From a virus, in the IMG/VR virus record IMGVR_UViG_3300030385_002649, positions 1-64,000 of that record: a stretch of DNA of 64,000 nt; one strand, given 5' to 3'. The notes under the pieces were generated by a model. That model did not search any database, was not told where the DNA came from, and was given only the letters and a program-made list of their open reading frames with translations. Both the position numbers and the translations under genes were made by a program. Each line of letters begins with the position of its first letter. Positions within the stretch are counted from its first letter, which is position 1. Positions 1 to 64,000 of this stretch are shown piece by piece.

Positions 1-72
1 AGCTGACGAAACAGCAGAAGCTGACGAAACAGCAGAAGCTGACGAAACAGCAGAAGCTGACGAAACAGCAGA
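1..72 (+). repeat. 18-bp tandem repeat, 4 copies in the window
   Basis: The unit agctgacgaaacagcaga is repeated four times exactly from base 1, and a partial fifth copy follows. The unit is 18 bp, so it stays in frame and encodes Ala-Asp-Glu-Thr-Ala-Glu in the truncated gene that runs to 505. The array almost certainly continues to the left of the window. Confidence 0.95.
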
Positions 73-505
73 AGCTGTTGTACCCACCGATCCTCTTGAG
101 CGCACCTGGGCCTGCCCGTACGATGGGACCACATTAAAGTTCAATCCTGCTGTACGATTCATCCAAGTCGTCGTTTCACGAAACGACCTCAAAATCGTCA
201 AAGAACGAGGGATGGTTGGGCGCAGATGGAACAATCTGCGGGATCGGGTTGATAGTTCGGTGGTTGCGATCATCAGAGGGATTAGGTTAAGCGGTTCAGA
301 CGAGGACTACAATCACGAACTTCCGAGCAATGTAGCTTATTCTTTGATCAGGCCAAGGCCCATGACCGAGGATGGCAACACGGCCTTTGATTTCAGAGTC
401 CAACGGCTTGAATTCGGCAAAAGCGAAATGCCTACCTCTTTCGCTATGGATGCGGCTAAGGCAATGGCTCATATTCATGATCGAATTAGGGAGGAATGCA
501 GGTGA
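2..505 (+). CDS. Hypothetical protein with ADETAE repeats, 5' end outside the window
   Basis: The frame is open from base 2 to the TGA at 503-505, so the gene begins left of the window. The visible part has a low-complexity acidic N-terminal repeat (ADETAE, four copies) and then a folded-looking domain of about 140 residues starting near the sequence ERTWACPYDGTTLKF. An internal ATG at 212 is not needed as a start because the frame is open far upstream. The acidic repeat is probably a flexible linker or tail. I do not recognise the domain. Confidence 0.8.
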   Translation, partial: ADETAEADETAEADETAEADETAEAVVPTDPLERTWACPYDGTTLKFNPAVRFIQVVVSRNDLKIVKERGMVGRRWNNLRDRVDSSVVAIIRGIRLSGSDEDYNHELPSNVAYSLIRPRPMTEDGNTAFDFRVQRLEFGKSEMPTSFAMDAAKAMAHIHDRIREECR

Positions 506-828
506 TCGAGCCTAAGGAAGGAAACTGCTATAGGGTTAAGATTGCGTACAATCTAAAGGAAGGCAGCACAAACTGTCCTCCCCTTCACAACTATGAAGGC
601 CCTGCTTATTGTCAGAATGTAGCCGTTGGAGGGTTCATCTGTTTGCTGTTCCTCATCATGCATGAGGCCAGCCAAGTGGTTCGCGCGCATATCCTCACTC
701 AAGAAGGCAGCGTCATTATCGAAGACCTCGGCCCTGGCGTTCCATTTCTATTAAACACTCAACAAGGAGTTGATGCGGAAGCCTTCGGCGGTTATCAGCA
801 TCAACCAGCCTACACAGGCAAGGAATAA
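502..828 (+). CDS. Hypothetical protein, 108 aa
   Basis: I place the start at GTG 502, which overlaps the upstream stop as GTGA and sits 6 bases after the Shine-Dalgarno sequence gggagga (489-495). The in-frame ATG at 496 is too close to that site. The protein has a small beta-rich look and a mildly hydrophobic middle (GGFICLLFLIMH) that could be a buried strand or a weak membrane segment. It carries the first copy of the AGCCAAGTGG motif, read as Ser-Gln-Val-Val. No family recognised. Confidence 0.7.
   Translation: MIEPKEGNCYRVKIAYNLKEGSTNCPPLHNYEGPAYCQNVAVGGFICLLFLIMHEASQVVRAHILTQEGSVIIEDLGPGVPFLLNTQQGVDAEAFGGYQHQPAYTGKE
670..679 (+). other. Polar motif AGCCAAGTGG, copy 1
   Basis: Exact copy, in frame as Ser-Gln-Val-Val inside the gene 502-828. 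Confidence 0.8.
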
Positions 829-829
829 C

Positions 830-1162
830 ATGAAGAAATCAGTCAAGCTTGAGGACATGATCGGCAAGGACCTGAAAATCCTAGTCCAAGCCAGGACCTG
901 GAACATGAAGGAGAAGAAAAACGACTTCTCGAGAAAGATCTTTGTCGGAACGCTCACAACAATTCGTCAAAGTTCGCTCGTCATCGAACCCTGGTTCGAA
1001 GTCTTGGAAGTGAAGGATGGCCGTATCGTCTCTCATAAGGACACCGACTCGAAGTGTGGTAAGTACATCATGCACAGTGGGACGACTAAGGAGATGCTCC
1101 AAGTCGATGAGCTCGACTACTCCGGAGGCCCTTGGGTCGACGGCAAGCCCAAGCGATCATAA
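830..1162 (+). CDS. Hypothetical protein, 110 aa
   Basis: Starts at ATG 830 after the ribosome site caagga, two bases beyond the previous stop; an ORF start at 770 lies inside the previous gene and is unlikely. The product is basic at the N-terminus (MKKSVKLEDMIGKDLKILV) with alternating strands, compatible with a small SH3-like or OB-like barrel. A terminator-like hairpin follows it directly, so it probably ends the first transcription unit. Function unknown. Confidence 0.75.
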   Translation: MKKSVKLEDMIGKDLKILVQARTWNMKEKKNDFSRKIFVGTLTTIRQSSLVIEPWFEVLEVKDGRIVSHKDTDSKCGKYIMHSGTTKEMLQVDELDYSGGPWVDGKPKRS

Positions 1163-1169
1163 GGTTAGA

Positions 1170-1195
1170 AGCCGGGGTGGGAAACTACCCCGGCT
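1170..1195 (+). terminator. Stem-loop, probable terminator
   Basis: A 9-bp perfect stem agccggggt / accccggct with an 8-base loop lies 8 bases after the stop at 1162. The T-tract is poor (taccttatc), so termination may be partial. Confidence 0.6.
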
Positions 1196-1204
1196 TACCT
1201 TATC

Positions 1205-1447
1205 ATGAGATACTTACCATGGAGCATCTGCGAAAACGACCCATCGTTGGTCATAGACGCAGGAGGTTGTGTCGCTATCGACCTCTCAGTCTGGGGCGCG
1301 CTTGGAAAAGGGCACGACGCTAAAGAAGTGGTTGCGTTCATCGTAGAACGAGCCAATCGAGAACATGTCACAGACGAAGAACAACGTCTAAAGGACGAGT
1401 TTCAAAAGGAGGAGGTTGATGAAGATCTTCCAACAGAGATTTTGTGA
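1205..1447 (+). CDS. Hypothetical protein, 80 aa
   Basis: ATG 1205 lies just after the hairpin and has no obvious ribosome site, so the start is uncertain. The product has a beta-like first half (CVAIDLSVWGALGKG) and a charged helical C-terminus. It overlaps the next gene by 29 bases, and its 3' end carries that gene's ribosome site. No family recognised. Confidence 0.6.
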   Translation: MRYLPWSICENDPSLVIDAGGCVAIDLSVWGALGKGHDAKEVVAFIVERANREHVTDEEQRLKDEFQKEEVDEDLPTEIL

Positions 1448-1715
1448 GTTGAAAGCGCTAGACGCGCCAGACTGGGTGAAAAGAGGAGCTTACCTTAATC
1501 TTCTCCATCACCTTCCAATTGGCGAAGACTGGCTAGAGTGCAAAGACCGTTTTGGGCTTTGGATTCTGCTTGAAACCGTTGGAGTCTCCTTGAGCGAGGA
1601 AGAAGTTGAAATCTTCGTCCGAGAACTGAGTGTCGGCGTCGAACACATCGACCAAATCCTGAGGACAAGAGGCCACGCTAAACTGTGGCAAGAAACGGAC
1701 AAGTCATGGGAGTAG
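1419..1715 (+). CDS. Hypothetical protein, 98 aa
   Basis: Starts at ATG 1419, five bases after the strong site aaaggaggagg. A TTG three bases upstream is a poorer choice. The product is largely helical with many acidic residues (SLSEEEVEIFVRELSVGVEHI). No motif recognised. About 125 bases without a convincing gene follow it. Confidence 0.7.
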   Translation: MKIFQQRFCELKALDAPDWVKRGAYLNLLHHLPIGEDWLECKDRFGLWILLETVGVSLSEEEVEIFVRELSVGVEHIDQILRTRGHAKLWQETDKSWE

Positions 1716-1842
1716 AGACTAGACCCAAGATGATCATTCTTGGTGACTTCCGATATGTGTGATGCTGCGATCCTAGTGGTGTCTCATTATTTTGCAAGTG
1801 GGACTCACGGAAGCTACGGCGCTACAACTTACTGGAGATAAG

Positions 1843-2757
1843 ATGAGAAACTTCGTCAGAAAAAACACAATCTTCCTAACCCTAGCAGGCTCAAGGATGT
1901 ACGGCACCAGCACGCCAGAATCGGACACTGACATCCGAGGTGTCTGCGTTCCACCAAAAAACGTCGTGCTAGGCTTCGCCAACAAGTTCGAACAACAAAT
2001 GATTCCTGACGAGGAAGACTCAATCATCTACGGGCTAAAGAAGTTCATGGCCTTGGCCGCTGAGTGTAACCCTAACATATTGGAATTGTTGTTCGCACCT
2101 GAGTCAGCGATCATAACTTCAACACCAACATGGGAAGCTCTGATCGAACACCGTGAAATGTTTATCACCGCTGCGGCTTACCCCAAGTTCAGCGGTTACG
2201 CGCTTAGTCAGCTAAAGAGAATTAGGTCTCATAGGGCCTGGTTGCTTAGTCCTCCCGCCAAGAAACCAACTCGTGAAGAGTACGGGCTGACAGACCAGCC
2301 AAGTAGCGGGCTGACCTTGGGGACGGACATGCTGGAACCAGAGACTCTCAAGAGGATCAAATCTGAGCGTCAGTTCAAAACCGCTTTGCGAGCTTGGAAT
2401 CAGTATCAAGGTTGGAAAAAGGACCGCAACCCTAAACGGGCCGTCCTTGAGGCTAGCTTCGGCTATGACACCAAGCATGCCATGCACCTTGTCCGTCTCC
2501 TAAGAATGGGCGAGGAGATTCTCACTCAGGGCAAGGTGATCGTCGAGCGACCCGATGCTGAAGAACTGCTCGACATCCGTCGTGGGAAATGGACCTATGA
2601 CCAACTAATGGAAAACGTTGAGCCGATGAAGAATCGGTTGGATAAAATTTTCGAAACCAAGTCTTACTCAATTCCTGATAGGGCTGACATCAACGCACTC
2701 TCTGACCTGTGTGCGGAACTTCACGAGAGGTTCTGGCACGAAAAGGAAACAAAATGA
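1843..2757 (+). CDS. Predicted nucleotidyltransferase, YcgL/T4 NrdC.11-like
   Basis: The N-terminus carries the polymerase-beta-superfamily signature Gly-Ser-Arg-Met-Tyr-Gly-Thr followed by Ser-Asp-Thr-Asp-Ile-Arg-Gly, the GS...DxD metal and nucleotide binding motif. This is the arrangement of the YcgL/COG3541 family, which includes T4 NrdC.11 and RlaP-type proteins linked to RNA repair. The family reaction is thought to be nucleotide transfer to an RNA or protein end, but the substrate is unknown. ATG 1843 follows ctggagata; a TTG at 1792 would add 17 unrelated residues before the conserved strand. The next gene overlaps by ATGA. An RNA ligase at 25.9 kb and a HAD protein at 6.5 kb fit an RNA-repair theme, which is inference. 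Confidence 0.8.
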   Translation: MRNFVRKNTIFLTLAGSRMYGTSTPESDTDIRGVCVPPKNVVLGFANKFEQQMIPDEEDSIIYGLKKFMALAAECNPNILELLFAPESAIITSTPTWEALIEHREMFITAAAYPKFSGYALSQLKRIRSHRAWLLSPPAKKPTREEYGLTDQPSSGLTLGTDMLEPETLKRIKSERQFKTALRAWNQYQGWKKDRNPKRAVLEASFGYDTKHAMHLVRLLRMGEEILTQGKVIVERPDAEELLDIRRGKWTYDQLMENVEPMKNRLDKIFETKSYSIPDRADINALSDLCAELHERFWHEKETK

Positions 2758-3071
2758 AGTTCCAACTCCTCATCCTAGCTCTGTTGTTCTCAATAGGCTG
2801 CAGTTCTCCCACTAAGGCGTACGAGATCGTTCTAGATAGCGAACAGCTGAAAGAACTTCAAGATTGGAATTATCTCACGGTGGTGCCGACGGATGTCACA
2901 GTTCCTTGGTTCAAGATTGTCTCAGAAGACGGACCTAAGGTGACTGTCAAATTGGCTCGGCCTTTTCAACTCTTCTATCACCCCATTCTGCGGCGAACGG
3001 GATCGGCCCCAGTGTCTTCGAAGGATCAAGGCGAGAAACCCCGCACTTGGCAATCGCTTCAAGGAAAGTAA
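2754..3071 (+). CDS. Small lipoprotein, 105 aa
   Basis: ATG 2754 overlaps the upstream stop (ATGA) with aaaagga in front. The N-terminus is a typical type II signal peptide: MKFQLLILALLFSIGC, hydrophobic core followed by a lipobox ending in Ser-Ile-Gly-Cys. After processing the protein would be lipid-anchored at Cys16 in the cell envelope. The mature part is about 90 residues with no recognised domain. Phage lipoproteins of this kind can act in superinfection exclusion, but nothing here proves that. Confidence 0.75.
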   Translation: MKFQLLILALLFSIGCSSPTKAYEIVLDSEQLKELQDWNYLTVVPTDVTVPWFKIVSEDGPKVTVKLARPFQLFYHPILRRTGSAPVSSKDQGEKPRTWQSLQGK

Positions 3072-3081
3072 GACTAAAGCA

Positions 3082-3333
3082 GTGAATAGCAAAATCGTCA
3101 TCGATCGACGGGCCAACATTAATGGCCAACCAGTCGTTATGGTCTACGGAATCGTCGTCGGCCAAGATTATGGCCTTCCTAATGATGGCAAGCGACGCAT
3201 AGTTGCTGCTGACACGTTGATCACGCCAGAAAGGGTTTACGTTGAAGACACTAACGATCATCTTGGTAGTCCTGAGGACATCCTGGCGCGTCACCTAAAC
3301 TTCGACCACTGGATCAAAGAAAATGGACATTGA
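3082..3333 (+). CDS. Hypothetical protein, 83 aa
   Basis: GTG 3082 is the best start, with aaggaaag upstream at a long spacing. The product begins with two strands (KIVIDRRANINGQPVVMVYGIVVG) and ends in a short helical tail. It overlaps the next gene by 11 bases. Function unknown. Confidence 0.6.
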   Translation: MNSKIVIDRRANINGQPVVMVYGIVVGQDYGLPNDGKRRIVAADTLITPERVYVEDTNDHLGSPEDILARHLNFDHWIKENGH

Positions 3334-3727
3334 GGAACTAGCAGACGCTCGTCGCAAGAGAAATGACGAGCTAGCACTTTCACCAGGACGAGCACTCTTC
3401 GGAGATGGGCTCAATCCTGCTAGAGAGTTGATAGTGAAATCGCTCTTGCTAGCAACGAATCGCCACCCTTGGAAGATGCAGGCTGAAATTGTGATGGGGT
3501 ACTGCGCTCCATACGCCCGCAGAGACGAACAAAAAATTGTCATTCGTTTCAGACACAATAAGGAGCGCACTTCGTATTTGAGGTATTCATGCGGACCAGG
3601 CGCGGGATTCTTTTGGGACATGTCTGGTGATGATTTCTTGGATGTTGGCCTAGCGTTTAGGGCTCTACAAGAGGCTCATCGCCCACCTGGTCTTGCTTGG
3701 AAACGAGCAGAAGACGATGAACAATGA
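3323..3727 (+). CDS. Hypothetical protein, 134 aa
   Basis: ATG 3323 lies inside the end of the previous gene, so translation is probably coupled. The product has an Arg-rich helical N-terminus and a central segment with aromatic and glycine residues (RYSCGPGAGFFWDMSGDD). No catalytic motif is clear. It overlaps the following gene by 11 bases. Confidence 0.65.
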   Translation: MDIEELADARRKRNDELALSPGRALFGDGLNPARELIVKSLLLATNRHPWKMQAEIVMGYCAPYARRDEQKIVIRFRHNKERTSYLRYSCGPGAGFFWDMSGDDFLDVGLAFRALQEAHRPPGLAWKRAEDDEQ

Positions 3728-3926
3728 TTCAATGTTTAACATGGATGAGCCGAGGAACTTCTCGTTATTAACGAGTGAGGGAATCGAGCCTTTCACAGCC
3801 TTCAGGCTTCCTGGGGGCAAGATCGCCTTCCCTAAGAAGGCGATGATCAAAATCAACGCAGGGGGCGCAACCGTTATCTGGGATGACGACGGCACGACCT
3901 GGTATGAGAAGGGAATAAAGCGATAA
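3717..3926 (+). CDS. Hypothetical protein, 69 aa
   Basis: I choose ATG 3717, which overlaps the previous stop; a TTG at 3693 lies deep inside that gene. The product is a small beta-rich protein (TAFRLPGGKIAFPKKAMIKI) of the kind seen as single-domain SH3-like phage proteins. Its stop overlaps the next start as TAATG. Confidence 0.6.
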   Translation: MNNDSMFNMDEPRNFSLLTSEGIEPFTAFRLPGGKIAFPKKAMIKINAGGATVIWDDDGTTWYEKGIKR

Positions 3927-4144
3927 TGTTGAAAATAGAAATTACTGTCGATTCTTCGCCCCAATGGGGCGAAGGATCCAGCGTAACAATCCGAAACTTG
4001 AATAAAGCTCCGGACTGTGATGACGCGGAATACACCGCATGGAACAAAAGATGGACGTCGGTTTGCCAAGGAATCCATCTCCTACTAAGTGAACTAGGCC
4101 CCATCCCTGATGGTGGTTGGAAAGTAGAGTATAGTGAGTGTTAG
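3926..4144 (+). CDS. Hypothetical protein, 72 aa
   Basis: Starts at ATG 3926 in a TAATG overlap. The first 30 residues alternate as strands (KIEITVDSSPQWGEGSSVTI) and the rest is helical. Overlaps the next gene by 11 bases. No family recognised. Confidence 0.6.
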   Translation: MLKIEITVDSSPQWGEGSSVTIRNLNKAPDCDDAEYTAWNKRWTSVCQGIHLLLSELGPIPDGGWKVEYSEC

Positions 4145-4328
4145 AACCGAAGCGGATGACAATTTAGCTTCTGCTGAGACCAGCGTAAGACACGCAATTA
4201 GCAATCTGAGAGGCATCGTAATCGAACAATGCTGGGGCTATGATCAGTACGGCGAAGAATTTACGGCTGACATCCAAAAGAAGATAATGAATGAACTGAT
4301 ATCGATCAGGGATAGGCTAGCACAATGA
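4134..4328 (+). CDS. Hypothetical protein, 64 aa
   Basis: GTG 4134 start inside the previous gene's end; its own stop overlaps the next start as ATGA. The product is predicted all-helical and acidic. Part of an overlapping run of small genes from 3082 to 5474 that is probably one transcript. Confidence 0.55.
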   Translation: MSVRTEADDNLASAETSVRHAISNLRGIVIEQCWGYDQYGEEFTADIQKKIMNELISIRDRLAQ

Positions 4329-4936
4329 AAATGATAAAACTCGGAACTTTTCAATACCGAGAGCAGGCTTGGCAAAATGGCAACTTTACCATCTGTCACC
4401 GAGGTTTGAAAAGTCTCAAATTCGACCTTGACAAGAATTTCGCTTACGACGTGAGAATCTATAACACGAAGCCTAGAGGTGAAAGCCAAGTGGTGCTGAT
4501 GGTTCTCCGTTCAGACCCGTATTGGGACTCAGGTCAGGGTTCCAATGGGTCCTTCTGGAAACGGCCTGATTCTAAAATCAACAGATGGTATCGATTCGAC
4601 GCTCATTATATCCGTGATATGTTGAAGAAGATGTTCGGGTTGGATGCTTGGGATCCGTGTGAACTTTACGTGAAAGTGAAGAAGCTTGAAGAACCAGACC
4701 CTAAGTTCACTAAAGAGGAACTAAGTGCTGCGATGTTTGTGATCTCTGTGAGACTTAAGAACATCCACCCAACCTTCGCCCATGTCACTCATAGTGATGA
4801 GGAGATCAAAATCCACTTCACGGACGGTACGCCGATGGAATCTGGTGAATTCGCTCATAACAGCAAAACGCGAAACTTGTTGGAAAAGCTTGCTGGTCAT
4901 CTTAAGCTTGCAAGACGCAAAACTTTCAGAATATGA
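4325..4936 (+). CDS. Hypothetical protein, 203 aa
   Basis: ATG 4325 overlaps the previous stop (ATGA). The N-terminal half is rich in aromatic and basic residues (SFWKRPDSKINRWYRFDAHY) and the C-terminal half is mixed helix and strand. It holds a copy of AGCCAAGTGG read as Ser-Gln-Val-Val. I do not recognise a family. Confidence 0.7.
   Translation: MKMIKLGTFQYREQAWQNGNFTICHRGLKSLKFDLDKNFAYDVRIYNTKPRGESQVVLMVLRSDPYWDSGQGSNGSFWKRPDSKINRWYRFDAHYIRDMLKKMFGLDAWDPCELYVKVKKLEEPDPKFTKEELSAAMFVISVRLKNIHPTFAHVTHSDEEIKIHFTDGTPMESGEFAHNSKTRNLLEKLAGHLKLARRKTFRI
4484..4493 (+). other. Polar motif AGCCAAGTGG, copy 2
   Basis: Exact copy, in frame as Ser-Gln-Val-Val inside the gene 4325-4936. Confidence 0.8.
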
Positions 4937-5166
4937 AGCTCTCATGGGGCGTGAACAAGTGGGAATGGCTAGGATGGCAACCCCGCAGACTCGCTCCTGT
5001 GATCCGCATTGGCGGTAATTCTTCACGACCACCTAAACCCAAATGGTTTCGAGCCGGTCGAGTGCCTGGACCAATTTGGGCCTGGCGAATTCAAGTCTCG
5101 TTCGGTTATGGCACCTTTTGGGCCTGGATTGAGCGTCCAAACCACTATAGATTGGGTAAATCATGA
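4933..5166 (+). CDS. Hypothetical Trp- and Arg-rich protein, 77 aa
   Basis: ATG 4933 overlaps the upstream stop and its own stop overlaps the next start, both as ATGA, which selects this frame over a competing ORF at 5009-5251. The product is strikingly rich in Trp, Arg and Pro (KWEWLGWQPRRLAPVIRI), very basic, and probably nucleic-acid or membrane associated. Function unknown. Confidence 0.6.
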   Translation: MKLSWGVNKWEWLGWQPRRLAPVIRIGGNSSRPPKPKWFRAGRVPGPIWAWRIQVSFGYGTFWAWIERPNHYRLGKS

Positions 5167-5474
5167 AAACCGTAAGAATTCCGTTCATGGTCAGTGTTGG
5201 CCAGAATCTTTACATTCACTTCACCAAGCTTACAAAAGAGCAAGGACTTAAAGCTTATAAAGGAGATCTAAAATTTGTCACCGGACAGATTTTGAAGGAA
5301 ATGCTCGGACAACAACACGAGGTCGTGAAGGACAAGATTATCATTCACGGGATGTGCGCTTGGGCTCTCACGAAAGACACTATCAGCTTATCCGAGCACG
5401 GCCCCAGGTTGGGTCATCTCAACCCTTTGTGCCGGAATTACGGCGAGACAGGAGTGAAGGAATTGGCTGGGTAA
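5163..5474 (+). CDS. Hypothetical protein, 103 aa
   Basis: ATG 5163 overlaps the previous stop (ATGA). Helical and basic in the first half, with no recognisable motif. It is the last substantial gene before the tRNA cluster. Confidence 0.65.
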   Translation: MKTVRIPFMVSVGQNLYIHFTKLTKEQGLKAYKGDLKFVTGQILKEMLGQQHEVVKDKIIIHGMCAWALTKDTISLSEHGPRLGHLNPLCRNYGETGVKELAG

Positions 5475-5477
5475 ATT

Positions 5478-5576
5478 GTGGCGTATCTGATGACAGTCGC
5501 GCCTTTTGGGGCGGTCGTTATGTGGGACATCATTGGTTGGGATCACTTCCCATCGTACTCTAATCAACCTGGATGA
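5478..5576 (+). CDS. Possible small protein, 32 aa
   Basis: A short ORF from GTG 5478 to TGA 5574-5576 fills the space before the tRNA genes. It would encode a hydrophobic peptide (VAYLMTVAPFGAVVMWDIIG), possibly a single membrane segment. There is no clear ribosome site, so it may be chance. Confidence 0.25.
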   Translation: MAYLMTVAPFGAVVMWDIIGWDHFPSYSNQPG

Positions 5577-5578
5577 AT

Positions 5579-5651
5579 GGGCTTGTAGCTCAGGGGTTAG
5601 AGCGCGACTCTTATAAGGTTGATGTCGATGGTTCGATTCCATCCTGGCCCA
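5579..5651 (+). tRNA. tRNA-Ile (anticodon UAU)
   Basis: A full 73-nt cloverleaf can be drawn: acceptor gggcttg/ctggccc, D-stem gctc/gagc, anticodon stem cgact/ggttg with loop cttataa, T-arm gatgg-ttcgatt-ccatc. The anticodon TAT reads AUA directly. Bacteria normally read AUA with a CAU anticodon modified by TilS, so this phage tRNA avoids that modification. Confidence 0.9.
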
Positions 5652-5654
5652 CTT

Positions 5655-5737
5655 GATCGAATGGCGGAATTTGGCAGACGCGCATGTTTCAAACACATGT
5701 TCCATTAGGAGTGAGGGTTCGAGTCCCTCTTCGATCA
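5655..5737 (+). tRNA. tRNA-Leu (anticodon CAA)
   Basis: Class II tRNA of 83 nt with acceptor gatcgaa/ttcgatc, an anticodon loop ttcaaac (anticodon CAA, reads UUG), a long variable arm and T-arm gaggg-ttcgagt-ccctc. It is 3 bases from the tRNA-Ile. Confidence 0.9.
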
Positions 5738-5752
5738 TGAAAATAATTTTCG

Positions 5753-5834
5753 GGACCTGTGGTGGAATTGGCATACACACAACACTTAAAATGTTGCGCC
5801 GCAAGGCTTGCGGGTTCGAGTCCCGCCAGGTTCA
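5753..5834 (+). tRNA. tRNA-Leu (anticodon UAA)
   Basis: Class II tRNA of 82 nt: acceptor ggacctg/caggttc, anticodon stem caaca/tgttg with loop cttaaaa (anticodon TAA, reads UUA and UUG), variable arm, T-arm gcggg-ttcgagt-cccgc. Third member of the cluster. Confidence 0.9.
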
Positions 5835-5883
5835 TGTAGAGGCAAAGCTCTCCTCTGCGCGTAGATACTCAAAAGGGTGTTAA

Positions 5884-6357
5884 ATGCCAGCGTGCAGAGG
5901 ATGTCAAGAAAATTTTCCTAATCGGGCAACGATAGGTGGAAAAACTTTTAGCTTAAGAAGTAGAAAATTCTGTTTGTCTTGTTCACCTTTTAAGAAAATT
6001 AGAACAAGGAAAGAACGAAAACTAACACCCAAAACTTGGATTTGTTTTAATTGTAAAAAAGAACGAACTGAAAAAACAAGAAATATAGTCTGTGGAACAT
6101 GTAGATCACAGATTAGAAGAGCAAAATCTAGAAGCCAAGCAATTGACATAATGGGTGGAAATTGCGCCCGATGTGGGTACGATAAATGCTATGATGCTTT
6201 AGATTTTCATCATATAGGAGAGAAGCTCTTCGCATTGGCAGCGAACTGGCATCGTTCATGGAAGTCTATAGAAGAAGAAATTAAAAAATGTGAATTGCTA
6301 TGCGCGAATTGTCATCGTGAAGAGCACGCCCAAACAATTTTTAACAACAACCGATAG
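5884..6357 (+). CDS. HNH homing-type endonuclease
   Basis: The product has several Cys-x2-Cys pairs in its first 90 residues and then a classic HNH core: CARCGYDKCYDALDFHHI, with a downstream LLCANCHREEH. His-His and the final Asn/His supply the metal-binding catalytic site, and the Cys pairs hold a structural zinc. This is the common free-standing HNH family of phages. The gene is visibly richer in A+T than its surroundings and sits right behind the tRNA cluster, a usual place for mobile endonucleases. It would cut DNA in related phages lacking the gene, which is known for the family and inferred here. Start ATG 5884 follows aaaagggtg. Confidence 0.9.
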   Translation: MPACRGCQENFPNRATIGGKTFSLRSRKFCLSCSPFKKIRTRKERKLTPKTWICFNCKKERTEKTRNIVCGTCRSQIRRAKSRSQAIDIMGGNCARCGYDKCYDALDFHHIGEKLFALAANWHRSWKSIEEEIKKCELLCANCHREEHAQTIFNNNR

Positions 6358-6366
6358 GATTGAATC

Positions 6367-6453
6367 ATGACAGATAAAGAGTATCCCATGAGGCATAGCC
6401 GACGTAAGTGTCCTGGATGTGGACGGCAGAACCGGGATTGTGATTGTCGATGA
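6367..6453 (+). CDS. Small zinc-ribbon-like protein, 28 aa
   Basis: A short ORF from ATG 6367 whose stop overlaps the next start (ATGA at 6450). It encodes Cys-Pro-Gly-Cys-Gly near the middle and Cys-Asp-Cys at the end, four cysteines spaced to bind one zinc. The overlap is the arrangement seen between real neighbours here. Possible RNA or protein binding miniprotein. Confidence 0.55.
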   Translation: MTDKEYPMRHSRRKCPGCGRQNRDCDCR

Positions 6454-6932
6454 AAGTTCTCTTCCTCGACTTTGATGGGCCGATCATTCCTGGTAGGGCC
6501 TGGCTCTTAAACAATCATCCAGGCGGCCTTTGGGAGGAGCCCTGCAAAACCTCTGGTGTTCTTGTTAATGAGGTTTTGCACCGTGCTGACGCTAAGTTGG
6601 TCATTTCTTCTACTTGGAGGAAGACTGGTGGGCTGGATGGCTGTAAGGACCTCTTGTACAAGGCTGGCATTGATTTGACCAGGCTGCACGATGATTGGGC
6701 CACTATTGCTTTAAATTCCTCCGAGGGCCATGTTCGGTCAATGGAGATCCTAGAATGGGTTTCTCGTCATGATGTTGAAAGCTTTATTGCGATTGATGAC
6801 ATGGAATTGAGGGGCCTTCCCGATGAGAATCGGGTTAAGTGCACGACAGCTGATGGGGTCCTTATGGACCATTTTGTTGAAGCGTGCAATAAGCTGGGCG
6901 TGGCTCCTTTCGATGGGGTCATGCTCTTTTAA
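6450..6932 (+). CDS. HAD-fold protein, RNA-repair-associated type
   Basis: Starts at ATG 6450, coupled to the upstream mini-gene. It shows the HAD motif I FLDFDG with both aspartates, motif II VISSTW (Ser), and a motif IV-like IAIDD. At 160 aa it is compact, like the HAD domain of the so-called Swiss Army Knife RNA repair proteins (PF18143) that is common in phages. HAD enzymes remove phosphate through a phospho-aspartate; RNA 3'- or 5'-end phosphates are possible substrates. A conserved Arg follows Ser-Thr-Trp. The link to RNA repair is inference from the family and the tRNA neighbours. Confidence 0.75.
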   Translation: MKVLFLDFDGPIIPGRAWLLNNHPGGLWEEPCKTSGVLVNEVLHRADAKLVISSTWRKTGGLDGCKDLLYKAGIDLTRLHDDWATIALNSSEGHVRSMEILEWVSRHDVESFIAIDDMELRGLPDENRVKCTTADGVLMDHFVEACNKLGVAPFDGVMLF

Positions 6933-7020
6933 TTTAACAATTTTGCCAGTTAGGCAATTAATTTTACAGCCCGTTTGGGCACAACCAGCCTACAATAATG
7001 TGGGCACACTGGAGTCTATT

Positions 7021-7305
7021 ATGTCGATCCTCAACTCGTTCAACAGCAACAACAACAGCAACGTCGGCAGCCTCTCCTTCACCATTCAGTATGGTACGGA
7101 GAAGGTTCACGTCGACGTCCGTCCCGAAGATCCCACCAGTCCTCAGAGCCTCGACGCGGCTTTGAAGGTCTACGCTGGGGCGCTGGGTTACGACTTCTCG
7201 CGGCCCGTGACTTGGCGTCGCGGTAGTGAGAACGTCGAGGCTACGACTCGCCCGCAGGCGGGTGAGACGTACCAAGCTGCGATGTCGCACGAGCAGAAGG
7301 GCTAA
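7021..7305 (+). CDS. Ubiquitin-like protein A (PRTRC-C-like)
   Basis: A 94-aa protein with a Ser/Asn linker (first 15 residues) and then a pattern of two strands (SFTIQYG, EKVHVDV), one helix (SLDAALKVYAGALGY) and further strands, ending in Glu-Gln-Lys-Gly. A beta-grasp modifier exposes exactly such a C-terminal Gly; PRTRC protein C, as I recall it, ends in Thr-Lys-Gly and has a similar DPxxSP...Y spacing. A near-copy lies at 8480, and JAB and E1-like genes follow within 5 kb. The stop directly after Gly means no processing protease is needed. ATG 7021 follows ctggag. It has its own strong terminator, suggesting separate high expression. The fold is inferred from pattern and context, not from a search. 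Confidence 0.6.
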   Translation: MSILNSFNSNNNSNVGSLSFTIQYGTEKVHVDVRPEDPTSPQSLDAALKVYAGALGYDFSRPVTWRRGSENVEATTRPQAGETYQAAMSHEQKG

Positions 7306-7315
7306 GTTTGCCCAA

Positions 7316-7345
7316 GGCGGAGGCACCCTTCGGGGTGCCTCCGCC
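7316..7345 (+). terminator. Strong stem-loop terminator
   Basis: A 13-bp perfect stem ggcggaggcaccc / gggtgcctccgcc with a stable ttcg loop, 11 bases after the stop of the first ubiquitin-like gene. The T-tract is weak. Confidence 0.8.
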
Positions 7346-7422
7346 ACCTCTCTAGCATCGAGTACAAGATGAACACGACGTTTTATGGAAACAATTTTGA
7401 GTACCCCCACAGAGGAAGAACG

Positions 7423-8364
7423 ATGAAATCTGAAGTGAAGACGATGACGAAGACGGTGGCGGGTGAGAGTGATCCGCGCAAGAAACTGCTCGAACGCGCT
7501 ATTAGCCAAGTGGCGGATCAGAAGGCTTTGTTGGAAGCGGATCCTGTTGCGGTTCGTCAAATTCAGGCTGCACAATTGGCGCAGCAAGCTGCCAAGAGTC
7601 GCTTTGATGCTGACGCTCTTTTGGTTAGGGCTGAGAAGGCAGCGGAGGAAGCTGAGCGTTTTCGCCTTGAGCAGATCGAAACCAAGATCGCAGCCGAAAT
7701 TGAGCATCGAGAGAAGCTCATAGAAACCGAGCAACGGTTGGCCGATGAAATGCGCCAAGAGAAGCTCAATGAGGAGAGGCGCACCCTTGAGAATAAGTAC
7801 AAGGAGGGCGAGTTTAGGGAGGCTGCTCTAACCTCTGAACGCCGCGCCGATGAGTTTGCTGAGTGCAAGGCGCGCGAGTTGGGGCTGGACGGGAAAGACG
7901 GAGACGCCGAAAATACCGAAAATACCGAAAGCGGTCCGCTCAGCAGTGAGGAGATTGGCGCTCTCCAATTGATCGCGTTAAGCCCTGAAGGCGCTTGCGA
8001 GCAGTACGCCAGGGTCAAGCTGAACACTATGATCAGCGTTATGGCTAAGATCAACCGTCAATTGGCACGTGCTGTCGCTGATAAGACGAAGATCGCCATC
8101 GATAAGACGCTGGTCGAGCCGGACGAGGAGGCTGATACTCTTTGTCTGATGAACGACACGGTCCGAGACGAGATCTTGGATAGTTATCGTTCGAAGGGTT
8201 GGAATGTAGAAATTATGACTGGTCACCTGGATCATACAATCTACGTATTTGAGCCTTCGGAAATGGGGAAGGCTGATAAGGACGTCGTGAAGGCAGCAGC
8301 TTTGCCACTTGGCGACGTTTTTGATCAGCCAGAGGACGATGAAGTCCTCGAATTCGGAATCTAA
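7423..8364 (+). CDS. Coiled-coil protein between the ubiquitin-like genes
   Basis: Starts at ATG 7423 after agaggaag; an upstream ATG at 7369 lacks such a site. Residues about 15-150 are a long charged helix rich in Glu, Ala, Arg and Lys (for example AEKAAEEAERFRLEQIETKI), strongly coiled-coil. The C-terminal third is folded and ends in an acidic tail (QPEDDEVLEFGI). Position between two ubiquitin-like genes suggests a partner, scaffold or target of the modifier. It contains a copy of AGCCAAGTGG. No enzymatic motif seen. Confidence 0.75.
   Translation: MKSEVKTMTKTVAGESDPRKKLLERAISQVADQKALLEADPVAVRQIQAAQLAQQAAKSRFDADALLVRAEKAAEEAERFRLEQIETKIAAEIEHREKLIETEQRLADEMRQEKLNEERRTLENKYKEGEFREAALTSERRADEFAECKARELGLDGKDGDAENTENTESGPLSSEEIGALQLIALSPEGACEQYARVKLNTMISVMAKINRQLARAVADKTKIAIDKTLVEPDEEADTLCLMNDTVRDEILDSYRSKGWNVEIMTGHLDHTIYVFEPSEMGKADKDVVKAAALPLGDVFDQPEDDEVLEFGI
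7504..7513 (+). other. Polar motif AGCCAAGTGG, copy 3
   Basis: Exact copy, in frame as Ser-Gln-Val-Ala inside the coiled-coil gene 7423-8364. Confidence 0.8.
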
Positions 8365-8365
8365 A

Positions 8366-8393
8366 ACACAACACACAACACACAACACACAAC
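8366..8393 (+). repeat. 7-bp tandem repeat (acacaac) x4
   Basis: Four exact copies of acacaac directly after the stop of the coiled-coil gene and before a hairpin. Two other A/C-rich 7-bp arrays occur at 16314 and 62241. Confidence 0.95.
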
Positions 8394-8401
8394 AACTCAT
8401 T

Positions 8402-8430
8402 GTCCTCCCCCGCATGGTGTGAGGGAGGAC
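8402..8430 (+). terminator. Stem-loop, probable terminator
   Basis: An 8-bp stem gtcctccc / gggaggac closes a 13-base loop, between the coiled-coil gene and the second ubiquitin-like gene. No T-tract follows. Confidence 0.55.
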
Positions 8431-8479
8431 ATGGTTCGAACCGCACTTTTAAGTGCACATTTTTTGGAGAAAATTTCTT

Positions 8480-8779
8480 ATGTCGATTCTTAACAGCTTC
8501 TCAAGCAACAACGCCAACAACGCCAACAACGCCAGCATTGGCTCTTTCACCTTCACCATTCAGTATGGTACGGAGAAGGTTCACGTCGACGTCCGTCCGG
8601 ACGATCCCACCAGCCCCGAGTCGCTCGATGCAGCGCTGAAGGTCTACGCTGGTGCCCTCGGTTACGACTTCTCGCGGCCTGTGACCTGGCGTCGCGGTAG
8701 TGAGAACGTCGAGGCTACGACTCGCCCGCAGGCGGGTGAGACGTACCAAGCTGCGATGTCGCACGAGCAGAAGGGCTAA
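8480..8779 (+). CDS. Ubiquitin-like protein B, paralogue of A
   Basis: A 99-aa near-copy of the protein at 7021. The linker differs (repeated Asn-Asn-Ala instead of Asn runs) but the beta-grasp-like domain is almost identical, and the last 100 or so bases of the two genes match exactly, including the C-terminal Glu-Gln-Lys-Gly. Start ATG 8480 follows tttggag. Two near-identical modifiers suggest recent duplication or gene conversion, or two conjugation variants that differ only in the flexible N-terminus. A strong terminator follows, so like copy A it is isolated as its own transcript. Confidence 0.6.
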   Translation: MSILNSFSSNNANNANNASIGSFTFTIQYGTEKVHVDVRPDDPTSPESLDAALKVYAGALGYDFSRPVTWRRGSENVEATTRPQAGETYQAAMSHEQKG

Positions 8780-8801
8780 ACAACCCTTCTAGTTCAAGAG
8801 C

Positions 8802-8841
8802 GGGGGACGACGGGGTTAATTCCTCGTCGTCCCCCTTCTTT
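8802..8841 (+). terminator. Rho-independent terminator
   Basis: An 11-bp perfect stem gggggacgacg / cgtcgtccccc followed by ttctttt. It has the best T-tract of the terminators in this block. Confidence 0.85.
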
Positions 8842-8873
8842 TAATGTTATCAAGTCACAAGATCGAGGTTGCC

Positions 8874-8902
8874 TTGAAGTTGATCGTGACATCATTTATA
8901 GC
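8874..8902 (+). promoter_or_regulatory. Candidate sigma70-like promoter
   Basis: TTGAAG (8874-8879), a 17-base spacer and TATAGC (8897-8902) lie between the terminator and the E2-like gene at 8987. Four of six bases match in each box. The position, directly after a terminator, supports it. Confidence 0.35.
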
Positions 8903-8986
8903 ATTTAATACCTAGATGGGCGATAATTCAACCTCGTCGCCCTTTAAGGCGCTGACGCATTCAAATTCAACAGTCAGGAGACTACA

Positions 8987-10501
8987 ATGTCTATCTTCTC
9001 GTCTGGTCTAAGTAAAGACAAGCACAACGAGATCTTCAAGAGGGTAGTGGGTACAATCATCCCGATTCCAAGTGAATCAGGCGGCGTGATTGTCATGTGG
9101 GAGAAGGCGCGGCTCAAGATCAGCTGTATCCTTCCCCCAACCACACGAGTCTGTAAAGCCAAATGGACCAAGGTTTCAAACCGTTTCGACCAAAAGGACT
9201 TCGAGATTGACACACCCACGCTAATCATGTCAGGCACCTGTGGGTCTGACTTTGGCGGAGAAACCCCGCCGATTCCAATAGGAGAAAGCAACCGTGCTAT
9301 CGAATTCCGACGCGGGTCACACATCCGAGATAAGGTGTCGCTAGCAGCGCTTAACGTCAACGCCAAAGACCGTATCATGGTCAAGCCGTACCGACTGGCT
9401 AACGTCTACGACAACAGCAACATCTGCTGGGGAGGAAACAGCATCCCCAAAACTCTGCGAGAGGCAAACAATCTCTTCTGGAGCGCGCCGTTCAACTGCG
9501 ACTTTGGCGGGCCATTGCACGACAAGATGTGCAAAAACATCGAGCATATGAAAGATGCCGACATAGGCAACGGTTGTGGAACTGCAAGATTCGTCCACCG
9601 TCAAGCATTGCACTCGGTTTGCCAATGCAGCGAGGGCCGCGCAATACCCCCCCGCGAAGGAAGTTCTTTGTGTAGTTATTGCGGTATGATCTGGCCCGAC
9701 AAGGTTAGCCCAGAAATCGCAGAACGATCCAAAATTGTGGGTGGTCTTAACCTCTGCACTATTGGCTTATGCGACTCAATGGAATGCAGATGTCTGTGTC
9801 AGTGCTGTAGCAACAACTGTCGGTGTGTGTGCACGTGCGACCTCACTGACGCCTTCATCAAAGGTCTCAAGGATTACGCAACGTCTGATGAGAACGGCTC
9901 GCACTGGCAAGACTATTACCCTCTCGGCAGCCTGTCGTGGGAAGACTGGACTCGGCCTATCTGTGGGACACGCTACAATCGTGAAAACCCGCAGTTCATG
10001 TCGTACACCGGAAAGTGTGACGGAGTCTTCATCTCCTATGATAAGAAGTTCGTCTCTAGTCATCCTGAGGATGTCCAACGCAACCACGCTGGGCACAAGT
10101 GTATCATCGGTCTCTATACGATGACTCCGACCGGATACGAGATTGATCTTGGTAAGACTAAGATCAATCTCCCCAGCAAGAAGGTCCTCCAAGTCTACGA
10201 CATGTGGGAGACCCAAGATCAGCGCGTCGAGCGTGAGAACGAAGAATACCGTGTTCGTCAAGAACAAGAACGTGTCCGAGCGGCCCAACTTCGTGAAGAA
10301 CGACTCGCGCTCGTGCAATTGCGACGAATCCGAGACGATAAGGCACGAGCGATTGTCGCCAAGAGTGTTGCTGATACGGAACTCGCCGAGGACAAGGATG
10401 CACTTAGCATCTATACGAATTATTTCCTAAGGTTGGAAAACGCGGCAGTCATCGACGCGATGATCACTGCCGACGAACGACCCATCACTTATCAATACTA
10501 A
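8987..10501 (+). CDS. E2-like candidate with Cys-rich cluster (PRTRC-B-like)
   Basis: A 504-aa protein. Residues about 132-170 (RLANVYDNSNICWGGNSIPK, then a Phe/Trp-rich stretch) resemble my memory of PRTRC protein B, in which an NV..G..C.GN block carries a conserved Cys; here Cys147. PRTRC-B has been discussed as E2-like. Residues about 212-284 hold some fifteen cysteines in pairs (CQC, CSYC, CRCLCQCC, CVCTC), enough for two or more zinc sites and possibly RING- or treble-clef-like. Residues about 405-470 are a coiled coil rich in Arg and Glu. The gene is followed 9 bases later by the JAB gene and then the E1-like gene. The E2 role and the identity of the Cys cluster are inference. Confidence 0.5.
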   Translation: MSIFSSGLSKDKHNEIFKRVVGTIIPIPSESGGVIVMWEKARLKISCILPPTTRVCKAKWTKVSNRFDQKDFEIDTPTLIMSGTCGSDFGGETPPIPIGESNRAIEFRRGSHIRDKVSLAALNVNAKDRIMVKPYRLANVYDNSNICWGGNSIPKTLREANNLFWSAPFNCDFGGPLHDKMCKNIEHMKDADIGNGCGTARFVHRQALHSVCQCSEGRAIPPREGSSLCSYCGMIWPDKVSPEIAERSKIVGGLNLCTIGLCDSMECRCLCQCCSNNCRCVCTCDLTDAFIKGLKDYATSDENGSHWQDYYPLGSLSWEDWTRPICGTRYNRENPQFMSYTGKCDGVFISYDKKFVSSHPEDVQRNHAGHKCIIGLYTMTPTGYEIDLGKTKINLPSKKVLQVYDMWETQDQRVERENEEYRVRQEQERVRAAQLREERLALVQLRRIRDDKARAIVAKSVADTELAEDKDALSIYTNYFLRLENAAVIDAMITADERPITYQY

Positions 10502-10510
10502 GGATAACCA

Positions 10511-11962
10511 ATGTATTATGGTGACGAAGATTCTTATTTCGCAGAGTATTTTGATCATGGGCATGGCGCCCCTAAAAGTGGGAGCACTAACGTGAGCAAC
10601 ACAGAACCTGACAAGTCGAAAGCCGTCTGGCTAAACCGAGGCAACCGGAAGAAGGAACTCCCTCTTCCGTCTGAGATGGCAAACTTCGTCCGAGCCGAGG
10701 ACGGATGTTATGAAGTCATCAGTTCATCGGCGTGGGGTTCGGTAATTATCTCAGTCCGTGACCCTGATGCTAACACCAAGCTCACCCATCACGACAGGAA
10801 GGGAATCAAGCTGATTGACGACTTCCCAGTCCTCCCTAAGGAGCTGTGGGGTCCGATCATCGGATTGTACTTCCACTATTGCAAGCCGCCCAAGAATCAG
10901 TGGGCGAAGAGCGACGATAACGAGGTCAGTGTCGTCCTCCTGCGTCGGATGGATGACCTTTCCAAGTGGAAGGTTGTCGTGCCTAAGCAAATCGTTGATG
11001 GCGCGTCAGTTCGTGCCGACTTCGAGGAGTGCTGCGACATTGTGACCGGTGAGAAGTATGACAGCTTCCCCCCGATTGACAAGGACGATGACGGCAACGA
11101 TGTCTTTTGGGTCCACGCTGGTTCGTCTCACAGTCACAACACAATGGGAGCCTTCTTCTCCTCAACGGACGATGAATCTGAGCTTGGGGTGCCTGGCATG
11201 CACATCGTGGTTGGAAAGATTGACAACAAGAAGGGTGAGTATTGCCCTAAGGCGAGCATCGTTCTCCGAGGCGAGCGTAAGGAGATCGATATTGACGACG
11301 TTGTTGATACGACCCCTTTCAGTGCTGAATTCCACAAGAACTGTCTGGAGTTGGTGACTGAGAAATCGTACTCTTACAACACCACGCCGTACAGTTCTAA
11401 TCGGTATGGCAGTTACAATGGAGGGTACAATGGAGGGTACAACACGACGCCGATTTCTCGGCCTCTGTTCTTGACCGGTGGTCCGATTGATCAGGTTTGG
11501 GTGCCTGATGCTGAGTGGGACAACAAGAACAATTGTTGGACCTATGAGGGTCTTTTGGAGGGCTTTGACGTGGTTACCACGGTCGGCGAGACTGAGTATA
11601 TTGGTCGCGTCACCAAACATGATCTGCTCGGCCTCGGCATCAAGACTGGTACACATAACGGAGTCGAGCACTTTGTTGGATGGGCTAAGCTCAAGACTAC
11701 GGAAGTCCAGGAGTACGACTACGTTGAGTCAGCCTTAGAGGATACTGACGCCATGCTTCCCGTTCTTGATGAGGACGAAAATGAGTTTGGTATCTGGGGT
11801 TATCCTTCCTTACAATTGGCGGATGAGGAGGAAACTGCCAATCTAACAAGACAAAATCTTGATAAGAAGCACGAGGAAAGAGCGCTCACGCGACGTGAAG
11901 CTCTCGCGCAGCTTATCGGCAACCGCCGCCCTAACCCGAACATGCAACCTCCAATCGTTTAG
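10511..11962 (+). CDS. JAB/MPN+ (JAMM) metalloprotease-domain protein (PRTRC-A-like)
   Basis: A 483-aa protein with an exact JAMM signature: His207-Ser-His209, seven residues, Ser217, two residues, Asp220 (in SHSHNTMGAFFSSTDDESEL). This motif binds the catalytic zinc in deubiquitinases such as Rpn11 and in prokaryotic JAB proteins, which cut ubiquitin-like tails. The region around it (residues about 130-270) would be the MPN fold. A Tyr/Asn/Gly-rich linker sits near 295-310, and a second folded domain and an acidic/basic tail follow. In PRTRC systems a JAB protein sits beside ThiF and the ubiquitin-like protein, as here. It may remove the phage modifier or a host one. Confidence 0.8.
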   Translation: MYYGDEDSYFAEYFDHGHGAPKSGSTNVSNTEPDKSKAVWLNRGNRKKELPLPSEMANFVRAEDGCYEVISSSAWGSVIISVRDPDANTKLTHHDRKGIKLIDDFPVLPKELWGPIIGLYFHYCKPPKNQWAKSDDNEVSVVLLRRMDDLSKWKVVVPKQIVDGASVRADFEECCDIVTGEKYDSFPPIDKDDDGNDVFWVHAGSSHSHNTMGAFFSSTDDESELGVPGMHIVVGKIDNKKGEYCPKASIVLRGERKEIDIDDVVDTTPFSAEFHKNCLELVTEKSYSYNTTPYSSNRYGSYNGGYNGGYNTTPISRPLFLTGGPIDQVWVPDAEWDNKNNCWTYEGLLEGFDVVTTVGETEYIGRVTKHDLLGLGIKTGTHNGVEHFVGWAKLKTTEVQEYDYVESALEDTDAMLPVLDEDENEFGIWGYPSLQLADEEETANLTRQNLDKKHEERALTRREALAQLIGNRRPNPNMQPPIV

Positions 11963-11971
11963 GAGAATACT

Positions 11972-12718
11972 ATGAAAATCGACCACGCAATCATTATCGG
12001 AGCCGGTGGTACTGGCTCACACCTCATCGAACCCCTCGTCCGACTGCTGCATTATCATGAGGATGGCACCAAGTCAATCACTGTTATCGATGGTGACCAG
12101 TACGAGGACTCCAACTCGACCCGCCAACTGTTCAGCAAAGAACTGATGGGGGTCAACAAGGCCGAGGCCCAGGGTCGCAAGATTGACTTCGCTGAGCTTC
12201 GGATCGTCCCAGAGTACGTCAACGACCTCAAGATGCGACGCGTCATGAACGAGATCGGAGCCGCTGAAGACGACATGATCCTTCTGATCCTTGCGGTGGA
12301 CAACCATGCCACCCGCAGCGCGGTCATGAAGATGTTGACGAGCGATGAATACCAGAACTTCGCTGTCCTATCACCGGGCAACGATTTCAGCCACGGCCAA
12401 GTGGTGTGTTGGGCTCGCATCAATGGGGAGGACAAGACTCAGCACCCGTTCGAGAGATACCCGCTCCTTGAATTCCCCGAGGACAACATTCCTGGGTTGG
12501 GTTGCGCGGAGGAAGCTGTTAGCACTCCTCAGTTGATCATGGCCAACGCTCTGGCAGCGGTCTCGACCAATCTCTACGTGTCTAACATCTTGGATAACAA
12601 GCCGATCCCTGATGAGATCCACTTCAACGTGTATAGCCTCAAGATTGTCCCGTCCGAGGGCACTGAGGTCATTCTCGCCTTAGAAACTGGCGAAACCTCC
12701 GAAGTCCTAGCTGGATGA
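11972..12718 (+). CDS. ThiF/E1-like adenylyltransferase (PRTRC ThiF-like)
   Basis: Rossmann motif GAGGTGSH at residues 10-17, an acidic strand end at Asp40, then NSTRQLF with Arg51 and NKAEA with Lys63: the ATP-binding set of ThiF/MoeB/E1 enzymes, which adenylate the C-terminal Gly of a beta-grasp protein. Cys178 (in PGLGCAEEA) is placed like the conserved Cys of PRTRC ThiF proteins and may form the thioester. At 248 aa it is a minimal E1 without the zinc CxxC of MoeB. It is 9 bases after the JAB gene and overlaps the next gene by ATGA, so the three genes are probably co-transcribed. It carries a GGCCAAGTGG variant motif. Confidence 0.88.
   Translation: MKIDHAIIIGAGGTGSHLIEPLVRLLHYHEDGTKSITVIDGDQYEDSNSTRQLFSKELMGVNKAEAQGRKIDFAELRIVPEYVNDLKMRRVMNEIGAAEDDMILLILAVDNHATRSAVMKMLTSDEYQNFAVLSPGNDFSHGQVVCWARINGEDKTQHPFERYPLLEFPEDNIPGLGCAEEAVSTPQLIMANALAAVSTNLYVSNILDNKPIPDEIHFNVYSLKIVPSEGTEVILALETGETSEVLAG
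12395..12404 (+). other. Polar motif variant GGCCAAGTGG
   Basis: One base from the consensus, read as Gly-Gln-Val-Val inside the ThiF-like gene. Confidence 0.65.
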
Positions 12719-12918
12719 CTGAGGCTCAGTTTGCCTGCCAGGTGGCTGAAATCCTGGCGGGCATGGGGAGGGACGATCTGGACGACAACGGAGTCGTCCT
12801 TCCTTTTCGGGGCCTTTCTCGTCCTGCTGTCCAAATTGTGGACAATTTAGTTACGGTTGTCGTTCAAGATAACGGCGGACAACCACAAACCTTTCAACTC
12901 CACGCTAAAAAGCTCTAG
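12715..12918 (+). CDS. Small protein coupled to the E1-like gene, 67 aa
   Basis: ATG 12715 overlaps the stop of the ThiF-like gene (ATGA). The first 30 residues are helical and acidic, the rest are strands ending QTFQLHAKKL. The tight coupling marks it as a likely part of the ubiquitin-like module. No family recognised. Confidence 0.65.
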   Translation: MTEAQFACQVAEILAGMGRDDLDDNGVVLPFRGLSRPAVQIVDNLVTVVVQDNGGQPQTFQLHAKKL

Positions 12919-12926
12919 GAGGATTT

Positions 12927-14426
12927 ATGACGACTGTTACTCAAAAGACCAAGAAAGCGCTAATTCCGGGCCTCAAAACGGAAGAAACCCCGCCACCCTT
13001 GCCTGCTCCACTCCCTGCTTTGCCTGGCTCGGTTGGCGCTAATTCTTCCACGTTCGGCAGGCATAAGGTTAACTATGAGCAGTTGCTGCTCATGGATACG
13101 CCGAAGTTCGTCGCAACTGGGAAAAACAATTACATCCAAAAAAACGCAATAGTTCACGTGACTGGTATCTCCGGTTGTGGGATGTACAAAACGTTCTTCT
13201 TCAAGGGCAAGCCCAAATGGGCTTATGCGAACGGCCTAACGCCGGTCTTTGAGGGCAAGCCTGAAGAGACCTATGAGAAGGAGCTTGGTGAGCACGAGGT
13301 CGGTCATCAAAAACTCGACCTCTATGCTGGATTTACTAATGGTGTCCCTAACGCAGTCGTTGGTTCCATAGCTAAGGGAACTCGAATCAACGTAGTCGAC
13401 GAAACCTCGTGTGGTTTATGGAAGGCGCTCTATAGGGAAGGTCAGAAGCTGTGGGTCTACTCCGCAGGGTTGATCCTAGTGATCAACGCAACCGCTGATG
13501 GTTGCCAGACCAGCAAAATCCGCACCTTCGAAGTAGACGGGGTTAAGTACGTAGTCAAGGATGGTGCACCTTACAAGAAGGTCGACAAGAGTGGTCAGCC
13601 TGGCGACTATTTCCTTCAACGGATGACGGTTGAGGACACTATGGAAGTTCTGCGCAAGCGTAAGGTGGCTATGGCCTTGTCAGGCGAGAAACCGATGATC
13701 GAAATCCCAAAGGTCATCGAGGAAGTGAAGGGCGCTCGGACGCCTAAACCTCTAACCACATTGGAGAAAGCTTTCATCCAGGAATGGAAGGGTAAGATAA
13801 ACCGAATCGTCGGAAAGCTCAGCGATGAAGCTTTCGTGACGGTTTTGTTGACCTTGGTGCCGAAGGGTAGCAGGCTCAACAAAGTGAAGGTGATGCACGG
13901 TCTCCTGGGCGATAGGTCTCCTTCTATGCGAGCGTGTCACAAGGCTATCAGTGGGGCGGTGGATATCCCTAACATCACTCTCCCTGAGAAGGTAGCTGGT
14001 CCTCTCTTCGGCCCTCTAGCTAAGGCGACAGCTACCAAGAAGCTGGAGCTTAAGGTTAGCGAACTCGAGCTTAAACTTGCTCAGGCGGAGCATAGGCTTG
14101 CTCAGGCGGAGCAGACCAACTATGGTGGCGTCCGTGAGGGTACGGTCACTGAACTGGAGACCACTAAAGGCAAGCTGACAGCGGCGTACATTGATATCGT
14201 AGACGTTCTGGCTGTCCAAGCTCAGGTCATCGAATTCGTCCAGGATAGCCTGGATGGGCTATTGAGTATCGGGGCTCTTGGTACTGGTGACGATGCGAAC
14301 GAACTCCGCAAGTCGTTTGCTTTCCTTCGTCGGACGCTGTCTAATGAGCAGAGTCGGGCTGAAGATTTGGAGGCTCATTCCAAGAAGTACTTGGAGGAGC
14401 ACCTTGGTTGCGATGAAGACTGGTAG
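12927..14426 (+). CDS. Large hypothetical protein with C-terminal coiled coil, 499 aa
   Basis: ATG 12927 follows taggaggattt. After a Pro-rich linker (residues 15-35) come repeated beta segments (for example FFFKGKPKWAYANGLTPVF and LYREGQKLWVYSAGLILVI, both G-x-K/Q-x-W-x-Y-A/S-x-GL) that look like duplicated SH3-like domains. A helical region follows, and residues about 365-415 are a coiled coil with a repeated KLAQAEHRLAQAEQ-like segment. It is last in the run 8987-14426 and could be an adaptor or target of that module. Function unknown. Confidence 0.7.
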   Translation: MTTVTQKTKKALIPGLKTEETPPPLPAPLPALPGSVGANSSTFGRHKVNYEQLLLMDTPKFVATGKNNYIQKNAIVHVTGISGCGMYKTFFFKGKPKWAYANGLTPVFEGKPEETYEKELGEHEVGHQKLDLYAGFTNGVPNAVVGSIAKGTRINVVDETSCGLWKALYREGQKLWVYSAGLILVINATADGCQTSKIRTFEVDGVKYVVKDGAPYKKVDKSGQPGDYFLQRMTVEDTMEVLRKRKVAMALSGEKPMIEIPKVIEEVKGARTPKPLTTLEKAFIQEWKGKINRIVGKLSDEAFVTVLLTLVPKGSRLNKVKVMHGLLGDRSPSMRACHKAISGAVDIPNITLPEKVAGPLFGPLAKATATKKLELKVSELELKLAQAEHRLAQAEQTNYGGVREGTVTELETTKGKLTAAYIDIVDVLAVQAQVIEFVQDSLDGLLSIGALGTGDDANELRKSFAFLRRTLSNEQSRAEDLEAHSKKYLEEHLGCDEDW

Positions 14427-14440
14427 GACTTAGCTTCCTA

Positions 14441-14466
14441 GTCCCGGGCAAGACTATAAACTGCCC
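14441..14466 (+). ncRNA. 26-nt pseudoknot-like element, copy A
   Basis: Stem 1 GTC (14441-14443) pairs with GAC (14452-14454). GGGCA (14446-14450) in its loop pairs with TGCCC (14462-14466) after a linker ending AAAC. Same layout and exact length as the elements at 23347, 23515 and 46443. It lies between genes, 16 bases before the ATG at 14482. Confidence 0.6.
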
Positions 14467-14481
14467 CTCGAAAGATAAATT

Positions 14482-14952
14482 ATGATAGAATATATCAAAG
14501 ATAACCTTGCTTTCACGACAGTATGTCTTGCTATGGCGTCAATTTTTTGTTTCAATATGGCTAGGCGTGTTGAAGTGAGAAGTACAGCGGACATTTTTAA
14601 GACTTCTCAGCCGATCCAGTACGATGACGTTTTCACTCTTGAAGAAAGATCTAAGATCTCGCGGTCGATCAAGTTGAATTTGCACGTTTGGCAGACTGAC
14701 TTCAATCAACCCATGCGGCGGACTAACATTAAGGTTGTCCGTGAGCTGTTTTTACACCCTGATACGGGTCAGTTGCTTGAGGGCTTGTACATCGATGATA
14801 GAAACATCGTCGTGTGGGCTGGTAAGAGTATGGAGGTTCCTGCTCTTTATCATGAGTTCTGTCACATGTACGACCATACGAAAGGGCACGCCAACCCTAA
14901 GTGGCCTGAGTGGGATGCCCGTGGCGATAGGATTGCTGGGATAGCGAGATGA
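14482..14952 (+). CDS. Membrane-anchored zinc metalloprotease-like protein
   Basis: Residues 8-27 (NLAFTTVCLAMASIFCFNMA) form one membrane segment. Near the C-terminus is HEFCH, an HExxH zinc-protease motif, followed by MYDHTKGH with a possible third ligand. At 156 aa it is a small zincin-like protein, with the catalytic part after the anchor. Orientation in the membrane and substrate are unknown. A pseudoknot-like RNA lies just upstream and the gene ends in an ATGA overlap. Enzyme activity is inference from the motif. Confidence 0.65.
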   Translation: MIEYIKDNLAFTTVCLAMASIFCFNMARRVEVRSTADIFKTSQPIQYDDVFTLEERSKISRSIKLNLHVWQTDFNQPMRRTNIKVVRELFLHPDTGQLLEGLYIDDRNIVVWAGKSMEVPALYHEFCHMYDHTKGHANPKWPEWDARGDRIAGIAR

Positions 14953-15461
14953 CCGAAAAGCCACAGGAGCAGGGAAAAGACCTTGTTGAGTGGCTAATTG
15001 AGAGCAGGATGACAAAGGATCAGCCCAATGCGTGTCCGGAGTGTGGGGAAACGGAGACAGGCGTCACTTTTATGCGGTTCGATTGTTTGAACCCTGGTTG
15101 TAAGCACTTTGCTGAGTATCTTGCAACTGATTGGTTGAATAACTTGGTGTATGCTGAGCCACAGTGGGGTCGCATCAGTCGTGAGACTCATGTTGATTTA
15201 ACGAAGAAGTGGACTCAGACCAAGTATCTCGGTTTGTATATTAATCGGGAAGAGGGTGTTGTCTGGGACCTTTGGTACGCTGAGTGGTGGGGCGGCAAGA
15301 TGTTGGTCGCTAATGCGGCGACTGGTGGTCGTGATCAAATTGATCTTGAACATGCTGATGGGTATCTTGCGGATGAGAATACGCGTAGGTATAAGCCTCA
15401 GGTTATTAATTTGATCAACCGTTGGAAGTTCAGCGTGAGGTTCAGGGAACTAGACCTTTGA
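14949..15461 (+). CDS. Zinc-ribbon protein, 170 aa
   Basis: ATG 14949 overlaps the previous stop (ATGA). Residues about 29-52 hold CPEC ... CLNPGC, a four-Cys zinc ribbon. The rest is Trp-rich (YAEWWGGKMLVANAATGG) with mixed strands and helices. Possibly nucleic-acid binding. No family recognised. Confidence 0.65.
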   Translation: MTEKPQEQGKDLVEWLIESRMTKDQPNACPECGETETGVTFMRFDCLNPGCKHFAEYLATDWLNNLVYAEPQWGRISRETHVDLTKKWTQTKYLGLYINREEGVVWDLWYAEWWGGKMLVANAATGGRDQIDLEHADGYLADENTRRYKPQVINLINRWKFSVRFRELDL

Positions 15462-15464
15462 GTT

Positions 15465-15474
15465 AGCCAAGTGG
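15465..15474 (+). other. Polar motif AGCCAAGTGG, copy 4 (intergenic)
   Basis: Exact copy in the 26-base space between the genes ending 15461 and starting 15488, so not shaped by protein coding. Confidence 0.8.
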
Positions 15475-15487
15475 TGCGGGGGTCGTT

Positions 15488-15670
15488 ATGGGGAAATTAA
15501 AATTTAAATCTGTCAAGCAGGTATATAACTTGAAACCTGGAGAGTTGAACTCTGTCCTTGAAACGGACGGCTTGAATATCAAAATCAAGTGTGGAACTGA
15601 TGCCTGCATTGCGGCTCGGATCCTGAGAGTTTTAGCTTCAAGAATTGATCAAGCTAGAAATGAACACTAA
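15488..15670 (+). CDS. Hypothetical protein, 60 aa
   Basis: ATG 15488 follows gggggtc. A small basic-then-mixed protein (KFKSVKQVYNLKPGELNSVL). It overlaps the next gene by 11 bases. No family recognised. Confidence 0.55.
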   Translation: MGKLKFKSVKQVYNLKPGELNSVLETDGLNIKIKCGTDACIAARILRVLASRIDQARNEH

Positions 15671-15848
15671 ATCGAGGAGACTAAGGTTTTATGATGTTGT
15701 GTTCAATTTGGGCTTGTTCCCACTGATTACTGCTTATGCGCTTTTTAAGTCGGGGGTGTTCTCTGACTTGGTGTATGGGTGGTTCGCAATATCCTCGATT
15801 GTGGTCCTAGTTCGGGTCGCAATCTTGGATTCTCGCCTGGCTCGTTGA
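15660..15848 (+). CDS. Small membrane protein, 62 aa
   Basis: ATG 15660 lies inside the end of the previous gene; a TTG at 15645 is a weaker choice. It has two hydrophobic segments (VVFNLGLFPLITAYALF and YGWFAISSIVVLVRVAIL) joined by a short loop, with basic N-terminus. Probably an inner-membrane hairpin. Confidence 0.6.
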   Translation: MNTKSRRLRFYDVVFNLGLFPLITAYALFKSGVFSDLVYGWFAISSIVVLVRVAILDSRLAR

Positions 15849-15876
15849 GCCAACAGTTCTGTAGGAGGACTTTTTT

Positions 15877-16272
15877 ATGACTACTAGCAGCAACCATCTT
15901 TCCGTTCAGGATGCTCAGAACCTTGCCCGCCAGTTTTCGTCTCAGATTCAGGAGAACCAGCGCTTGCGCGATATCGTTCACACCCAGCAGGAGTCAACCT
16001 CCGGCTTGTACGAGACGAACTTTCGCGCGGCCTCGGATCGAACGAACCTGGAGCGTCAACTTCGGGAGACTCAGGGTGCCTTGGAGGCTGCGCGTTTCGA
16101 CGCTGATGCCACTAAGACTCTCATGAAGCGTAAGGAGGAGAACGCAGCACCGGTCGCTAAGACCAGCCGCTTCTCCAGCATTAAGCGAATCGGTCTCGGC
16201 CTTTTCTTTATTGCTCCGTACGCCTACCTGGGCGTGCAGGCTCTGCTCACCCAGACCACTCTGCTCGGTTAA
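15877..16272 (+). CDS. Coiled-coil protein with C-terminal membrane anchor, 131 aa
   Basis: ATG 15877 after taggagg. Residues about 10-85 form a Gln/Arg/Glu-rich coiled coil and the last 25 residues (IGLGLFFIAPYAYLGVQALL) are a membrane segment, giving a tail-anchored layout. A very strong terminator follows, so this ends a transcription unit. Confidence 0.7.
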   Translation: MTTSSNHLSVQDAQNLARQFSSQIQENQRLRDIVHTQQESTSGLYETNFRAASDRTNLERQLRETQGALEAARFDADATKTLMKRKEENAAPVAKTSRFSSIKRIGLGLFFIAPYAYLGVQALLTQTTLLG

Positions 16273-16281
16273 CAGTTGAGG

Positions 16282-16313
16282 GGCGGGGAGAGGGGTTTTC
16301 CCCTCTCCCCGCC
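16282..16313 (+). terminator. Strong stem-loop terminator
   Basis: A 14-bp perfect stem ggcggggagagggg / cccctctccccgcc with a tttt loop, 9 bases after the stop at 16272. Confidence 0.85.
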
Positions 16314-16334
16314 ACCAACCACCAACCACCAACC
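16314..16334 (+). repeat. 7-bp tandem repeat (accaacc) x3
   Basis: Three exact copies directly abut the terminator stem. It is A/C-rich and of the same unit length as the arrays at 8366 and 62241. Confidence 0.9.
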
Positions 16335-16391
16335 ACAAATCGCATGATTCACGTGTGAATAAGGTCATGATCGAGATTGATGTTCACCCTG

Positions 16392-16599
16392 ATGACTGAA
16401 AAAGAACGCCTTGTTCAGGAACTCCTGGATCTAGGCGGCTCCCTTCGACAAGAGAAGTTGGTCGAGCGAAGAAATCACGCCCGCTGAGATGCTGGCAATG
16501 CTAGAAAAAGACGCGGATCGTACCGATGATGAAGTGATTGGAAAGCTCCATGACTTCATCTATGTGTGGGATCTGCTAAGACAAGAAATGGAGAAATGA
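16392..16599 (+). pseudogene. Frameshifted small gene (or two mini-ORFs)
   Basis: Frame 1 runs from ATG 16392 to TGA 16485-16487 (MTEKERLVQELLDLGG...). Another frame, one base ahead, continues sensibly from about 16470 as SSEEITPAEMLAMLEKDADR to TGA 16597-16599. Joined near 16465 they make one acidic helical protein of about 68 aa. Either one base was lost or gained, or +1 frameshifting occurs, or 16489-16599 is a separate 36-aa gene. The second stop overlaps the ATG of the next gene, so the downstream half at least seems to be translated. Confidence 0.45.
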
Positions 16600-17012
16600 T
16601 GAAAATCAAGCTAGACTTCAATAAGGACGATGGCAACTTCGTCGCCCCCATGCGACCATCGCCTAACAACAACTTGATTCAAGCGTGCGATTACATATAC
16701 TTGTGTCTCAAAGGCACGAGAGGAATGTTAGGGCTTGGAAAACGAGTTCAGGCATTCCGATTGACCATCCGGGATGGGGATGACCAACCTAAGAACTGGC
16801 CTGACAAGAAACCAGGATACGGTTGCAATTGGATTTGTGTCGATCTGATGCAATCCGTTGAAGGAGAAATTGTGATCGACACTATTGGGAACATGCGTTT
16901 CCTCGATGTGAATTGGGTGACTGACCAAATTCTGAGAAAGTTGTTTCCACAGCTAGATATTGTGGGCAGACGAGTCAAGATCTGGATTAAAGTCAGCAAG
17001 AAGCGAAAGTGA
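16599..17012 (+). CDS. Hypothetical protein, 137 aa
   Basis: ATG 16599, five bases after ggag, overlaps the upstream stop; an adjacent ATG at 16596 is too close to the site and a GTG at 16566 is less likely. Mixed strand-helix protein (CNWICVDLMQSVEGEIVIDT) with a basic C-terminus. It ends in a GTGA overlap. No family recognised. Confidence 0.65.
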   Translation: MKIKLDFNKDDGNFVAPMRPSPNNNLIQACDYIYLCLKGTRGMLGLGKRVQAFRLTIRDGDDQPKNWPDKKPGYGCNWICVDLMQSVEGEIVIDTIGNMRFLDVNWVTDQILRKLFPQLDIVGRRVKIWIKVSKKRK

Positions 17013-17233
17013 TTGGCTGGCATGTATATCACAAGGATCAACCCGCTCATTGGTATTCGAAAACCGGCTTAAGCTGGTGCAAGCGATGGCGCGGTTCCGG
17101 CACACAATCCAGGGCTCCTGATTTTGTGTGCGAGGATTGCGCCGACCCTTGGCACAAAATCAAGTTCGGTTGGGCTCGACTGAAACAAAAAGCCAGATGG
17201 CTAAGGAGTAAACTCCGTGACAAGCGAGAATAA
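17009..17233 (+). CDS. Small basic Cys/Trp-rich protein, 74 aa
   Basis: GTG 17009 overlaps the previous stop (GTGA). It has a CEDC pair and a lone upstream Cys, many Trp and Arg/Lys residues, and a very basic C-terminus (KQKARWLRSKLRDKRE), which suggests nucleic-acid contact. Confidence 0.55.
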   Translation: MIGWHVYHKDQPAHWYSKTGLSWCKRWRGSGTQSRAPDFVCEDCADPWHKIKFGWARLKQKARWLRSKLRDKRE

Positions 17234-17492
17234 CGATAAGGCCGATGTTTTCAAGATCGATAAAGGGAGATGGTATCATATTCACTTCCTCTTGAAGATC
17301 CTCTATAGTGTCGTCTTCGAGTTAACGTTCGTATTTGCCGCTCCGATGATCGTGAGCGCGGTTCTTTTAGCTCTAGCGGTGGTGGCAGCTATTATGGTCG
17401 TCGTCGGCGGCGTGCTAATACCCTTTGCAGGGCCATATATCGTTTATCACGAAGTATGGTGCCCTCCAATCGAGGAAACCACAGAGTTATGA
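17217..17492 (+). CDS. Membrane protein, 91 aa
   Basis: GTG 17217 inside the previous gene. Residues about 24-75 contain two or three consecutive hydrophobic stretches (FVFAAPMIVSAVLLALAVVA, IMVVVGGVLIPFAGPYIVY). The polar N-terminus is short. Coupled to another membrane miniprotein. Confidence 0.65.
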   Translation: MTSENNDKADVFKIDKGRWYHIHFLLKILYSVVFELTFVFAAPMIVSAVLLALAVVAAIMVVVGGVLIPFAGPYIVYHEVWCPPIEETTEL

Positions 17493-17632
17493 AAAACAAA
17501 ATCAAGGAGATGATTTGGAAGAGTTGCTGCGTCATTGAGAACTTCTTCACGAAGTTGGACTTTAGCGAACAATTCCTGGTCATGTTTCCTTTTATCGTTT
17601 TACTTTTATACGCCCTCAGCTTTATCGGATAG
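17489..17632 (+). CDS. Small membrane protein, 47 aa
   Basis: ATG 17489 overlaps the previous stop (ATGA). A basic/amphipathic N-terminal half with two Cys (WKSCCVIEN) is followed by the hydrophobic helix FLVMFPFIVLLLYALSFIG at the C-terminus. Confidence 0.55.
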   Translation: MKNKIKEMIWKSCCVIENFFTKLDFSEQFLVMFPFIVLLLYALSFIG

Positions 17633-17638
17633 GAACAA

Positions 17639-17893
17639 ATGGATATTTCATTGATCCAAAACATGGAGACGAGAACAGAGAAGATCAGAATTTTCTGGCC
17701 CGCTAGTGGGGACTCGTCTAAGAAGATTAGAGGCCCAGTACTTCTCATGACCGAAAGCGGTCACTGGATTGAAGAAGGACGACCAAGCGCTAGGTATAGC
17801 AAGATTAACGAGCTGATAACCTACCTTGCTGATTTCGAAGAAGCCAAAAGGCTCAAAATCTGGAACGATTCGTTCGCTGCTAGTGGGATTTAA
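17639..17893 (+). CDS. Hypothetical protein, 84 aa
   Basis: ATG 17639 after aggaac. Two N-terminal strands (KIRIFWPASG, GPVLLMTESG) and a helical C-terminal half. No family recognised. Confidence 0.6.
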   Translation: MDISLIQNMETRTEKIRIFWPASGDSSKKIRGPVLLMTESGHWIEEGRPSARYSKINELITYLADFEEAKRLKIWNDSFAASGI

Positions 17894-17898
17894 TCCCT

Positions 17899-18171
17899 AT
17901 GTCGCGTGAAGACATAGACGGTTTCCCATATGAGCCAGGCTCGTATGAGTTCACTTCAAAACATTCTCCGAGATGGGTAGGAGTCATCATAAATTCTGAC
18001 AAGTATGCGCATGAAGTAGTTCGAGGGATTATCACTTATTGCCCAGAGGGGTTCACCCAGTATTCGGCCGGTAGTCCAGTGTCTCTGCTCTTGAGCGACC
18101 TAAGACGTCATGACAGAAATGTTAGCGACCTACAACAACCAAAGGACCTTTTTAATGTCAACTTTTCTTAG
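17899..18171 (+). CDS. Small protein ending in a clamp-binding-like peptide (copy 1)
   Basis: A 90-aa protein with the pattern Pro-Gly-Ser-Tyr-Glu-Phe ... PEGF. It shares this layout with the protein at 20171, so the two are paralogues. The last residues are DLFNVNFS. The T4 DNA polymerase C-terminus (LFDMFDF), which binds the sliding clamp, is similar, and two other proteins nearby end the same way. ATG 17899 is 6 bases after the previous stop. Confidence 0.65.
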   Translation: MSREDIDGFPYEPGSYEFTSKHSPRWVGVIINSDKYAHEVVRGIITYCPEGFTQYSAGSPVSLLLSDLRRHDRNVSDLQQPKDLFNVNFS

Positions 18172-18424
18172 CAATCAGGTGGATCCAGCCTCTACCTGTG
18201 AGAAGTGTGAAGGTTACACGGAAATCCCTAAGGCTTGGGTGTCGATCTATCCCCCGAGGATGTGCACTTGCCAGCCAAGTGGGGACAACGCATTGGTCGA
18301 CTGGGAAGCCAGAGCTAAGCGAGCCGAAAAAGAACTCAGAACAATGATCAGGGATCACGATGACTGCGGGTGTATGACTTGTCGATTCGCTGGCGTCTAC
18401 CTAAGAGAACTAACACCCAAATGA
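18155..18424 (+). CDS. Zinc-finger-like protein, 89 aa
   Basis: ATG 18155 follows aaagga and lies in the end of the previous gene. Cysteines fall as CEKC, CTC and CGCMTC, enough for a zinc site. A helical basic/acidic stretch lies between them. It contains AGCCAAGTGG in the Pro-Ser-Gly frame. Confidence 0.6.
   Translation: MSTFLSNQVDPASTCEKCEGYTEIPKAWVSIYPPRMCTCQPSGDNALVDWEARAKRAEKELRTMIRDHDDCGCMTCRFAGVYLRELTPK
18273..18282 (+). other. Polar motif AGCCAAGTGG, copy 5
   Basis: Exact copy, in the alternative frame reading Gln-Pro-Ser-Gly inside the gene 18155-18424. Confidence 0.8.
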
Positions 18425-18684
18425 AACACAAAGCCAACATCTCGTATGAAGATGACGTGGAAAAACGAGCACCCATCGACTTAACTGGTTTAAAGACTAG
18501 GCAGTTGATGAGTATGATGGCAACATCTCGCAAGTTCAACAACGGCATCTATAAAATCGGCACCGCTCAGTTCACATCTACTGAGTTGCTGAAGAAGGAA
18601 CTAGACACTAGGGAACATGTCCCTAACCGTGAAGAACGGAAGAAAACTCGCCAGGAGAAAGCTCGAAAGGGCCGCAACCGGTGA
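18421..18684 (+). CDS. Small basic protein, 87 aa
   Basis: ATG 18421 overlaps the previous stop (ATGA). A Lys/Arg-rich C-terminal tail (REERKKTRQEKARKGRNR) follows a short folded part with KIGTAQFTSTELLKKEL. Probably nucleic-acid binding; the family is not recognised. Confidence 0.6.
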   Translation: MKHKANISYEDDVEKRAPIDLTGLKTRQLMSMMATSRKFNNGIYKIGTAQFTSTELLKKELDTREHVPNREERKKTRQEKARKGRNR

Positions 18685-18773
18685 GTGCAGTGTGGCCGTA
18701 TGTGGACAACATGACGCAAGACATGTTGGATTTATTGTGGTCAGACGAGGCAATTGAAGCCGAGTGCCTATAA
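18681..18773 (+). CDS. Small acidic peptide, 30 aa
   Basis: GTG 18681 overlaps the upstream stop as GTGA. The peptide is acidic and amphipathic (DMLDLLWSDEAIEAE). The overlap style argues that it is translated, but its size leaves doubt. Confidence 0.4.
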   Translation: MSAVWPYVDNMTQDMLDLLWSDEAIEAECL

Positions 18774-18801
18774 CCACGAGAAAGCTCAGGTGGCTGTTGT
18801 T

Positions 18802-18930
18802 ATGTTGCCAGCCAAAGCGGCCTCAGGTGAGTCAGTGGTACACGGTGCTAACATGGTTATGCATAGAATGGTCGATTATTGGAGAGACCGCATGTCCTTG
18901 ATAAAACCGTATAGACGACGGAAGCGGTAG
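18802..18930 (+). CDS. Possible small basic protein, 42 aa
   Basis: ATG 18802 to TAG 18928-18930, with a weak site caggtgg upstream; the frame stays open back to a TTG at 18754. The product ends in a very basic tail (KPYRRRKR). The start is uncertain. Confidence 0.35.
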   Translation: MLPAKAASGESVVHGANMVMHRMVDYWRDRMSLIKPYRRRKR

Positions 18931-18962
18931 GAATTTTAACATTAACACGGAAGGAGCTTCAA

Positions 18963-19727
18963 ATGAGTAGAGTCTTTGAAGCTGGAAAACAGTACATCTG
19001 TAGGGAGGCTCCGCAACCTGGGCATGGGCACCCATCATTTGCGCCAAACATGAGAGACGCAATTGGCGTCCCAATGACAGTCGCTAGCCGGTCTTGGTCT
19101 CCAGGGGACGGTTTCCCAACCGCAACGCTGAATCGTGTTGACGGCGGAGATGCGGGTCGCGGATATAGCTGGCACATCGACTGGATGGAAGAATACGTCC
19201 CAGAAGAGACAACTGTAGAGCGAAAGTTCGACGTCAGCAAATTGTACATCTGTCGAGCCGTTCCAGCAAGCATGGACGAGAACCCCATATTTGTCGGAGG
19301 TATGAGGGATCTTATCGGCGTACCGCTCAGGGTCTATAGAATAGATACTGACAACTGTGCGGGCTTGTGTGCCGTTGATAATCCAGATGGTACCAGATAC
19401 TCCTGGAACATCAAATGGGTCGAAGAATACAATGAGCCGCCTGCCGAGTTGACCAAGTTTATCGTTGGTGAGATATACATCTGCAACCAAGAACCAATAG
19501 ATCAAACACAAGAGCCCGTGTGGGTCACTGAAATGGAGAATTGCCTGCACAAGCCGCTGCGCTGTACTGTGACAAAGAGTTTCAGCGGCATCCCGTGCGG
19601 GTTCTTCTCTAACGGCTACTGGTACAACTTGAATTGGATGGAGAAGTATGGGTCTAAGTCGTCGCCTAGAGTGAAAGAGGCGGTTAAGGTTTCGGACTTG
19701 TTCGACTTTAACTTCACACCAAAATGA
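18963..19727 (+). CDS. Triple-repeat domain protein with clamp-binding-like C-terminus
   Basis: Three copies of a domain of about 75 residues, starting near residues 4, 88 and 168. Each has YIC near its start, then P-x-F/W-V/A...M-x-D/N, I-G-V-P-L/M or its equivalent, and a closing Y-S/N-W/L-x-I/L-x-W-M/V-E-E/K-Y. A single copy of a similar domain appears in the protein at 31300 (FWTESM, LYLWHKEWLKP). The C-terminus is VSDLFDFNFTPK, matching the LFDxNF tails at 17899 and 20171 and close to T4 polymerase LFDMFDF. ATG 18963 follows ggaaggag. It looks like a repeat adaptor protein, perhaps tethered to the replisome; the role is inference. Confidence 0.7.
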   Translation: MSRVFEAGKQYICREAPQPGHGHPSFAPNMRDAIGVPMTVASRSWSPGDGFPTATLNRVDGGDAGRGYSWHIDWMEEYVPEETTVERKFDVSKLYICRAVPASMDENPIFVGGMRDLIGVPLRVYRIDTDNCAGLCAVDNPDGTRYSWNIKWVEEYNEPPAELTKFIVGEIYICNQEPIDQTQEPVWVTEMENCLHKPLRCTVTKSFSGIPCGFFSNGYWYNLNWMEKYGSKSSPRVKEAVKVSDLFDFNFTPK

Positions 19728-19948
19728 AGCGCAAAAAAGAATCAGCCCTTCCTAAGAAGAAAAAGGAGGGGTTGAATATCTTCATCTGCGAAACTCACAA
19801 CGCAGTGATGGTTGCTTATAACCGAGGACAAGCAGTCCAACTCCTTGGGAAGAAACTCAAGAAGGAGGGCAAGGTTCTGGAAAGGACTGATCCTGTGGTT
19901 GAGGTCGACTCAACTAAACCAACCGTGATAACTTGGGGAGAGGATTAG
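19724..19948 (+). CDS. Small basic protein, 74 aa
   Basis: ATG 19724 overlaps the previous stop (ATGA). The N-terminus is Lys-rich (KRKKESALPKKKKEG) and is followed by a small alpha/beta part with ICETHNAVMVAYNRGQAV. Its stop overlaps the next start as TAGTG. Confidence 0.6.
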   Translation: MKRKKESALPKKKKEGLNIFICETHNAVMVAYNRGQAVQLLGKKLKKEGKVLERTDPVVEVDSTKPTVITWGED

Positions 19949-20178
19949 TGTATCATTTCGATGTTAGGAAGACGAGGTTAACGATTTGCTATCCGCGAAT
20001 TGCGAAACTTTTGAAGAAATACAAAGCCCGCTCGCCGAGACACGATGAGCATTATGACACTATCTTTTGGGATGGCGATACATGTCTCATCGTCGTATCG
20101 AAGTGGTACCTTGAGAGGGTCACGGACTCGGATCTAGTTGATGCGATCTGTAGGATTGATGAGGTTGAAAATGGCTAA
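19948..20178 (+). CDS. Hypothetical protein, 76 aa
   Basis: GTG 19948 in a TAGTG overlap; the TTG at 19933 is inside the previous gene. Starts with a strand-rich region (YHFDVRKTRLTICYP), then helices. Overlaps the next gene by 8 bases. Confidence 0.55.
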   Translation: MYHFDVRKTRLTICYPRIAKLLKKYKARSPRHDEHYDTIFWDGDTCLIVVSKWYLERVTDSDLVDAICRIDEVENG

Positions 20179-20461
20179 ACCAGTTGATTATAATGGGAAG
20201 AAGTATCGGCCTGGCATTTACAAGTTTACCGATAGCCGGTATCCTCTATGGCTAGACACGGTTATCCGCAGCATTAAGATGAGCGGCACAGAAATGAGGT
20301 ACGAAATCATCGACAGCGTTCCTGAGGGGTACCGTGTTGGGCATACGGGTGGTATGCCATTGGTTTATTGGTCCCGATTTGAAACCGAAGAAGAAAAGCG
20401 TAAGTCGGCAACAATAAGTCCTACCAATTTATTCGATCACAATTTCAACAGTAGTATTTAA
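20171..20461 (+). CDS. Small protein ending in a clamp-binding-like peptide (copy 2)
   Basis: A 96-aa paralogue of the protein at 17899 (shared Y-x-P-G-x-Y-x-F-T, then a strand and P-E-G-Y/F). The tail is TNLFDHNFNSSI, again LFDxNF. ATG 20171 follows aggttgaaa and overlaps the previous gene by 8 bases. Confidence 0.65.
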   Translation: MAKPVDYNGKKYRPGIYKFTDSRYPLWLDTVIRSIKMSGTEMRYEIIDSVPEGYRVGHTGGMPLVYWSRFETEEEKRKSATISPTNLFDHNFNSSI

Positions 20462-20482
20462 ATTTCTGAGAGAGAATCACAA

Positions 20483-20845
20483 ATGAGCAATTTCGACACG
20501 GAACTCCAAGAGTCTATCAACGATTTCACAGACAATCGTCAACCTTTCACGTCGTGGGACGTTCGAGATAAGTTGCGGGACCTTTATGGTCTGCAGGTGC
20601 GGTATCGTGAGACTAACTATGCTACGCTGACTTTCATGCAGCACAATAGTAGGGCCTTCGAGTATGTCGCACAGTCAATTGAAGTCTTAACGGGCGAGAC
20701 TGATCAAGCTACGGGTCAACCGGAGGTCGCTAACGTTTGGCAGTTCACTCCGGTTGAGGTCATGGTGAAGAGCTTGAAGAGCGTGGATCCGGCGAGTAAG
20801 ATCAAGACCCGCAAGGGCGGGTTCTTCTCTCGTCTCTTTAAGTAA
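20483..20845 (+). CDS. Hypothetical protein, 120 aa
   Basis: ATG 20483 after gagagaa. A compact mixed protein with a winged-helix-like first part (INDFTDNRQPFTSWDVRDKL, then REL/VRYRE) and a basic aromatic tail (RKGGFFSRLFK) that might touch DNA or membrane. No firm family. Confidence 0.6.
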   Translation: MSNFDTELQESINDFTDNRQPFTSWDVRDKLRDLYGLQVRYRETNYATLTFMQHNSRAFEYVAQSIEVLTGETDQATGQPEVANVWQFTPVEVMVKSLKSVDPASKIKTRKGGFFSRLFK

Positions 20846-20846
20846 G

Positions 20847-20924
20847 ATGTGGAGGGCATTGAATCTTTTCCTTATAGTTTCGCTCTTGAGTTTATCTGGA
20901 TCTGGATGTGGATCGAGGCGATGA
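20847..20924 (+). CDS. Lipoprotein signal mini-ORF, possible 5' half of a split YceK-like gene
   Basis: ATG 20847 encodes MWRALNLFLIVSLLSLSGSG then CysGlySerArgArg and a stop: a complete lipoprotein signal and lipobox but only five mature residues. The stop overlaps an ATG at 20921 in the -1 frame. YceK-family lipoproteins have Cys-Gly-Ser at this point followed by the domain found in the next ORF, so the pair looks like one gene broken or joined by -1 frameshifting. Confidence 0.5.
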   Translation: MWRALNLFLIVSLLSLSGSGCGSRR

Positions 20925-21043
20925 GCAGTGCGATTGACTTTCCAGGGCTTATCGCGTGGACGATAAGCCCAATCGATTTTGTGTTTTGTCTAGCGTTCGA
21001 TCTGGTTCTATTGCCAATTGACATTTTGTTTGTGGTTTTTTAA
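20921..21043 (+). CDS. YceK-like hydrophobic domain, 40 aa
   Basis: ATG 20921 overlaps the previous mini-ORF (ATGA). The product AIDFPGLIAWTISPIDF plus FDLVLLPIDILF resembles the conserved YceK/DUF1375 pattern of D-x-P followed by D-x-x-x-L-P-x-D. It lacks a signal of its own; the upstream mini-ORF supplies one in another frame. The frame is open back to GTG 20849. Envelope location is likely. Confidence 0.5.
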   Translation: MSSAIDFPGLIAWTISPIDFVFCLAFDLVLLPIDILFVVF

Positions 21044-21447
21044 TGGAAGAACACATAATCCCGGTTGAAATTATCACTCATGGTCATTTGATCATGATCG
21101 GTGATAAGGACGACATTATCAAGAAGTTAGAAAAGACACCCGTTAGGGAGTGGGAACCTCATGTGAGGGTAGACGCGTCTTTTCGAAAAATGCTCATCAG
21201 CCAAATTAGGAGGCGTGAAGATGAAGAAGTGGATGTTGACAGCAGCAATACTGGGCCTGACAATCTCCCTAACGGGGTGCTTGGGCCAGACGAAGCAGCT
21301 AGTAGCAGTGAACAATCAGGGGATCGCCAGTTGGAACAGCCAAGTGGCGGGGATCTCGACGAAGACCCTGTGGTGGCAGAAGACGACAGTGGGAGTGAGC
21401 AAGGAGAACAACCCTTGGGAGAAGTTCGTACGGACTCAACCGGTTGA
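21043..21447 (+). CDS. Hypothetical protein overprinted by the next gene
   Basis: ATG 21043 in a TAATG overlap. The first 60 residues look like a normal alpha/beta protein (EEHIIPVEIITHGHLIMIGD). From residue 60 on the sequence is acidic and low in complexity (Ser, Glu, Gly, Asp) because the same DNA encodes the lipoprotein at 21221 in another frame for 227 bases. The stop may be real, giving a disordered tail. It carries AGCCAAGTGG in the Pro-Ser-Gly frame. Confidence 0.55.
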   Translation: MEEHIIPVEIITHGHLIMIGDKDDIIKKLEKTPVREWEPHVRVDASFRKMLISQIRRREDEEVDVDSSNTGPDNLPNGVLGPDEAASSSEQSGDRQLEQPSGGDLDEDPVVAEDDSGSEQGEQPLGEVRTDSTG

Positions 21448-21667
21448 TAGCTGGCATAACCCTTGGGCTCAATCTGACCCTATCCTAGCGCCAGTGGGTA
21501 AATATCCACGGTCGAAAGAAATCCGAACAATTCGTCGGATTCATACTAAACACCAAGTTTATATTGTCCCTAAGGACAAGCTGAACGAGTTCTTGGAGAA
21601 GTATCCTGAATTCCGAAAGCAACTGTTCAAGGGCCACAAGAAGACTCAAACCGAGGAGGTTTATTGA
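21221..21667 (+). CDS. Lipoprotein, 148 aa
   Basis: ATG 21221 lies 7 bases after taggagg, inside the previous gene. MKKWMLTAAILGLTISLTGC is a standard signal with lipobox Leu-Thr-Gly-Cys. The mature protein is Trp-containing in the middle and basic at the C-terminus. It lies in a run of envelope proteins (20847-23339). AGCCAAGTGG is read here as Ser-Gln-Val-Ala. Confidence 0.75.
   Translation: MKKWMLTAAILGLTISLTGCLGQTKQLVAVNNQGIASWNSQVAGISTKTLWWQKTTVGVSKENNPWEKFVRTQPVDSWHNPWAQSDPILAPVGKYPRSKEIRTIRRIHTKHQVYIVPKDKLNEFLEKYPEFRKQLFKGHKKTQTEEVY
21338..21347 (+). other. Polar motif AGCCAAGTGG, copy 6
   Basis: Exact copy lying in two overlapping genes at once, Ser-Gln-Val-Ala in one frame and Pro-Ser-Gly-Gly in the other. 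Confidence 0.8.
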
Positions 21668-22173
21668 TGGATAATTTAATAGCAATCGTCTATAGTTTAG
21701 GAGCGTGCCTCCCAGCTGTGAGCCTGATTCTTTTTCTAGCGCACAAGCAACGAAAGAAGAAGAAGGTTTCTGAAGAAGAGCACTTCGAAGATCCAAACGT
21801 TTACATCAACGAGATGAAGACACAAGAGTTGATCGCTATCATCGAGCGGACGGCCCTTGAGGGATCCAAAATGTGGATGGACTGGGGTTTCTTCGGTTCA
21901 TCTGGCGACAACGCTCACACTCATAGTCGTTTGGCCCTAGAGCTTGAAAACGATGTGATGCTGTTCATTGACAAGGATGGCTCTGCTTATTATCGCAACA
22001 GTCACAGTGAAAAGAGTAACAGTTATGTTGAGGTAACTCTCCCTATCAACCCTGAAATGAAGGCCCGTCTTCAGTCTGTCTTCAACTGGATCATGGTTGA
22101 GCGAATTAGAGTGAGCATTGAGAATGCTCTCATGCCCGTAAAGAAAGAGGGAATTGATGTCGACACTGCGTGA
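21667..22173 (+). CDS. Membrane-anchored protein, 168 aa
   Basis: ATG 21667 overlaps the previous stop; the TTG at 21664 is unlikely. Residues 5-25 (IAIVYSLGACLPAVSLILFL) form one membrane segment followed by a very basic stop-transfer stretch (HKQRKKKK), so the rest should be cytoplasmic. The soluble domain is mixed alpha/beta and not recognised. Confidence 0.65.
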   Translation: MDNLIAIVYSLGACLPAVSLILFLAHKQRKKKKVSEEEHFEDPNVYINEMKTQELIAIIERTALEGSKMWMDWGFFGSSGDNAHTHSRLALELENDVMLFIDKDGSAYYRNSHSEKSNSYVEVTLPINPEMKARLQSVFNWIMVERIRVSIENALMPVKKEGIDVDTA

Positions 22174-22666
22174 AGACTCGAACGAAGTCTATGGTGAGTT
22201 GAAGAGTGCTTTCGGACCCATTTTTAAGGTGGGGGCGTGTGGGATTCTCATGCTCTTCCTCCTTTTTGGAGTCGGTGGGATTCTGAGCTATGGGTTCGGG
22301 ATGGTCAGTGAAGCTGGTAGTGTTCTTCAAGAGGAAGCTGGTCCTCGTGCTCTGCTCAAGAAGTATGAGTGGTTCAAGGATGCAGCTGCTCGATTGAGCG
22401 CTTTGGATGCTGATCTTAAGGCATACGACGCTCGTATTGAGGACTTTGATGGCATGAAACGCTCAGATATGGACCGCACTGACAAGACTGAACTTAGCCA
22501 ATTGAAGGCTGAGCGAATTGGTCTGGTCGCTACTTACAACGGTCTGTCCGCTGAGTACAATTCTGCCATGAGCAAGGTCAATTATCGGTTCTGTAACGTC
22601 GGAGATCTGCCAGCTGGTGCTGAGCAAGTCTTGCCCCGAGGGTATCCGGTCTACAAGACTCGATGA
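22157..22666 (+). CDS. Membrane protein with coiled coil, 169 aa
   Basis: ATG 22157 inside the end of the previous gene. One membrane segment at about residues 25-52 (ACGILMLFLLFGVGGILSYG), then a helical stretch that could form a coiled coil (LSALDADLKAYDARIEDF), and a small C-terminal part with one Cys. It ends in an ATGA overlap. Confidence 0.65.
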   Translation: MSTLREDSNEVYGELKSAFGPIFKVGACGILMLFLLFGVGGILSYGFGMVSEAGSVLQEEAGPRALLKKYEWFKDAAARLSALDADLKAYDARIEDFDGMKRSDMDRTDKTELSQLKAERIGLVATYNGLSAEYNSAMSKVNYRFCNVGDLPAGAEQVLPRGYPVYKTR

Positions 22667-22743
22667 GTGATGACGATACCTACGAATGCGTATGGGCAAT
22701 CATCGTCGTTCTGTTTATTTTTTATTTTCTAGGAGGTTTCTGA
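22663..22743 (+). CDS. Small membrane peptide, 26 aa
   Basis: ATG 22663 overlaps the upstream stop (ATGA), and the stop at 22741-22743 overlaps the next ATG (22743). Acidic start (MSDDDTYEC), then VWAIIVVLFIFYFLGGF, a single membrane helix. Coupling on both sides is good evidence that it is real despite its size. Confidence 0.6.
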   Translation: MSDDDTYECVWAIIVVLFIFYFLGGF

Positions 22744-23339
22744 TGCGTGTTGCGAATTGTGTTCTTGTTCTTGGTTTTGTTTTGTCATTGACAGCTTGTC
22801 CTGGCCCTAACGGGGCTGCTAAAGCTCCAGTCGCTGATACCGGTGTGAAACAAGCTCACGCTGACATCTCGACTGGCAATGATGGGATGACGACCGAGCA
22901 GCGAAACGTCAAGAAGCGATTGGAGATGGACAATAGCTCCGGATCGATCAAGCACTTGTACGTTGTCTCCTCCATGAGCGGAGACGTGATCGTCTATTCG
23001 ACGGTCAAGGGTAAGGTGACTTCTTCTGGGAAGAGGTTGACTCCTCGCACGGTTGACGCTGGAACTGAGACGACTGGTCAATACAATCGTCTAAACAAGT
23101 TCGGTGTTCCAGTCAACATTGGCGGCGCTAATTATCGTACCACTGAGGTGATCCAGGATGACGGCACGTTTGGGTCGTCTATTCCTTACCTCTACTGGTG
23201 GGATGCTCAAGGCCGCTATCACCAGCATTACGTCACTGGTGGACAAATCCTTCATATCTCGGATCAACCGATTCGGGCTGCGAAGGTCATTCTGAACATG
23301 GAAGTTCAGGGTGATTCTGAGGGTTCTTCCTCGGATTGA
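22743..23339 (+). CDS. Lipoprotein, 198 aa
   Basis: ATG 22743 is preceded by aggagg. MRVANCVLVLGFVLSLTAC ends in a lipobox Leu-Thr-Ala-Cys. The mature protein has a central beta domain (HLYVVSSMSGDVIVYSTVKG) and a YWWDAQGRYHQHY segment. Last gene of the envelope cluster, followed by the structured non-coding region. Confidence 0.75.
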   Translation: MRVANCVLVLGFVLSLTACPGPNGAAKAPVADTGVKQAHADISTGNDGMTTEQRNVKKRLEMDNSSGSIKHLYVVSSMSGDVIVYSTVKGKVTSSGKRLTPRTVDAGTETTGQYNRLNKFGVPVNIGGANYRTTEVIQDDGTFGSSIPYLYWWDAQGRYHQHYVTGGQILHISDQPIRAAKVILNMEVQGDSEGSSSD

Positions 23340-23346
23340 TGATCCC

Positions 23347-23372
23347 GTCCTGGGCAGGACGTTAAACTGCCC
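23347..23372 (+). ncRNA. 26-nt pseudoknot-like element, copy B
   Basis: Stem 1 GTCC/GGAC (23347-23350, 23357-23360); GGGCA (23352-23356) pairs with TGCCC (23368-23372). Linker ends AAAC. It starts 8 bases after the stop of the lipoprotein gene. Confidence 0.6.
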
Positions 23373-23514
23373 TTTATCCACACTAACGAACCTTTCATAC
23401 ATGAGATTGCAGTTATGATTTTTGCATGTTTGTTTTGCATATCGTAAGTTATAATTTCTTATATTTTATGATTGGTTAGATGATATTATAGTCACGTGGA
23501 CGTTAAGCACAACC

Positions 23515-23540
23515 CTCCAGGGACGGAGACTAAACCGCCC
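23515..23540 (+). ncRNA. 26-nt pseudoknot-like element, copy C
   Basis: Stem 1 is CTCC/GGAG (23515-23518, 23525-23528), a compensatory change against GTCC/GGAC in copy B. GGG (23520-23522) can pair with CCC (23538-23540). Linker ACTAAAC. It abuts the tRNA-like structure at 23544. Confidence 0.55.
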
Positions 23541-23543
23541 GTT

Positions 23544-23667
23544 AGAATGATAGTTTAAGAGACAGTCTGCGCCCTGTTAGTTTGGGCGTTTAAACATTAG
23601 AGTTCTCATGGTAAAACGAGCGCATAACACAATTTGTGCTCATGCGGGTCCGAATCCCGTTCATTCT
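23544..23667 (+). ncRNA. tRNA-like structured RNA
   Basis: The ends agaatga (23544-23550) and tcattct (23661-23667) pair over 7 bases like an acceptor stem. A T-arm-like hairpin gcggg-tccgaat-cccgt directly precedes the 3' strand. A D-arm-like ctc-atggtaaaac-gag and a hairpin agcgca/tgtgct with a 10-base loop stand where a tRNA would have its D and anticodon arms. An extra hairpin (gtttaa...ttaaac enclosing gccc/gggc) sits after the acceptor strand. The T-loop has C where tRNAs have T55 and the anticodon loop is too long, so it is not an ordinary tRNA. It could be a decayed tRNA or an RNA that mimics one. Confidence 0.4.
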
Positions 23668-23704
23668 TTTTTCTAACCATTCCAACCCTTTATAAGGAGG
23701 AAAC

Positions 23705-24205
23705 ATGTCTCGATATACAATTGGGAAGAAAATTCATGAGATGCCTTTCAACCAAGGTAAGGCACTTGAGAACATATTGCATCCAGTGTGCCTCAAACTC
23801 GGGGTGCTCAGCCTAAGACACAGGATCGTCTGTCAAGAAGTAATCGACCGCGATTATTTGTTGCCAATCTTGGAAGAGGCTGAGCGCTGGTATCTAGATG
23901 ATTTCGAGCCTGACGAGGAACGTTCGATGATCGTCCCAAAGGAAGACATCAAACAATTCAAAGAACTGAACGAGATCCTAGAAACGATCATCAAGCGAAA
24001 CAGTCGCAAAAAAGAAAAGACCATCACCTACACAGAAGGCAAGAAATTGATTGATACATCCTCTTTCTTGCTTACCTTCGAACCAGAGGAGGATGACAGA
24101 ATTCGTTGTAAGGACGGTCACACTATGGAAAAGAAGACACTCCAAGATCTGGTGAACCACGTGAGGGACGCTAGTCCCGCTCTAATGCTCAAATGGCGAG
24201 ATTAA
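23705..24205 (+). CDS. Hypothetical protein, 166 aa
   Basis: ATG 23705 after ataaggagg. Helical and charged, with a central Lys/Arg run (KRNSRKKEKTI) and CKDGH near the end. First gene after the non-coding region, so probably first in a new transcript. Function unknown. Confidence 0.7.
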   Translation: MSRYTIGKKIHEMPFNQGKALENILHPVCLKLGVLSLRHRIVCQEVIDRDYLLPILEEAERWYLDDFEPDEERSMIVPKEDIKQFKELNEILETIIKRNSRKKEKTITYTEGKKLIDTSSFLLTFEPEEDDRIRCKDGHTMEKKTLQDLVNHVRDASPALMLKWRD

Positions 24206-24402
24206 TGAGGGCAATTCTTTGGCCTCTATCATTGACCGTGTTCTTTGGATCAATGATAGTCCTGATTATTTCTTTATTGTATGGTGCTAGTGACAACACG
24301 ATAGAGGCGATCACGCCGTTCGTTGCTGTCTCAGAAGCGACGGCCATTTTCTGTGGATTATCTTTCCTGGTTTATGAGGACGGACCGGAGAACAACGGGT
24401 AA
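24205..24402 (+). CDS. Small membrane protein, 65 aa
   Basis: ATG 24205 in a TAATG overlap (an in-frame ATG at 24193 is possible). Two hydrophobic segments: WPLSLTVFFGSMIVLIISLL and a weaker AITPFVAVSEATAIFCGLSF. Acidic C-terminus. Confidence 0.6.
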   Translation: MRAILWPLSLTVFFGSMIVLIISLLYGASDNTIEAITPFVAVSEATAIFCGLSFLVYEDGPENNG

Positions 24403-24554
24403 TGTGCATAATTTGCGTCGATTTCATGAAACAATCTATTACTGTCAATGAGGCACATGGTATTTTATCAGAGATGCAGTCCGATTTGGACAAAGAACAC
24501 CTATTAGAGATTGAGGAGATGCTTAAAGCCGAACAAGAACACGACGATACTTAA
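24402..24554 (+). CDS. Small conserved-type phage protein, 50 aa
   Basis: ATG 24402 in a TAATG overlap. MCIICVDFMKQSITVNEAHG starts with a Cys-x2-Cys pair, then an acidic helical part (EMQSDLDKEHLLEIEEMLKA). The C-x-x-C...EA...L pattern is one I associate with small phage hypotheticals. Role unknown. Confidence 0.55.
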   Translation: MCIICVDFMKQSITVNEAHGILSEMQSDLDKEHLLEIEEMLKAEQEHDDT

Positions 24555-24568
24555 CAATACCATCATCA

Positions 24569-24578
24569 AGCCAAGTGG
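24569..24578 (+). other. Polar motif AGCCAAGTGG, copy 7 (intergenic)
   Basis: Exact copy in the 50-base gap between the genes ending 24554 and starting 24605. Confidence 0.8.
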
Positions 24579-24604
24579 GTGCTATAACCCACTAAGGAAG
24601 AAAA

Positions 24605-24970
24605 ATGAAGCCTTCTACCATCACAAAACAAATCATCGCCTTGATGCAAGACCTCCCTGACGATTGGAGCGTTATCAAGGCGGAAGGCGGTGTTCTTTAT
24701 CTCAGGCACAAGTCCCAGATTGACGTCAAGCTAAAAGGCTATCATTACGTTGACGTCAATCTTGACGGTGAGGATACGCAGGTTATTCTGGGCTACTGGA
24801 ATTATCGAAAGATCAGGAAGGCCGCTCAAACTCTAGTCCGTGAGAAGACGATGAGGGCTATTGAACGGCATGACTTGCTTATCCCTGAGGACGAGATCAA
24901 GATCGGAGGTCTGGGCTCACTGGCTCTCCTCTCCAGCTCGGCGCTCGTTCGGCTGCCTCTTGAGTACTAG
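24605..24970 (+). CDS. Hypothetical protein, 121 aa
   Basis: ATG 24605 after aaggaag. An alpha/beta protein (DWSVIKAEGGVLYLRHKSQI, strands) with a helical basic middle and a moderately hydrophobic C-terminus. Its stop overlaps the next start as TAGTG. Confidence 0.65.
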   Translation: MKPSTITKQIIALMQDLPDDWSVIKAEGGVLYLRHKSQIDVKLKGYHYVDVNLDGEDTQVILGYWNYRKIRKAAQTLVREKTMRAIERHDLLIPEDEIKIGGLGSLALLSSSALVRLPLEY

Positions 24971-25167
24971 TGGGCGAGTTCAAGCCGAAAAGTCCGGGTT
25001 GGAAAAGCATTGAGGATCCCTCGGTGCAGACCACTCTTGGTAGGCTCAAAACAGTCAACGCTAAGAAGCGGACTGCTAGGAATAAGACGGTCAGAACAGT
25101 CCTGACCGTTATTTGTGGAGTTGCTCTCACTTTGTGGGTGTGCTTCCGTCTAATCCCCCAATTTTAG
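24970..25167 (+). CDS. Tail-anchored small membrane protein, 65 aa
   Basis: GTG 24970 in a TAGTG overlap. Lys-rich cytoplasmic part, then VRTVLTVICGVALTLWVCFR as a single membrane segment near the C-terminus. Confidence 0.6.
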   Translation: MGEFKPKSPGWKSIEDPSVQTTLGRLKTVNAKKRTARNKTVRTVLTVICGVALTLWVCFRLIPQF

Positions 25168-25174
25168 GAGAGTT

Positions 25175-25555
25175 ATGATTGAATTCGGAGATTCGGACAC
25201 TTCTGGTGACGCTGTTGCGAAGAAAACGCTTCATATTGTTACCGAGTGTACCGCAGCCGCAGCCGACAAAGGATTGGAGATTAAATTCCCAGAGGGAACT
25301 CTCTCTTATGTCCTAACGTTCAATCTCAGGCACCTTGCTAATGAGATTGACCGAATTGCCACCCTCACTCCGGAAGGAGCAGCTGAGCACGTTGCAAGTG
25401 CGAAGAGAATCAGTGAAGGAATCGAGAAGCTCTTAGACAGGGTTCAAGGTGTCGACAACGCTAACGTTGAATTCGATATTAATACTGAGGAAGATCTGGT
25501 TGATTTTTATCGTCGGGAAGGCTTGGAGCCTCCTGATGAGTCCGGAGAGGTTTAA
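25175..25555 (+). CDS. Hypothetical protein, 126 aa
   Basis: ATG 25175 after taggagag. Helical and acidic throughout, with no catalytic motif. It overlaps the next gene by 20 bases. Confidence 0.65.
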   Translation: MIEFGDSDTSGDAVAKKTLHIVTECTAAAADKGLEIKFPEGTLSYVLTFNLRHLANEIDRIATLTPEGAAEHVASAKRISEGIEKLLDRVQGVDNANVEFDINTEEDLVDFYRREGLEPPDESGEV

Positions 25556-25877
25556 CTCCGAGTGTCCCAAGTGTGGAGAGGGAATTTACTCTCTTTCTAA
25601 ATTCAGTTATTGTTGGCGGCATTTACAGCAGAAATGCCCCATCTGGAAGACATACGGTGGAGAACACCTGCACCGTACGTGCACTTGTGGATACATTTAT
25701 GCTATCCTCCCAAAAGACCAAAGTGACGAACTCGCAGAAGGAGAGTCGCAGGCGTGGTTGGATAGAAAAGTCGACGAAACTCTAGACATTACGGAAGATT
25801 CCGTCTTAATCCTTCCTGAGGATATAGATTGGGAGCCTCCTAGTGAAGATTTTCATAAACGTTCTGATATAGGATGA
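25536..25877 (+). CDS. Zinc-ribbon-like protein, 113 aa
   Basis: I place the start at ATG 25536, just after ttggagc, rather than the ATG at 25449, which lies deep in the previous gene. CPKCGEG near residue 10 and RTCTCGY near residue 45 give two Cys pairs with His and further Cys between them. The C-terminus is acidic. Possible nucleic-acid or protein adaptor. Confidence 0.6.
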   Translation: MSPERFNSECPKCGEGIYSLSKFSYCWRHLQQKCPIWKTYGGEHLHRTCTCGYIYAILPKDQSDELAEGESQAWLDRKVDETLDITEDSVLILPEDIDWEPPSEDFHKRSDIG

Positions 25878-25883
25878 AACACA

Positions 25884-27071
25884 ATGGAATCAATTATTCA
25901 ATTCTTGCGTGACGCTAAGAATAGAGGACAGGACCCTCTACAAGCTCTACGTGATAGGAAAACCAACATCCAGATCTACCGAAATCCAGCCTACGATGAT
26001 CTCGTTGGCCTGAAATGCCTCGGAAAGGAACTCGGAAAGATTGATCGTGAGTGCAATGGGATTGTTATCGATGTGAGACGCATAATCCCAATTGCTGTGC
26101 CTTTCAATGTCTGGCGCAATGACAATGACAACGGCGATGCGCTATTCAATTGGTGTAACTTTAGCTATACTGACAAGGAAGATGGCTTTCTGGCTATCTT
26201 GTATTACTACGATGATCACTGGCAGGTTAACACCGATGACTCGTTCGGGTATGGCAAGGTGCCTAACTTTTCGGGAAACTGGAGAGACCTGTTCTGGAAG
26301 CACGCGCCTGAAAGTCTGATCGATGGGCTGCGGACGTATGATCGGAACGCGCACACCACTTTCTTGTTTGAGGTGTGCGCTCCTGAGATACGGACGGTCC
26401 GTAAGCATGCTGAGCCTAAGATCACGCTGGTGGGGATCAATAACTTCGATAGTCGTAGAATGCTGACTGACTATGGCGTCTATGATGTGATGAGTATGGC
26501 AAACAGGTTCGGCGTCAATGCCATCAAGTTCACCGAGTTCTACGCTCGTGGAGTCTCCAGAGCGAGAATAAATGCCATGGCAGAGATTAACGCTTATCTA
26601 GCGTCTAAGACCGAAAACGATCCGACCTTTGAAGGTGTCGTCCTTAGGGATGATCACAATCGGAGGCTTGTCATACAGACTGAGACTTTCAAAACTCTCA
26701 GGCGGTTGAAGGGCATCAAGTCCATGAAACCTGAGAACATCGTCCCGCTCTGTATGAAGGGCGAAAACGAACAGTTCTTTAGTGCTTTGCCAGATTGTGT
26801 TAGCGCTTTCAAGACGGTTAGCGGAAAGCTGACAGAGGCTTTTAAGGACCTGAGCGAGACTTGGATGTCACACAGGGAGCTTGAGACCAACAAGGACTTC
26901 GCCGAGCAAGTTAAGGAACACCCATTCGGTTGGCTCCTTTTTAAAATGCGTAAGATCAATCCTGGGGGCAGCCCTGAGGATCTTAGGCAACTTTGGCGCG
27001 ATAAGTGCCATCACCAAAAGATTTCCGAGAAGCTTTTCGGGGATCAAGTTCTAGAGTACACGGAGATTTAA
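25884..27071 (+). CDS. T4 Rnl1-like RNA ligase
   Basis: A 395-aa protein with the nucleotidyltransferase motifs of ATP-dependent RNA ligase 1: Lys98 in TDKEDGF (motif I, the adenylated lysine), FLFEVCAP (motif IIIa/III), FEGVVLR (motif IV) and a Lys-rich KGIKSMK (motif V). The upstream RECNGIVID block is also typical of the T4 Rnl1 family (PF09511). Such enzymes seal 5'-phosphate to 3'-OH RNA ends, in T4 to repair tRNA cut by host anticodon nucleases. The phage's own tRNAs, HAD protein and nucleotidyltransferase fit that role. T4 Rnl1 is 374 aa, so the length is right. Confidence 0.9.
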   Translation: MESIIQFLRDAKNRGQDPLQALRDRKTNIQIYRNPAYDDLVGLKCLGKELGKIDRECNGIVIDVRRIIPIAVPFNVWRNDNDNGDALFNWCNFSYTDKEDGFLAILYYYDDHWQVNTDDSFGYGKVPNFSGNWRDLFWKHAPESLIDGLRTYDRNAHTTFLFEVCAPEIRTVRKHAEPKITLVGINNFDSRRMLTDYGVYDVMSMANRFGVNAIKFTEFYARGVSRARINAMAEINAYLASKTENDPTFEGVVLRDDHNRRLVIQTETFKTLRRLKGIKSMKPENIVPLCMKGENEQFFSALPDCVSAFKTVSGKLTEAFKDLSETWMSHRELETNKDFAEQVKEHPFGWLLFKMRKINPGGSPEDLRQLWRDKCHHQKISEKLFGDQVLEYTEI

Positions 27072-27073
27072 TC

Positions 27074-27721
27074 ATGACGAAGAAAACCACCACTGCACTG
27101 CAAATCGACATCAACAAGATCGAGGTTAACACTGAGTTGACCAAGGATGACCTGATTGCCGTCGCGGTTAGTCATTACGAGCAAGGGCTGCTAGCCCAAC
27201 GCGATGAGTTGCAAAAGACCATCGCGGCGGCGCGGAAGGAACTCAAGACTAAGTACGCAGGCCGTGATAGCCTTATCAAGGCGGTGGTCATCGCTGAATA
27301 CGCTGACAAGGCAGCGGCGGTTGTTAACGCAATTGCAGCCCTAGGAAAGAAAGCGACCTTTAAGACTCGCTGGGTTTTCATCAACGAGCAGGAGTGGAAT
27401 GACCCCAAGATCCCTGAAGTTAAGGGTTATCTTGGGATCAATTCTACGAACAACTGTTATGAGTTCGTGTCAAATGACTTCGATTTCCCGCTGAGCGGTG
27501 ACATCCTCGTTGAGCAAAACGAGATCAATGCGCTTGACGACAAGCTAATCGAGCATATGGAAGAGATGACCGAGGTTCGTAAGGGACTGAATGGAATCTC
27601 CACCAAGGAGCGACAGGTTAAGGCTTCGTTTGCTGTCAACTTGCTGCAGAACGATGAGAAGGGCAAGGCTCTCCTTGCTTCGATCATGAACTCTGACTCT
27701 CCTTTCCCCATGCTGACTTAA
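27074..27721 (+). CDS. Hypothetical protein with helical N-terminus, 215 aa
   Basis: ATG 27074 directly follows the ligase gene (cggag upstream); an ORF start at 27005 lies inside the ligase. The N-terminal half is coiled-coil-like (LLAQRDELQKTIAAARKELK) and the centre has a beta segment (FKTRWVFINEQEWNDPKIPE). A terminator follows. Function unknown; co-transcription with the ligase is likely. Confidence 0.7.
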   Translation: MTKKTTTALQIDINKIEVNTELTKDDLIAVAVSHYEQGLLAQRDELQKTIAAARKELKTKYAGRDSLIKAVVIAEYADKAAAVVNAIAALGKKATFKTRWVFINEQEWNDPKIPEVKGYLGINSTNNCYEFVSNDFDFPLSGDILVEQNEINALDDKLIEHMEEMTEVRKGLNGISTKERQVKASFAVNLLQNDEKGKALLASIMNSDSPFPMLT

Positions 27722-27727
27722 GAGGAC

Positions 27728-27755
27728 GAGCGGGCGATCTTAGGGTCGCCCGCTC
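27728..27755 (+). terminator. Rho-independent terminator
   Basis: A 10-bp perfect stem gagcgggcga / tcgcccgctc with an 8-base loop, followed by cttctt. It lies 6 bases after the stop at 27721. Confidence 0.85.
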
Positions 27756-27761
27756 CTTCTT

Positions 27762-28655
27762 ATGAAATTGCATTATACAAACCGTCGACTTGATCTTGAC
27801 GGTTCCAAGGAATTCATCGCAGCAATAAAGCGTGATGCCCGCTCGTGGAGCAAATCGTCTGTCAAGGACCAGGACCCCGGAGAGTGTTGGTATCTGACTA
27901 AGTCTCATGAGGATATTGAGAAAAAAGATGATGGCGACGTAATTTTTGTAGATAACTACGACGATTTGCTCCACGAGCTTTACGTCAGGCATCCGAAGGA
28001 TGAGAATGGCTTATCTCCTGTGCAGCCAAATTCTGGGGGCTACATTTACATCGACGATACTAACCGTCACGTTGCTGATGACACGTCTCCCGATCTTCTA
28101 GCTGAGTACGCTAAGAAATATCCGTTAGTACTGTGCACGCTAAAACTACGTAATTCTGAAAAATGTGTTGACATCTCGGAAAGGTATTCTACTCAGTGGA
28201 TCTGGCGCGGAGAATATTTAGTCAATGCACGGTCGATTGAATACAACCCGAAGATGGCCAAGGAAAAGGTCGCTAAGAGAAAAGCTTTAATCGGACGACG
28301 CATCAAGAATAACAAACTTGGTGTTAAGACTTTGAAGTCGATTTATTGGAGGCTTGGAAGCGTGATCTTCGACTTCATACAAGAAGACGAGCACGATTGG
28401 TTCCACGTTGGCAGAAAAACCAGAGATCGTTTGATAAAGAGGATCAACCATTATGTTATGGTTGTTAAGAAACTGAAGCTTAGTTTCAGAGATCAGACAA
28501 CCTGGGGATCCATCGTTGAGCTTAAACCGTTCGTCCCTAATTTGTTGAAGCATAAAAACGAGGAATACGTCAAGCTTGGCAAGTTTTTACGTGCTGAATT
28601 GCGCAGGAAGAAGGATTATCATGCCAATGTTCCGAGTTGTGATAAACCGTCATGA
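27762..28655 (+). CDS. Hypothetical basic protein, 297 aa
   Basis: ATG 27762 begins right behind the terminator, with only weak ribosome-site character (ccttctt precedes it). The C-terminal half is strongly basic and helical (KEKVAKRKALIGRRIKNNKL). Overlaps the next gene by 35 bases. No family recognised. Confidence 0.65.
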   Translation: MKLHYTNRRLDLDGSKEFIAAIKRDARSWSKSSVKDQDPGECWYLTKSHEDIEKKDDGDVIFVDNYDDLLHELYVRHPKDENGLSPVQPNSGGYIYIDDTNRHVADDTSPDLLAEYAKKYPLVLCTLKLRNSEKCVDISERYSTQWIWRGEYLVNARSIEYNPKMAKEKVAKRKALIGRRIKNNKLGVKTLKSIYWRLGSVIFDFIQEDEHDWFHVGRKTRDRLIKRINHYVMVVKKLKLSFRDQTTWGSIVELKPFVPNLLKHKNEEYVKLGKFLRAELRRKKDYHANVPSCDKPS

Positions 28656-28845
28656 CACTGACACCCTAAATTATGGGGGACCGCTGCTGAACGTGACCGT
28701 AACCGCTGACAGCAAGAAGCAAATTGAGGATATGTTCGACAAAGCAACTGGGCAATGCTTTGAACTTTACATTAAGGAATTTGAACCTGATGGGATTGAC
28801 GCTCTAAAGGAGCACATTCGAGAATTTGAGGATCGATACCTGTGA
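28621..28845 (+). CDS. Hypothetical protein, 74 aa
   Basis: ATG 28621 follows aagaagga inside the end of the previous gene; the TTG at 28576 is less likely. Strand-helix-helix small protein with one Cys. It ends in a GTGA overlap with the next mini-gene. Confidence 0.6.
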   Translation: MPMFRVVINRHDTDTLNYGGPLLNVTVTADSKKQIEDMFDKATGQCFELYIKEFEPDGIDALKEHIREFEDRYL

Positions 28846-28979
28846 CCTGCACTGTTAATGGTTGTACAAAAACCGCAACAGCGGATGATCCAGACGTGAT
28901 TTGTAACGATCACTGGCGCATCTGGTATAATTGCGACTGCAGCAGAATGTGCGAAAACTGTCTGTTAAAGCCACAATAG
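28842..28979 (+). CDS. Cys-rich miniprotein, 45 aa
   Basis: GTG 28842 overlaps the previous stop (GTGA). Eight cysteines and one His fall as C-x4-C, C-x2-D-H, C-x-C and C-x2-C, enough for one or two zinc sites. Basic residues are few. Likely protein- or RNA-binding. Confidence 0.6.
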   Translation: MTCTVNGCTKTATADDPDVICNDHWRIWYNCDCSRMCENCLLKPQ

Positions 28980-29015
28980 CACTGAACGTATTTAGACAAC
29001 GTACTTGGAGGCCAA

Positions 29016-30098
29016 ATGGCTACTAAAGCACCACTATTGCCAGACATTATGGCATCCGACCTAACCAAAGTCGCAATTTTTCTAGGGGCTCAACCAGATC
29101 CTGACGGGCTGGCTTCCCAGCACATGATGGCCGAACTCATCAGGATCAAGAACCCATCAGTGATAATTGGAAAATTCCATCGAGGAGACTTCAGTCATCC
29201 CCAGAACTCCACCATGGTGCAACTGTTAGGAATGGACTCTATTCCCTACAGCGAGTTCAATAAGGATGACGGTTGGTCTACTATCATTTCATGCGATGGA
29301 CCGCCGAGCGTGTGCCCAAGCTATCGGACTGAAAGCGGCGGGACTAAGACTGTAATTCCTGATTTCGTAATTGACCACCATGAGCAGAAGGGGCCCAAGC
29401 CAAGTGGTGGGGCCGACGTTCGCCCAATCGGGTCTTGCTCATCGATAATGTGGGAATACGCCATGGAGTCTGGTTACGACTTCGGCACAGAAGAGGGAGT
29501 AAAGCTGGCGACAGCACTCGGCGTCGGAATCAACACTGACACCCGGTTTGGAGGGGAAGAATCCTGTTCTCCCCTTGACTATGAGGCCCTAGCTTATTGC
29601 CAGATTAACAAGGATGATAAGCTTTACCGCGACATTCTTAATTATCCTAAGCCTGAGTACTTCATGGACTTGATGGTGGATGGGTGGAAGCATAAAGTTC
29701 CTGAAGGTAACGTTCTTGTTACAGGAATTGGGACTCTTAACCCGGCTCGTGTCTGGGTCGTACCGGCTCTGGCCGAAGAGTATCTTAAAATGTCCGGGGT
29801 CGATACGACCGTGGTTTTCGCCATCATTGAAGGGCCGGAAGGCAACTATATCAAGATTAGCGTCCGCTCGAACCGATCATCCCTTAACGTGGACACCTTC
29901 ACTAGACAAGCTTTTGGCTCTGGAGGCGGCAAGCGTGGCGCTGGAGCAGCGACTGTTAGTGTTCCCCCTCTGCTTCAGTGTTCTGAGGCAAGCCAAAGAG
30001 ATAAGTTCTATGAGGCTGTCCGAGAAATGATCATCCACAAGACGCTTCAAACTGCCAATGACGGGGCTAGGTCTAAGAAGGAAGAAGCAGCAGAATGA
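29016..30098 (+). CDS. DHH-family phosphoesterase
   Basis: A 360-aa protein with AQPDPDG (motif I aspartates, residues 25-31), FVIDHHE (the DHH motif at Asp120-His-His) and, near the C-terminus, a Gly-rich GSGGGKRGAGAA that matches the DHHA1 substrate-binding loop. This is the layout of NrnA/GdpP-type phosphoesterases, which use two metal ions to cut short oligonucleotides, pAp or cyclic dinucleotides. In a phage it could degrade nano-RNA or a host signalling nucleotide; the substrate is not shown. ATG 29016 follows ttggagg. The gene ends in ATGA overlap with the ATPase gene, suggesting joint function. Confidence 0.85.
   Translation: MATKAPLLPDIMASDLTKVAIFLGAQPDPDGLASQHMMAELIRIKNPSVIIGKFHRGDFSHPQNSTMVQLLGMDSIPYSEFNKDDGWSTIISCDGPPSVCPSYRTESGGTKTVIPDFVIDHHEQKGPKPSGGADVRPIGSCSSIMWEYAMESGYDFGTEEGVKLATALGVGINTDTRFGGEESCSPLDYEALAYCQINKDDKLYRDILNYPKPEYFMDLMVDGWKHKVPEGNVLVTGIGTLNPARVWVVPALAEEYLKMSGVDTTVVFAIIEGPEGNYIKISVRSNRSSLNVDTFTRQAFGSGGGKRGAGAATVSVPPLLQCSEASQRDKFYEAVREMIIHKTLQTANDGARSKKEEAAE
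29398..29407 (+). other. Polar motif AGCCAAGTGG, copy 8
   Basis: Exact copy in the frame reading Lys-Pro-Ser-Gly-Gly inside the DHH phosphoesterase gene. Confidence 0.8.
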
Positions 30099-30958
30099 TC
30101 ACTGAAGCAACAGTAAAAGCTGGTTGGCCTAGCACCTTAGGATCACTGAAGGATAGAACCTTCAAATTCACAAAAGGGGTCAACATCCTGTTCGGCCCTA
30201 ACGGGTGCGGCAAGACAACGCTGATGCAAATAATGGGTTCCTATTCTGGATGCCCGGAATTTGGAGGCTGGTCCAAATTTGTCGATCCTTACATCAAAAA
30301 AGGCCGTCCGTTTCCTCAGGGGTTCCAGGATTTGGCCCCTGGTGGTAAGTCCCTTAGCGAGAACGAGGAATTGGCTTCTATCGTGTGGAATGGGGCTCCC
30401 AGCTTCTTGCATATGGCGCACAGGTCTGACCAAGACATGCAGTACTTCGGTGAAGAGCACGATTTGCTGACCGACATGCAGCGATTAAGTTCCGTCTTAA
30501 AGCGTAGGTCTTCTGGCCAAGAACGGTTAGCTCGGATTGCTGCTCTGTGTGAAACTCTTCAAGCTCCTCCTGATCTTAGCGTTGTTAATGATTTGGTCAA
30601 GAACGCTAATGATGAGTTTGTTAACGCTGAGGACGAGTTTAGGGCTTTCGTCGCTAGGTGCAAGGAGGAGAACGAGGATGGCCCGGTAACTTGCTTGTTG
30701 GATGAACCGACCCGTTCTATGGACATCATCACGACGGTTGCTTTTTGGCGGAATGTCGTGCCTCGGTTGGCCGAGAGTTGTCAATTGATTATTGCTACTC
30801 ATTGTCCTCTTGTTTTGCTAGCTCCGCCTCCGGGCGATGGTTATTACAACATGGTTGATATGAGAGAAGGTTATGAGAAACTCGCCAGGAGTTACATGGC
30901 TGCGATGATTGATGATGAGAAACTCCCTAGCGTCAACGGAAGTTGGTGGGCTAGCTAA
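30095..30958 (+). CDS. SMC/ABC-type ATPase
   Basis: Walker A GPNGCGKT at residues 34-41, a signature-like SSGQE near residue 138, Walker B VTCLLDEP and an H-loop ATHCP make a complete single ABC ATPase head of 287 aa. A short helical insertion replaces the long SMC coiled coil, as in AAA_21/OLD- or RecF-like ATPases. It overlaps the DHH phosphoesterase gene by ATGA, so nuclease and ATPase are probably produced together, reminiscent of SbcCD/Rad50-Mre11 pairing. That partnership is inference. Confidence 0.8.
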   Translation: MITEATVKAGWPSTLGSLKDRTFKFTKGVNILFGPNGCGKTTLMQIMGSYSGCPEFGGWSKFVDPYIKKGRPFPQGFQDLAPGGKSLSENEELASIVWNGAPSFLHMAHRSDQDMQYFGEEHDLLTDMQRLSSVLKRRSSGQERLARIAALCETLQAPPDLSVVNDLVKNANDEFVNAEDEFRAFVARCKEENEDGPVTCLLDEPTRSMDIITTVAFWRNVVPRLAESCQLIIATHCPLVLLAPPPGDGYYNMVDMREGYEKLARSYMAAMIDDEKLPSVNGSWWAS

Positions 30959-31135
30959 GTGGTAATTAAGGACCCTAGCCCTTGTTATTTCTGTGGTAAA
31001 CCCATCCATCGGGTGTTAAGACTTTATTGCTGGGGTTGCTCTTCGGTCATTTGTAATGACTGTGAGGTTGACCCTAATAATCCCCCACAGGGTGAACATT
31101 GGCCTGAGGCCCATAACTTATTGGTTTGTGAATAG
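30959..31135 (+). CDS. Small zinc-finger protein, 58 aa
   Basis: GTG 30959 directly follows the ATPase stop. Cysteines fall as CYFC, CWGC and CNDC with two later His and a final Cys, a layout like a small RING- or B-box-type cross-brace. Pro/Gly-rich C-terminus. No strong ribosome site, so translation may depend on coupling. Confidence 0.5.
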   Translation: MVIKDPSPCYFCGKPIHRVLRLYCWGCSSVICNDCEVDPNNPPQGEHWPEAHNLLVCE

Positions 31136-31151
31136 TTCTTGAGGAGGAATT

Positions 31152-31331
31152 ATGACTTCTACTTTAAAGAGAGTATATAAAGTGCAATGTTTGAATCGGA
31201 GATGCCGCGTTCCATTGAAAGATAGTGAACGCTCACACTGTAAAGTGTGCAAAAGCATCATCGAGAACACTCTACGAGTGGCAAACGGAAGGAAACGGAA
31301 TGAAATTAACAGGGAAAACATTTGTAATTGA
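31152..31331 (+). CDS. Small zinc-finger-like protein, 59 aa
   Basis: ATG 31152 follows the very strong site gaggagga. CLNRRC and HCKVC give four Cys for one zinc, and the rest is basic (VANGRKRNEINREN). It overlaps the next gene by 32 bases and carries that gene's ribosome site. Confidence 0.6.
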   Translation: MTSTLKRVYKVQCLNRRCRVPLKDSERSHCKVCKSIIENTLRVANGRKRNEINRENICN

Positions 31332-31803
31332 GAGACCAGGAGCCACTGACGGGCCGTTCTGGACTGAGAGTATGAACGAATTCGTGGGTCGTAGCTGTGT
31401 TGTGACTCGTGAAAATGCTAGTGCTTGGGTCTATATCGACGCGGACAAAGGACTTTACTTGTGGCACAAGGAATGGCTAAAACCAGTTTTTAAAGCTAAA
31501 AAGCTTAAGAAACGAACTCTACAGGATGAAATGATGGACATTGATGTCAAAGCTGACGCTGATATCAGTAAGATTAAGCGGGCTGGTTTCGTTCGACGCC
31601 GTAAGATTCGCGAGGAAAGCGAAGTCAAGAAACGTCAAATCAAGGACGACAACACGTCGGCTCTCCTGGATGGTTTCCTTAAGAGGAACAAGGAAAAGCG
31701 TGGCGAGACGAAGAAGACTGGATGGTCTACGAAAGCTAAAGTGGCTCTCGTTAGCGTCCCAGGCGCGGGATTGCTCGTCGCCTTGCTTTACCACCTAATT
31801 TAA
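31300..31803 (+). CDS. Membrane protein with one repeat-type domain, 167 aa
   Basis: ATG 31300 follows ggaaggaaacgg. Residues about 5-60 resemble one unit of the triple-repeat protein at 18963 (PFWTESMNEFVGRSCVVT ... LYLWHKEWLKP). A long Lys/Arg-rich helical stretch follows and the last 20 residues (VSVPGAGLLVALLYHLI) are a membrane anchor. So the domain is held at the membrane here but near a clamp-binding-like tail in the other protein. Confidence 0.65.
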   Translation: MKLTGKTFVIERPGATDGPFWTESMNEFVGRSCVVTRENASAWVYIDADKGLYLWHKEWLKPVFKAKKLKKRTLQDEMMDIDVKADADISKIKRAGFVRRRKIREESEVKKRQIKDDNTSALLDGFLKRNKEKRGETKKTGWSTKAKVALVSVPGAGLLVALLYHLI

Positions 31804-31808
31804 AAACT

Positions 31809-31873
31809 GATCAACCCCCGACAATAGCGACCTCCAAGTTGCATCCCCTCCTTTCTAGTTGTCGGGGTTGATC
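31809..31873 (+). terminator. Long stem-loop after the membrane protein gene
   Basis: gatcaacccccgacaa and ttgtcggggttgatc pair over 15 bases with one bulged C, closing a loop of about 34 bases. It starts 6 bases after the stop at 31803. There is no T-tract; it may be a processing or stability element instead of a terminator. Confidence 0.55.
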
Positions 31874-31889
31874 TCTATCTGGAGATAAA

Positions 31890-32027
31890 ATGATCGAATC
31901 TTTAAATTCCGTTCTGACTTTCCTAAGAAATGACCCTGGTCTCATGTTGGGGTTGCTAGTATTGATCCCATTAGTGATCATCTTCTTCTTCGGAAAGGAA
32001 CCATCTGGGCCGGGAAGTGCAGTGTGA
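31890..32027 (+). CDS. Small membrane protein, 45 aa
   Basis: ATG 31890 after ctggagata. Polar N-terminus, then LMLGLLVLIPLVIIFFFGK as a single membrane segment, and a Pro/Gly tail. Its stop overlaps the next GTG (GTGA). Confidence 0.6.
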   Translation: MIESLNSVLTFLRNDPGLMLGLLVLIPLVIIFFFGKEPSGPGSAV

Positions 32028-32221
32028 GCAATATCCCCGGCCATAGTTTCAGTGGTGTACGGGCCATCACTTGGAACCCACAAGTCCCGCAAAAATTCAT
32101 GTTTCAGAATAAGACCATCGGCATTTTATCATCTGAGCCGTGGAAACACGAAACCGAAGAAGGCGACCTCCTCCTGGTGAGAGTTGCCATCTTTAAGCCA
32201 ATAGTGGAAAAAGAAGATTAA
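32024..32221 (+). CDS. Hypothetical protein, 65 aa
   Basis: GTG 32024 overlaps the upstream stop. Small beta-rich protein ending in LLLVRVAIFKPIVEKED. Its TAA shares the TTAA palindrome with the stop of the convergent endonuclease gene. Confidence 0.6.
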   Translation: MSNIPGHSFSGVRAITWNPQVPQKFMFQNKTIGILSSEPWKHETEEGDLLLVRVAIFKPIVEKED

Positions 32222-33885
32222 TCTAAATTTAAGACCCATTTCTTTTTTCCATAATCCATTATTTTGTATAGACCCTGAGCGCGCCTCAATTGTTCTTCAG
32301 TTTTGTCAGAGGCGCGCTCAATTGTTGTTTTGCGAAATTTTGACTTGTGAAATCTAGATCTGTGGTCGGTATACCAGTAATCCGGCTTTACATCATGTAT
32401 AAAGTTAAACCCGCATTTGCTATAAACGGTTCCGTTTGACAATCTGTTATCACTAAAAGAGGAAACGCTCCCGGTTATTCCGAATGACGATAACCTTTTT
32501 ATGAGATAAGACCATAACCCATGCACTAAAAATGAAGGATGAGAGCACATTCTGACAATTTCATAATTCTCGTCCGATTGCCTACTAGGAGTATGGATGC
32601 TTAAAGCGCCAACTAATTGTCCTTCAAAATACACACCGAGATGAAGCTTAGCAGACCTGAACCCTAAGTAATGATAAGAATCGTAAAATTGCCTCACTTC
32701 GTTAGCTCGCACGATTCTTATCGAGCATTTCTGAGGTCTGATTTTGGTTCTTATCGCGGTGTGCGTTTTAGACAACAAGTAATTCTTGACAAGATCTTTC
32801 TTGTTGTCCCACTCGTCTGAGTACAAAACAATAACATCATAATTCTTGCTTAAAGACTCAAATTTGGCTTGATCAGTTCGATTTTTCCTAAAATAAGATG
32901 AATGATATCTTAAACCATTAAATTCAATAATTAATGAGTGCTCGCGTATTAATAGGTCGACAGAATAATTATCAACTTTAGCTTCTAATTCGGACTTTAC
33001 GCCATTTTGCTGCAAAAAATTTTTAATACTGACGACTGGAGCAGAAACTTTAAAACTTGCGCAGCCACACGATTTTATTTGTTTTAGAAAGATATCATAA
33101 AATCGTGGAGAAAAAACTTTATGGCATAACAAGCACTCAATTTTTGGTTTTTTCTTAGAAAATGTGATTGGTTTTAAAAAAGAACCATTTAGTGATTCTT
33201 GAAATTCAACGAAGTTTGACGGATAGGATCCTTTCTTAAAACCGCTATCTTTCCACCATTCAGCCGCTTTAATAGAGCAATTACCACAGCTTTTAATTTT
33301 TCCAGAGGTAAGATGCGATACTCTTGCTGTGTGATTGCTTCCGCACGCACATTTACATAATAATTTAATTTCAGAATTTACCGATATTGGTTTTTTAGGG
33401 ATCGCTTCAACAGTTAAACGTCCAAACGTGTTTCCAACCCACCATTTTGGGTCCTTTATGTTGGGGTTGATCGTTTTTGTTTTCTTTGTCTTTTTCCCTT
33501 TAAAATTTAGAGAATGCTCAGCGAACTTGGCAGATTTGCTTTTTAATAAGCACCCGCAGGATTTGGTTAAGCCGTTTATCACTGATTTCAAAACAATTGA
33601 CTTAACATTCCCGCATTTGCAGTTGAATTTAACTTTTTTGTTTTTCGAAATCGGGAATGTTAAGTCATCAATGATTGGGTTCAGTAAAATTAACGACAGG
33701 TTTTGCGATAGGTTTAATAGGTCTTCTTTTAACAAAAAAGAACATTTTCCACATGATTTGGATACGCCAGTAGCGAAGTTTTTCCAAGGGAATGTTTTTA
33801 CAGTTTTTAACCGACACTGGCATTGGAATTTTACTAGTTGTCGGCTGTGTTTTTTTAAAGGAGTATTGTTTAATGGGATCCACAT
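32218..33885 (-). CDS. Probable homing endonuclease, EDxHD/Vsr-like, with zinc-binding repeats
   Basis: A 555-aa protein on the opposite strand to nearly all other genes and visibly A+T-rich. The N-terminal half has four repeats of Cys-x-Cys ... Lys-Ser-Cys-Gly (KSCGKCS, KSCGCLLK, KSCGNCS, KSCGCAS), as in zinc-binding DNA-recognition modules of homing enzymes. A middle segment (YSVDLLIREHSLIIEFNGLR then YHSS) fits the Vsr-like/EDxHD nuclease core. The C-terminal part (residues about 400-520, with HLGVYFEGQLVGALSIH and YSKCGFNFIHDVKPDYWYTD) is a GNAT-like domain often fused to phage homing endonucleases. It lies next to purZ, a plausible landing site. Function is inferred from these features. 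Confidence 0.8.
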   Translation of the reverse strand: MWIPLNNTPLKKHSRQLVKFQCQCRLKTVKTFPWKNFATGVSKSCGKCSFLLKEDLLNLSQNLSLILLNPIIDDLTFPISKNKKVKFNCKCGNVKSIVLKSVINGLTKSCGCLLKSKSAKFAEHSLNFKGKKTKKTKTINPNIKDPKWWVGNTFGRLTVEAIPKKPISVNSEIKLLCKCACGSNHTARVSHLTSGKIKSCGNCSIKAAEWWKDSGFKKGSYPSNFVEFQESLNGSFLKPITFSKKKPKIECLLCHKVFSPRFYDIFLKQIKSCGCASFKVSAPVVSIKNFLQQNGVKSELEAKVDNYSVDLLIREHSLIIEFNGLRYHSSYFRKNRTDQAKFESLSKNYDVIVLYSDEWDNKKDLVKNYLLSKTHTAIRTKIRPQKCSIRIVRANEVRQFYDSYHYLGFRSAKLHLGVYFEGQLVGALSIHTPSRQSDENYEIVRMCSHPSFLVHGLWSYLIKRLSSFGITGSVSSFSDNRLSNGTVYSKCGFNFIHDVKPDYWYTDHRSRFHKSKFRKTTIERASDKTEEQLRRAQGLYKIMDYGKKKWVLNLD

Positions 33886-33936
33886 TATGTATCTTACCTT
33901 TGCTTATTTACCCCCAAATATATCAATGGAGAAATC

Positions 33937-35064
33937 ATGCAGCGAAGTAAAGTTAATTTTATAGTCGATGGACAATGGGGTAGTTGTGGAAAGGGCCTAA
34001 TTGCTGGCTACTTAGCTGAAAAACACAAGGTTAACGTCTGCTCTACTAACAACATGCCCAACGCTGGGCACACCATGGTCCTAGAAGATGGAACCAAGTT
34101 CATTTCTAAGATCCTCCCCGTCACCGCTTTCCTCAATACCGTTGGACAACGATCTAATATCCTTATCGGGCCAGGAGCGGGATTTTGTCTTGACCGCCTC
34201 TTCATGGAAATCGAACGATGCGGTTTAGACGAGGAAGACGTTTTGATCCATCCAAGGGCTATGGTGGTCACCCAAGAGCATGCTGCGGCTGAGCGAGGCG
34301 ACTCAAGTGGTGTATCAACCAAGCACATTGCTAGTACCATGCAAGGTTGTGGGACGGCTCGGGCTGAAAAGATTATGCGGGGCGCACACGTAGAACTAGC
34401 ACGTGATTTCGATGTTCTCAAGGGCCTCGTGACGAACAACGGAGATGAGTGGTTCACCCTGGTCCACAACATCCTCAAGGGCGATAAGACCATGTGGTTG
34501 CACGAGGGCTCACAAGGGTTCAGCTTAGGTATGAATCACGGCAGCCATTATCCACAATGCACCTCACGAGAATGTACGACCGCTCGCGAAATCGCTGACA
34601 TGGGAATTTCCCACCAGAAAGTCGGTGACGTCTACCTAGTCATCCGCCCCTTCCCAATTCGAGTCGGCAACGTCATCGAGGACGGCAAGGAGGTTGGATA
34701 CTCAGGAGACTGCTACGACGACCAAGAGGAAATCTCCTGGGCTGACCTGAAGGCACAATCCGGCTACCCCGCCGATTTCGATCTGAAGGAATTGACCACG
34801 GTGACCAAGCGTCTTCGTCGTTGCTTCACCTACTCGGATTTCCAGGTCAGGATGGCGGCGGAAATCAACGGTGCTACTAAGATTGCATTGAACTTCGCTA
34901 ATTATCTTGATTACTCAATCTTCCAAACTAGTGGAAACAACATTAAAGACCTTCCTGATAAGGTTCGGGATTTTATCGCCATGATCGAGGACCAAACTGG
35001 CCTCCCTGTGACGCTGGTGGGTACCGGACCTGGCAACAACCACGTCTGGGATTTAGAAGAATAG
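33937..35064 (+). CDS. purZ: PurZ-like adenylosuccinate synthetase (2-aminoadenine pathway)
   Basis: Clear PurA-family protein of 375 aa: DGQWGSCGKG at the nucleotide loop, NNMPNAGHTMV with catalytic His45, and a C-terminal VTLVGTGPGNN. Cellular PurA has Asp in GDEGKGK as catalytic base; here that place is Ser16. Phage PurZ enzymes are reported to carry this kind of change, which lets them use dGMP, joining it with Asp to make N6-succino-2-amino-dAMP, the precursor of dZTP. The length is shorter than PurA (about 430). Known Z-phages also need DatZ or MazZ and often DpoZ; none is certain in this window. ATG 33937 after atggag. A homing endonuclease gene precedes it. Confidence 0.8.
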   Translation: MQRSKVNFIVDGQWGSCGKGLIAGYLAEKHKVNVCSTNNMPNAGHTMVLEDGTKFISKILPVTAFLNTVGQRSNILIGPGAGFCLDRLFMEIERCGLDEEDVLIHPRAMVVTQEHAAAERGDSSGVSTKHIASTMQGCGTARAEKIMRGAHVELARDFDVLKGLVTNNGDEWFTLVHNILKGDKTMWLHEGSQGFSLGMNHGSHYPQCTSRECTTAREIADMGISHQKVGDVYLVIRPFPIRVGNVIEDGKEVGYSGDCYDDQEEISWADLKAQSGYPADFDLKELTTVTKRLRRCFTYSDFQVRMAAEINGATKIALNFANYLDYSIFQTSGNNIKDLPDKVRDFIAMIEDQTGLPVTLVGTGPGNNHVWDLEE

Positions 35065-35073
35065 GCCGAAGCA

Positions 35074-35532
35074 ATGACTAATACCTATAAGTATGACGAG
35101 AAAGAGGCGATCAACCCTGTCATTCTTTCTTTCGGAATGCGAGATTTGAGGGGCAAGGAACGTGAAGCTCTCCGAGAACTTAAGGGGGTCGACTTTAGGA
35201 CTCAGTGCGTGTTTAGTATCACCATAGAGTGCGATACTAAACACATTAAGACTAAACTGCTCATGTCGGAAGAGAGCCCTGAGTGGACTTACCAACATGC
35301 AAGAGAATTATGTGCTTATGACCAGACTGAAAAGTTTCACGTCCCTTATATCGACATTGCTAATGTTGAAGACCTGTGGTGGAAAGAGCCAAAGGAATGG
35401 GAACACGCTACACTTGTGGATGGCGAGTTAATCAAGACTGAGAGCGACAAGGTTTACTTGTTTGCTGTCAACCTGCCCGACAGATTGTGTCGAGTGGATT
35501 TTATGTTGAGTACAGAGGTACAAGATGGCTGA
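35074..35532 (+). CDS. Hypothetical protein next to purZ, 152 aa
   Basis: ATG 35074 is 9 bases after purZ. Alpha/beta protein with a Trp-rich segment (VEDLWWKEPKEWEHATLVDG). It overlaps the next gene by 8 bases. No family recognised, but its position suggests the same transcript as purZ. Confidence 0.65.
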   Translation: MTNTYKYDEKEAINPVILSFGMRDLRGKEREALRELKGVDFRTQCVFSITIECDTKHIKTKLLMSEESPEWTYQHARELCAYDQTEKFHVPYIDIANVEDLWWKEPKEWEHATLVDGELIKTESDKVYLFAVNLPDRLCRVDFMLSTEVQDG

Positions 35533-35815
35533 AGAAGAGAAATCGTGTCTAATTGAAGCGCACGACATTGTTAGAAGTCGAAACAAGAACTATGGCGATC
35601 CTGTGACCACAGCTGGTCAGGTTGCCAGAGCTTTTAACGCGCTTAAGGGTGAGGAACTTCTCACTCCTGCGGACATCCCTTTGGTGCAAATGCTGTATAA
35701 GATCATTCGGTCTGAACACGGTTATAAACGAGATAACAACGTTGATCTGTCCGGGTATACTGACATCCGCGAGAGAATCTTCCTAAGCGAACAGGAGTTG
35801 AAAAGTGCGAACTAA
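35525..35815 (+). CDS. DUF6378-like phage protein, 96 aa
   Basis: LIEAHDIVRSRNKNYGDPV near the N-terminus and YKRDNNVDLSGYTDI near the C-terminus match a phage family I recall as DUF6378 (R-x3-YGDP ... DN-x-VD-x-x-GY). The family is all-helical with conserved acidic residues, which recalls MazG-type pyrophosphohydrolases. If that holds it might play the MazZ part (dGTP to dGMP) beside purZ, but this is speculation. It overlaps both neighbours. Confidence 0.6.
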   Translation: MAEEEKSCLIEAHDIVRSRNKNYGDPVTTAGQVARAFNALKGEELLTPADIPLVQMLYKIIRSEHGYKRDNNVDLSGYTDIRERIFLSEQELKSAN

Positions 35816-36263
35816 GAATAAGAGTGACAGTTGTATTAGCTTCGGCCATGTGACGGATCTGGTTGAGCAAATGCACACTAATCTTGAGCCTAAGATCATG
35901 GCTGAAGTTAGTGAGCTAGAAAGGGACGTCGAGTACGCGCGCATGGATTTACGCTCGACTAAGAAGGACAACCCTGGGATTTATGACGCCCTCATCTCCC
36001 TGGTGTGCGAAATGCAACGCATTATTCCTAGGATTAACAGCGTGGATAACCTCACTTTCATCAAGGGCTTGGAGATGTTGCTTGGTAATTGGCCTAATCC
36101 TTGTCGTCAAATCAATGAGGTGCGTAAGTTGGTGCACCGAACGATGCTCTTGAACAGGATGGTCAGGGTGAAGCAAGGCATGACTCAGATTCTTATCGGT
36201 GGGTGTGAGCTTGTCCGTGAGGAAACTCGAAAGTTCGATAAGAAATTGATCATGGCTGATTGA
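35805..36263 (+). CDS. Helical hypothetical protein, 152 aa
   Basis: GTG 35805 inside the end of the previous gene. Almost entirely helical (EVSELERDVEYARMDLRSTK), basic towards the end. Last gene of the purZ run; a gap of 88 bases follows. Confidence 0.65.
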   Translation: MRTKNKSDSCISFGHVTDLVEQMHTNLEPKIMAEVSELERDVEYARMDLRSTKKDNPGIYDALISLVCEMQRIIPRINSVDNLTFIKGLEMLLGNWPNPCRQINEVRKLVHRTMLLNRMVRVKQGMTQILIGGCELVREETRKFDKKLIMAD

Positions 36264-36351
36264 TGAGTGAATATATATATTGACCGAATTGAAAATGACC
36301 TAACCCATAACGGTCGGTTTACAGCATCTGCATTTTACCAAGGAGAAGACA

Positions 36352-36750
36352 ATGAGCCAGGAGACTGGTGGAAACCCGGGCGAGGTAAATGATCTGAGCC
36401 AAGTGGTGGCCGACATCCGAAAGGGCGTCAATAAACTGAATATGATCACCTCTGGCTTAAACGCTTATTCTGGTAAGTGTGGAACATTCAAAGAAGCCGA
36501 GGGCGGATTTCTCGTAATCTACGAAGTCGATTCAGAGACAATAGAAATCAACGTTATCGAAGTTGAAGTGACCGGTGAAGAAAACCACTGGGTAGTTCGG
36601 TGGGGCAGGCACTTACTTGCGGTTTGTCAGAACTATCACGAGTTAGTTGGGGCTCTAGTCGGAGATTATGCTTTAAAACTTGTGAAAGTGGCTAAGAAAT
36701 TCGACGAGAAAGGCTGGCCTAGAATAGCCTTAAGAGAGGAGACAAAGTGA
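36352..36750 (+). CDS. Hypothetical protein upstream of rIIA, 132 aa
   Basis: ATG 36352 after aaggagaag. A coiled helix near the N-terminus (LSQVVADIRKGVNKLNMITS), then strands. It is joined to rIIA by a GTGA overlap. The start region carries an AGCCAAGTGG copy. Function unknown. Confidence 0.65.
   Translation: MSQETGGNPGEVNDLSQVVADIRKGVNKLNMITSGLNAYSGKCGTFKEAEGGFLVIYEVDSETIEINVIEVEVTGEENHWVVRWGRHLLAVCQNYHELVGALVGDYALKLVKVAKKFDEKGWPRIALREETK
36397..36406 (+). other. Polar motif AGCCAAGTGG, copy 9
   Basis: Exact copy, in frame as Ser-Gln-Val-Val, 45 bases into the gene upstream of rIIA. Confidence 0.8.
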
Positions 36751-38972
36751 AACTCGATATTGGACACCATGACGTTGTAACGTCAACGGACTTCGAAACA
36801 ACGAAGTTCTCCGCAGGGAACCTAGCAGTTCTATTTAAAATCCTGCGAAAGAAAATGTACTCGGACCCAATCTACACCATCTGTCAAGAGGTGATGAGCA
36901 ACGCCCGAGACGCGCATATCGAGGCTGGCAAAGCACACGTGCCAATCCTCGTAAAACTCCCCGATGATTTCGAATCATCAATACGAATCCAAGACTTCGG
37001 GCCGGGCATCAGTCCCAGCCGAATGGCAGGAGTCGTCTGCAAATACGGAGAATCGACAAAAAGAGAGGCCAACGACGAATCGGGAGGCTTCGGGCTAGGG
37101 TTCAAAACACCCTTCGCTTACGTTCCAACCTTCACCATTATCGCTACCACTCCCGAACCAGGCGGCGAAGGAGTAGAGTACATCACTCGACAATACCAAG
37201 CTTACATTGACAAGACTGGTGTCGGAGCGATTAGCCTCTTAAGAGAATACGAGGGAACCGCTGAAGAACAAGGCACGTCCATCATCATTCCGGTCATGGA
37301 AAAAGACTATAGCCGATTCTCGGATTGCGTCCTTAATGCGGCTTTTTTCTGGAACGTACGTCCTAAGGTCGTCGACCTCAGACTCGCGGCGAACGCTAAA
37401 GTCTCATTTTCCACGGCTGACAAGTACAAAAAACCACAAGACTGGCGATGGATTAAGATAGATTGGAAATTCGAGGGATACGGAGACCGCTGGAAAGTTT
37501 TAAACACTCAGAACATTTCATACGGTGGTGGGCGAACTCGTGCTTCTGGGGTGATTATTGATGGTATTCAATATCCTCTGCACCTTAGTAAAATCTACGA
37601 AGATGGAACAGTTCCAGGCTATATTCGGCGAATTGTCGAGAAATCCTGCTTAAAACTGTTCTTTTCCGTTGGTGATCTAGAGGTAACATCTAACCGTGAG
37701 GACCTAGACTACAACGATGACGTTCGCCGGAAGCTCAAGTATTTGCTTTACCGTGCTAAGGCAGAACTGTTAGGTTCGGCTAGAGAACGACTTTCTAGCG
37801 CTAACAACATCTACGAAGCAACGTCTCTCTTCAGAAAACTCAAAGATGACCCTGCTTATCCAATGGTAAGCAATGTGTGGGACGGGGCAGCGTTACAAGA
37901 GAAAATCAGCTTTGGTAGTTCAGCCGAAATCTATAAGTATGAGTATTATGGTGGTGGGTCGGTTACCCGTACTGGAAAGTACACTTCTTACTCCTCACAA
38001 TACAATTATAATCTAAACATTCCAATCCGTTCGGATGTGATGATAATTGAAGACGACTTGTGGCAAAACCGCCCGTCGATCCCCAGGATCGAGACAATTT
38101 TCGAGCTTAACCCAAAACTTGATTCTGTCTACGTTGTCAAGTTTCCTAAACCTGAAACACCAGGCGACAAAGTTGAGGCTCACAACAACTGGGAGAAGGC
38201 AAGAGTTAAGTGGGATCGTTTTAAGGTTCCATTACTGTCATCATTCCCCAAGAAGAGAAAATCGGTAACTAGAGCTAAGTCGAGAATTAGCAAGGTAAAA
38301 CTCGCTAGGGGAAGCGGATGGGATCACACTGATATCAGCCCTGAGTCAGGTTCTGGTCTTTGTGTCATCCTGAAGGGTAAGGATATTTACTCTGACTGGG
38401 AGAAGAAAAAACTTGTTAGTCGAAGAAACTCTATAGCAATAGCGGATTTCTTCAACATGGACTTGTATGGGGTTTTTTCCCGTTGGGTTCCTAAAATGGG
38501 GAGTGGCTGGAAGAACGTAAGGGATTTCGCTTTCAAGAAGCTGGAGAAAATGCGCAAGGATCCTGAGATCATAATTGGTCTTAAGCAGGATCCGGCATGG
38601 AACCCTAATGAAGGTCTTCCGACATACTTGTACAATTTTCTCGTTAAGTGGAGAGATGATCTGGATCCGATGGGGGTTGCTCGGTCTTATCTTGATGCTG
38701 CGGTTGATGACAAAACTGACGGCAAGATTGAAGAACTTAATAACTTGGAAGGGTTGCTTGGTCAACCTCAATCTACGAGGGAGAAAAATGCGACTCTTCA
38801 GAACTTGCATGACAAGTTTTGGAAAGCCTACACGATGATTGAGAAGCATCATCGTGCTTTTGGCGTTAAAGAAGAAGAAATCAAGTTTTATATCATGGCT
38901 AAGGACGCGCATATGGCGCAAGAAGCCAACATTATACCTGTCAACATTGTTGACGCAGAAGGAGACGACTGA
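36747..38972 (+). CDS. rIIA: RIIA-like protein (GHKL-type ATPase)
   Basis: A 741-aa protein with the GHKL ATPase motifs: EVMSNARDA (the Asn box), IQDFGPGI (G1) and GGFGLGFKTP (G2), arranged as in T4 rIIA, which has 725 residues. GTG 36747 overlaps the upstream stop and the stop overlaps the start of the rIIB-like gene. In T4 RIIA and RIIB act at the membrane and are required for growth in lambda lysogens, where they counter RexAB exclusion. A similar anti-defence role is likely here but not proven. Confidence 0.88.
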   Translation: MKLDIGHHDVVTSTDFETTKFSAGNLAVLFKILRKKMYSDPIYTICQEVMSNARDAHIEAGKAHVPILVKLPDDFESSIRIQDFGPGISPSRMAGVVCKYGESTKREANDESGGFGLGFKTPFAYVPTFTIIATTPEPGGEGVEYITRQYQAYIDKTGVGAISLLREYEGTAEEQGTSIIIPVMEKDYSRFSDCVLNAAFFWNVRPKVVDLRLAANAKVSFSTADKYKKPQDWRWIKIDWKFEGYGDRWKVLNTQNISYGGGRTRASGVIIDGIQYPLHLSKIYEDGTVPGYIRRIVEKSCLKLFFSVGDLEVTSNREDLDYNDDVRRKLKYLLYRAKAELLGSARERLSSANNIYEATSLFRKLKDDPAYPMVSNVWDGAALQEKISFGSSAEIYKYEYYGGGSVTRTGKYTSYSSQYNYNLNIPIRSDVMIIEDDLWQNRPSIPRIETIFELNPKLDSVYVVKFPKPETPGDKVEAHNNWEKARVKWDRFKVPLLSSFPKKRKSVTRAKSRISKVKLARGSGWDHTDISPESGSGLCVILKGKDIYSDWEKKKLVSRRNSIAIADFFNMDLYGVFSRWVPKMGSGWKNVRDFAFKKLEKMRKDPEIIIGLKQDPAWNPNEGLPTYLYNFLVKWRDDLDPMGVARSYLDAAVDDKTDGKIEELNNLEGLLGQPQSTREKNATLQNLHDKFWKAYTMIEKHHRAFGVKEEEIKFYIMAKDAHMAQEANIIPVNIVDAEGDD

Positions 38973-40054
38973 TGAAGTACGTCAATCATATTATGGGAGC
39001 TGGTCACGTCACTATGATCTTCTCAGATCGTGACCCGATTAACATTCTAAGTGACAACCCTCAATATCACGCCATCGTCGGATGTCTAAGACAGCAGCAG
39101 TTCGACAAGGCTGCAACGCTTGCCGATAGGGCTTCGATGGTCGCGGAGACGACGAAGGGTAAGTTCGTCGTTAGGAATGGTGTCATTGTTATCGACGGTG
39201 AGTTGATTCCTCGCGTCTTGTCCAATCGGTTGCTTCAATTTGTGGAGCATCACTTGGATACGTCCGCTCTGGAGAACTTCTGGGACAACCTTAAGGAGAA
39301 CCCGAGCGAGGAATCGAAGAAGGACCTTTTCCTTTTCTTGGAGAAGAATCACATTCCCTTGACCGAAGATGGGTGCTTCATTGGTTATAAGAAGGTGAAT
39401 GACGATTTCACTGACTGTCATACCGGCTCGATTGACAACACGCCCGGTATTGTTGTTAGGATGCCTAGGGATAAGGTGAGCGCCGATCGAACTGTGCACT
39501 GTGGCCCTGGTCTTCACGTCGCTGACTTCTCCTACGCCGATAAGGCAATGGGTACTGGAGTAATGTTGAAGGTCAAGGTCCACCCTAAGGACGTGGTGTC
39601 GGTGCCTAATGACCACAATGCGAAGAAGATGCGAGTTTGTCGTTATCAGTCTCTTGAGGTGTATGGTGACGACGTTGAGATTCCTGAGCAACTTGTGGTT
39701 GAACCTACTGAGGCTAAGGAAGTTAAGCGTCGAGTTGTTGGCAAGAGGGCTAAGTCTGCTGTCCTTAAGGCTGACAAGGAAGGTCGGATCAGAATTCCTG
39801 GTAAGATTATGCGTCAGATCGGTGCTGGTGTTGGGCACAAGGTTAAGGCGTTTGTCAATAACGTTCGTAGTCGTAACGTCATGGTTGTCTTTCATAAGAC
39901 CAACGCGACTTTCCACGCTTCTAACGAGTACAGAGTGGGTGACGATAACAGCATCCGTCTTTCGCCATCTTTCTTGCGCAACGCTAAGATCGACGGGTAT
40001 GATGAATACAAGGTGCGCCTTAAGGATGACGCTCTAGAAATCCGGGTTAACTAA
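38972..40054 (+). CDS. rIIB: RIIB-like protein
   Basis: A 360-aa protein in the partner position directly after rIIA (overlap TGATG), with the family pattern MVAETTKGKFVVRNGVIVID and a central FLFLEKNHIPLTEDGCFIGY ... YADKAMGTGVMLKV as in T4 RIIB (312 aa). The C-terminus has an extra SpoVT/AbrB-like-looking stretch (DKEGRIRIPGKIMRQIGAGV, then a second KIDGYDEYKVR). That region would be an addition relative to T4 and could bind DNA; this is inference. Confidence 0.85.
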   Translation: MKYVNHIMGAGHVTMIFSDRDPINILSDNPQYHAIVGCLRQQQFDKAATLADRASMVAETTKGKFVVRNGVIVIDGELIPRVLSNRLLQFVEHHLDTSALENFWDNLKENPSEESKKDLFLFLEKNHIPLTEDGCFIGYKKVNDDFTDCHTGSIDNTPGIVVRMPRDKVSADRTVHCGPGLHVADFSYADKAMGTGVMLKVKVHPKDVVSVPNDHNAKKMRVCRYQSLEVYGDDVEIPEQLVVEPTEAKEVKRRVVGKRAKSAVLKADKEGRIRIPGKIMRQIGAGVGHKVKAFVNNVRSRNVMVVFHKTNATFHASNEYRVGDDNSIRLSPSFLRNAKIDGYDEYKVRLKDDALEIRVN

Positions 40055-40161
40055 TGGGCTATAACCCTGCGGACCCCTGGCCATCGAACACGGCGGTCAG
40101 TGGGGTCGGCATCCAATTTCTAGCAGAGAGATTTAAGAATGAACATTCAACAACAACGTGA
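40054..40161 (+). CDS. Small protein after rIIB, 35 aa
   Basis: ATG 40054 in a TAATG overlap with rIIB; the stop at 40159-40161 lies inside the next gene. Polar, Pro/Asn-containing. Fills the 84-base gap and shows the coupling common here, but is short. Confidence 0.4.
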   Translation: MGYNPADPWPSNTAVSGVGIQFLAERFKNEHSTTT

Positions 40162-40390
40162 GTTTTTCAAAAAGGAGGCTAAGAGGTGTGGTCTCTGTCC
40201 AGGTTATCAACAATTAACTGAAGAACAGGCAAGTGAGTCCTTGAGGAAAGTTTGTGATAACCTGGACGATGACACCACGACTGTTCTGATTAGGGGAGCG
40301 GGGATGACATCTGGGGCTAGGTGTTTGATGGGTTCTCGTGCTCTCCTTGCATATTTTGAGGAAGGAGGGAGTGTTACGGATGAGCAATGA
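40139..40390 (+). CDS. Hypothetical protein, 83 aa
   Basis: ATG 40139 after gagagattt. It has CGLC near residue 17 and two later Cys, basic then acidic helices. Overlaps the next gene by 11 bases. Confidence 0.6.
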   Translation: MNIQQQREFFKKEAKRCGLCPGYQQLTEEQASESLRKVCDNLDDDTTTVLIRGAGMTSGARCLMGSRALLAYFEEGGSVTDEQ

Positions 40391-40868
40391 AGCTTTCTGC
40401 CCAGAGTTTCAACTTGAAGTTGGAAACGACAGCTATCACTGGGGGTCGGCGGTAGGTCTCGAGTTGATTGCGAAGCTGAACATTCCAACTGGGTATAGTT
40501 ATGGGCAAGCCCTTATGCGGCTTGCCCAGTACGAGAGCAATTTCGGGTTGTATTTAAGAGATTTTTTGGAAGAAATGGCCGATGAGAAGGACAACCGAGA
40601 GCCTCCTTTTGAGGATGTCGACGAACTTCTTGAAGAGGAGAACGTTGATGAACATCAAGTTCATCGATTTAAATCGTTTTTGTTTGTTGATAGAGATTGT
40701 GCCTCGACAACTATCATTTCTTTTGATGAATTCATCCAGAAGGCGAAAAAAGAAGTGTGGGATCGCGAGCAGAAGTTCGTTGGTTTCAACTCTTGGCGCT
40801 ATGGGTGTAAGATTTCAGAAAAAGACCCATATTGGTCTTGGAAAGGATTTGTAACGGATGCCAACTGA
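40380..40868 (+). CDS. Hypothetical acidic protein, 162 aa
   Basis: ATG 40380 follows gaaggaggg. Acidic middle (FEDVDELLEEENVDEH) and an aromatic C-terminus (FNSWRYGCKISEKDPYWSW). Its DNA holds a perfect 10-bp hairpin at 40502-40528. No family recognised. Confidence 0.65.
   Translation: MSNEAFCPEFQLEVGNDSYHWGSAVGLELIAKLNIPTGYSYGQALMRLAQYESNFGLYLRDFLEEMADEKDNREPPFEDVDELLEEENVDEHQVHRFKSFLFVDRDCASTTIISFDEFIQKAKKEVWDREQKFVGFNSWRYGCKISEKDPYWSWKGFVTDAN
40502..40528 (+). other. Perfect hairpin inside a gene
   Basis: tgggcaagcc / ggcttgccca with a 7-base loop, within the gene 40380-40868. One of several strong hairpins in coding DNA. Confidence 0.6.
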
Positions 40869-40968
40869 TGAGACGAAGACTAATGAGGATGACAAGCCAA
40901 GTGGTGGCGGCGAGGTTCAATACGAACGCATCGCTAACATCTGGACCCTTATCCCAATCAGTAAGTAA
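40858..40968 (+). CDS. Small acidic protein, 36 aa
   Basis: ATG 40858 follows aaagga and overlaps the previous gene by 11 bases. Acidic N-terminus, a Pro-Ser-Gly3 turn encoded by the AGCCAAGTGG motif, and a hydrophobic C-terminus (IANIWTLIPISK). Confidence 0.45.
   Translation: MPTDETKTNEDDKPSGGGEVQYERIANIWTLIPISK
40895..40904 (+). other. Polar motif AGCCAAGTGG, copy 10
   Basis: Exact copy in the frame reading Lys-Pro-Ser-Gly-Gly inside the mini-gene 40858-40968. Confidence 0.8.
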
Positions 40969-41018
40969 GCAGAGACGATGATCTCTGAGAAACATACAAA
41001 GGATTGGTACCGGGATAA

Positions 41019-41726
41019 ATGAAAATCACACGAGGACAGGCATCGCTAATCGCAGACCTCCAAGCGAGGTTGGTTGATAAACTCAACATCAAGGTAGGCT
41101 ATGCGCACCCAAGTATCACTATCTTACCTGATGATGTAGACTTCATCATCTGCGAAACGGAAGAAGCTGACGACGAGGAGATCCAACTGATACACAGGGA
41201 TGATCTAATTGTTGAATGGGTTGATGAAAGCACAATGCGTATCCTCGCTGATGAAGAACCAAAGCATGACAGCATCGTTGTAGAATTCCTCGGAAGGATC
41301 GACGAGTGGCTGACCGAAGGGGTTCTCTGGTTTGATCCTTCCATCACGAAGGAAGTGGATGGGGTCCAAGTGAGTGTCACAAAGAAGTGTGGTATCTCCG
41401 AAGCGGACGCTATCTATGACACCAATCTGCTAAGTCCAAATTCCGGGTCTTTATATCGTTACGGTCAGATTTCTTTTGCAGCTAAGTTGGACCGACGATT
41501 TAGGGCTTTGAAGAAAGTTATTGATGAAGAATGGCCTCAGGACAAGGCTAATTTCGCGTCTAAGATGCGTGCTATTCATCATAAGTCGGCGCGTCTCCCT
41601 ATTGAGGAGATTGTGCAGCAGAAGAGGGTTGTCGAGTCTGCTCCCTCGTTAAAGAATTTCGCCAAGGATGTAGTGAAGTATTTGATAAAGCAGTTTCGCA
41701 AAAAAGCGTTTCGCACAGACATTTAA
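41019..41726 (+). CDS. Hypothetical protein, 235 aa
   Basis: ATG 41019. N-terminal alpha/beta half with an acidic stretch (ICETEEADDEEIQLIHRDDL) and a helical, basic C-terminal half ending in VKYLIKQFRKKAF. A 14-codon ORF upstream (40978-41022) overlaps its start as ATGA and may couple translation. No family recognised. Confidence 0.65.
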   Translation: MKITRGQASLIADLQARLVDKLNIKVGYAHPSITILPDDVDFIICETEEADDEEIQLIHRDDLIVEWVDESTMRILADEEPKHDSIVVEFLGRIDEWLTEGVLWFDPSITKEVDGVQVSVTKKCGISEADAIYDTNLLSPNSGSLYRYGQISFAAKLDRRFRALKKVIDEEWPQDKANFASKMRAIHHKSARLPIEEIVQQKRVVESAPSLKNFAKDVVKYLIKQFRKKAFRTDI

Positions 41727-41758
41727 AATCACCCTTTGTTCCTTTTAGGAGTATTATC

Positions 41759-42250
41759 ATGGACCGTTCGTATATCTTCATGAGCGAAATCGGAATTTCG
41801 CTCGCAATGGAGTTCACGCCTGAGAACACGGAGAGTCTCAAATTCGCAATCGCTTTCTGCAACAAGAAGGACAACTTCAACCGTAAGACAGCCCGGGGCA
41901 TTCTGGACAAGCGTTTGGAAAAAGAAGCTTCGACATACCTACGATCAACCGCTTTCGAAGGTGACAAGCCTCGCAAGGACGTCTTGATCCCGTTTGCTAA
42001 CGCTCTTGGTGATTATGTCCAGGAGAACGTCATCATCCGTTTGAAATCTGGCGATGAAATCCGAGGATTTCTCTGTGAGAACCCGAATGGTGACACTGTA
42101 ATTCGGCGTGGTCGTGACACTATCACGATTGATACTGGGAATATTGACAGTATCACCACGACGAGCTGTCGTCGCAACGTAGATAATGTGTTGGAGGCGT
42201 TCCAGCAAGTCAACATCAACCAAGAACAAGAAGACCTAGTGGTCGTCTAG
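41759..42250 (+). CDS. Hypothetical protein with an Sm-like segment, 163 aa
   Basis: ATG 41759 after taggagt. Helical N-terminus, then VIIRLKSGDEIRGFLCENPN and DTITIDTGNIDSITTT, a strand order that recalls an Sm/LSm half. Acidic tail. The likeness is loose. Confidence 0.6.
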   Translation: MDRSYIFMSEIGISLAMEFTPENTESLKFAIAFCNKKDNFNRKTARGILDKRLEKEASTYLRSTAFEGDKPRKDVLIPFANALGDYVQENVIIRLKSGDEIRGFLCENPNGDTVIRRGRDTITIDTGNIDSITTTSCRRNVDNVLEAFQQVNINQEQEDLVVV

Positions 42251-42262
42251 CGAGGAGATCAA

Positions 42263-43375
42263 ATGGTCAAGGCATTTGAAATTGGAAAATGGTATAGGGT
42301 TAAGAAGCCCGCCGAAGAAGCAGCCCCAGCACCATCTCGGGTAAGATGGGAGAATGACTATGACGACTACGATGGCAAAGTGTTGCAATGTCGTTACGTC
42401 TTCTTTAACAAGATCCACGGATTTCTAGGAGCCTCACGACTTTTTGGTTTCCACGCTAGCTGGGTTGAAGGCCCGTTCGACTCTAAAGAAGAAGCCGAAA
42501 AGCTTGGAAATTTCGTTGGGGCCCATTGGGACTCGATGAACCAAACCGGTTATCACGCCTATAAGAACGAACTCGGGGTCGTCACTGAGATTAAGCAGCC
42601 AACTGCTGCCGAGCAAGTTTCTTACCTGACTGCCACCGCGAAGAAAGAAATCTTCGACACTAGAGATAATTTCCGTGACCGCATGCTTCAGGCCGGAGTG
42701 GGAATCCCCGATCATTACATCGATCAGATCGCCAATCACAAGAAGCCCAAGATTTGGAAATCTACAGTTCCCTATGACGGTTCTAAAAAAATCGTCATGG
42801 TTTCGTCAGTGTCTGAGTCAAGCGCTTTGCAGCGTAAAGTTGATGACATGTTGACAGGGTTGCGCCAAACGTCTAAGTCTCAGCGTGAGATCCAACGACG
42901 TTTGGACTCCCTGGAGTTGAAGAATTTGACGGATATGGGCAGGGTGACTAAGATCATCGAAGATCGTCTAAACAAGTTCGAAGGTCAGAATTTCAACAGT
43001 GCATTCCAAGGCAAGGATGGAAAGCTGTACTGCGTAACTTCGGATAAGGGCCTGTTCGTTTATGACGATGAGGCTGGCGCTGGCAGTTGGTCGCTGATGA
43101 TGCCATCTGATTCTCTATCCTCGACGGAGAAGATGAAGGTTGAAATGAAGCGGATCGATGAGGAAGCTGACCGTGATATCGACAATATTATCGAAAATTA
43201 CAACAAGCGCCGCGCCGCTGACCGGAAGCACAGTGAGAAGCTCCGCAAGAACTTCGACAATAACAAGACCGTCCCGGTGAAAAAGAAGAGCCTCCCTCTT
43301 TGGTTGGCCGTTGGGCTGGGCTCGATCAGCGCTACAGCTGCCACGCTTGGGACTGTCTTTTACTGGTTGTTCTAA
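42263..43375 (+). CDS. Tail-anchored coiled-coil protein with N-terminal barrel-like domain, 370 aa
   Basis: ATG 42263 after cgaggag. Residues 1-70 (FEIGKWYRVKK ... GKVLQCRY ... FHASWVEG) resemble the repeat domain of the protein at 18963. Residues about 190-245 and 295-340 are coiled coils (KVDDMLTGLRQTSKSQREIQ), and the last 25 residues (LPLWLAVGLGSISATAATLG) are a membrane anchor. A membrane-bound adaptor is likely. Its stop overlaps the next start (TAATG). Confidence 0.65.
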   Translation: MVKAFEIGKWYRVKKPAEEAAPAPSRVRWENDYDDYDGKVLQCRYVFFNKIHGFLGASRLFGFHASWVEGPFDSKEEAEKLGNFVGAHWDSMNQTGYHAYKNELGVVTEIKQPTAAEQVSYLTATAKKEIFDTRDNFRDRMLQAGVGIPDHYIDQIANHKKPKIWKSTVPYDGSKKIVMVSSVSESSALQRKVDDMLTGLRQTSKSQREIQRRLDSLELKNLTDMGRVTKIIEDRLNKFEGQNFNSAFQGKDGKLYCVTSDKGLFVYDDEAGAGSWSLMMPSDSLSSTEKMKVEMKRIDEEADRDIDNIIENYNKRRAADRKHSEKLRKNFDNNKTVPVKKKSLPLWLAVGLGSISATAATLGTVFYWLF

Positions 43376-43767
43376 TGGCGAAGAAGAAATCGAAGCTCGC
43401 CCGAGTTGAGATTAAGTGTACTGAGCCGGGTTGCGATGCAACCCGGCTCATTCACCATGCGTCCATCAAGGAGACAACCAGGTGTTGTGGTTGTCAAGAA
43501 GAAGCTAAAAGGCGAAAAGGCCGCGAGCGCTATCGAAGGCGTAAGGGCTTGCCTATTGAGGATCACTTGCAGAATCAGAACCAGAAGGATGAATACGTCG
43601 AAGAGGTTAAGAAAGCGCATGAAAGTGCATGGGAGAATATCGGTCCTCGTGATCCTGACGCTCCTAAACCTAAGACTCGACCTGAAGAGCAATCCTCCGA
43701 AATGTTGGGTCGGATTGCTAGTTTGTTAGACATGACCGGCGACGACGCCACAGACGATGATTGGTAG
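43375..43767 (+). CDS. Zinc-finger-like basic protein, 130 aa
   Basis: ATG 43375 in a TAATG overlap. Cysteines at CTEPGC and CCGC with basic surroundings form a zinc-finger-like first half, followed by an Arg-rich stretch (RRKGRERYRRRKG) and an acidic C-terminus. Its DNA holds a perfect 13-bp hairpin at 43422. Confidence 0.6.
   Translation: MAKKKSKLARVEIKCTEPGCDATRLIHHASIKETTRCCGCQEEAKRRKGRERYRRRKGLPIEDHLQNQNQKDEYVEEVKKAHESAWENIGPRDPDAPKPKTRPEEQSSEMLGRIASLLDMTGDDATDDDW
43422..43450 (+). other. Perfect 13-bp hairpin with 3-base loop inside a gene
   Basis: tgagccgggttgc / gcaacccggctca with loop gat, starting 47 bases after the stop of the gene that ends at 43375. It encodes Glu-Pro-Gly-Cys-Asp-Ala-Thr-Arg. 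Confidence 0.75.
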
Positions 43768-43771
43768 GATT

Positions 43772-43915
43772 ATGAGTTGTGAAGACTGTAACTGTGAGTC
43801 AGGGACCCCGGATGGTACCTGTAATTATCGAAGCGCCATGGATGTACTAGGCGCAATTATGCAAGGCACGGCACTCGTCGGAATCCTTGTTGCGACCTTT
43901 TGGTTGCTACTGTAA
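43772..43915 (+). CDS. Small Cys-rich membrane protein, 47 aa
   Basis: ATG 43772 after taggatt. MSCEDCNCESGTPDGTC provides four Cys and the C-terminal TALVGILVATFWLLL is a membrane segment. A small metal-binding head on a membrane anchor. Confidence 0.55.
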   Translation: MSCEDCNCESGTPDGTCNYRSAMDVLGAIMQGTALVGILVATFWLLL

Positions 43916-43917
43916 CG

Positions 43918-44265
43918 GTGAGCGACCAAAAATTGTCGAAGCTATCAAATGGGGATTACCTGTTTGAGCTACCAAGCGGATATACAATGCGAATCATGTC
44001 AGATGAACATTGTATATCCGCTTCTTTGTATAAGGACTCGGAGGGTGATGACTCGCCCCCGATAAAAGATTTTCAATTCAATCATGGTGACCCTCCCGAG
44101 GTTGATCCGTTGATTGAAATTGAACGTCAGAAGAGACTCTCTGAGGTCTATGCTGACCCTGACCTTTCTGACGAAGACCACGGGTATTGGCGCGGTAGAG
44201 TCGATGGCCTGGACCAGTTGGAGCGCTTCGTAAATTGCGGAGAGATCCAACCCCTTGAGGATTAG
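43918..44265 (+). CDS. Hypothetical protein, 115 aa
   Basis: GTG 43918 just after the previous stop; the TTG at 43900 is less likely. Beta-rich start (GDYLFELPSGYTMRIMSDEH), acidic C-terminus. Its DNA includes the 16-bp inverted repeat at 43974-44023. Confidence 0.6.
   Translation: MSDQKLSKLSNGDYLFELPSGYTMRIMSDEHCISASLYKDSEGDDSPPIKDFQFNHGDPPEVDPLIEIERQKRLSEVYADPDLSDEDHGYWRGRVDGLDQLERFVNCGEIQPLED
43974..44023 (+). other. 16-bp perfect inverted repeat inside a gene
   Basis: aagcggatatacaatg (43974-43989) and cattgtatatccgctt (44008-44023) are perfect complements around an 18-base loop, 59 bases after the stop at 43915. Confidence 0.8.
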
Positions 44266-44363
44266 GGGTTTCCGAGAGGAAGTCCTTGTATCTAAGAGCA
44301 AACGGACGAAAAGTCCACCCTGTTTCGAAATCTGTTTTTTCAACCTCAACATTGTGAGGAATC

Positions 44364-45680
44364 ATGAATATTTCAATTGGTAAGAAAGCTGTGCTGCTCT
44401 GTCGTGCGGCGGGAATCACGTCCTTTATGTGGGGATTCCACGGGCTCGGCAAGTCGTCGATCCACAAGCAAGTCTGCCGAGAGCGTTTCTGGGGTTTCAT
44501 CGACGAGCGGTGCTCTCAGATGGAAGCGAGCGACCTGCGCGGTCTGCCTGACAAGCAGAACCAACGGACCGTCTATCTTCCCCCCGGTTCACTCCCCCGT
44601 GAGCATGAGGTCGGCCCAAACTGTCCCGCTTGCTTCTACGACGAGGAGTTCGGCCATGACCCGAAGGACGAGGCCAATAAGACGAAGTTCGACGAGATCC
44701 TGAAGACGACGCCCGACGCTGACTACTGCAAGGGTATGCTCTTCCTTGACGAGCTTAACCGTGCGGAGGACGACGTTCTCCAGGCTGCTTTCCAGCTTGT
44801 TCTCGACCGGGAAATCGGCATGTACAAGCTTCCGCCTGGTTGGTCGGTGCACGTTGCCGGTAACTTCGGTGGTGGGCAGGGAATGTATAGCGTCAACAAC
44901 TTCGACGACGCTGCGTTCCTTGACCGATTCTGTCACTTGACCCTTTCGCCTGACGACCGATATATGGAAGACTGGTCTAAGTACATGGTCGAGCGGGAGG
45001 AAGACGGGATTATCAACAAGATCTTGCAGTTCGTTTCCTTCAACGAGGATCACTTGACTGGTAAGCTAACCGGGTCGAACGACATCAGTATCCAACCATC
45101 GCCACGCTCTTGGGAGATGGTGAGTAAGGTTGAGGCTGCGTGTCGCAAACACCCAGAGTTGATCGAGGGTCGTAAGACCGTCATCTCTGGCCTCATCGGT
45201 CATGGCTTGGTCGAGACTTACGAGCAGTTCACTTGTAAGGTCACGCCCAACGAGATCATGAACCAGGGCCTCCGGAGCATTCAAAAGAAGCTGGAAGACC
45301 TTAACCGTAACGAGCTGGTCGGTCTCGTCTGGGCCCTTGGTGCTAACGCCAAGAAGCTTGAGAGGCCAACCACGACGGTGTGCAACAACGTGATTGACTT
45401 CTTGGAGTGGCTGGCCAACGTGAACGCTGAGCGAGATCTCGCCGTTTCGCTGTCCACCAACCTGGTGACCCTTGACGGAACCGAGCGTTCCCTAAGTGGC
45501 GCACTAGTTAGCAACCCTAGCCTGGCTAAGCTTGCTAAGAAGTACGGCATCGAGCCGGATAAGTCTAAGAACGATACCGGGTCCAACCCCTGGCTTGAGG
45601 GCTTGACCAATCGTCCTAGCCTCCAGGATTTGCTGTCTAGCATCACCAAAGCTAACGATTCAGCCACGAGCACTAAGTAG
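44364..45680 (+). CDS. MoxR-type AAA+ ATPase
   Basis: A 438-aa protein with Walker A GFHGLGKSS (residues 24-32), Walker B GMLFLDELNRA (about 123-133), a sensor-1-like VAGNF and a DRF block typical of MoxR ATPases (sensor and finger region). MoxR proteins act as chaperones with a VWA-domain partner; a metallopeptidase/VWA protein lies at 50265. A CPAC pair sits in an insertion near residue 90. ATG 44364 after gaggaatc. It resembles the ATPase of phage MoxR-VWA pairs, whose function is not established. Confidence 0.85.
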   Translation: MNISIGKKAVLLCRAAGITSFMWGFHGLGKSSIHKQVCRERFWGFIDERCSQMEASDLRGLPDKQNQRTVYLPPGSLPREHEVGPNCPACFYDEEFGHDPKDEANKTKFDEILKTTPDADYCKGMLFLDELNRAEDDVLQAAFQLVLDREIGMYKLPPGWSVHVAGNFGGGQGMYSVNNFDDAAFLDRFCHLTLSPDDRYMEDWSKYMVEREEDGIINKILQFVSFNEDHLTGKLTGSNDISIQPSPRSWEMVSKVEAACRKHPELIEGRKTVISGLIGHGLVETYEQFTCKVTPNEIMNQGLRSIQKKLEDLNRNELVGLVWALGANAKKLERPTTTVCNNVIDFLEWLANVNAERDLAVSLSTNLVTLDGTERSLSGALVSNPSLAKLAKKYGIEPDKSKNDTGSNPWLEGLTNRPSLQDLLSSITKANDSATSTK

Positions 45681-45901
45681 TGATCGACGGCGAACCCCGC
45701 CCCGTTTGGGAGGACTTTCTCAGGGATCCCCCTGAGCCGGTCCTCTCGTGGGCTCGATTTTGGAGCGCCCTAGACCGTTGTTTGGTGGCGGTGCTCTTGC
45801 TCAGTATCTTCAGCTTCTCTTATTTCCACTTGAGATCGCTTGAAGCCGCTGAAGCGTGTCTTGATTTGAATTGTGAATGTAGTACCCCTTACGGAGAGTA
45901 G
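45680..45901 (+). CDS. Small membrane protein, 73 aa
   Basis: GTG 45680 in a TAGTG overlap with the ATPase gene. One membrane segment (CLVAVLLLSIFSFSYFHL) near the middle and a C-terminal part with three Cys (CLDLNCEC). Confidence 0.6.
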   Translation: MIDGEPRPVWEDFLRDPPEPVLSWARFWSALDRCLVAVLLLSIFSFSYFHLRSLEAAEACLDLNCECSTPYGE

Positions 45902-45906
45902 GAAAA

Positions 45907-46410
45907 ATGACGATTTACTGTGATATGGACGGAGTTGTGGCCTCGTGGGAGAAAGCGAGGGACAATCTCGTCGGTCCAGGTGCTAGCAAATCCCAAACGT
46001 GGAAGGCCATTAGCAAAGCCGGACACAGCTTCTGGGCTAGCATCCCAGAATTTAAGTGGTCTCGGAAGTTTTACGACGATTTGAAGAGGACCGATGACAC
46101 TTGTTTTTTAACCAGCCCTAGTTTGGACCCTAGCTCGTGCTCTGGTAAGTTGGAATGGTTGCAAAGGTTCACTGAAGACAGGAACTTCCGTAATTACATT
46201 ATCACTAACCAAAAGTATCGCCTGGCGTACGGACCCGGAGCCATCCTAATCGATGACAAAGAGAAGCACGTCGATGCTTTCAATAAGAAGGGTGGGATCG
46301 GAATCCTATTTCCACGGCCTTACAACCGAGCAAGGGATCGCGCCGATGATCCGGTGAGCGCAGTGATGGAAACACTGTCTCTAATTTATCCGGGGCGCAT
46401 CCAAGTCTAG
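45907..46410 (+). CDS. 5'(3')-deoxyribonucleotidase-like HAD protein
   Basis: MTIYCDMDGVVASWEKARDN has HAD motif I (Asp-x-Asp-Gly). A central FLTSPSL supplies motif II (Thr/Ser), and ITNQKYRLAYGPGAILIDD includes Lys (motif III) and paired Asp (motif IV), as in the NT5C family (PF06941). Such enzymes remove phosphate from dNMPs. In a phage with altered dNTP pools (see purZ) it could trim unwanted nucleotides; that link is inference. ATG 45907 after taggaaa. Confidence 0.8.
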   Translation: MTIYCDMDGVVASWEKARDNLVGPGASKSQTWKAISKAGHSFWASIPEFKWSRKFYDDLKRTDDTCFLTSPSLDPSSCSGKLEWLQRFTEDRNFRNYIITNQKYRLAYGPGAILIDDKEKHVDAFNKKGGIGILFPRPYNRARDRADDPVSAVMETLSLIYPGRIQV

Positions 46411-46442
46411 GTCAAGAGGGAGAAATCGGTCTCCCGCTTGGC

Positions 46443-46468
46443 GTCCTGGGTAAGATGTAAAACTGCCC
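46443..46468 (+). ncRNA. 26-nt pseudoknot-like element, copy D
   Basis: Stem 1 GTC (46443-46445) with GAT (46454-46456, one G-U pair). GGGTA (46448-46452) pairs with TGCCC (46464-46468, one U-G pair), so both changes keep pairing. Linker ends AAAC. Between genes, 27 bases before the ATG at 46495. Confidence 0.6.
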
Positions 46469-46494
46469 TCCTTCGGGACAACCACTAACAAGAG

Positions 46495-46911
46495 ATGATT
46501 ATGCAACTAAATCCAAGACACCCCTGGGGCTTCGGCCCAAGCATCTTCGAAGAAGCAATTGACGCCCTTGTCGAAAAACGATGCGGGAAAGTGATTGACC
46601 AAAACAACGAACTCCAAAAGCAACTCAACGCTTCCCGTCATACTTCAGTTGTCGGAAAAGCGTGGATCTCGAGAGTTGTGCCCGGATCATACTTTAATGG
46701 AAGGTGGGGTTATTTTAAAGTTGAAAAAGTTGATGGCGATGACGTTAAGGTTTTTCAACTTTTAGCAAATGGAGAATGGAATCCTTCCTCAATGACGATT
46801 TCAATGTATGAAGCTGCTCGTCATTGGTCCGAAGTTGACTCTGACCATGCCAATAGAGAAGCGCGGAGATTGAAAGATCAGTTAAAGAAGGATAAAAAGG
46901 ACAAGAAATGA
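46495..46911 (+). CDS. Hypothetical protein, 138 aa
   Basis: ATG 46495 or 46501 (both in frame after acaagag). A small domain with repeated strands (GSYFNGRWGYFKVEKVDGDD) and a Lys-rich C-terminus. It ends in an ATGA overlap. Function unknown. Confidence 0.65.
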   Translation: MIMQLNPRHPWGFGPSIFEEAIDALVEKRCGKVIDQNNELQKQLNASRHTSVVGKAWISRVVPGSYFNGRWGYFKVEKVDGDDVKVFQLLANGEWNPSSMTISMYEAARHWSEVDSDHANREARRLKDQLKKDKKDKK

Positions 46912-47162
46912 GTGACCTAGATGACATCGATGATTTCCTTAAAGTTTATAAGGGGTTGAAGCCTAGGGAACGCAAATTATTGAAGCATATCACTAGGCTT
47001 CAAGAAACGTCTTTTTCTGCACCTGCGCATTGGAACCGCGAGCCAACTAAAGCGATGTTGGATCGTGAAGAGCAATGCCGGATTCAAAGCGTTAAAGACT
47101 CTGCTAAGTTAGCAGATGCGGTCACGGAATTGTCCAGCAGTCTAAGGTCCCCTTTTCTGTGA
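46908..47162 (+). CDS. Hypothetical helical protein, 84 aa
   Basis: ATG 46908 overlaps the previous stop (ATGA). Charged and helical throughout (FLKVYKGLKPRERKLLKHIT). No family recognised. Confidence 0.6.
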   Translation: MSDLDDIDDFLKVYKGLKPRERKLLKHITRLQETSFSAPAHWNREPTKAMLDREEQCRIQSVKDSAKLADAVTELSSSLRSPFL

Positions 47163-47204
47163 TCCATCACTCAAACAATAGATCGTCAATCTCAAGGAGA
47201 GAGG

Positions 47205-47390
47205 ATGAATAACGAATACTTTGTTTTTATCGACGAAGACCATGGAACTGTTCTGCTGTTCAGCGACCTAGAAAAAGCCCAAGCTGAGGGTTGGCCTGAA
47301 GAGGACGAATGGGAACAACAAACCGACGACGAGTGGCGTCGAGGTGAACACTGCGCAATTTATCGCAGAGAAGCGGACCAATACGACTGA
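47205..47390 (+). CDS. Small acidic protein, 61 aa
   Basis: ATG 47205 after aaggagaga. Acidic (EDEWEQQTDDEWRRGEHC) with strands at the start. Its stop overlaps the thioredoxin start (TGATG), so translation is coupled. Confidence 0.6.
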   Translation: MNNEYFVFIDEDHGTVLLFSDLEKAQAEGWPEEDEWEQQTDDEWRRGEHCAIYRREADQYD

Positions 47391-47641
47391 TGAAAATCCT
47401 AAAGTTTTACACCGAAACATGCGGCCCATGCCGCCTGATGGCTGCGATTGTACAAAAAGTATCAACCGAGTACGAGGTTGAGCTAGAATCAATTGATGCC
47501 AGTCAAGACGAGAGGGCCAGCCAGTACAAGATTACTGCTGTCCCAACTTTTGTTCTAGTTTCAGAAGAGGGCGAACTCGACCGAAAGACCGGGGTCGTTC
47601 CTTATCCACAGTTTAAGGATTGGGTAGATGAATATCGATAG
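47390..47641 (+). CDS. Thioredoxin-like protein
   Basis: An 83-aa thioredoxin fold with the active-site Cys11-Gly-Pro-Cys14 (FYTETCGPC) and the cis-Pro loop VPTF. It is short by about 20 residues, as in phage thioredoxins/glutaredoxins, lacking the first strand and helix. It would reduce disulfides, perhaps for a ribonucleotide reductase outside the window. ATG 47390 is coupled to the previous gene. Confidence 0.85.
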   Translation: MKILKFYTETCGPCRLMAAIVQKVSTEYEVELESIDASQDERASQYKITAVPTFVLVSEEGELDRKTGVVPYPQFKDWVDEYR

Positions 47642-47882
47642 CCTTATAAGTCACCTTTCTACAATTTTTTTAATAGCAGCGGTTCTGATCTTTGTGGTCG
47701 GAGCTTTCATCATCTATGAGGTTAAACAAGAGCCTATTAAGAAGCAAGCCAAGGAGGGCGGTGCCATGCTAGTTAGCAAGGTCAAGACGGTTCTGGAGTA
47801 CGCGAAGTTGACAGCCCTCTGTCTCCTGATGTATACCGTGCCTGTTGCGGTGTCGATTATTTGTCTCTACTTCAAACCGTAG
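47628..47882 (+). CDS. Membrane protein, 84 aa
   Basis: ATG 47628 inside the thioredoxin gene. Two hydrophobic segments (TIFLIAAVLIFVVGAFIIY, ALCLLMYTVPVAVSIICLY) with a basic loop between them. Confidence 0.65.
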   Translation: MNIDSLISHLSTIFLIAAVLIFVVGAFIIYEVKQEPIKKQAKEGGAMLVSKVKTVLEYAKLTALCLLMYTVPVAVSIICLYFKP

Positions 47883-47894
47883 GAGTTATTATGA

Positions 47895-48449
47895 GTGACT
47901 ATTATGATGATCGCTCAACTTATGACGGATGAGAAGGTTGAAACCAGGAACATCATCGACCCATATTGGTATTGGGATACTGAGGCTATTAAAGCTGATC
48001 TTGATACCAAGCGTCATCCTTTTGGAGTGTTGATTTCCAACCTTCAGAACGATTTTAACATTGCTACCGTTATCCGCAACTCTAACGCTTTCATGGCTAA
48101 AATGGTTTACTATTATGGTCGGAGGAAGTGGGATCGTCGCGGGGCGGTTGGCACTCATAACTATATCCATTATAAGCATGTGCCTGAGGGTTCTCTAGAC
48201 GAGATTAAGGGTTATGCCTTGGTTGGGATTGATAATCTTCCTGGTGCTGAGCCTATGGATGATTTCGTTTGGCCTGAGAATACTTTAATGTGTTTTGGTC
48301 AGGAACAATCAGGGTTACCTGATTGTATCTTAGAAAGATGCGAGAAACTAGTTTACATTCGTCAATTCGGGAGTGTGCGCAGCTTAAATGTGGGTTGTGC
48401 CTCTTCAGTGGCAATGTACGATTGGTGCAAGAAAAATGCCAGTGATTGA
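47895..48449 (+). CDS. SpoU/TrmH-type RNA 2'-O-methyltransferase
   Basis: Three SPOUT motifs are present: NDFNIATVIRNSNAF (motif 1, N..N..R), LMCFGQEQSGLP (motif 2, G-x-E) and RSLNVGCASSVAMYDW (motif 3, SLNV). Enzymes of this family methylate a ribose 2'-OH in tRNA or rRNA using SAM and act as knotted dimers. The start is uncertain: GTG 47895, ATG 47904 or ATG 47922. A 13-codon ORF starting at ATG 47891, with the best ribosome site (aggagtt), overlaps it and may couple translation. Confidence 0.85.
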   Translation: MTIMMIAQLMTDEKVETRNIIDPYWYWDTEAIKADLDTKRHPFGVLISNLQNDFNIATVIRNSNAFMAKMVYYYGRRKWDRRGAVGTHNYIHYKHVPEGSLDEIKGYALVGIDNLPGAEPMDDFVWPENTLMCFGQEQSGLPDCILERCEKLVYIRQFGSVRSLNVGCASSVAMYDWCKKNASD

Positions 48450-48624
48450 TCAGAGTTCTTTGGATGGCGCTGTAACGGATATTGAGGACTTGTTAGGGTG
48501 TGCGATAGGTAGTATGACCTTTTTCCAAGCTCTTGCAGTCTGTAAAAGGAACAACGAAGCTTTAGGGGTTTTGGAAAGTCATGGTATTTCTATTGAAGAA
48601 CTTACTGAGTACCTTAACCCTTAG
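48436..48624 (+). CDS. Small helical protein, 62 aa
   Basis: ATG 48436 inside the end of the methylase gene. Helical with acidic residues (DGAVTDIEDLLGCAIGSM). No family recognised. Confidence 0.6.
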   Translation: MPVIDQSSLDGAVTDIEDLLGCAIGSMTFFQALAVCKRNNEALGVLESHGISIEELTEYLNP

Positions 48625-48678
48625 GGTTCTTAGTCGTATATAACTTAAGCCCGAATGGGAAAGTAAGGCAAGCTACGA

Positions 48679-49023
48679 ATGAGCGAAGGCAAGGAAAATC
48701 CGGCTTCTCTGGAACCGGACGACGACAACGAGGACACGATCACCATTGACGAGTTCATTGAACTTTACGTTGAGTTTAGAGGTGTTCTGTTTGAAAAGGA
48801 AAAGAAGAAATACGGCAAAGGAATGTTGCTAACTTCTGTCCGAGAAGCGTCCTCTTTGTTCAAGCTGTGGTTTATCGACATGACGGATAGAGAAATGATC
48901 CATCGTTTGAAAGACTTAGATCCTTTCGGTGACGACGATAATGTCGACGATGACGATGACGATAATGACGACGACGACCAATCGGACCCCGATTGGTGGA
49001 AAAAAACACAAGGAGATAATTAA
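48679..49023 (+). CDS. Acidic protein with poly-Asp tail, 114 aa
   Basis: ATG 48679 after agtaaggca. A helical core (ITIDEFIELYVEFRGVLFEK) and a C-terminal run of Asp/Asn (DDDNVDDDDDDNDDDD) ending DWWKKTQGDN. The tail is like acidic DNA-mimic or chaperone tails. It abuts the GroES-like gene. Confidence 0.65.
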   Translation: MSEGKENPASLEPDDDNEDTITIDEFIELYVEFRGVLFEKEKKKYGKGMLLTSVREASSLFKLWFIDMTDREMIHRLKDLDPFGDDDNVDDDDDDNDDDDQSDPDWWKKTQGDN

Positions 49024-49317
49024 ATGTCCATTTTAAAAATGATGAATGAGCGTATTCTGCTAGAACTAGTGGATTACGATGATAGGGAGTCAACCACCCT
49101 CATTCTGCCAGAGGGAGCACACAAGACCCACCTTTATTTTAGGGTTCTGGCAGTTGGGCCTGGAATGGTGACTCACAACGGGCAACGGGTCGAACCGACC
49201 GTAAAGGAAGGCGACATGGTTATCATGGTTGGCGGTGGTACGCCCATCAGGATTGACAGGAAGGATTACCGTATTGCCACTGAGCGAGATTTCATTGCTG
49301 TAGTCCCTGAAAAATAG
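49024..49317 (+). CDS. GroES-like co-chaperonin
   Basis: A 97-aa protein with the Cpn10 order of elements: NERILLEL (first strand), an insertion resembling the mobile loop (TTLILPEGAHK), VLAVGPGMV, VKEGDMVIM and a final DYRIATERDFIAVV. Phage GroES homologues such as T4 gp31 and PhiEL-type proteins work with GroEL to fold capsid proteins. The mobile-loop Ile-Leu-Pro edge that contacts GroEL is visible. ATG 49024 directly follows the acidic gene. Confidence 0.8.
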   Translation: MSILKMMNERILLELVDYDDRESTTLILPEGAHKTHLYFRVLAVGPGMVTHNGQRVEPTVKEGDMVIMVGGGTPIRIDRKDYRIATERDFIAVVPEK

Positions 49318-49331
49318 GGGGTTCCCAAAAA

Positions 49332-49432
49332 TAATGCGTGAAACATAACCTCTTCAAATTCACTTTGCGAGCGGAATTCGACCCGGCCATTGCAGCTGGA
49401 GAGCAAATAGAAAGTTATGTTTCACGCATTAC
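49332..49432 (+). promoter_or_regulatory. 18-bp inverted repeat enclosing a start codon
   Basis: taatgcgtgaaacataac (49332-49349) pairs perfectly with gttatgtttcacgcatta (49415-49432) across a 65-base loop. The GTG start of the gene 49338-49733 sits inside the left arm, so folding would hide it from ribosomes. The arm begins 15 bases after the GroES stop. Confidence 0.7.
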
Positions 49433-49733
49433 ACGCAGCCTTAGTTTCGACCAGGCTGATCTAGAAGACATTTACACAATCCCAATCAAGGGGCAAGAAA
49501 ATTTAGCGTTATCTTACGTTAAACTTCTCGTTCGTGATTATGGTGTTGGCCAAGTGGGTGTCGATATTGTGAACGGCTGGATGTATAGGTTATTCGTCGG
49601 TTCACTTAAATCCAGTCTGAACGTTAAAATTCAGGCTGTAGTTGCTCATCCCCTAGTGTACGTTGCTACCGGTGCACTCATAGAATGGGATTGGGAGCAC
49701 AACAAGCCTATAATTTACGAACTCGAACTTTAA
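49338..49733 (+). CDS. Hypothetical protein, 131 aa
   Basis: GTG 49338 (an ATG at 49334 reads only four codons). Alpha/beta protein with a hydrophobic C-terminal half. The start codon lies in a long hairpin arm, which may limit its translation. It carries a GGCCAAGTGG variant. Confidence 0.6.
   Translation: MKHNLFKFTLRAEFDPAIAAGEQIESYVSRITRSLSFDQADLEDIYTIPIKGQENLALSYVKLLVRDYGVGQVGVDIVNGWMYRLFVGSLKSSLNVKIQAVVAHPLVYVATGALIEWDWEHNKPIIYELEL
49548..49557 (+). other. Polar motif variant GGCCAAGTGG
   Basis: One base from the consensus, read as Gly-Gln-Val-Gly inside the gene 49338-49733. Confidence 0.65.
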
Positions 49734-49756
49734 CCCTTTTTTAGAAAGGTGTCATT

Positions 49757-49852
49757 ATGATCACCATCCAAAAGAGTAAGAAAATCGAACTCCCGAGCGA
49801 AGATTGTCAGATCGAATCGTTTAGCCGAGCAGACGGTTTAATGGATGACTGA
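49757..49852 (+). CDS. Small protein, 31 aa
   Basis: ATG 49757 after gaaaggtg. A short acidic-basic peptide (MITIQKSKKIELPSEDC...). It overlaps the next gene by 8 bases, like its neighbours. Confidence 0.45.
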   Translation: MITIQKSKKIELPSEDCQIESFSRADGLMDD

Positions 49853-50042
49853 TCATAAGTTCTTCCTTGATAGGTTCTTTTGTCGCTGCTCCCACACAAT
49901 AAGCAGTCACGGCTTGGACCTTGAACGAGGGTGGGATCAGAGAACTAATTGTAGAAAGTGCAACTGTGGTGAGTCTCTTCGATGGTTCTCAAGAAGAATT
50001 GCCTCTAGAAATAGCGCTGGCTTAGAAAAGGCTTTGAAATAA
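49845..50042 (+). CDS. CxCxH-type Cys-rich protein, 65 aa
   Basis: ATG 49845. FFCRCSHTISSHGLDL and later CRKCNCGESLRWF give the pattern C-x-C-x-H ... C-x2-C-x-C and an aromatic end. The same pattern recurs at 50042, 58886 and 63346. It is likely a small zinc-binding family. Basic C-terminus. Confidence 0.6.
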   Translation: MTDHKFFLDRFFCRCSHTISSHGLDLERGWDQRTNCRKCNCGESLRWFSRRIASRNSAGLEKALK

Positions 50043-50209
50043 TGCCAGTGCGAGAAGTGAGTAGCGCGGAGACATGTAGGTGTTCTCACACTTTCTACGA
50101 TCATGATTGGTTGACAAGGTCAATATGGAAATGCACCTTGTGTAATTGTACGGATCATGGCCCATGGCTTTCACATTTCTTGCACCATGTATTGCACTAC
50201 AAATTTTAG
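50042..50209 (+). CDS. CxCxH-type Cys-rich protein, 55 aa
   Basis: ATG 50042 in a TAATG overlap with its paralogue. TCRCSHTFYDHDWL and CTLCNCTDHG repeat the same cysteine pattern. Likely a tandem duplicate. Confidence 0.6.
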   Translation: MPVREVSSAETCRCSHTFYDHDWLTRSIWKCTLCNCTDHGPWLSHFLHHVLHYKF

Positions 50210-50240
50210 TTCGCGATTACTAATTTTTCAACAAGTATTT

Positions 50241-50246
50241 TATAAT
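50241..50246 (+). promoter_or_regulatory. Candidate -10 box (TATAAT)
   Basis: A perfect TATAAT at 50241 lies in an AT-rich gap just before the ribosome site aaaggaggtg of the next gene. No good -35 box is seen, so the call is tentative. Confidence 0.3.
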
Positions 50247-50264
50247 CTCAAAAGGAGGTGCCAA

Positions 50265-51680
50265 ATGGGAACTGGCGAACGTTTAATGGACGCCCGCTGC
50301 CGATTGGTGACGAGACTGCCATGGTATGGAACGATGGCACAACAATTCACCTGGGTATCCGACCCAAGCGTGAAGACGATGGGCGTGTCGATTGTCCAAG
50401 GTGGCAGGGTCATTTGCTATTACGCACCTGACTTCTGCGACTCGCTGACAATCATGGAAATGGCTGCCGTCGTCCGGCACGAGATCGAGCACATTGTCCG
50501 GCTCCATATTCTCCGTGTTGGAAGTCGAAAGCACAAAATGTGGAACATCGCGGGTGACATGGTCATCAACGGTAAGAAATCCAACCCCCAAATTCCCGAG
50601 CTACCAGGCGGGAAGTTCGAGGGCACCTACTATCCCGAAGAATGGGATTGGGGGATGACGACCGAAGAAGTCTACCACAAGCTCGACAACATTAAGGTCA
50701 TCGCCCACATTAAGGGTGGTTGTCCAAAATGCGGAAAGGGAGAACGTCCCCAGCCCGAGCCAAGTGGGGGCGATCAAGAGGGCAATCAAGAACCCAAAAA
50801 TGGCGATGAGAAGCAAGATGGGTCCGAAGGCGGCGACGAGCCAGGCGAAAATGCCGAAAATGGTGAATCCGGCGATGGTGGTCCTGGTGGCGGATGCGGT
50901 ACCCAAGGCCCTCCAGAGGATTGCCCAAGCTGTGGTGAACAGGCAGGTGGCAGTGGCGAAAGTCGCACTGAGATTTGGGGCAACCCGAACGGAACCGAGG
51001 TCATCGAGATCGAAATTGGCGACGGAATGGATAACCACGACCCCTGGCGTCAATCGACGGCATCAGAGGAAGAGGCCCGCCAACGCGTCAAGGAAATGTG
51101 TCGGAGAGCCAGCCAAACCGCTGGGGCAACTCCTGGCCACATGATTGACGCCATCTCCGCCCTTGATGATCCAGTCATTAGCTGGCGATACGAGCTAAAG
51201 CAAGTCTTCGGTCGCGTCCTAGGTGGGCGTCGTAGGACTTGGGCACGTGTCAACCGACGAGACCCTCGCTTCGGCACAAAGGGTAAGTCGAGCCACGCTA
51301 GGACACCGATCACCCTCGCGGTCGATACTTCAGGATCCATGTGCAAGAAACGACTAGAACAAGCTTTCGGCGAAATCGAAGGGGCCGCCCAGAAAACGAA
51401 GACGACTCTGGTGCAATTTGATCACGGCTACCAGTGCCACTCTCGCTACCGCAAGGGTGATTGGGCTAGGATCGAGATTAAGGGCCGTGGCGGCACGTCA
51501 TTCGTCAAGGCTTTTCAGGCTATGGAGACGCAACGATTGGTCGGGAAACTCAACATTATCATCACTGATGGTGAAGCTCCCTGGCCTCCGGAACCAGACT
51601 GGCCCATCCTCTGGGTCATTCTCAACTCGAAAGACAGGATCAAGCCACCGTTTGGTCGCGTGATTTACATCGACAAGTAA
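50265..51680 (+). CDS. Metallopeptidase-like and VWA-domain protein (DUF2201 type)
   Basis: ATG 50265 after the very strong site aaaggaggtg. Residues about 60-85 contain RHEIEHI, the HExxH zinc motif of the DUF2201/metallopeptidase-like domain. A long Gly/Glu/Pro-rich linker (about residues 155-250) follows, and the C-terminus is a VWA domain with VDTSGSM as its MIDAS metal site and a later TDGEAP. This is the usual VWA partner of a MoxR AAA+ ATPase, here at 44364. The pair is known from phages and bacteria but its substrate is not. AGCCAAGTGG lies in the linker. Confidence 0.82.
   Translation: MGTGERLMDARCRLVTRLPWYGTMAQQFTWVSDPSVKTMGVSIVQGGRVICYYAPDFCDSLTIMEMAAVVRHEIEHIVRLHILRVGSRKHKMWNIAGDMVINGKKSNPQIPELPGGKFEGTYYPEEWDWGMTTEEVYHKLDNIKVIAHIKGGCPKCGKGERPQPEPSGGDQEGNQEPKNGDEKQDGSEGGDEPGENAENGESGDGGPGGGCGTQGPPEDCPSCGEQAGGSGESRTEIWGNPNGTEVIEIEIGDGMDNHDPWRQSTASEEEARQRVKEMCRRASQTAGATPGHMIDAISALDDPVISWRYELKQVFGRVLGGRRRTWARVNRRDPRFGTKGKSSHARTPITLAVDTSGSMCKKRLEQAFGEIEGAAQKTKTTLVQFDHGYQCHSRYRKGDWARIEIKGRGGTSFVKAFQAMETQRLVGKLNIIITDGEAPWPPEPDWPILWVILNSKDRIKPPFGRVIYIDK
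50758..50767 (+). other. Polar motif AGCCAAGTGG, copy 11
   Basis: Exact copy in the frame reading Glu-Pro-Ser-Gly-Gly, in the linker of the VWA-protein gene. Confidence 0.8.
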
Positions 51681-51681
51681 T

Positions 51682-52197
51682 ATGGATACCATCACTGTCA
51701 TAAGCTCCCTCGGTTATGCCGAGGGAGCGCACCCTGCCGTGTTGATCTGGAATTATCTTGGTCATGAAAAACTGTCTGCCAAAAAATATGTTGATGACCT
51801 AGCCAACGTTTTCGTTTCTTTCGCCAAAACTCAGCATGCCACAACCGTATGTTGTAAAGAATCAAAGCCCAGGAAAGGGGCTAAATTTTGTGACAGTTGT
51901 GGCAGAGCGATTGAAGATCCCCTAGATCAAGCTTACATTTTGAAAAATGCAATAGCTAATTATCTTGAAGATCTTCATGGACTCACGAACGATTCAATCA
52001 GCGGTGACCTTTATGAGTTTCTTCAGAGTAACGACTGGAACTTTCACGGTAGTGTTACTGGAACTGGCAAGCTGATCACTGTGGACAACTTCGACAATTA
52101 CATCTTCCAAAACTCTGAAGTTTTCGGCGATGAAACGGAGAGCTGGCATGAGTCAATCGAAGAACGATTTCCGATACTGCAACGCCAACCTTGGTAA
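51682..52197 (+). CDS. Zinc-ribbon-containing protein, 171 aa
   Basis: ATG 51682, two bases after the VWA gene. A segment VCCKESKPRKGAKFCDSCGR in the middle has four Cys in zinc-ribbon spacing; the rest is alpha/beta. Its first codons contain a strong hairpin (51704-51728) that could end the upstream transcript. Confidence 0.65.
   Translation: MDTITVISSLGYAEGAHPAVLIWNYLGHEKLSAKKYVDDLANVFVSFAKTQHATTVCCKESKPRKGAKFCDSCGRAIEDPLDQAYILKNAIANYLEDLHGLTNDSISGDLYEFLQSNDWNFHGSVTGTGKLITVDNFDNYIFQNSEVFGDETESWHESIEERFPILQRQPW
51704..51728 (+). terminator. Hairpin at the start of a gene
   Basis: gctccctcgg / ccgagggagc with a 5-base loop, 24 bases after the stop at 51680 and inside the next gene. Confidence 0.5.
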
Positions 52198-52259
52198 ACA
52201 ACGAAAATTCATACTTACCAAAGCCCGCACCGTGTCGGTTAAATGAAAGGTGATCAATA

Positions 52260-52457
52260 ATGTACGTTCCGATTAAGATTTACGATGACACTCTAATTGG
52301 GTGTAGAATTCAACATAAGAGTCTTTCCGATAACTATGGTTTTCTGCGTGGTAAGATAACAATGGTTAGCCCTGACATGGGAACTATTCTGGTAGAATTG
52401 AATGACAATTCGCTGAGACGATTTGGTATTGGCGAAGTTAAAATCGTCTCAGCGTGA
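52260..52457 (+). CDS. Small beta-barrel-like protein, 65 aa
   Basis: ATG 52260 after aaggtgatc. Repeated short strands (ITMVSPDMGTILVELNDN), consistent with an SH3-like fold. Its last codons contain an inverted repeat. Confidence 0.6.
   Translation: MYVPIKIYDDTLIGCRIQHKSLSDNYGFLRGKITMVSPDMGTILVELNDNSLRRFGIGEVKIVSA
52411..52454 (+). terminator. 14-bp inverted repeat at the 3' end of a gene
   Basis: cgctgagacgattt (52411-52424) and aaatcgtctcagcg (52441-52454) around a 16-base loop, ending at the last sense codon. No T-tract follows. Confidence 0.6.
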
Positions 52458-52460
52458 AGT

Positions 52461-52694
52461 ATGAACGAAAATTCCAACTTTCCTGAGAGGTACTGGTATT
52501 CTAAACTGCCCTCTATCTCTAAAAGGTTGGAGTACCTGTTAAGTTTTCAAGCTCCTGTGGTTGGTACCGTTGATGAGCTTACAGAGTATTACTGCTTGGT
52601 CGATGAAGTCTATTTTAATTATCCTAACTTGTTTGCAACGATAATCAAATGGGAAACTGGTATTCTAGAATTCCCGAGCTTAAACGAAAGCTAG
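52461..52694 (+). CDS. Small protein, tandem paralogue 1, 77 aa
   Basis: ATG 52461. YWYSKLPSISKRLEYLLSFQ ... EYYCLVDEVYFNYPNLFATI aligns with the protein at 52649 (WYSRIPELKRKLD ... YWDCIDNIGDYYPSLM). So these are neighbouring duplicates. Function unknown. Confidence 0.6.
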   Translation: MNENSNFPERYWYSKLPSISKRLEYLLSFQAPVVGTVDELTEYYCLVDEVYFNYPNLFATIIKWETGILEFPSLNES

Positions 52695-52840
52695 ACACGG
52701 CTAAGGATAGATTCAAGGCCAATTTGTCGAAGGGACCATGCTCGCCAAGAGAATATTGGGATTGCATCGACAACATTGGAGATTATTATCCTAGCTTAAT
52801 GCCAATGGTGGATGAATGGTCCAAATTGAGGTTAAGATAA
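52649..52840 (+). CDS. Small protein, tandem paralogue 2, 63 aa
   Basis: ATG 52649, inside the end of its paralogue. Shares WYS-x-x-P-x-x-x-R/K-L and Y-x-x-V/C-x-D-x-x-x-x-Y-P. Basic at the C-terminus, and it overlaps the next gene by 25 bases. Confidence 0.6.
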   Translation: MGNWYSRIPELKRKLDTAKDRFKANLSKGPCSPREYWDCIDNIGDYYPSLMPMVDEWSKLRLR

Positions 52841-53100
52841 CGCAAGAGCACATCGACGATGGCTACGCAGGTAGTTGCGTTCGTTGTCCAATTGCTTTAT
52901 GTCTTATTGAAATGGGTTTTAACAACGTTTATGTGAGCGATAAGGTCATCAAAATAGACAATGAGGGTGGGGAGTCAATTCTCCACAAGGTCCCTAGGGC
53001 TGCTGATTTGTTCATTTATGATTTCGATCACTGTAATGAAGTTGAACCTTTTGTTTTTGAAATTTCTGATTTCCAGGTCCACCAAGGAGGACTAACATGA
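52816..53100 (+). CDS. Hypothetical protein, 94 aa
   Basis: ATG 52816. CVRCPIALCLIEMGFNNVYV has two spaced Cys and a hydrophobic run. The C-terminal half has FEISDFQVHQGGL. It ends in an ATGA overlap. No family recognised. Confidence 0.6.
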   Translation: MVQIEVKITQEHIDDGYAGSCVRCPIALCLIEMGFNNVYVSDKVIKIDNEGGESILHKVPRAADLFIYDFDHCNEVEPFVFEISDFQVHQGGLT

Positions 53101-53699
53101 ATGCTAACGCATTGTTTAAGAAGGCTGCGAAGGCTACCGCGTCGGTGAAGAAGGATGCAACCCCTGAGTTTCAGGATGCGTCGCTTGAAGCTGCTATCAA
53201 CTTGTTCCTAGAGGGCAAGAAGATGGAGAAAACCGCGAAGGCGCAAATCAAGATGGCTGAGGTCACCTTGCTTCCTCGTGCTACCGAGGCGCGCTATGAG
53301 ACATGCCGGAATGAAGGGGAGTATTTCTCTTCGATTAAGGCGTGTGTTGGGGATTTGAAGGTCACGGTGTCCTTCCCTAACAAGTATTCGAAGATTCCGA
53401 CTGATCGGGAGGATGATCTTCGGGGGATTTTCGCTGATCGTTATGATGCGTTGTTTGAGGAGAAGACGATTGCGTCTCTTTCTCCGATGGCGATGAAGGA
53501 TGAGGAATTTATCCAGACGGTTATCGATGCAATTGGGGCTGATAAGTTCGCTTTGTATTTCAAGGTTGAACAATTCATCGCTCCTAAGAGTGAGTATCAC
53601 GAAGCGCGAGCTAAGGATGAAGACCTTAGTGAGCTTCATCAACAAGCCTATGAGGCTGGTCTGATCAATCCGGTCAAAGCCAGCGTCAAGGCCGGTTAA
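53097..53699 (+). CDS. Hypothetical protein, 200 aa
   Basis: ATG 53097 overlaps the previous stop and follows aaggagg. Helical (FLEGKKMEKTAKAQIKMAEV) with central strands. Its composition (Lys/Ala-rich) and layout suggest an abundant soluble protein. No family recognised. Confidence 0.65.
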   Translation: MNANALFKKAAKATASVKKDATPEFQDASLEAAINLFLEGKKMEKTAKAQIKMAEVTLLPRATEARYETCRNEGEYFSSIKACVGDLKVTVSFPNKYSKIPTDREDDLRGIFADRYDALFEEKTIASLSPMAMKDEEFIQTVIDAIGADKFALYFKVEQFIAPKSEYHEARAKDEDLSELHQQAYEAGLINPVKASVKAG

Positions 53700-53728
53700 G
53701 TTTTTCAACTGTAAATTGGAGGGTTAAA

Positions 53729-54091
53729 ATGGACCTTATGCAAGTCGTCCCCGCTATTCGGGGCTTGGTGGAAGAAGAAGGATTCAAGTGCGAGTACGAG
53801 AACAAGGATTACGCGATCATCATCGCTAGCCTTGGGGACAAGCACTTCGAGTTCAATGTCGATACGGAGAAGCGAAACAACGCGGAGGAACGAGTCCTCC
53901 TTTTTGTTGGCGCGATGAACCGTCAATGGAACGAAGAGGATGAGCAGGAGAACCCGGTAAAGGAAATCTGCCGGGTTGACATTCACGACCCTGACTCCTT
54001 GGACAAGGTTCGCGTCCTCCTGCAAGGGATCCGGGACGAGCCTGAGAGCGTAGAAAGCGCTACGGCGACTGCTGAGCCAGCGGCTGAGTAA
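53729..54091 (+). CDS. Hypothetical protein with acidic Ala-rich tail, 120 aa
   Basis: ATG 53729 after ttggagg. Alpha/beta core (YAIIIASLGDKHFEFNVDTE) and a disordered Glu/Ala/Ser/Thr C-terminus. A strong hairpin follows. Confidence 0.65.
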   Translation: MDLMQVVPAIRGLVEEEGFKCEYENKDYAIIIASLGDKHFEFNVDTEKRNNAEERVLLFVGAMNRQWNEEDEQENPVKEICRVDIHDPDSLDKVRVLLQGIRDEPESVESATATAEPAAE

Positions 54092-54123
54092 TCGCCACCT
54101 GCCGACGTAAGTTGGCGAATTTT

Positions 54124-54163
54124 GAGAGAGGTCCCAGGAATGAGTTTTCCTGGGACCTCTCTC
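54124..54163 (+). terminator. Strong stem-loop terminator
   Basis: A 17-bp perfect stem gagagaggtcccaggaa / ttcctgggacctctctc with a 6-base loop, in the gap before the gene at 54192. No T-tract follows. Confidence 0.75.
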
Positions 54164-54191
54164 ATTGACAATAACTCCAAAGGAGACGATT

Positions 54192-54746
54192 ATGGCTGAA
54201 AAAGTTTTGTGGGGAAATTTGAGTTACGATGTTCCTCTTAAAAATCGCGCGGCTTACAGCAAGTTGCGAGCCTTGTTCAAGCGCAAGGCTGTGATGCAAA
54301 CAGCGTCATCCTACCTCTTCCCATGGGGTATGGCAAAAATCATCGAAGACGGAATCAAGAAGATCAACACTGACTCTGACGGATTCCCCCTTCAAGCGGA
54401 CCGCCTAGTGCGATACCGCCTCTTCAAGTTCGACGAGGAAGTCTCCGGCGAAGAACTGAGGAACAGCGCCGAGAGCGCTCTAAGTATGACGATGGCCAAC
54501 GCCAAGGAGCAAGTTAACAAGCTTGTTAACTCCCTCAAAAACGAGGACCTTGACGCCCCGGTGGACACCATTAAAAGTGCCAAAGTGGCGTGCCGTCGTG
54601 CGATCAACAAGCTGCGGGACGCTCGTGCCCTTGCTCTCTTGTTCAACATGACTGGTGATATGAACGCTGGTTTCCTCGCTTACGAGGCTTACATTATGGC
54701 GAAGCGCGGTGAAGTTGACACCATCGCGAAAAGTCTGGCAATTTAA
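54192..54746 (+). CDS. Hypothetical protein, 184 aa
   Basis: ATG 54192 after aaaggagac. Mostly helical, basic (AAYSKLRALFKRKAVMQTAS) with a later Ala/Leu-rich helix. The gene is flanked by terminators on both sides, so it is probably a separate transcript. Function unknown. Confidence 0.7.
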   Translation: MAEKVLWGNLSYDVPLKNRAAYSKLRALFKRKAVMQTASSYLFPWGMAKIIEDGIKKINTDSDGFPLQADRLVRYRLFKFDEEVSGEELRNSAESALSMTMANAKEQVNKLVNSLKNEDLDAPVDTIKSAKVACRRAINKLRDARALALLFNMTGDMNAGFLAYEAYIMAKRGEVDTIAKSLAI

Positions 54747-54748
54747 CC

Positions 54749-54772
54749 GATGGGGCCTTTCGGGGCCCCATC
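54749..54772 (+). terminator. Stem-loop terminator
   Basis: A 9-bp perfect stem gatggggcc / ggccccatc with loop tttcgg, 2 bases after the stop at 54746. Confidence 0.75.
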
Positions 54773-54792
54773 TTCAACATAAAGGGAAAATT

Positions 54793-56172
54793 ATGAGCGG
54801 TTTTGATTTTAAGAGTGATTGGGCTGGACATGATCGTTTCGATGACACGCTCCGAGAGCTTTCTGAGGGAAGACTTCCAGGAAAGTGGGGCGTCCTCCAA
54901 CAACTAGTTGGACATTGGGCTATCTCCAAAGGAGACCGAGGTATCGCTCGCTACGGTAAGGCTTCCCTAGACAGCCTAGGAACGGTGATTGGTTATCATC
55001 ACAAAAAGAAAAAGGTCCTAGAGATTGACGAGGATCACTGCAAGGAATGGCTCAACACCGGAGGTTACGCACTCGCCTATCCTGGAGCCTCTAGTTCCCT
55101 CAGCAATTTCATCTCGGCGGCTCTCAAGCCGATCCCGTTCAAGAAGAAGAAGATCCGAAACAAGCTTGGTGAGACCGGCAACGCCTGTCTCTTCGAGTTC
55201 ATCATGGAAGACGGCGACGATCCGAAGTACGTCTACTTTTATGACTCCTTTGGTGACTCTAGCTTGTCAAAGAAAACAGACACCTCCAAGTCTTCCTCAT
55301 TCTGGGAAGGGCCTTTCGTCAAGGCGGAACACAAGCAAGACCTTGTCAAGTTTATCCGCGACACGATCTGGACCCAACTTGACAGCACGACCGCTATGCT
55401 CGGTAAGAGTCCTAGCCCTTACAGTCCCAATCAGCTGAAGTTCAGTGCCTTCGATCCAGACTTCGATTTCCAATCCGGAAATGATGTCTGGAACGACATT
55501 GACACTCTGTCCCACCGATGTAAGGCGTTCTTGGACAACGGACAATCGAGGAGCATGCTCTTCTTTGGCCCTCCAGGAACTGGAAAGTCCACGATGGCTC
55601 GCGCTATCGCTAAGAAGCTCGACTTCAAGGTGTTGCTCATCGACCACGAAGCTATCAATCAGATCTCGAACACTAGCATCAGCCGGATCATCTCTTTGAT
55701 CGGCCCTGGGATGGTGGTCTTGAATGACGTTGATCGTCAGGATAGCAACACGGCTTCCCTCCTCCAGTCTTTGGAAATGCATTGTGATAATGACCAGTAC
55801 TTGGTTGTTTTGACGGTGAACGACATCTCTCGGTTGGACCCAGCGATGCTTCGTCCTGGTCGAATCAACGAGGTACGCAAGATTCCTGAACCTTCTAAGG
55901 AATCCAGGCGGGTAATCCTTGAGTATTATATGACGAAGTTCAAGCTCGATCTCAATTATGAGCAGATTGAACTCTTCATGGACAAGAGCGATGGCTTCTC
56001 TCCTGCGGACGTTAGAGAGTTCTGTGAGACCGCTGGTGCGATGAGTGTTGAACTTGCAATTGGTGAACTTCAACGAATCGAAGAGCAACGGGCGCTCTAT
56101 GCTGGAACCAACTGCGAGGATTTCAATAGTGGCATCCGATTTCAAGGGAAAGAATCTTCGTCACGGCGGTAG
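54793..56172 (+). CDS. AAA+ ATPase, Bcs1/FtsH-like
   Basis: ATG 54793 after aaaggga. The 459-aa product has an N-terminal domain of about 240 residues of unknown type and then an AAA+ core: FFGPPGTGKST (Walker A, near residue 260), MVVLNDVDR (Walker B, with Asn-Asp in place of Asp-Glu), VLTVND (sensor 1) and LRPGRI (Arg finger region). This order matches Bcs1-like and classical AAA unfoldases. Loss of the Walker-B Glu would lower ATP hydrolysis, which is worth checking. Overlaps the next gene by 44 bases. Confidence 0.82.
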   Translation: MSGFDFKSDWAGHDRFDDTLRELSEGRLPGKWGVLQQLVGHWAISKGDRGIARYGKASLDSLGTVIGYHHKKKKVLEIDEDHCKEWLNTGGYALAYPGASSSLSNFISAALKPIPFKKKKIRNKLGETGNACLFEFIMEDGDDPKYVYFYDSFGDSSLSKKTDTSKSSSFWEGPFVKAEHKQDLVKFIRDTIWTQLDSTTAMLGKSPSPYSPNQLKFSAFDPDFDFQSGNDVWNDIDTLSHRCKAFLDNGQSRSMLFFGPPGTGKSTMARAIAKKLDFKVLLIDHEAINQISNTSISRIISLIGPGMVVLNDVDRQDSNTASLLQSLEMHCDNDQYLVVLTVNDISRLDPAMLRPGRINEVRKIPEPSKESRRVILEYYMTKFKLDLNYEQIELFMDKSDGFSPADVREFCETAGAMSVELAIGELQRIEEQRALYAGTNCEDFNSGIRFQGKESSSRR

Positions 56173-56347
56173 CGTAGAGCGGCTGAAGCGACAAATGAAT
56201 TCGATTCAGCGTCACGTTAATTTAGGGCACATGAGTATAGTCGATGCACAACGATACATGTCTGATTATCGTCGACGTCTTAGGGACGAAGGAGACGAGG
56301 ACAAACGGCGTCGTGCTGATCTCAATAAAAGAAAGAGGAATAAATGA
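56129..56347 (+). CDS. Small very basic protein, 72 aa
   Basis: I choose GTG 56129 after gaggattt; an ATG at 56099 or earlier is possible. Highly charged (MSDYRRRLRDEGDEDKRRRA), likely nucleic-acid binding. Overlaps the next gene by ATGA. Confidence 0.5.
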   Translation: MASDFKGKNLRHGGSVERLKRQMNSIQRHVNLGHMSIVDAQRYMSDYRRRLRDEGDEDKRRRADLNKRKRNK

Positions 56348-56565
56348 TAGTTAATTATGGCGGCAAACCATTTATCATTAAAGCAACCCTAGAAGAAGTG
56401 ATTAGGGGTTATTTGATTTATCTTGAAGAACAATGTGAACTTGACGAGGATTGTGATTCCGCTGAAGCCAACATTCGTCAAGTTCACATTGGGCCGAACG
56501 ACAGCGGAACCTTCAAGGAAATCAGTGAAGTGAAAGTCACGATCAACTGTTCGACGGAGAATTAG
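56344..56565 (+). CDS. Hypothetical acidic protein, 73 aa
   Basis: ATG 56344 overlaps the previous stop. Alpha/beta, with CELDEDCDSAEANIRQVHIG. Its TAG stop is part of an AGCCAAGTGG copy. Confidence 0.6.
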   Translation: MIVNYGGKPFIIKATLEEVIRGYLIYLEEQCELDEDCDSAEANIRQVHIGPNDSGTFKEISEVKVTINCSTEN

Positions 56566-56573
56566 CCAAGTGG
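56564..56573 (+). other. Polar motif AGCCAAGTGG, copy 12
   Basis: Exact copy straddling the stop codon of the gene 56344-56565 and the gap to the convergent gene. Confidence 0.8.
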
Positions 56574-56575
56574 GG

Positions 56576-56983
56576 CTAGTCGGCCATCAATTCTCGCAGG
56601 TTGTGTTCTAAACCTTGTGGGATTTCGATCTCCTCGTTAGTATCCGGGTCTACTAAGTCCTCGTCCATACTTCCCACGTATTCATCAAGAGTGGTGAAGT
56701 CATTAGGGTTGTTTGGATCGGGGATTTTTTTCTTTCGGTACCAAGAGTGGTCTGGTGGTCGATCCGCGTGATAATGGGTTGGTTTTAGATAATACCACCA
56801 TTCGTTCCAGGTGTAACCGCCAAACGTTTTCCGAACACCGTTAATTTCTACACCAATGGCTGGGTCTTCTTCTCGGCCTTTGGCGTTCCACCATACATCA
56901 GTTATCTCACTGCCGTACAACCCCATTATTTCTCCTGGGACTGGTGCGGCGTCTGCTGGTTTTGATTGATTGATGTCTTCCAT
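56576..56983 (-). CDS. Hypothetical protein on the opposite strand, 135 aa
   Basis: One of only two substantial reverse-strand genes. ATG at 56983 reading left; the upstream region (TAAATATAAGAT on that strand) is AT-rich but has no clear ribosome site. The protein is acidic with many Trp, Tyr, Asn and Pro (YTWNEWWYYLKPTHYHADRP) and looks like a real fold. It converges on the + strand gene at 56565, so its insertion may be recent. Function unknown. Confidence 0.6.
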   Translation of the reverse strand: MEDINQSKPADAAPVPGEIMGLYGSEITDVWWNAKGREEDPAIGVEINGVRKTFGGYTWNEWWYYLKPTHYHADRPPDHSWYRKKKIPDPNNPNDFTTLDEYVGSMDEDLVDPDTNEEIEIPQGLEHNLRELMAD

Positions 56984-57033
56984 ATCTTATATTTACTAGG
57001 AGCAATAATGACCCAATCACACATTGTTGATAA

Positions 57034-57321
57034 ATGAATGCTGACGATTCGTTTTTAAAAGTTTTTAGTGCTGACGGTCTTTCTCATTATTATGTGGATA
57101 TTTTAAATCTTCATAGCAACCCTAAAGAAGTGACTCATTTCAAGTTTTATCACAAGGACGTGTCAAGACTTCAGAATTACAACGGAACACCGTGGTTTAT
57201 TTGTTGGAAAGGTCGAGAAGAACCGACTGATGAACAAATTGATGTCCTCATTGGCGATTCCTACGAAGCGTGGTTCTCGCATCAAATTCGTTATGACAAT
57301 GAGGACATGAGAAACTCATGA
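57034..57321 (+). CDS. Hypothetical protein, 95 aa
   Basis: ATG 57034 overlaps the stop of a 9-codon ORF (57008-57037) that carries a good ribosome site aggag, so translation may be coupled to it. Alpha/beta, aromatic (GTPWFICWKGREEPTDEQID). Ends in an ATGA overlap. Confidence 0.6.
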   Translation: MNADDSFLKVFSADGLSHYYVDILNLHSNPKEVTHFKFYHKDVSRLQNYNGTPWFICWKGREEPTDEQIDVLIGDSYEAWFSHQIRYDNEDMRNS

Positions 57322-57455
57322 CTAGAGTTTCTCCAACAACATTAGATTCTGGATTCAACTCAGTGAGAACCTGGCACAGTAACCTCATCAGAAACTGGCA
57401 CAAAAGCAGTATAATTAGGAGAGGGTTCAGGAGGAAACATGGGTGGTTTCAATAA
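57318..57455 (+). CDS. Small basic protein, 45 aa
   Basis: ATG 57318 overlaps the previous stop (ATGA). Basic (IIRRGFRRKHGWFQ) with a WHSNLIRNWHK segment that resembles KWHSNRIRQYG in the next protein. Overlaps that gene by 17 bases. Confidence 0.5.
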   Translation: MTRVSPTTLDSGFNSVRTWHSNLIRNWHKSSIIRRGFRRKHGWFQ

Positions 57456-57723
57456 ACGTTTTAAAAGAAAATGGCACAGCAACCGAATTCGACAATATGG
57501 TATCCTTATACACAAGTTCAGTGGGAAAGGTTTTACAGTTCCAACAGAAAACACGAGAACGATCTCAAGACTCTGGTATAGTCATCACGTTTTTGAAGAC
57601 ATATTCATGCACGACTTGGTGCACGGAATCGACAGGAGCACGAAAAAATGGTGGCGAAAACAAGAAGAAATGATCCGAGAAAAATTTGGTTTAGCCGACA
57701 CATTAGAATCTTCCGTGCTTTAG
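57439..57723 (+). CDS. Basic hypothetical protein, 94 aa
   Basis: ATG 57439 after the strong site aggaggaa. Strongly basic (RFKRKWHSNRIRQYGIL), His-rich in the middle (HHVFEDIFMHDLVHGID). Could bind nucleic acid or a metal. No family recognised. Confidence 0.6.
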   Translation: MGGFNKRFKRKWHSNRIRQYGILIHKFSGKGFTVPTENTRTISRLWYSHHVFEDIFMHDLVHGIDRSTKKWWRKQEEMIREKFGLADTLESSVL

Positions 57724-57757
57724 ACCTAATGGCTGAGGCAGCAGCGGAACTGAATAA

Positions 57758-57850
57758 ATGAAACCCGTGCCCCGCACTTGGTGCAGCCAAATGATCGCTC
57801 TAAACGAGTGGATCTTAAGAATGAAGTACGTCCCAACTTACGAAGACTGA
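57758..57850 (+). CDS. Possible small protein, 30 aa
   Basis: ATG 57758 overlaps the stop of a 10-codon ORF starting at 57730. The peptide is mixed polar and aromatic. It may be chance; the surrounding 57724-57890 holds nothing else clear. Confidence 0.3.
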   Translation: MKPVPRTWCSQMIALNEWILRMKYVPTYED

Positions 57851-57890
57851 GTATCTGCGCCATCTTACCATTACCACAAGGAGAACGATT

Positions 57891-57983
57891 ATGTCCGACC
57901 AAAAAGACGATGAAGAGATCGAATTGAAAAACGGGTCACCAACATTGAGCATTTCTATTGAAACTCCGAATAATGCCTGTTGA
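57891..57983 (+). CDS. Small acidic peptide, 30 aa
   Basis: ATG 57891 after the strong site aaggagaac. Acidic (MSDQKDDEEIELKNGSPTLS). Overlaps the next gene by 11 bases. Confidence 0.5.
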   Translation: MSDQKDDEEIELKNGSPTLSISIETPNNAC

Positions 57984-58182
57984 CTTACGGCCAGGAACGT
58001 CTAGAGAAGAAATTTGTAGATGTGATCATTGCGTGGATGAACATCACTGGATAAGCGATTATGCCATTGAAGGGCCATGTGAAATTTCGTTGTATGATGA
58101 CAAAGTAAAATGCTCATGTCTTTATTTCGGCCCGTGGTACTCATCAATAATCTATGAAGAATATGAAGAAGAGGTAACATGA
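57973..58182 (+). CDS. Cys-rich small protein, 69 aa
   Basis: ATG 57973 inside the previous gene; a TTG at 57958 is a weaker choice. CRCDHCVDEHHW and later CSC with an acidic C-terminus suggest a zinc site. Ends in an ATGA overlap. Confidence 0.55.
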   Translation: MPVDLRPGTSREEICRCDHCVDEHHWISDYAIEGPCEISLYDDKVKCSCLYFGPWYSSIIYEEYEEEVT

Positions 58183-58265
58183 TGTTAAGAGCATGGTTTA
58201 GTTTTCTAGTTTGGTATGATAATGAGGCGTACCACAATAACGCTTACGCGGACATGGAGTATTAA
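58179..58265 (+). CDS. Small protein, 28 aa
   Basis: ATG 58179 overlaps the previous stop. Starts with an aromatic hydrophobic stretch (RAWFSFLVWYDNEAY). Its stop overlaps a 15-codon ORF (58265-58312) that in turn overlaps the next gene. Confidence 0.4.
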   Translation: MMLRAWFSFLVWYDNEAYHNNAYADMEY

Positions 58266-58308
58266 TGAATAAACGAGAACGATTAATCTATTGCAACTGG
58301 AGAAAGAA

Positions 58309-58632
58309 ATGATGTATGAAACGGATGGTGGGTGGACTGTAATTGGAAACGTTGCAGTTGACACTGGACGATTGACGATTGCTGACCCTTGCAATTTTAG
58401 TAAGGTGACAAACGCTCATGGTGACGAAGGACATCCTGGCACGATACAAGCTCTAAGTAGGCGTTTCATTCGCTCAGACCATGAGATTGATGTGGGCATT
58501 ACATTTAACACCGGATTTGGTGATGGGTGTTATGAAGTTATGGCCCGATATGACAAATCCTCACCTGATTGGGGAAACCGAATCGCCGAAATTCGGATCG
58601 TGTTTATCCCAGAGGACGAAAATGACAGCTGA
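58309..58632 (+). CDS. Conserved-looking small beta protein, 107 aa
   Basis: ATG 58309 or 58312 after ctggaga; TTG 58291 is less likely. GGWTVIGNVAVDTGRLTIAD and FGDGCYEVMARYD follow the strand pattern of a small phage/bacterial family with G-D-G-x-Y-x-V. Function unknown. Confidence 0.6.
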   Translation: MMYETDGGWTVIGNVAVDTGRLTIADPCNFSKVTNAHGDEGHPGTIQALSRRFIRSDHEIDVGITFNTGFGDGCYEVMARYDKSSPDWGNRIAEIRIVFIPEDENDS

Positions 58633-58659
58633 AGAAATGATCACTGATGGTGAATACGT

Positions 58660-58896
58660 ATGATTGTGTCAGTTAATGACTGGAATCTTCATCTAAGATT
58701 TTATGAAATTGAGGAGGAAAAATTCACAGAAATGATGAGCCTTCTTAGAAATGACAGAAGAAAATTTTTCAACAAAAACACGAAGATGGCTAAAGTTCAC
58801 TGTGATTCTGATGCGGATTGGCACCCCCCCCCAATCTACACTAACCGTGATGAGGAATGGGACGAATTTGAAGAGGAGTGGAACAATGACTGCTAA
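58660..58896 (+). CDS. Hypothetical protein, 78 aa
   Basis: ATG 58660 overlaps a 13-codon ORF (58621-58662). Charged with a strongly acidic C-terminus (DEEWDEFEEEWNNDC) containing Trp. No family recognised. Confidence 0.55.
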   Translation: MIVSVNDWNLHLRFYEIEEEKFTEMMSLLRNDRRKFFNKNTKMAKVHCDSDADWHPPPIYTNRDEEWDEFEEEWNNDC

Positions 58897-59143
58897 AATT
58901 ACAATTGTCAACATGTACACCAAGGTAAAAGACCGTGGGGCCGCAGTTGTTAACACCACAAGTAAATCCGAGTCGGACTGGCAGTCCGATCCTAGCCCAT
59001 TTAAGATCGGATTGTGTAGGTGTGGTCATCTTCGTGGTGACCACAGTCAAGAACAAAAAGAGTCCGATTGCCTTGAACGCTGTGATTGCCAGCATTTTAA
59101 TAGATGGCTTTCTTGGTGGATTTGGGTGACATCTATTTATTAA
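58886..59143 (+). CDS. CxCxH-type Cys-rich protein, 85 aa
   Basis: ATG 58886 after gaagagg. A beta-like N-terminus, then LCRCGHLRGDHSQEQK and CLERCDCQHFNRW, the same Cys/His layout as 49845, 50042 and 63346. Trp-rich hydrophobic end. Confidence 0.65.
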   Translation: MTAKITIVNMYTKVKDRGAAVVNTTSKSESDWQSDPSPFKIGLCRCGHLRGDHSQEQKESDCLERCDCQHFNRWLSWWIWVTSIY

Positions 59144-59156
59144 CAATTCAATGATC

Positions 59157-59184
59157 AAGTGACATTTTAACGGTTATGTCGCTT
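59157..59184 (+). promoter_or_regulatory. Operator-like imperfect palindrome
   Basis: aagtgacat (59157-59165) and atgtcgctt (59176-59184) form 9-base arms with one G-T pair, 42 bases before the double-HTH gene. A possible autoregulatory site. Confidence 0.4.
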
Positions 59185-59225
59185 GTATTTTACAAATCAA
59201 CCGTCAATTTGAAAGAGGTGTTTTT

Positions 59226-59612
59226 ATGGCTCGTACGCCAAACCAGTGGAATTTTGCAAGTACTCGTATTCTTAACCAACTGATCGGTGATTTCGGTCAA
59301 GATGAGCTTGCGCTGAGACTTGGTGTGTCTTATACCACTGTTCGCAACTGGACTAAGGGTTCGATTCCTTCGGATCGTTTCCAAATCGCTATGGCCAACT
59401 TGACGCAACCCGTTAAGAAGACCAATATCGGTTCGGTTCCGGCCAGGATTGCGAATTACTTGAAGGCCACTAAGGTGACCCGTGAGGACTTTGCTACTCT
59501 CGTCGGCAAGTCGGAAACGACCGTGACCAATTGGATCAACAGGAAGAGCAATCCGCGCTCCTTGAAGAACCTGAACTTGGTTCTTCAGAACCCCCGTCCT
59601 TTTAGCGAGTAG
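59226..59612 (+). CDS. Double helix-turn-helix regulator, 128 aa
   Basis: ATG 59226 after gaaagaggtg. Two XRE/Cro-like HTH segments in tandem: QDELALRLGVSYTTVRNWTK near residues 19-38 and REDFATLVGKSETTVTNWIN near residues 82-101. Both show Ala-x3-Gly-x4-T-V-x-N-W. The gene has its own terminator and an operator-like palindrome upstream, typical for a small autoregulated repressor. Targets are unknown. Confidence 0.8.
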   Translation: MARTPNQWNFASTRILNQLIGDFGQDELALRLGVSYTTVRNWTKGSIPSDRFQIAMANLTQPVKKTNIGSVPARIANYLKATKVTREDFATLVGKSETTVTNWINRKSNPRSLKNLNLVLQNPRPFSE

Positions 59613-59624
59613 TCCCCCAACCAA

Positions 59625-59669
59625 CGACGATACCCCGCACACACTTTATTGTGACGCGGGGTATCGTCG
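59625..59669 (+). terminator. Rho-independent-like terminator
   Basis: A 14-bp perfect stem cgacgataccccgc / gcggggtatcgtcg with a 17-base loop, followed by tatttg, 12 bases after the HTH gene. Confidence 0.8.
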
Positions 59670-59694
59670 TATTTGAAAGGTCGGAGGCTGCGGC

Positions 59695-60105
59695 GTGCCA
59701 AAAACCGAAGAAGTTAATCCAAAGAATTTTCTAAGTATAGGATGGGAAGAAAAACGTGGAACACTGACGAGGGTAACGACAATTGAATCGGCAAGGATTA
59801 GAAGTCTAGCTTCAATTGTTAAAAACAACATTATCAAAGAAGAAGCTTATGGCGATGTACGGCCATGGTTCTTGTTTGATTGCACCGCCCCAGGATGGAA
59901 CGGTGCTAAGTTTTGGCTATTATCGGACGGGGAAGAATGGCACGGAGTAGACGAATACGTCGCAGGTCACTTCCGTGTAACAAACAACCTTCGCCCGAAA
60001 AATTCAGTCAACTTACGCCACTTATCAGCATTCGACAAAGGAATGCTCCAAAAAATGATAAGAAGTTTCATAAGGGCAAAAAGTGAAAAGAAAAGTATGG
60101 TTTAG
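59695..60105 (+). CDS. Hypothetical protein, 136 aa
   Basis: GTG 59695 after ggagg. Alpha/beta with Trp-rich strands (FDCTAPGWNGAKFWLLSDGE) and a basic C-terminus. First gene after the terminator. No family recognised. Confidence 0.65.
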   Translation: MPKTEEVNPKNFLSIGWEEKRGTLTRVTTIESARIRSLASIVKNNIIKEEAYGDVRPWFLFDCTAPGWNGAKFWLLSDGEEWHGVDEYVAGHFRVTNNLRPKNSVNLRHLSAFDKGMLQKMIRSFIRAKSEKKSMV

Positions 60106-60268
60106 CAAAACGATATGCGTTCTAAATTTTGTAAATGAAGATGACGCTAAAGACATAAAATACTTCTACAATTACAAGCTTAGGAAAAACAACAGCCGTT
60201 ATGTTGACAGGCGAATTGAATTGCTCTTAGACGCAATAATATTACACAAAGACATACAGGACAAATGA
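60083..60268 (+). CDS. Small basic protein, 61 aa
   Basis: GTG 60083 inside the previous gene. Strand then helices, basic and aromatic (IKYFYNYKLRKNNSRYVDRR). Function unknown. Confidence 0.55.
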   Translation: MKRKVWFSKTICVLNFVNEDDAKDIKYFYNYKLRKNNSRYVDRRIELLLDAIILHKDIQDK

Positions 60269-60271
60269 ATC

Positions 60272-60913
60272 ATGTTGACAAAGCTGCAAGTAAGATGTCC
60301 TGACAAACCGATCAGGATCGCACAAGACCAACTAGAAATGATGAACCAATTAGGAGGGTACATCGCAACGGCCAAATACGACGGATGGAGGACAATCGTC
60401 GACTGGACAGGAAGCCAAGTGGGGTTCTTCTCCCGCAGAGGAATGTCCAAAGGAGGGCCAACTGAAATCCCAGTAAGCGAAAAGATCGCCGAAGACACCA
60501 AGACATTCCTGATTGACAACAAAATCCCAGCTGACACACGGTTAGACGCCGAGTGGCTCGGACGACGTCATGACGGGAAAGAACAACTGTTCATCTTCGG
60601 AGTTCAATTCTACAACGGATCCTGGGTTGGAAGTGACCCGGAAAGGATCCGTTGGGAGATAGTAAAAGGGCTCTCATACAACTCCGATCTAGTCCAACTA
60701 GCTGAAAACTCTGAGTCCTCTTATGACGAGTTTTTTCAAAAGTTGAAAAATGATGACTTGAAGCGCAATGAGGACTCGTGGATCCTTGAGGGCATTGTCC
60801 TTAAGCACGAGTCTAGTTCTCTTCTTGGCAACATTATGGAGAGTAAGAAAAACGGCATGTGGTTCAAAACCAAATGGCGTGACGGAGCTACAGGAAAGGT
60901 AGAGACATTTTGA
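60272..60913 (+). CDS. ATP-dependent polynucleotide ligase, minimal
   Basis: A 213-aa nucleotidyltransferase domain with Lys35 in TAKYDGWR (motif I, KxDGxR), DAEWLG (motif III), ILEGIVLKH (motif IV) and FKTKW (motif V). The KxDGxR form and motif order fit DNA ligases and some RNA ligases. There is no clear OB domain with motif VI after residue 200, so it is a minimal or partner-dependent enzyme. ATG 60272 lies 3 bases after the previous stop. It carries an AGCCAAGTGG copy. It would seal nicks or RNA ends with ATP. Confidence 0.82.
   Translation: MLTKLQVRCPDKPIRIAQDQLEMMNQLGGYIATAKYDGWRTIVDWTGSQVGFFSRRGMSKGGPTEIPVSEKIAEDTKTFLIDNKIPADTRLDAEWLGRRHDGKEQLFIFGVQFYNGSWVGSDPERIRWEIVKGLSYNSDLVQLAENSESSYDEFFQKLKNDDLKRNEDSWILEGIVLKHESSSLLGNIMESKKNGMWFKTKWRDGATGKVETF
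60413..60422 (+). other. Polar motif AGCCAAGTGG, copy 13
   Basis: Exact copy, in frame as Ser-Gln-Val-Gly inside the ligase gene. Confidence 0.8.
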
Positions 60914-61488
60914 ATAAATTCTTAAAAGACTGCGAGTATTGTGAAGACAACAAAGCCGTATTCTTGAAGCACACTTATTCGGGCAGACCTCTTCGGTGGT
61001 TTTGTGAAAAATGCTCTCTGATAGAAAAAGAGAGTGATTGGCGGTGTCCGAATGACGCCTGGGAGAAGCTAGACCTTACCAAAGAAGCAAGCGGGCGAGC
61101 TAAGAAGGTGATTGAAGGTTTCAATAGTCGCCGCCATGAACTTCTTGATCTGGAGCTTGAGCGTGACTTGGACATCGAGGAGACAAAAGAACTTCTGGGT
61201 CTTCAACGGCATTATGAAGAAGCTGTGAGTGTTGCTTATCCAGTAGACAGGACTGTTGTTGACAGGTTGATGAACAAGCTTGATCAGATCCAAGCACGGC
61301 TAACCGACGACGACGACGACGAGGCGGAAGACAGCACCACATGTGGAGACTGTGGTGGGTTTCCACCAATCTGGGTAAGACAAACTCAATTCGCTGGTAA
61401 TCATTACTTCTGCCAAATGGACGCTGAAAAACAGAAGGATTTTCAAAGTTCACATCCCTCTTACTACCAATGGAAAAAGATCTTATGA
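60910..61488 (+). CDS. Zinc-ribbon protein with acidic linker, 192 aa
   Basis: TTG 60910 overlaps the ligase stop (TTGA). CEYCED and CEKC near the N-terminus, a helical coiled middle, an Asp run (TDDDDDEAED) and a second CGDCGG near residue 141. Two zinc sites joined by a long helical part. It ends in an ATGA overlap. Coupling to the ligase gene suggests a partner role. Confidence 0.65.
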   Translation: MNKFLKDCEYCEDNKAVFLKHTYSGRPLRWFCEKCSLIEKESDWRCPNDAWEKLDLTKEASGRAKKVIEGFNSRRHELLDLELERDLDIEETKELLGLQRHYEEAVSVAYPVDRTVVDRLMNKLDQIQARLTDDDDDEAEDSTTCGDCGGFPPIWVRQTQFAGNHYFCQMDAEKQKDFQSSHPSYYQWKKIL

Positions 61489-61700
61489 CAAAGAAAGACT
61501 TGATAAACGCCTTGTCAGAATTCGACGATGACTTAGAAATAAGGCTAGAAATTACCAACTCAGAAAGTGTCGATGACATTCTTATCTCAGATGTAGGAGA
61601 CATGGAAATGTCGTCATGCAATGGCAAGCTCTATATTGGCGCATACTATACGTATAATCCGGATGATTATGATTCCAGAGGATTTTTAAAGAGGTTCTAA
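61485..61700 (+). CDS. Small acidic protein, 71 aa
   Basis: ATG 61485 overlaps the previous stop (ATGA); an ATG at 61470 is also in frame. TKKDLINALSEFDDDLEIRL then strands; the order resembles small phage alpha/beta proteins with an LIxxLxxxxDxxxV pattern. Confidence 0.6.
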   Translation: MTKKDLINALSEFDDDLEIRLEITNSESVDDILISDVGDMEMSSCNGKLYIGAYYTYNPDDYDSRGFLKRF

Positions 61701-61703
61701 TCG

Positions 61704-61928
61704 ATGGCCAAATTCAAGTGGTTTCGAAGCAATAGCGACCGTTACTTTTTCGAGTACCATTTGGAGAAAAACTGGTCTAGTGAAGAGTTTCTAAAAGGGT
61801 TGATAACACAGGCTGTCTCCGCTTTTTATCTTGGGAACAATGGCAATATTTATAAACAATTCATAAAAAACGAAAGGGGTCATACGAGAATGTGGTTTTC
61901 TTATATGATCAGCGCCAGTGGCTTCTGA
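61704..61928 (+). CDS. Hypothetical protein, 74 aa
   Basis: ATG 61704. Aromatic and basic (KWFRSNSDRYFFEYHLEKNW). Overlaps the next gene by 11 bases. No family recognised. Confidence 0.6.
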   Translation: MAKFKWFRSNSDRYFFEYHLEKNWSSEEFLKGLITQAVSAFYLGNNGNIYKQFIKNERGHTRMWFSYMISASGF

Positions 61929-62118
61929 GGGTTTCTGGTGGTGGACCTTTGACGGCAATAACTTTTATAAATATCGATACCCATGGAAACCACACGGCGA
62001 CGTGTTTTACACGGCTGACATGGTCACATCTGGCACGACGATTATAAAAACAAGATCCGGATGCCTTACTGACAAAATCTGGTATTCAGCACTTTTAGGA
62101 GCCAACAATATACAATGA
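61918..62118 (+). CDS. Aromatic-rich small protein, 66 aa
   Basis: GTG 61918 inside the end of the previous gene. Unusually rich in Trp, Tyr and Phe (EGFWWWTFDGNNFYKYRYPW). Ends at an ATG of the next, disrupted, ORF. Confidence 0.55.
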   Translation: MASEGFWWWTFDGNNFYKYRYPWKPHGDVFYTADMVTSGTTIIKTRSGCLTDKIWYSALLGANNIQ

Positions 62119-62542
62119 ATATGTATGATTACAACAACGAAGGTAAAATGCACCTCTAGCCGATATCATTCGAGGCTGGCTTCAAGAGACCTGTCCTGAC
62201 TTAACCGTAGTTAAAAACGTCTACGCTAAGCTCCACCTCAAATCAACAATCAACAATCAACAATCAACAATCAAAGAGCATGACTGGCTTCACCTTAACA
62301 TAATTGTCAGCAGAGCAACGCTCAACCCCAAGATTATGATCACTGTGGATCGTGATGGCGATGACGAAGTCATGTATTTTCACGAGTTTGTGATTATTGG
62401 AGACGGAATCAAGGACTGTAACAATCCTGATGACATCAATTTCGCTTACGACGACGCTTTTCTTGACCGATTTAAGGTTGAGATCGATAAGATCGTAAGC
62501 GGAGAATGGTTCGACCAATCCGGGGTCGACGCTGTATCTTGA
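62115..62542 (+). pseudogene. Frameshifted gene with a 7-bp repeat
   Basis: ATG 62115 reads only 14 codons (to TAG at 62157-62159). A long coding frame without any start codon runs from about 62145 (APLADIIRGWLQETCPDL) through an Asn/Gln/Ser/Thr stretch encoded by the aatcaac repeat to TGA 62540-62542; the first in-frame ATG is at 62336. A one-base change or a -1 shift near the run taaaat (62143-62148) would join the two into a protein of about 142 aa. It looks like a recently broken gene or a sequencing indel. Confidence 0.55.
62241..62268 (+). repeat. 7-bp tandem repeat (aatcaac) x4
   Basis: Four exact copies plus a partial fifth, inside the disrupted gene. Because 7 is not a multiple of 3, a change in copy number would shift the reading frame. 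Confidence 0.95.
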
Positions 62543-62600
62543 CGCTTGGGACTTTCCGTGTTCCAATTTTCTTTCACTTCCAACCCCAAGAGGGTAATCA

Positions 62601-63065
62601 ATGACTACTGCTAAAATGACCAACGTTGCTGTGGGCCAAGTGTGGTATTGTAACGAGGGCTCAGGCACTCGTTACATCGAAATCACAGGTGTCGTCCCAG
62701 GACAAAGCGTCCGATACACAACTTACGCTAAATGGGCCTGGCCTGACCGTAAGCGTTATCCGACCGACTCCACCATGAAAACGCAATCGTTGATCGCTAG
62801 CTATAAGTTGGCAACTTCGATTCAAGTGGCAACTTTGTTGCGCCGTCAACCGGTGACCGGAACCAAGACTGCTGGCGCTCCTCCGTATGACGCTGCTCGC
62901 CACGTCGCAGCCGAAATGATATCTATCAATAAAAAGCTGGGCGTTATCGGCCAAAACCAAGCTCAATTTCGGGCTGACTTCGCAAACACCATGAAGCGTC
63001 TGCATGACAAACAGAACCGACTTGAAGAGAAGCTCGACAGCCTTCTCGAATCCCTTGGAGGGTAA
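62601..63065 (+). CDS. Hypothetical protein with coiled C-terminus, 154 aa
   Basis: ATG 62601 after agggtaatc. An N-terminal beta domain starting VGQVWYCNEGSGTRYIEITG resembles the GxxYxC...W domains at 18963, and the last 45 residues are a coiled coil (FANTMKRLHDKQNRLEEKLD). A diverged motif copy (GGCCAAGTGT) lies at 62635. Function unknown. Confidence 0.65.
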   Translation: MTTAKMTNVAVGQVWYCNEGSGTRYIEITGVVPGQSVRYTTYAKWAWPDRKRYPTDSTMKTQSLIASYKLATSIQVATLLRRQPVTGTKTAGAPPYDAARHVAAEMISINKKLGVIGQNQAQFRADFANTMKRLHDKQNRLEEKLDSLLESLGG

Positions 63066-63067
63066 TC

Positions 63068-63349
63068 ATGAGAGACACAATGCAAGACCCAATCGTACGG
63101 TACACGTGCGATTGGTGTAAAAAGGTCGACTACGTTCGGAATCTTAAGGACGTCTATAAGAAAACCAGTCCAGAGACGTGGGTTCACAACAACGGGGAGG
63201 GGCCAGGAGAGGATTTCTGCTCCTCCGGGTGTCGATCACAGTCTGAAGTCGCCTGGGAGCAAGGAATAGACGCTGCTCTTAACGCTCAGACTGACAAATG
63301 GGAGACGATCCGAATAGCTAGCGCGCTGGAGCGTCGAGCCTTCAAATGA
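63068..63349 (+). CDS. Zinc-finger-like protein, 93 aa
   Basis: ATG 63068. YTCDWCKK and FCSSGCRSQSE give four Cys in a treble-clef-like spacing, as in small HNH- or YacG-like zinc proteins. Ends in an ATGA overlap. Confidence 0.6.
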   Translation: MRDTMQDPIVRYTCDWCKKVDYVRNLKDVYKKTSPETWVHNNGEGPGEDFCSSGCRSQSEVAWEQGIDAALNAQTDKWETIRIASALERRAFK

Positions 63350-63567
63350 GCAACATGACTACTAATACAAAGACTGATATGCTTAAACTGTTACGACCTG
63401 ATTGGACCGAAGAGGATCTTGCAGTTCATGGCCCTAATTGTAGGTGCGGACATAGCATTTACAACCATGAGGGCGGTCAATGGCCTATGGAACAATGTTG
63501 TTATCTTGATTGCGATTGTATTACCAACGCTACGTGGTTATCAAGCACGATTAAATGGGAGGCTTAA
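63346..63567 (+). CDS. CxCxH-type Cys-rich protein, 73 aa
   Basis: ATG 63346 overlaps the previous stop (ATGA). NCRCGHSIYNHEGGQW and CCYLDCDCITNATW complete the family with 49845, 50042 and 58886. An N-terminal extension of 30 residues precedes the domain. Confidence 0.65.
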   Translation: MSNMTTNTKTDMLKLLRPDWTEEDLAVHGPNCRCGHSIYNHEGGQWPMEQCCYLDCDCITNATWLSSTIKWEA

Positions 63568-63620
63568 TATTTATTTTGTTTATGATAAGTATTTAACAAT
63601 TAACCAAAGGAATAATTCCT

Positions 63621-64000
63621 ATGAAACTGGAATCAAGACCATACCAGGAACGGATCCACGCTAAAGCGTTGGGTTTCCTGGAGACTGACACCGGTAACGT
63701 AACCAACTCCGTAATGATCGAATCCCCCACAGGGTCCGGCAAAACCATTATGGGGTTGAAACTTGTCCAGCACCTAGCTGAGCAAGGTATGAACATTGGG
63801 TGGGTTGCGCACAGACGCGAACTTCTCAAACAAGCGATGGGCGCTAACAGGGACTTCTTTGGAATCGAAGGAGTTGAGTATATCTCGCTGTTTACTCGTC
63901 AACCACAGCAATACGCCCATTGCGACGTGATCGTGGTTGACGAGTGCCAGCACGACGCTAGCAAAACAGCAACAATGCTGCACGACGTGATCCGTCCTAA
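63621..64000 (+). CDS. SF2 helicase, 3' end outside the window
   Basis: ATG 63621 after aaaggaat. The visible 126 residues include the Q-like region ESRPYQERIHA, Walker A SPTGSGKT, motif Ia AHRRELL and motif II VVDECQHD (DExH type). This is the first RecA domain of a superfamily 2 DNA helicase such as RadD, UvsW or RecQ-like enzymes; the rest is cut off by the window edge. Confidence 0.88.
   Translation, partial: MKLESRPYQERIHAKALGFLETDTGNVTNSVMIESPTGSGKTIMGLKLVQHLAEQGMNIGWVAHRRELLKQAMGANRDFFGIEGVEYISLFTRQPQQYAHCDVIVVDECQHDASKTATMLHDVIRP

Follow-up and report, generated by a model that had tools for sequence, protein, structure and literature searches.

The window that we analyzed is a stretch of 64,000 nucleotides from a virus (IMG/VR record IMGVR_UViG_3300030385_002649). 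Positions 7021-12718 hold a cassette that comprises two near-identical ubiquitin-like proteins (UBLs) ending in Lys-Gly (KG), an E2-like protein, a JAB metalloprotease, and a ThiF/E1 enzyme. All of these parts are on the + strand. The features of the locus, with the basis for each, are:

7021..7305, + strand: UBL1, ubiquitin-like modifier, 94 aa, ends EQKG (near-identity to UBL2; UBL-family alignment)
7369..8364, + strand: 331-aa coiled-coil protein between the UBL genes, probably accessory (no convincing family match)
8480..8779, + strand: UBL2, ubiquitin-like modifier, 99 aa, ends EQKG (UBL-family alignment; AlphaFold2 beta-grasp; Foldseek)
8802..8835, + strand: strong intrinsic-terminator-like hairpin, 14 pairs, after UBL2 (pattern scan and sequence)
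8987..10501, + strand: E2-like conjugating enzyme, 504 aa (Prok-E2_D 2.3e-4; hhalign to PRTRC_B; invariant residues)
10511..11962, + strand: JAB/JAMM metalloprotease, 483 aa (Prok-JAB 4.1e-4; PRTRC_A 1.4e-4; JAMM residues)
11972..12718, + strand: E1/ThiF-like activating enzyme, 248 aa (PRTRC_ThiF 4.2e-18; ThiF 7.1e-12; catalytic residues)
12715..12918, + strand: 67-aa ORF overlapping the E1 stop codon, probably not core (no family match)

The carrier is a real T4-like jumbo phage: its 371-kb genome has gp23 capsid, tail sheath, and rII genes. An earlier note had proposed that this phage DNA holds a PRTRC-like ubiquitin-like conjugation module, made up of two modifiers with Lys-Gly ends, a candidate E2, a JAB protease with an exact HxHx7SxxD motif, and a ThiF/E1-like enzyme with ATP-binding motifs. 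Protein families, motifs, fold, and recurrence in other viruses all agree with that proposal, and each of the parts that it named was found. So the phage appears to encode a ubiquitin-type tagging system of its own, small but complete.

The hairpin, a putative terminator judging from its sequence, separates the modifier genes from the enzyme genes. None of the 167 related viral loci has a homologue of the 331-aa protein, and this protein probably does not belong to the module's core. We rejected it as a candidate for the E2 or for PRTRC E/F, as it has no such similarity in family profiles or in the related loci. The 67-aa ORF has no homologue in the related viral loci either.

The modifiers and the enzymes

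The genes for UBL1 and UBL2 share 87% DNA identity, with the last 31 codons identical, and the codons that differ comprise 13 synonymous and 4 non-synonymous changes. These genes are recent copies of each other. The K-G terminus is invariant in the family alignment that contains both of them. The earlier note had let its reading depend on a beta-grasp fold for the 94- and 99-aa proteins, and the AlphaFold2 model of UBL2 does have beta-grasp topology (mean pLDDT 72, with 61 of 99 residues at pLDDT 70-90); for UBL1, the basis is this model of its paralogue. In Foldseek, the model matched SUMO, ubiquitin, and bacterial Ubl structures (prob 1.00), with SUMO and ubiquitin as the top PDB matches and TM by target mostly 0.57-0.67 (single-domain hits). 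More broadly, the C-terminus is Lys-Gly plus zero to two extra residues in 33 of 37 distinct UBLs (about 15 have one or two residues after KG), while a few related UBLs end in KA or KQA instead.

The 504-aa protein is, by homology, the module's E2. It has an E2 core at about 100-195 (with Asn139 and Cys147), a Cys-rich region at about 210-290, and a C-terminal coiled coil at about 410-495. Its own match to Pfam's Prok-E2_D (E = 2.3e-4) is under the curated cut-off. Nevertheless, 12 of the 24 family members match Prok-E2_D, the best at 1.1e-26, and hhalign comparisons with the PRTRC_B/Prok-E2_D set gave E values of 2.4e-14 and 2.3e-20 (98.3-99.3%). Asn139, Cys147, and Asn170 are invariant in the family alignment; the cysteine is present in 24/24 members, at 16% mean column identity. 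The spacing of 8 from Asn139 to Cys147 is as in the HPN...C of UBC enzymes, and the two are in register in hhalign, although the residues preceding Asn139 are not His-Pro. Because the full-length model was poor overall (pLDDT 52) and its fold search was uninformative, the identity of this protein rests on the profile-profile comparison.

The JAB protease has the motif H207-S-H209-x7-S217-xx-D220 and, in addition, the metal-side Glu138, and all five of these JAMM residues are invariant among 9 aligned sequences. It has a long N-terminal region, and a search with Pfam and NCBIfam profiles found no second peptidase family on it. The E1 has GAGGTGS, D40/D42, N48-xx-RQ, K63, D110, and a candidate catalytic cysteine, Cys178. 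These key positions, including Cys178, are invariant among 8 aligned sequences. The PDB matches of the E1 are SUMO and ubiquitin E1s; profiles for the UBL, the E2, and the JAB protein had no significant match among PDB sequences. As the catalytic residues (the E2 cysteine, Cys178 of the E1, and the JAMM set) are invariant across divergent families, we argue that the enzymes are probably active.

If so, the module might work as follows. First, the E1 would bind ATP, adenylate the C-terminal Gly of UBL1 or UBL2, and then carry the UBL as a thioester on Cys178. Second, the UBL would be handed to Cys147 of the E2-like protein, with help from Asn139, the equivalent of the Asn in the classical HPN motif. 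Third, the E2 would join the UBL to target proteins through their amino groups; its Cys-rich and coiled-coil parts, rather than a separate E3, would perhaps guide the targeting. Finally, the JAB protease would take the UBL off again and, in relatives, would trim tailed UBLs or poly-UBL precursors to ...KG. Such processing is implied by the KG ends, some with one or two further residues, and by the poly-UBL precursors with internal ...KG that occur in related phages. We consider it quite likely that the locus is a self-contained and reversible conjugation system that the phage makes for use during infection.

Could this instead be a sulfur-carrier system of the ThiS/MoaD-ThiF type, serving cofactor or tRNA modification rather than protein conjugation? 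The E1 is indeed a ThiF-superfamily enzyme, and among 13 UBLs, 2 have a match to Pfam's ThiS family. On the other hand, the UBLs end in KG, not GG, the E1 lacks a rhodanese domain, its best family match is PRTRC_ThiF, ahead of ThiF/MoeB, and the set includes an E2-like protein with an invariant cysteine. We think that a sulfur carrier is very unlikely.

Relation to known systems

Bacterial ubiquitin-like conjugation is known mainly from PRTRC plasmid cassettes and from host defense systems. In the literature that we searched, we found no description of a phage-borne cassette of this kind.

The PRTRC cassettes (NCBIfam TIGR03734-03742) have a homologous E1, E2 (Prok-E2_D/PRTRC_B), and JAB (PRTRC_A), a Ubl ending in KG, and the same gene order, Ubl-E2-JAB-E1. 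In contrast to PRTRC, the module lies in a phage genome, its modifier is duplicated, its E2 is enlarged by the Cys-rich and coiled-coil regions, and it has no ParB and no detectable E or F. ParB (PRTRC_parB and ParB_N) had no match anywhere in the record, in a search whose positive controls scored; PRTRC_F had none in the record in a search without a scoring control, and NCBIfam profiles found no PRTRC E or F among the module proteins. The E1 matches PRTRC_ThiF (E = 4.2e-18, 65.6 bits, against a cut-off of 144.75) and the JAB protein matches PRTRC_A (E = 1.4e-4, 21.4 bits, against 101.8), both below cut-off. The E2 scores 12.5 bits against PRTRC_B (cut-off 131.45), but its homology is clear by profile-profile comparison. 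The window's UBLs did not align convincingly with PRTRC_C, with no NCBIfam match and a weak hhalign match; the fold and the KG end do agree, and the Ubl of a related Bacillus phage, KLEB27-3, scores above the PRTRC_C cut-off. Given the absence of ParB and the scores under the PRTRC cut-offs, the module seems to work like PRTRC without being PRTRC proper.

Scores this far below cut-off might also be expected from the decayed, non-functional remnants of a captured plasmid cassette. But the reading frames are intact, the catalytic residues are invariant, the UBL copies differ mostly at synonymous positions, and the module has its own viral clade: the E1 falls in an all-viral clade (support 0.995) outside of the plasmid PRTRC enzymes. 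Decay is extremely unlikely.

In how it works, the module seems to correspond to operon type 6d of Iyer, Burroughs and Aravind 2006 (PMC1779556), which has a Ub-like protein with a C-terminal Gly, an E1-like protein, a JAB, and an E2-like protein. The phage module likewise has a free Ub-like protein with a conserved C-terminal Gly and adjacent JAB and E1-like genes. The type 6d E2 family has a Cys, no classical His, and an "absolutely conserved" downstream His (PMC1779556). The phage E2 also has an invariant cysteine (Cys147) without the classical His, but it has no conserved His after the Cys; the invariant Asn170 of a PFN motif is at or beside that place. Type 6d also has a helical protein with conserved charged residues and a JAB-N domain with conserved Arg and Trp (PMC1779556); the 331-aa protein has no homologue that would allow comparison with the helical protein. 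The table row for type 6d lists bacteria only and no phages (PMC1779556).

Bil (BilABCD) and CBASS Cap2/Cap3 are also bacterial Ubl-type conjugation systems with E1, E2, and JAB parts. Bacterial Bil tags phage tails. Both are host defense systems, and CBASS has a fused E2-E1 and a cyclase, while the window's E1 and E2 are separate genes. Among the module proteins, only the E1 matched a Bil profile (BilD, at 0.0087), only the E1 domain matched CBASS profiles, and none matched a cyclase. The Bil and CBASS matches are weak.

Spread among phages and biological role

Alignment-based scans of viral contigs found 167 viral loci, of which more than 20 have all four components. These scans were needed to recover the related loci: searching viral contigs with the E1 or the UBL as single sequences found nothing, and an alignment that included plasmid E1s had too much diversity to serve as a query. 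That the same four families occur together in many viral loci, along with the KG ends of the UBLs, argues that their co-occurrence is not due to chance. In some of the loci, only JAB and E1 were detected, so there other readings of this pair exist besides complete conjugation. Several of the IMG/VR contigs among the matches may be plasmids. gp23 was shown in only three records, the window's and two other module carriers, and terminase is above the cut-off in 13 of 32 records. A motif of the JAB clade, GS[SI]HSHN[TS]M, occurs in 0 bacterial genome contigs of the genome collection, which is weak evidence as it is one short pattern. The neighbors of the module differ between phage lineages, with no neighboring gene common across them. 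In some distant lineages, an RNA polymerase beta'-like gene lies downstream. The module is found widely among large phages, rather than being a one-off capture.

Two of the carriers are in culture. Salmonella phage Arash (E1 gp246, JAB gp247, E2 gp248) and Bacillus phage KLEB27-3 (gp194-gp199) have the same complete Ubl-E2-JAB-E1 set. Their E1s are divergent (25-29% identity to the window's E1), the Arash Ubl was previously unannotated and was found in this analysis, and the KLEB27-3 Ubl is a four-repeat poly-Ubl. The Arash Ubl gene lies on the complement strand of OQ632216.1, at 180513-180713. Arash gp246, gp247, and gp248 were detected in the virion proteome (PMC10585845), so such a module is expressed. 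The published proteome lists 116 proteins, many enzymes among them, so presence in the virion may be carry-over.

The Arash enzymes are relevant to the idea that the UBL and JAB form a maturation switch in virion assembly, with E1 and E2 serving only that. In phage lambda, the JAB of gpK cuts the Ubl domain of gpI during tail assembly (meeting report PMC12908700), and the genes for the Arash enzymes adjoin a tail spike gene. However, the lambda pair has no E1 or E2, and there the Ubl forms one domain of a tail assembly protein, while the window's UBLs are free-standing. Also, lambda gpK combines JAB with NlpC/P60, which the window's JAB lacks, and gp23 is about 145 kb from the window's module, which does not adjoin capsid genes. 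We consider such a switch unlikely.

Most likely, the module modifies phage or host proteins to the phage's benefit. The same chemistry could serve as a weapon or shield in conflicts, by tagging host defense proteins or the virion parts of competing phages. Related bacterial cassettes do serve in anti-phage defense (CBASS Cap2, PMC10097602; Bil, as cited in PMC13373217), and the module is portable, given its varying neighbors. On the other hand, the module has no linked immunity or toxin gene, it does not match the architecture of Bil or CBASS, and a long-lived viral lineage in very different large phages is more like a core function. A role in conflict is possible, and on balance we doubt it. 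We also suggest, more tentatively still, that large phages use a complete ubiquitin-like pathway as part of their core development, attaching the UBL to their own replication or virion proteins, and not in defense. In that case, some of the enzymes may travel in the particle.

Jumbo phages carry complete and apparently catalytically intact sets as an old and widespread viral lineage, which points to a use of protein tagging by the phages themselves. If the core-development reading is true, this would be a virus-borne ubiquitin-type cascade that acts in viral growth. With two cultured carriers, Arash and KLEB27-3, the role of PRTRC-like systems is directly testable.

A predicted conjugation module in a large phage

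The IMG/VR virus record is 370,804 bases long, and the window covers its first 64 kb. Judging by its predicted proteins, the record is a phage, because they match the T4 gp23 major capsid protein (157.3-158.6 kb), tail sheath, rIIA/rIIB, and phage DNA polymerase and helicase families. The module's features are as follows.

7021-7305, + strand: UBL1, ubiquitin-like modifier
7369-8364, + strand: 331-aa coiled-coil protein, between UBL1 and UBL2
8480-8779, + strand: UBL2, ubiquitin-like modifier
8802-8835, + strand: strong terminator-like hairpin, 3' of UBL2 and 5' of the E2 gene
8987-10501, + strand: E2-like protein, 504 aa, Prok-E2_D match
10511-11962, + strand: JAB protein, 483 aa, JAMM residues
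11972-12718, + strand: ThiF/E1, 248 aa, catalytic residues and E1 profile
12715-12918, + strand: 67-aa ORF, overlapping the end of the E1 gene

Plausible putative ribosome-binding sites precede the UBL2, E2, JAB and E1 genes. GC3 is higher in the UBL genes (0.77 and 0.74) than in the rest (0.53-0.70). This would be consistent with the modifier being expressed more strongly than the enzymes.

Three tRNA genes (Ile-TAT, Leu-CAA and Leu-TAA) lie upstream of the module, at 5579-5834. Elsewhere, the whole record (G000) encodes a PARP-type ADP-ribosyltransferase catalytic domain (E 8e-28; C1:68932-69453, + strand, in extract L013) and a complete glyoxylate shunt pair, adjacent isocitrate lyase and malate synthase genes (C1:84245-86574, - strand; about 239-3033 in extract L014). 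It also encodes intein splicing domains, a PurZ-like phage-family adenylosuccinate synthetase, IMP dehydrogenase, GMP synthase and a Mom family protein, a set that hints at purine or DNA modification.

Modifiers and enzymes

The earlier note called the two small proteins ubiquitin-like, and structure prediction agrees with a beta-grasp fold, so the outcome that the note named as refuting its reading did not arise. The AlphaFold2 model, made for UBL2, runs strand-strand-helix-strand-strand-strand (mean pLDDT 72), and its best Foldseek PDB matches are SUMO, SUMO-like or ubiquitin folds (probability 1.00; TM by target mostly 0.57-0.67 for single-domain hits). The matches also include a bacterial Ubl-deubiquitinase complex (8tyx) and an archaeal complex of ubiquitin with Rpn11. 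Neither UBL matched any family library searched, but viral relatives were found. In an alignment of 13 members, two match Pfam ThiS (best 1.1e-4) and terminal Lys-Gly is the sole invariant pair. Of 37 distinct relatives, 33 end in KG plus 0-2 residues; the other endings seen among them are KA with or without one further residue (three), KQA (one) and a longer tail (one). UBL1 and UBL2 look like recent duplicates under selection, because their DNA is 87% identical, their final 31 codons are identical, and the codon differences are mainly synonymous (13 versus 4 non-synonymous). Perhaps gene conversion homogenised them.

The candidate E2 proposed earlier is borne out by the 504-aa protein, which matches Prok-E2_D (2.3e-4), as do 12 of 24 aligned E2-like proteins (best 1.1e-26). 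Compared by profile with PRTRC_B/E2-D proteins, the full alignments score 98.3% (E 2.4e-14) and the cores 99.3% (E 2.3e-20). Asn139, Cys147, Trp148 and Asn170 are invariant across the alignment (n=24), with Trp148 replaced in some more distant relatives. The Asn139-to-Cys147 spacing of 8 equals the HPN...C spacing of classical E2s. When three eukaryotic E2s (approximate sequences) were aligned with the family by hhalign, the motifs fell in register, but weakly (pair P 0.001, probability 19%). The remainder, Cys-rich at about 210-290 and with long C-terminal helices, is unconserved among relatives or modelled with low confidence; we speculate that these parts act in substrate choice.

The JAB protein carries the expected HxHx7SxxD motif, with Glu138, His207, Ser208, His209, Ser217 and Asp220 all invariant. 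Likewise, the ATP-binding motifs noticed in the ThiF/E1 and its candidate catalytic Cys178 hold across its clade (Gly10/12/13/15, Asp40, Asp42, Asn48, Arg51, Gln52, Lys63, Asp110 and Cys178 are invariant), and Cys178 is kept in plasmid PRTRC enzymes too. E1s with solved structures, those for SUMO and ubiquitin among them, match the E1 profile. Homology and residue conservation thus make conjugation chemistry a well-supported prediction.

Viral relatives

Scanning IMG/VR with alignment-based profiles gave 167 loci, several of them sharing a contig. The order E2-JAB-E1 occurs in 42 loci of the first locus set and UBL-JAB-E2-E1 in 18; the window's order, UBL-E2-JAB-E1, occurs in loci L033, L123 and L140. 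Loci L079 and L122 have UBL-E2-JAB-E2-E1, with one E2 on each side of the JAB gene, and judging by gene order this is a natural bridge between UBL-E2-JAB-E1 and UBL-JAB-E2-E1.

In the E1 tree, the window clusters with L076, L079, L081, L122, L123 and L140 (support 0.86), nested in a 26-member clade (0.97) within a 70-member clade (0.995). The first 60 listed members of the largest clade are all viral contigs, with no plasmid PRTRC enzymes among them, and a single-pattern scan found no members in bacterial genomes, which is weak evidence of absence. Two carriers besides the window's encode gp23 (258 and 284 kb), and 13 of 32 tested carrier records have terminase above the cut-off.

Related viral contigs encode poly-UBLs of up to six repeats. 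Because each repeat ends in TKG, JAB processing of these putative precursors is implied. Those with 4-6 repeats, upstream of E2-JAB-E1 modules, include the following.

L037:2289-3368, viral poly-ubiquitin-like precursor
L094:4937-6043, viral poly-ubiquitin-like precursor
L048:2618-3370, viral poly-ubiquitin-like precursor

In a distant phage lineage, a putative RNA polymerase beta'-like gene lies near the JAB-E1 module (L176:11788-14493 and 15 other loci).

Two carriers are cultured. Salmonella phage Arash has consecutive genes for E2 (gp248), JAB (gp247) and E1 (gp246), and an unannotated Ubl ending in RTGTKG (OQ632216.1, complement 180513-180713; L003:107-307), in a different frame from annotated gp251 and kept in relatives such as L114. 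Virion mass spectrometry of Arash lists gp246, gp247 and gp248 (PMC10585845 Table 2). This does not prove packaging, because many enzymes are listed too. The same table includes gp251, which is in apparent tension with the Ubl reading in the other frame. In Bacillus phage KLEB27-3, gp199 is a four-repeat poly-Ubl that passes the PRTRC_C cut-off, followed by more genes including E2 (gp196), JAB (gp195) and E1 (gp194); single genes were already annotated as ThiF and PRTRC_A.

Known systems and possible roles

Of the systems already described, operon type 6d (Iyer, Burroughs and Aravind 2006, PMC1779556) comes nearest; its gene content and species, including Polaromonas naphthalenivorans, correspond to the NCBIfam PRTRC cassette. 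The resemblance to PRTRC suggested earlier holds for the catalytic core and gene order. However, we do not file the module as PRTRC, because it lacks the cassette's ParB (none found in searches with working controls) and detectable E or F (the F search was uncontrolled), has PFN where type 6d E2s have a conserved downstream His, has an enlarged E2 and a duplicated modifier, and its proteins score below the cut-offs of PRTRC models. So it is probably not PRTRC proper and would work like PRTRC. Bil and CBASS do not fit, judging by profile matches. The lambda gpI/gpK Ubl/JAB pair lacks E1 and E2 (PMC12908700), whereas the window module has both. We found no description of a complete E1-E2-Ubl-JAB set in phages in the literature searched, which was mostly open papers, so an earlier mention is possible.

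As for function, the virion association of the Arash enzymes hints at phage targets, while kinship with defence systems hints by analogy at a role in conflict. Because the module is kept in unrelated large phages and plasmids, with differing neighbour genes, our results suggest that it serves large extrachromosomal genomes in some general way.
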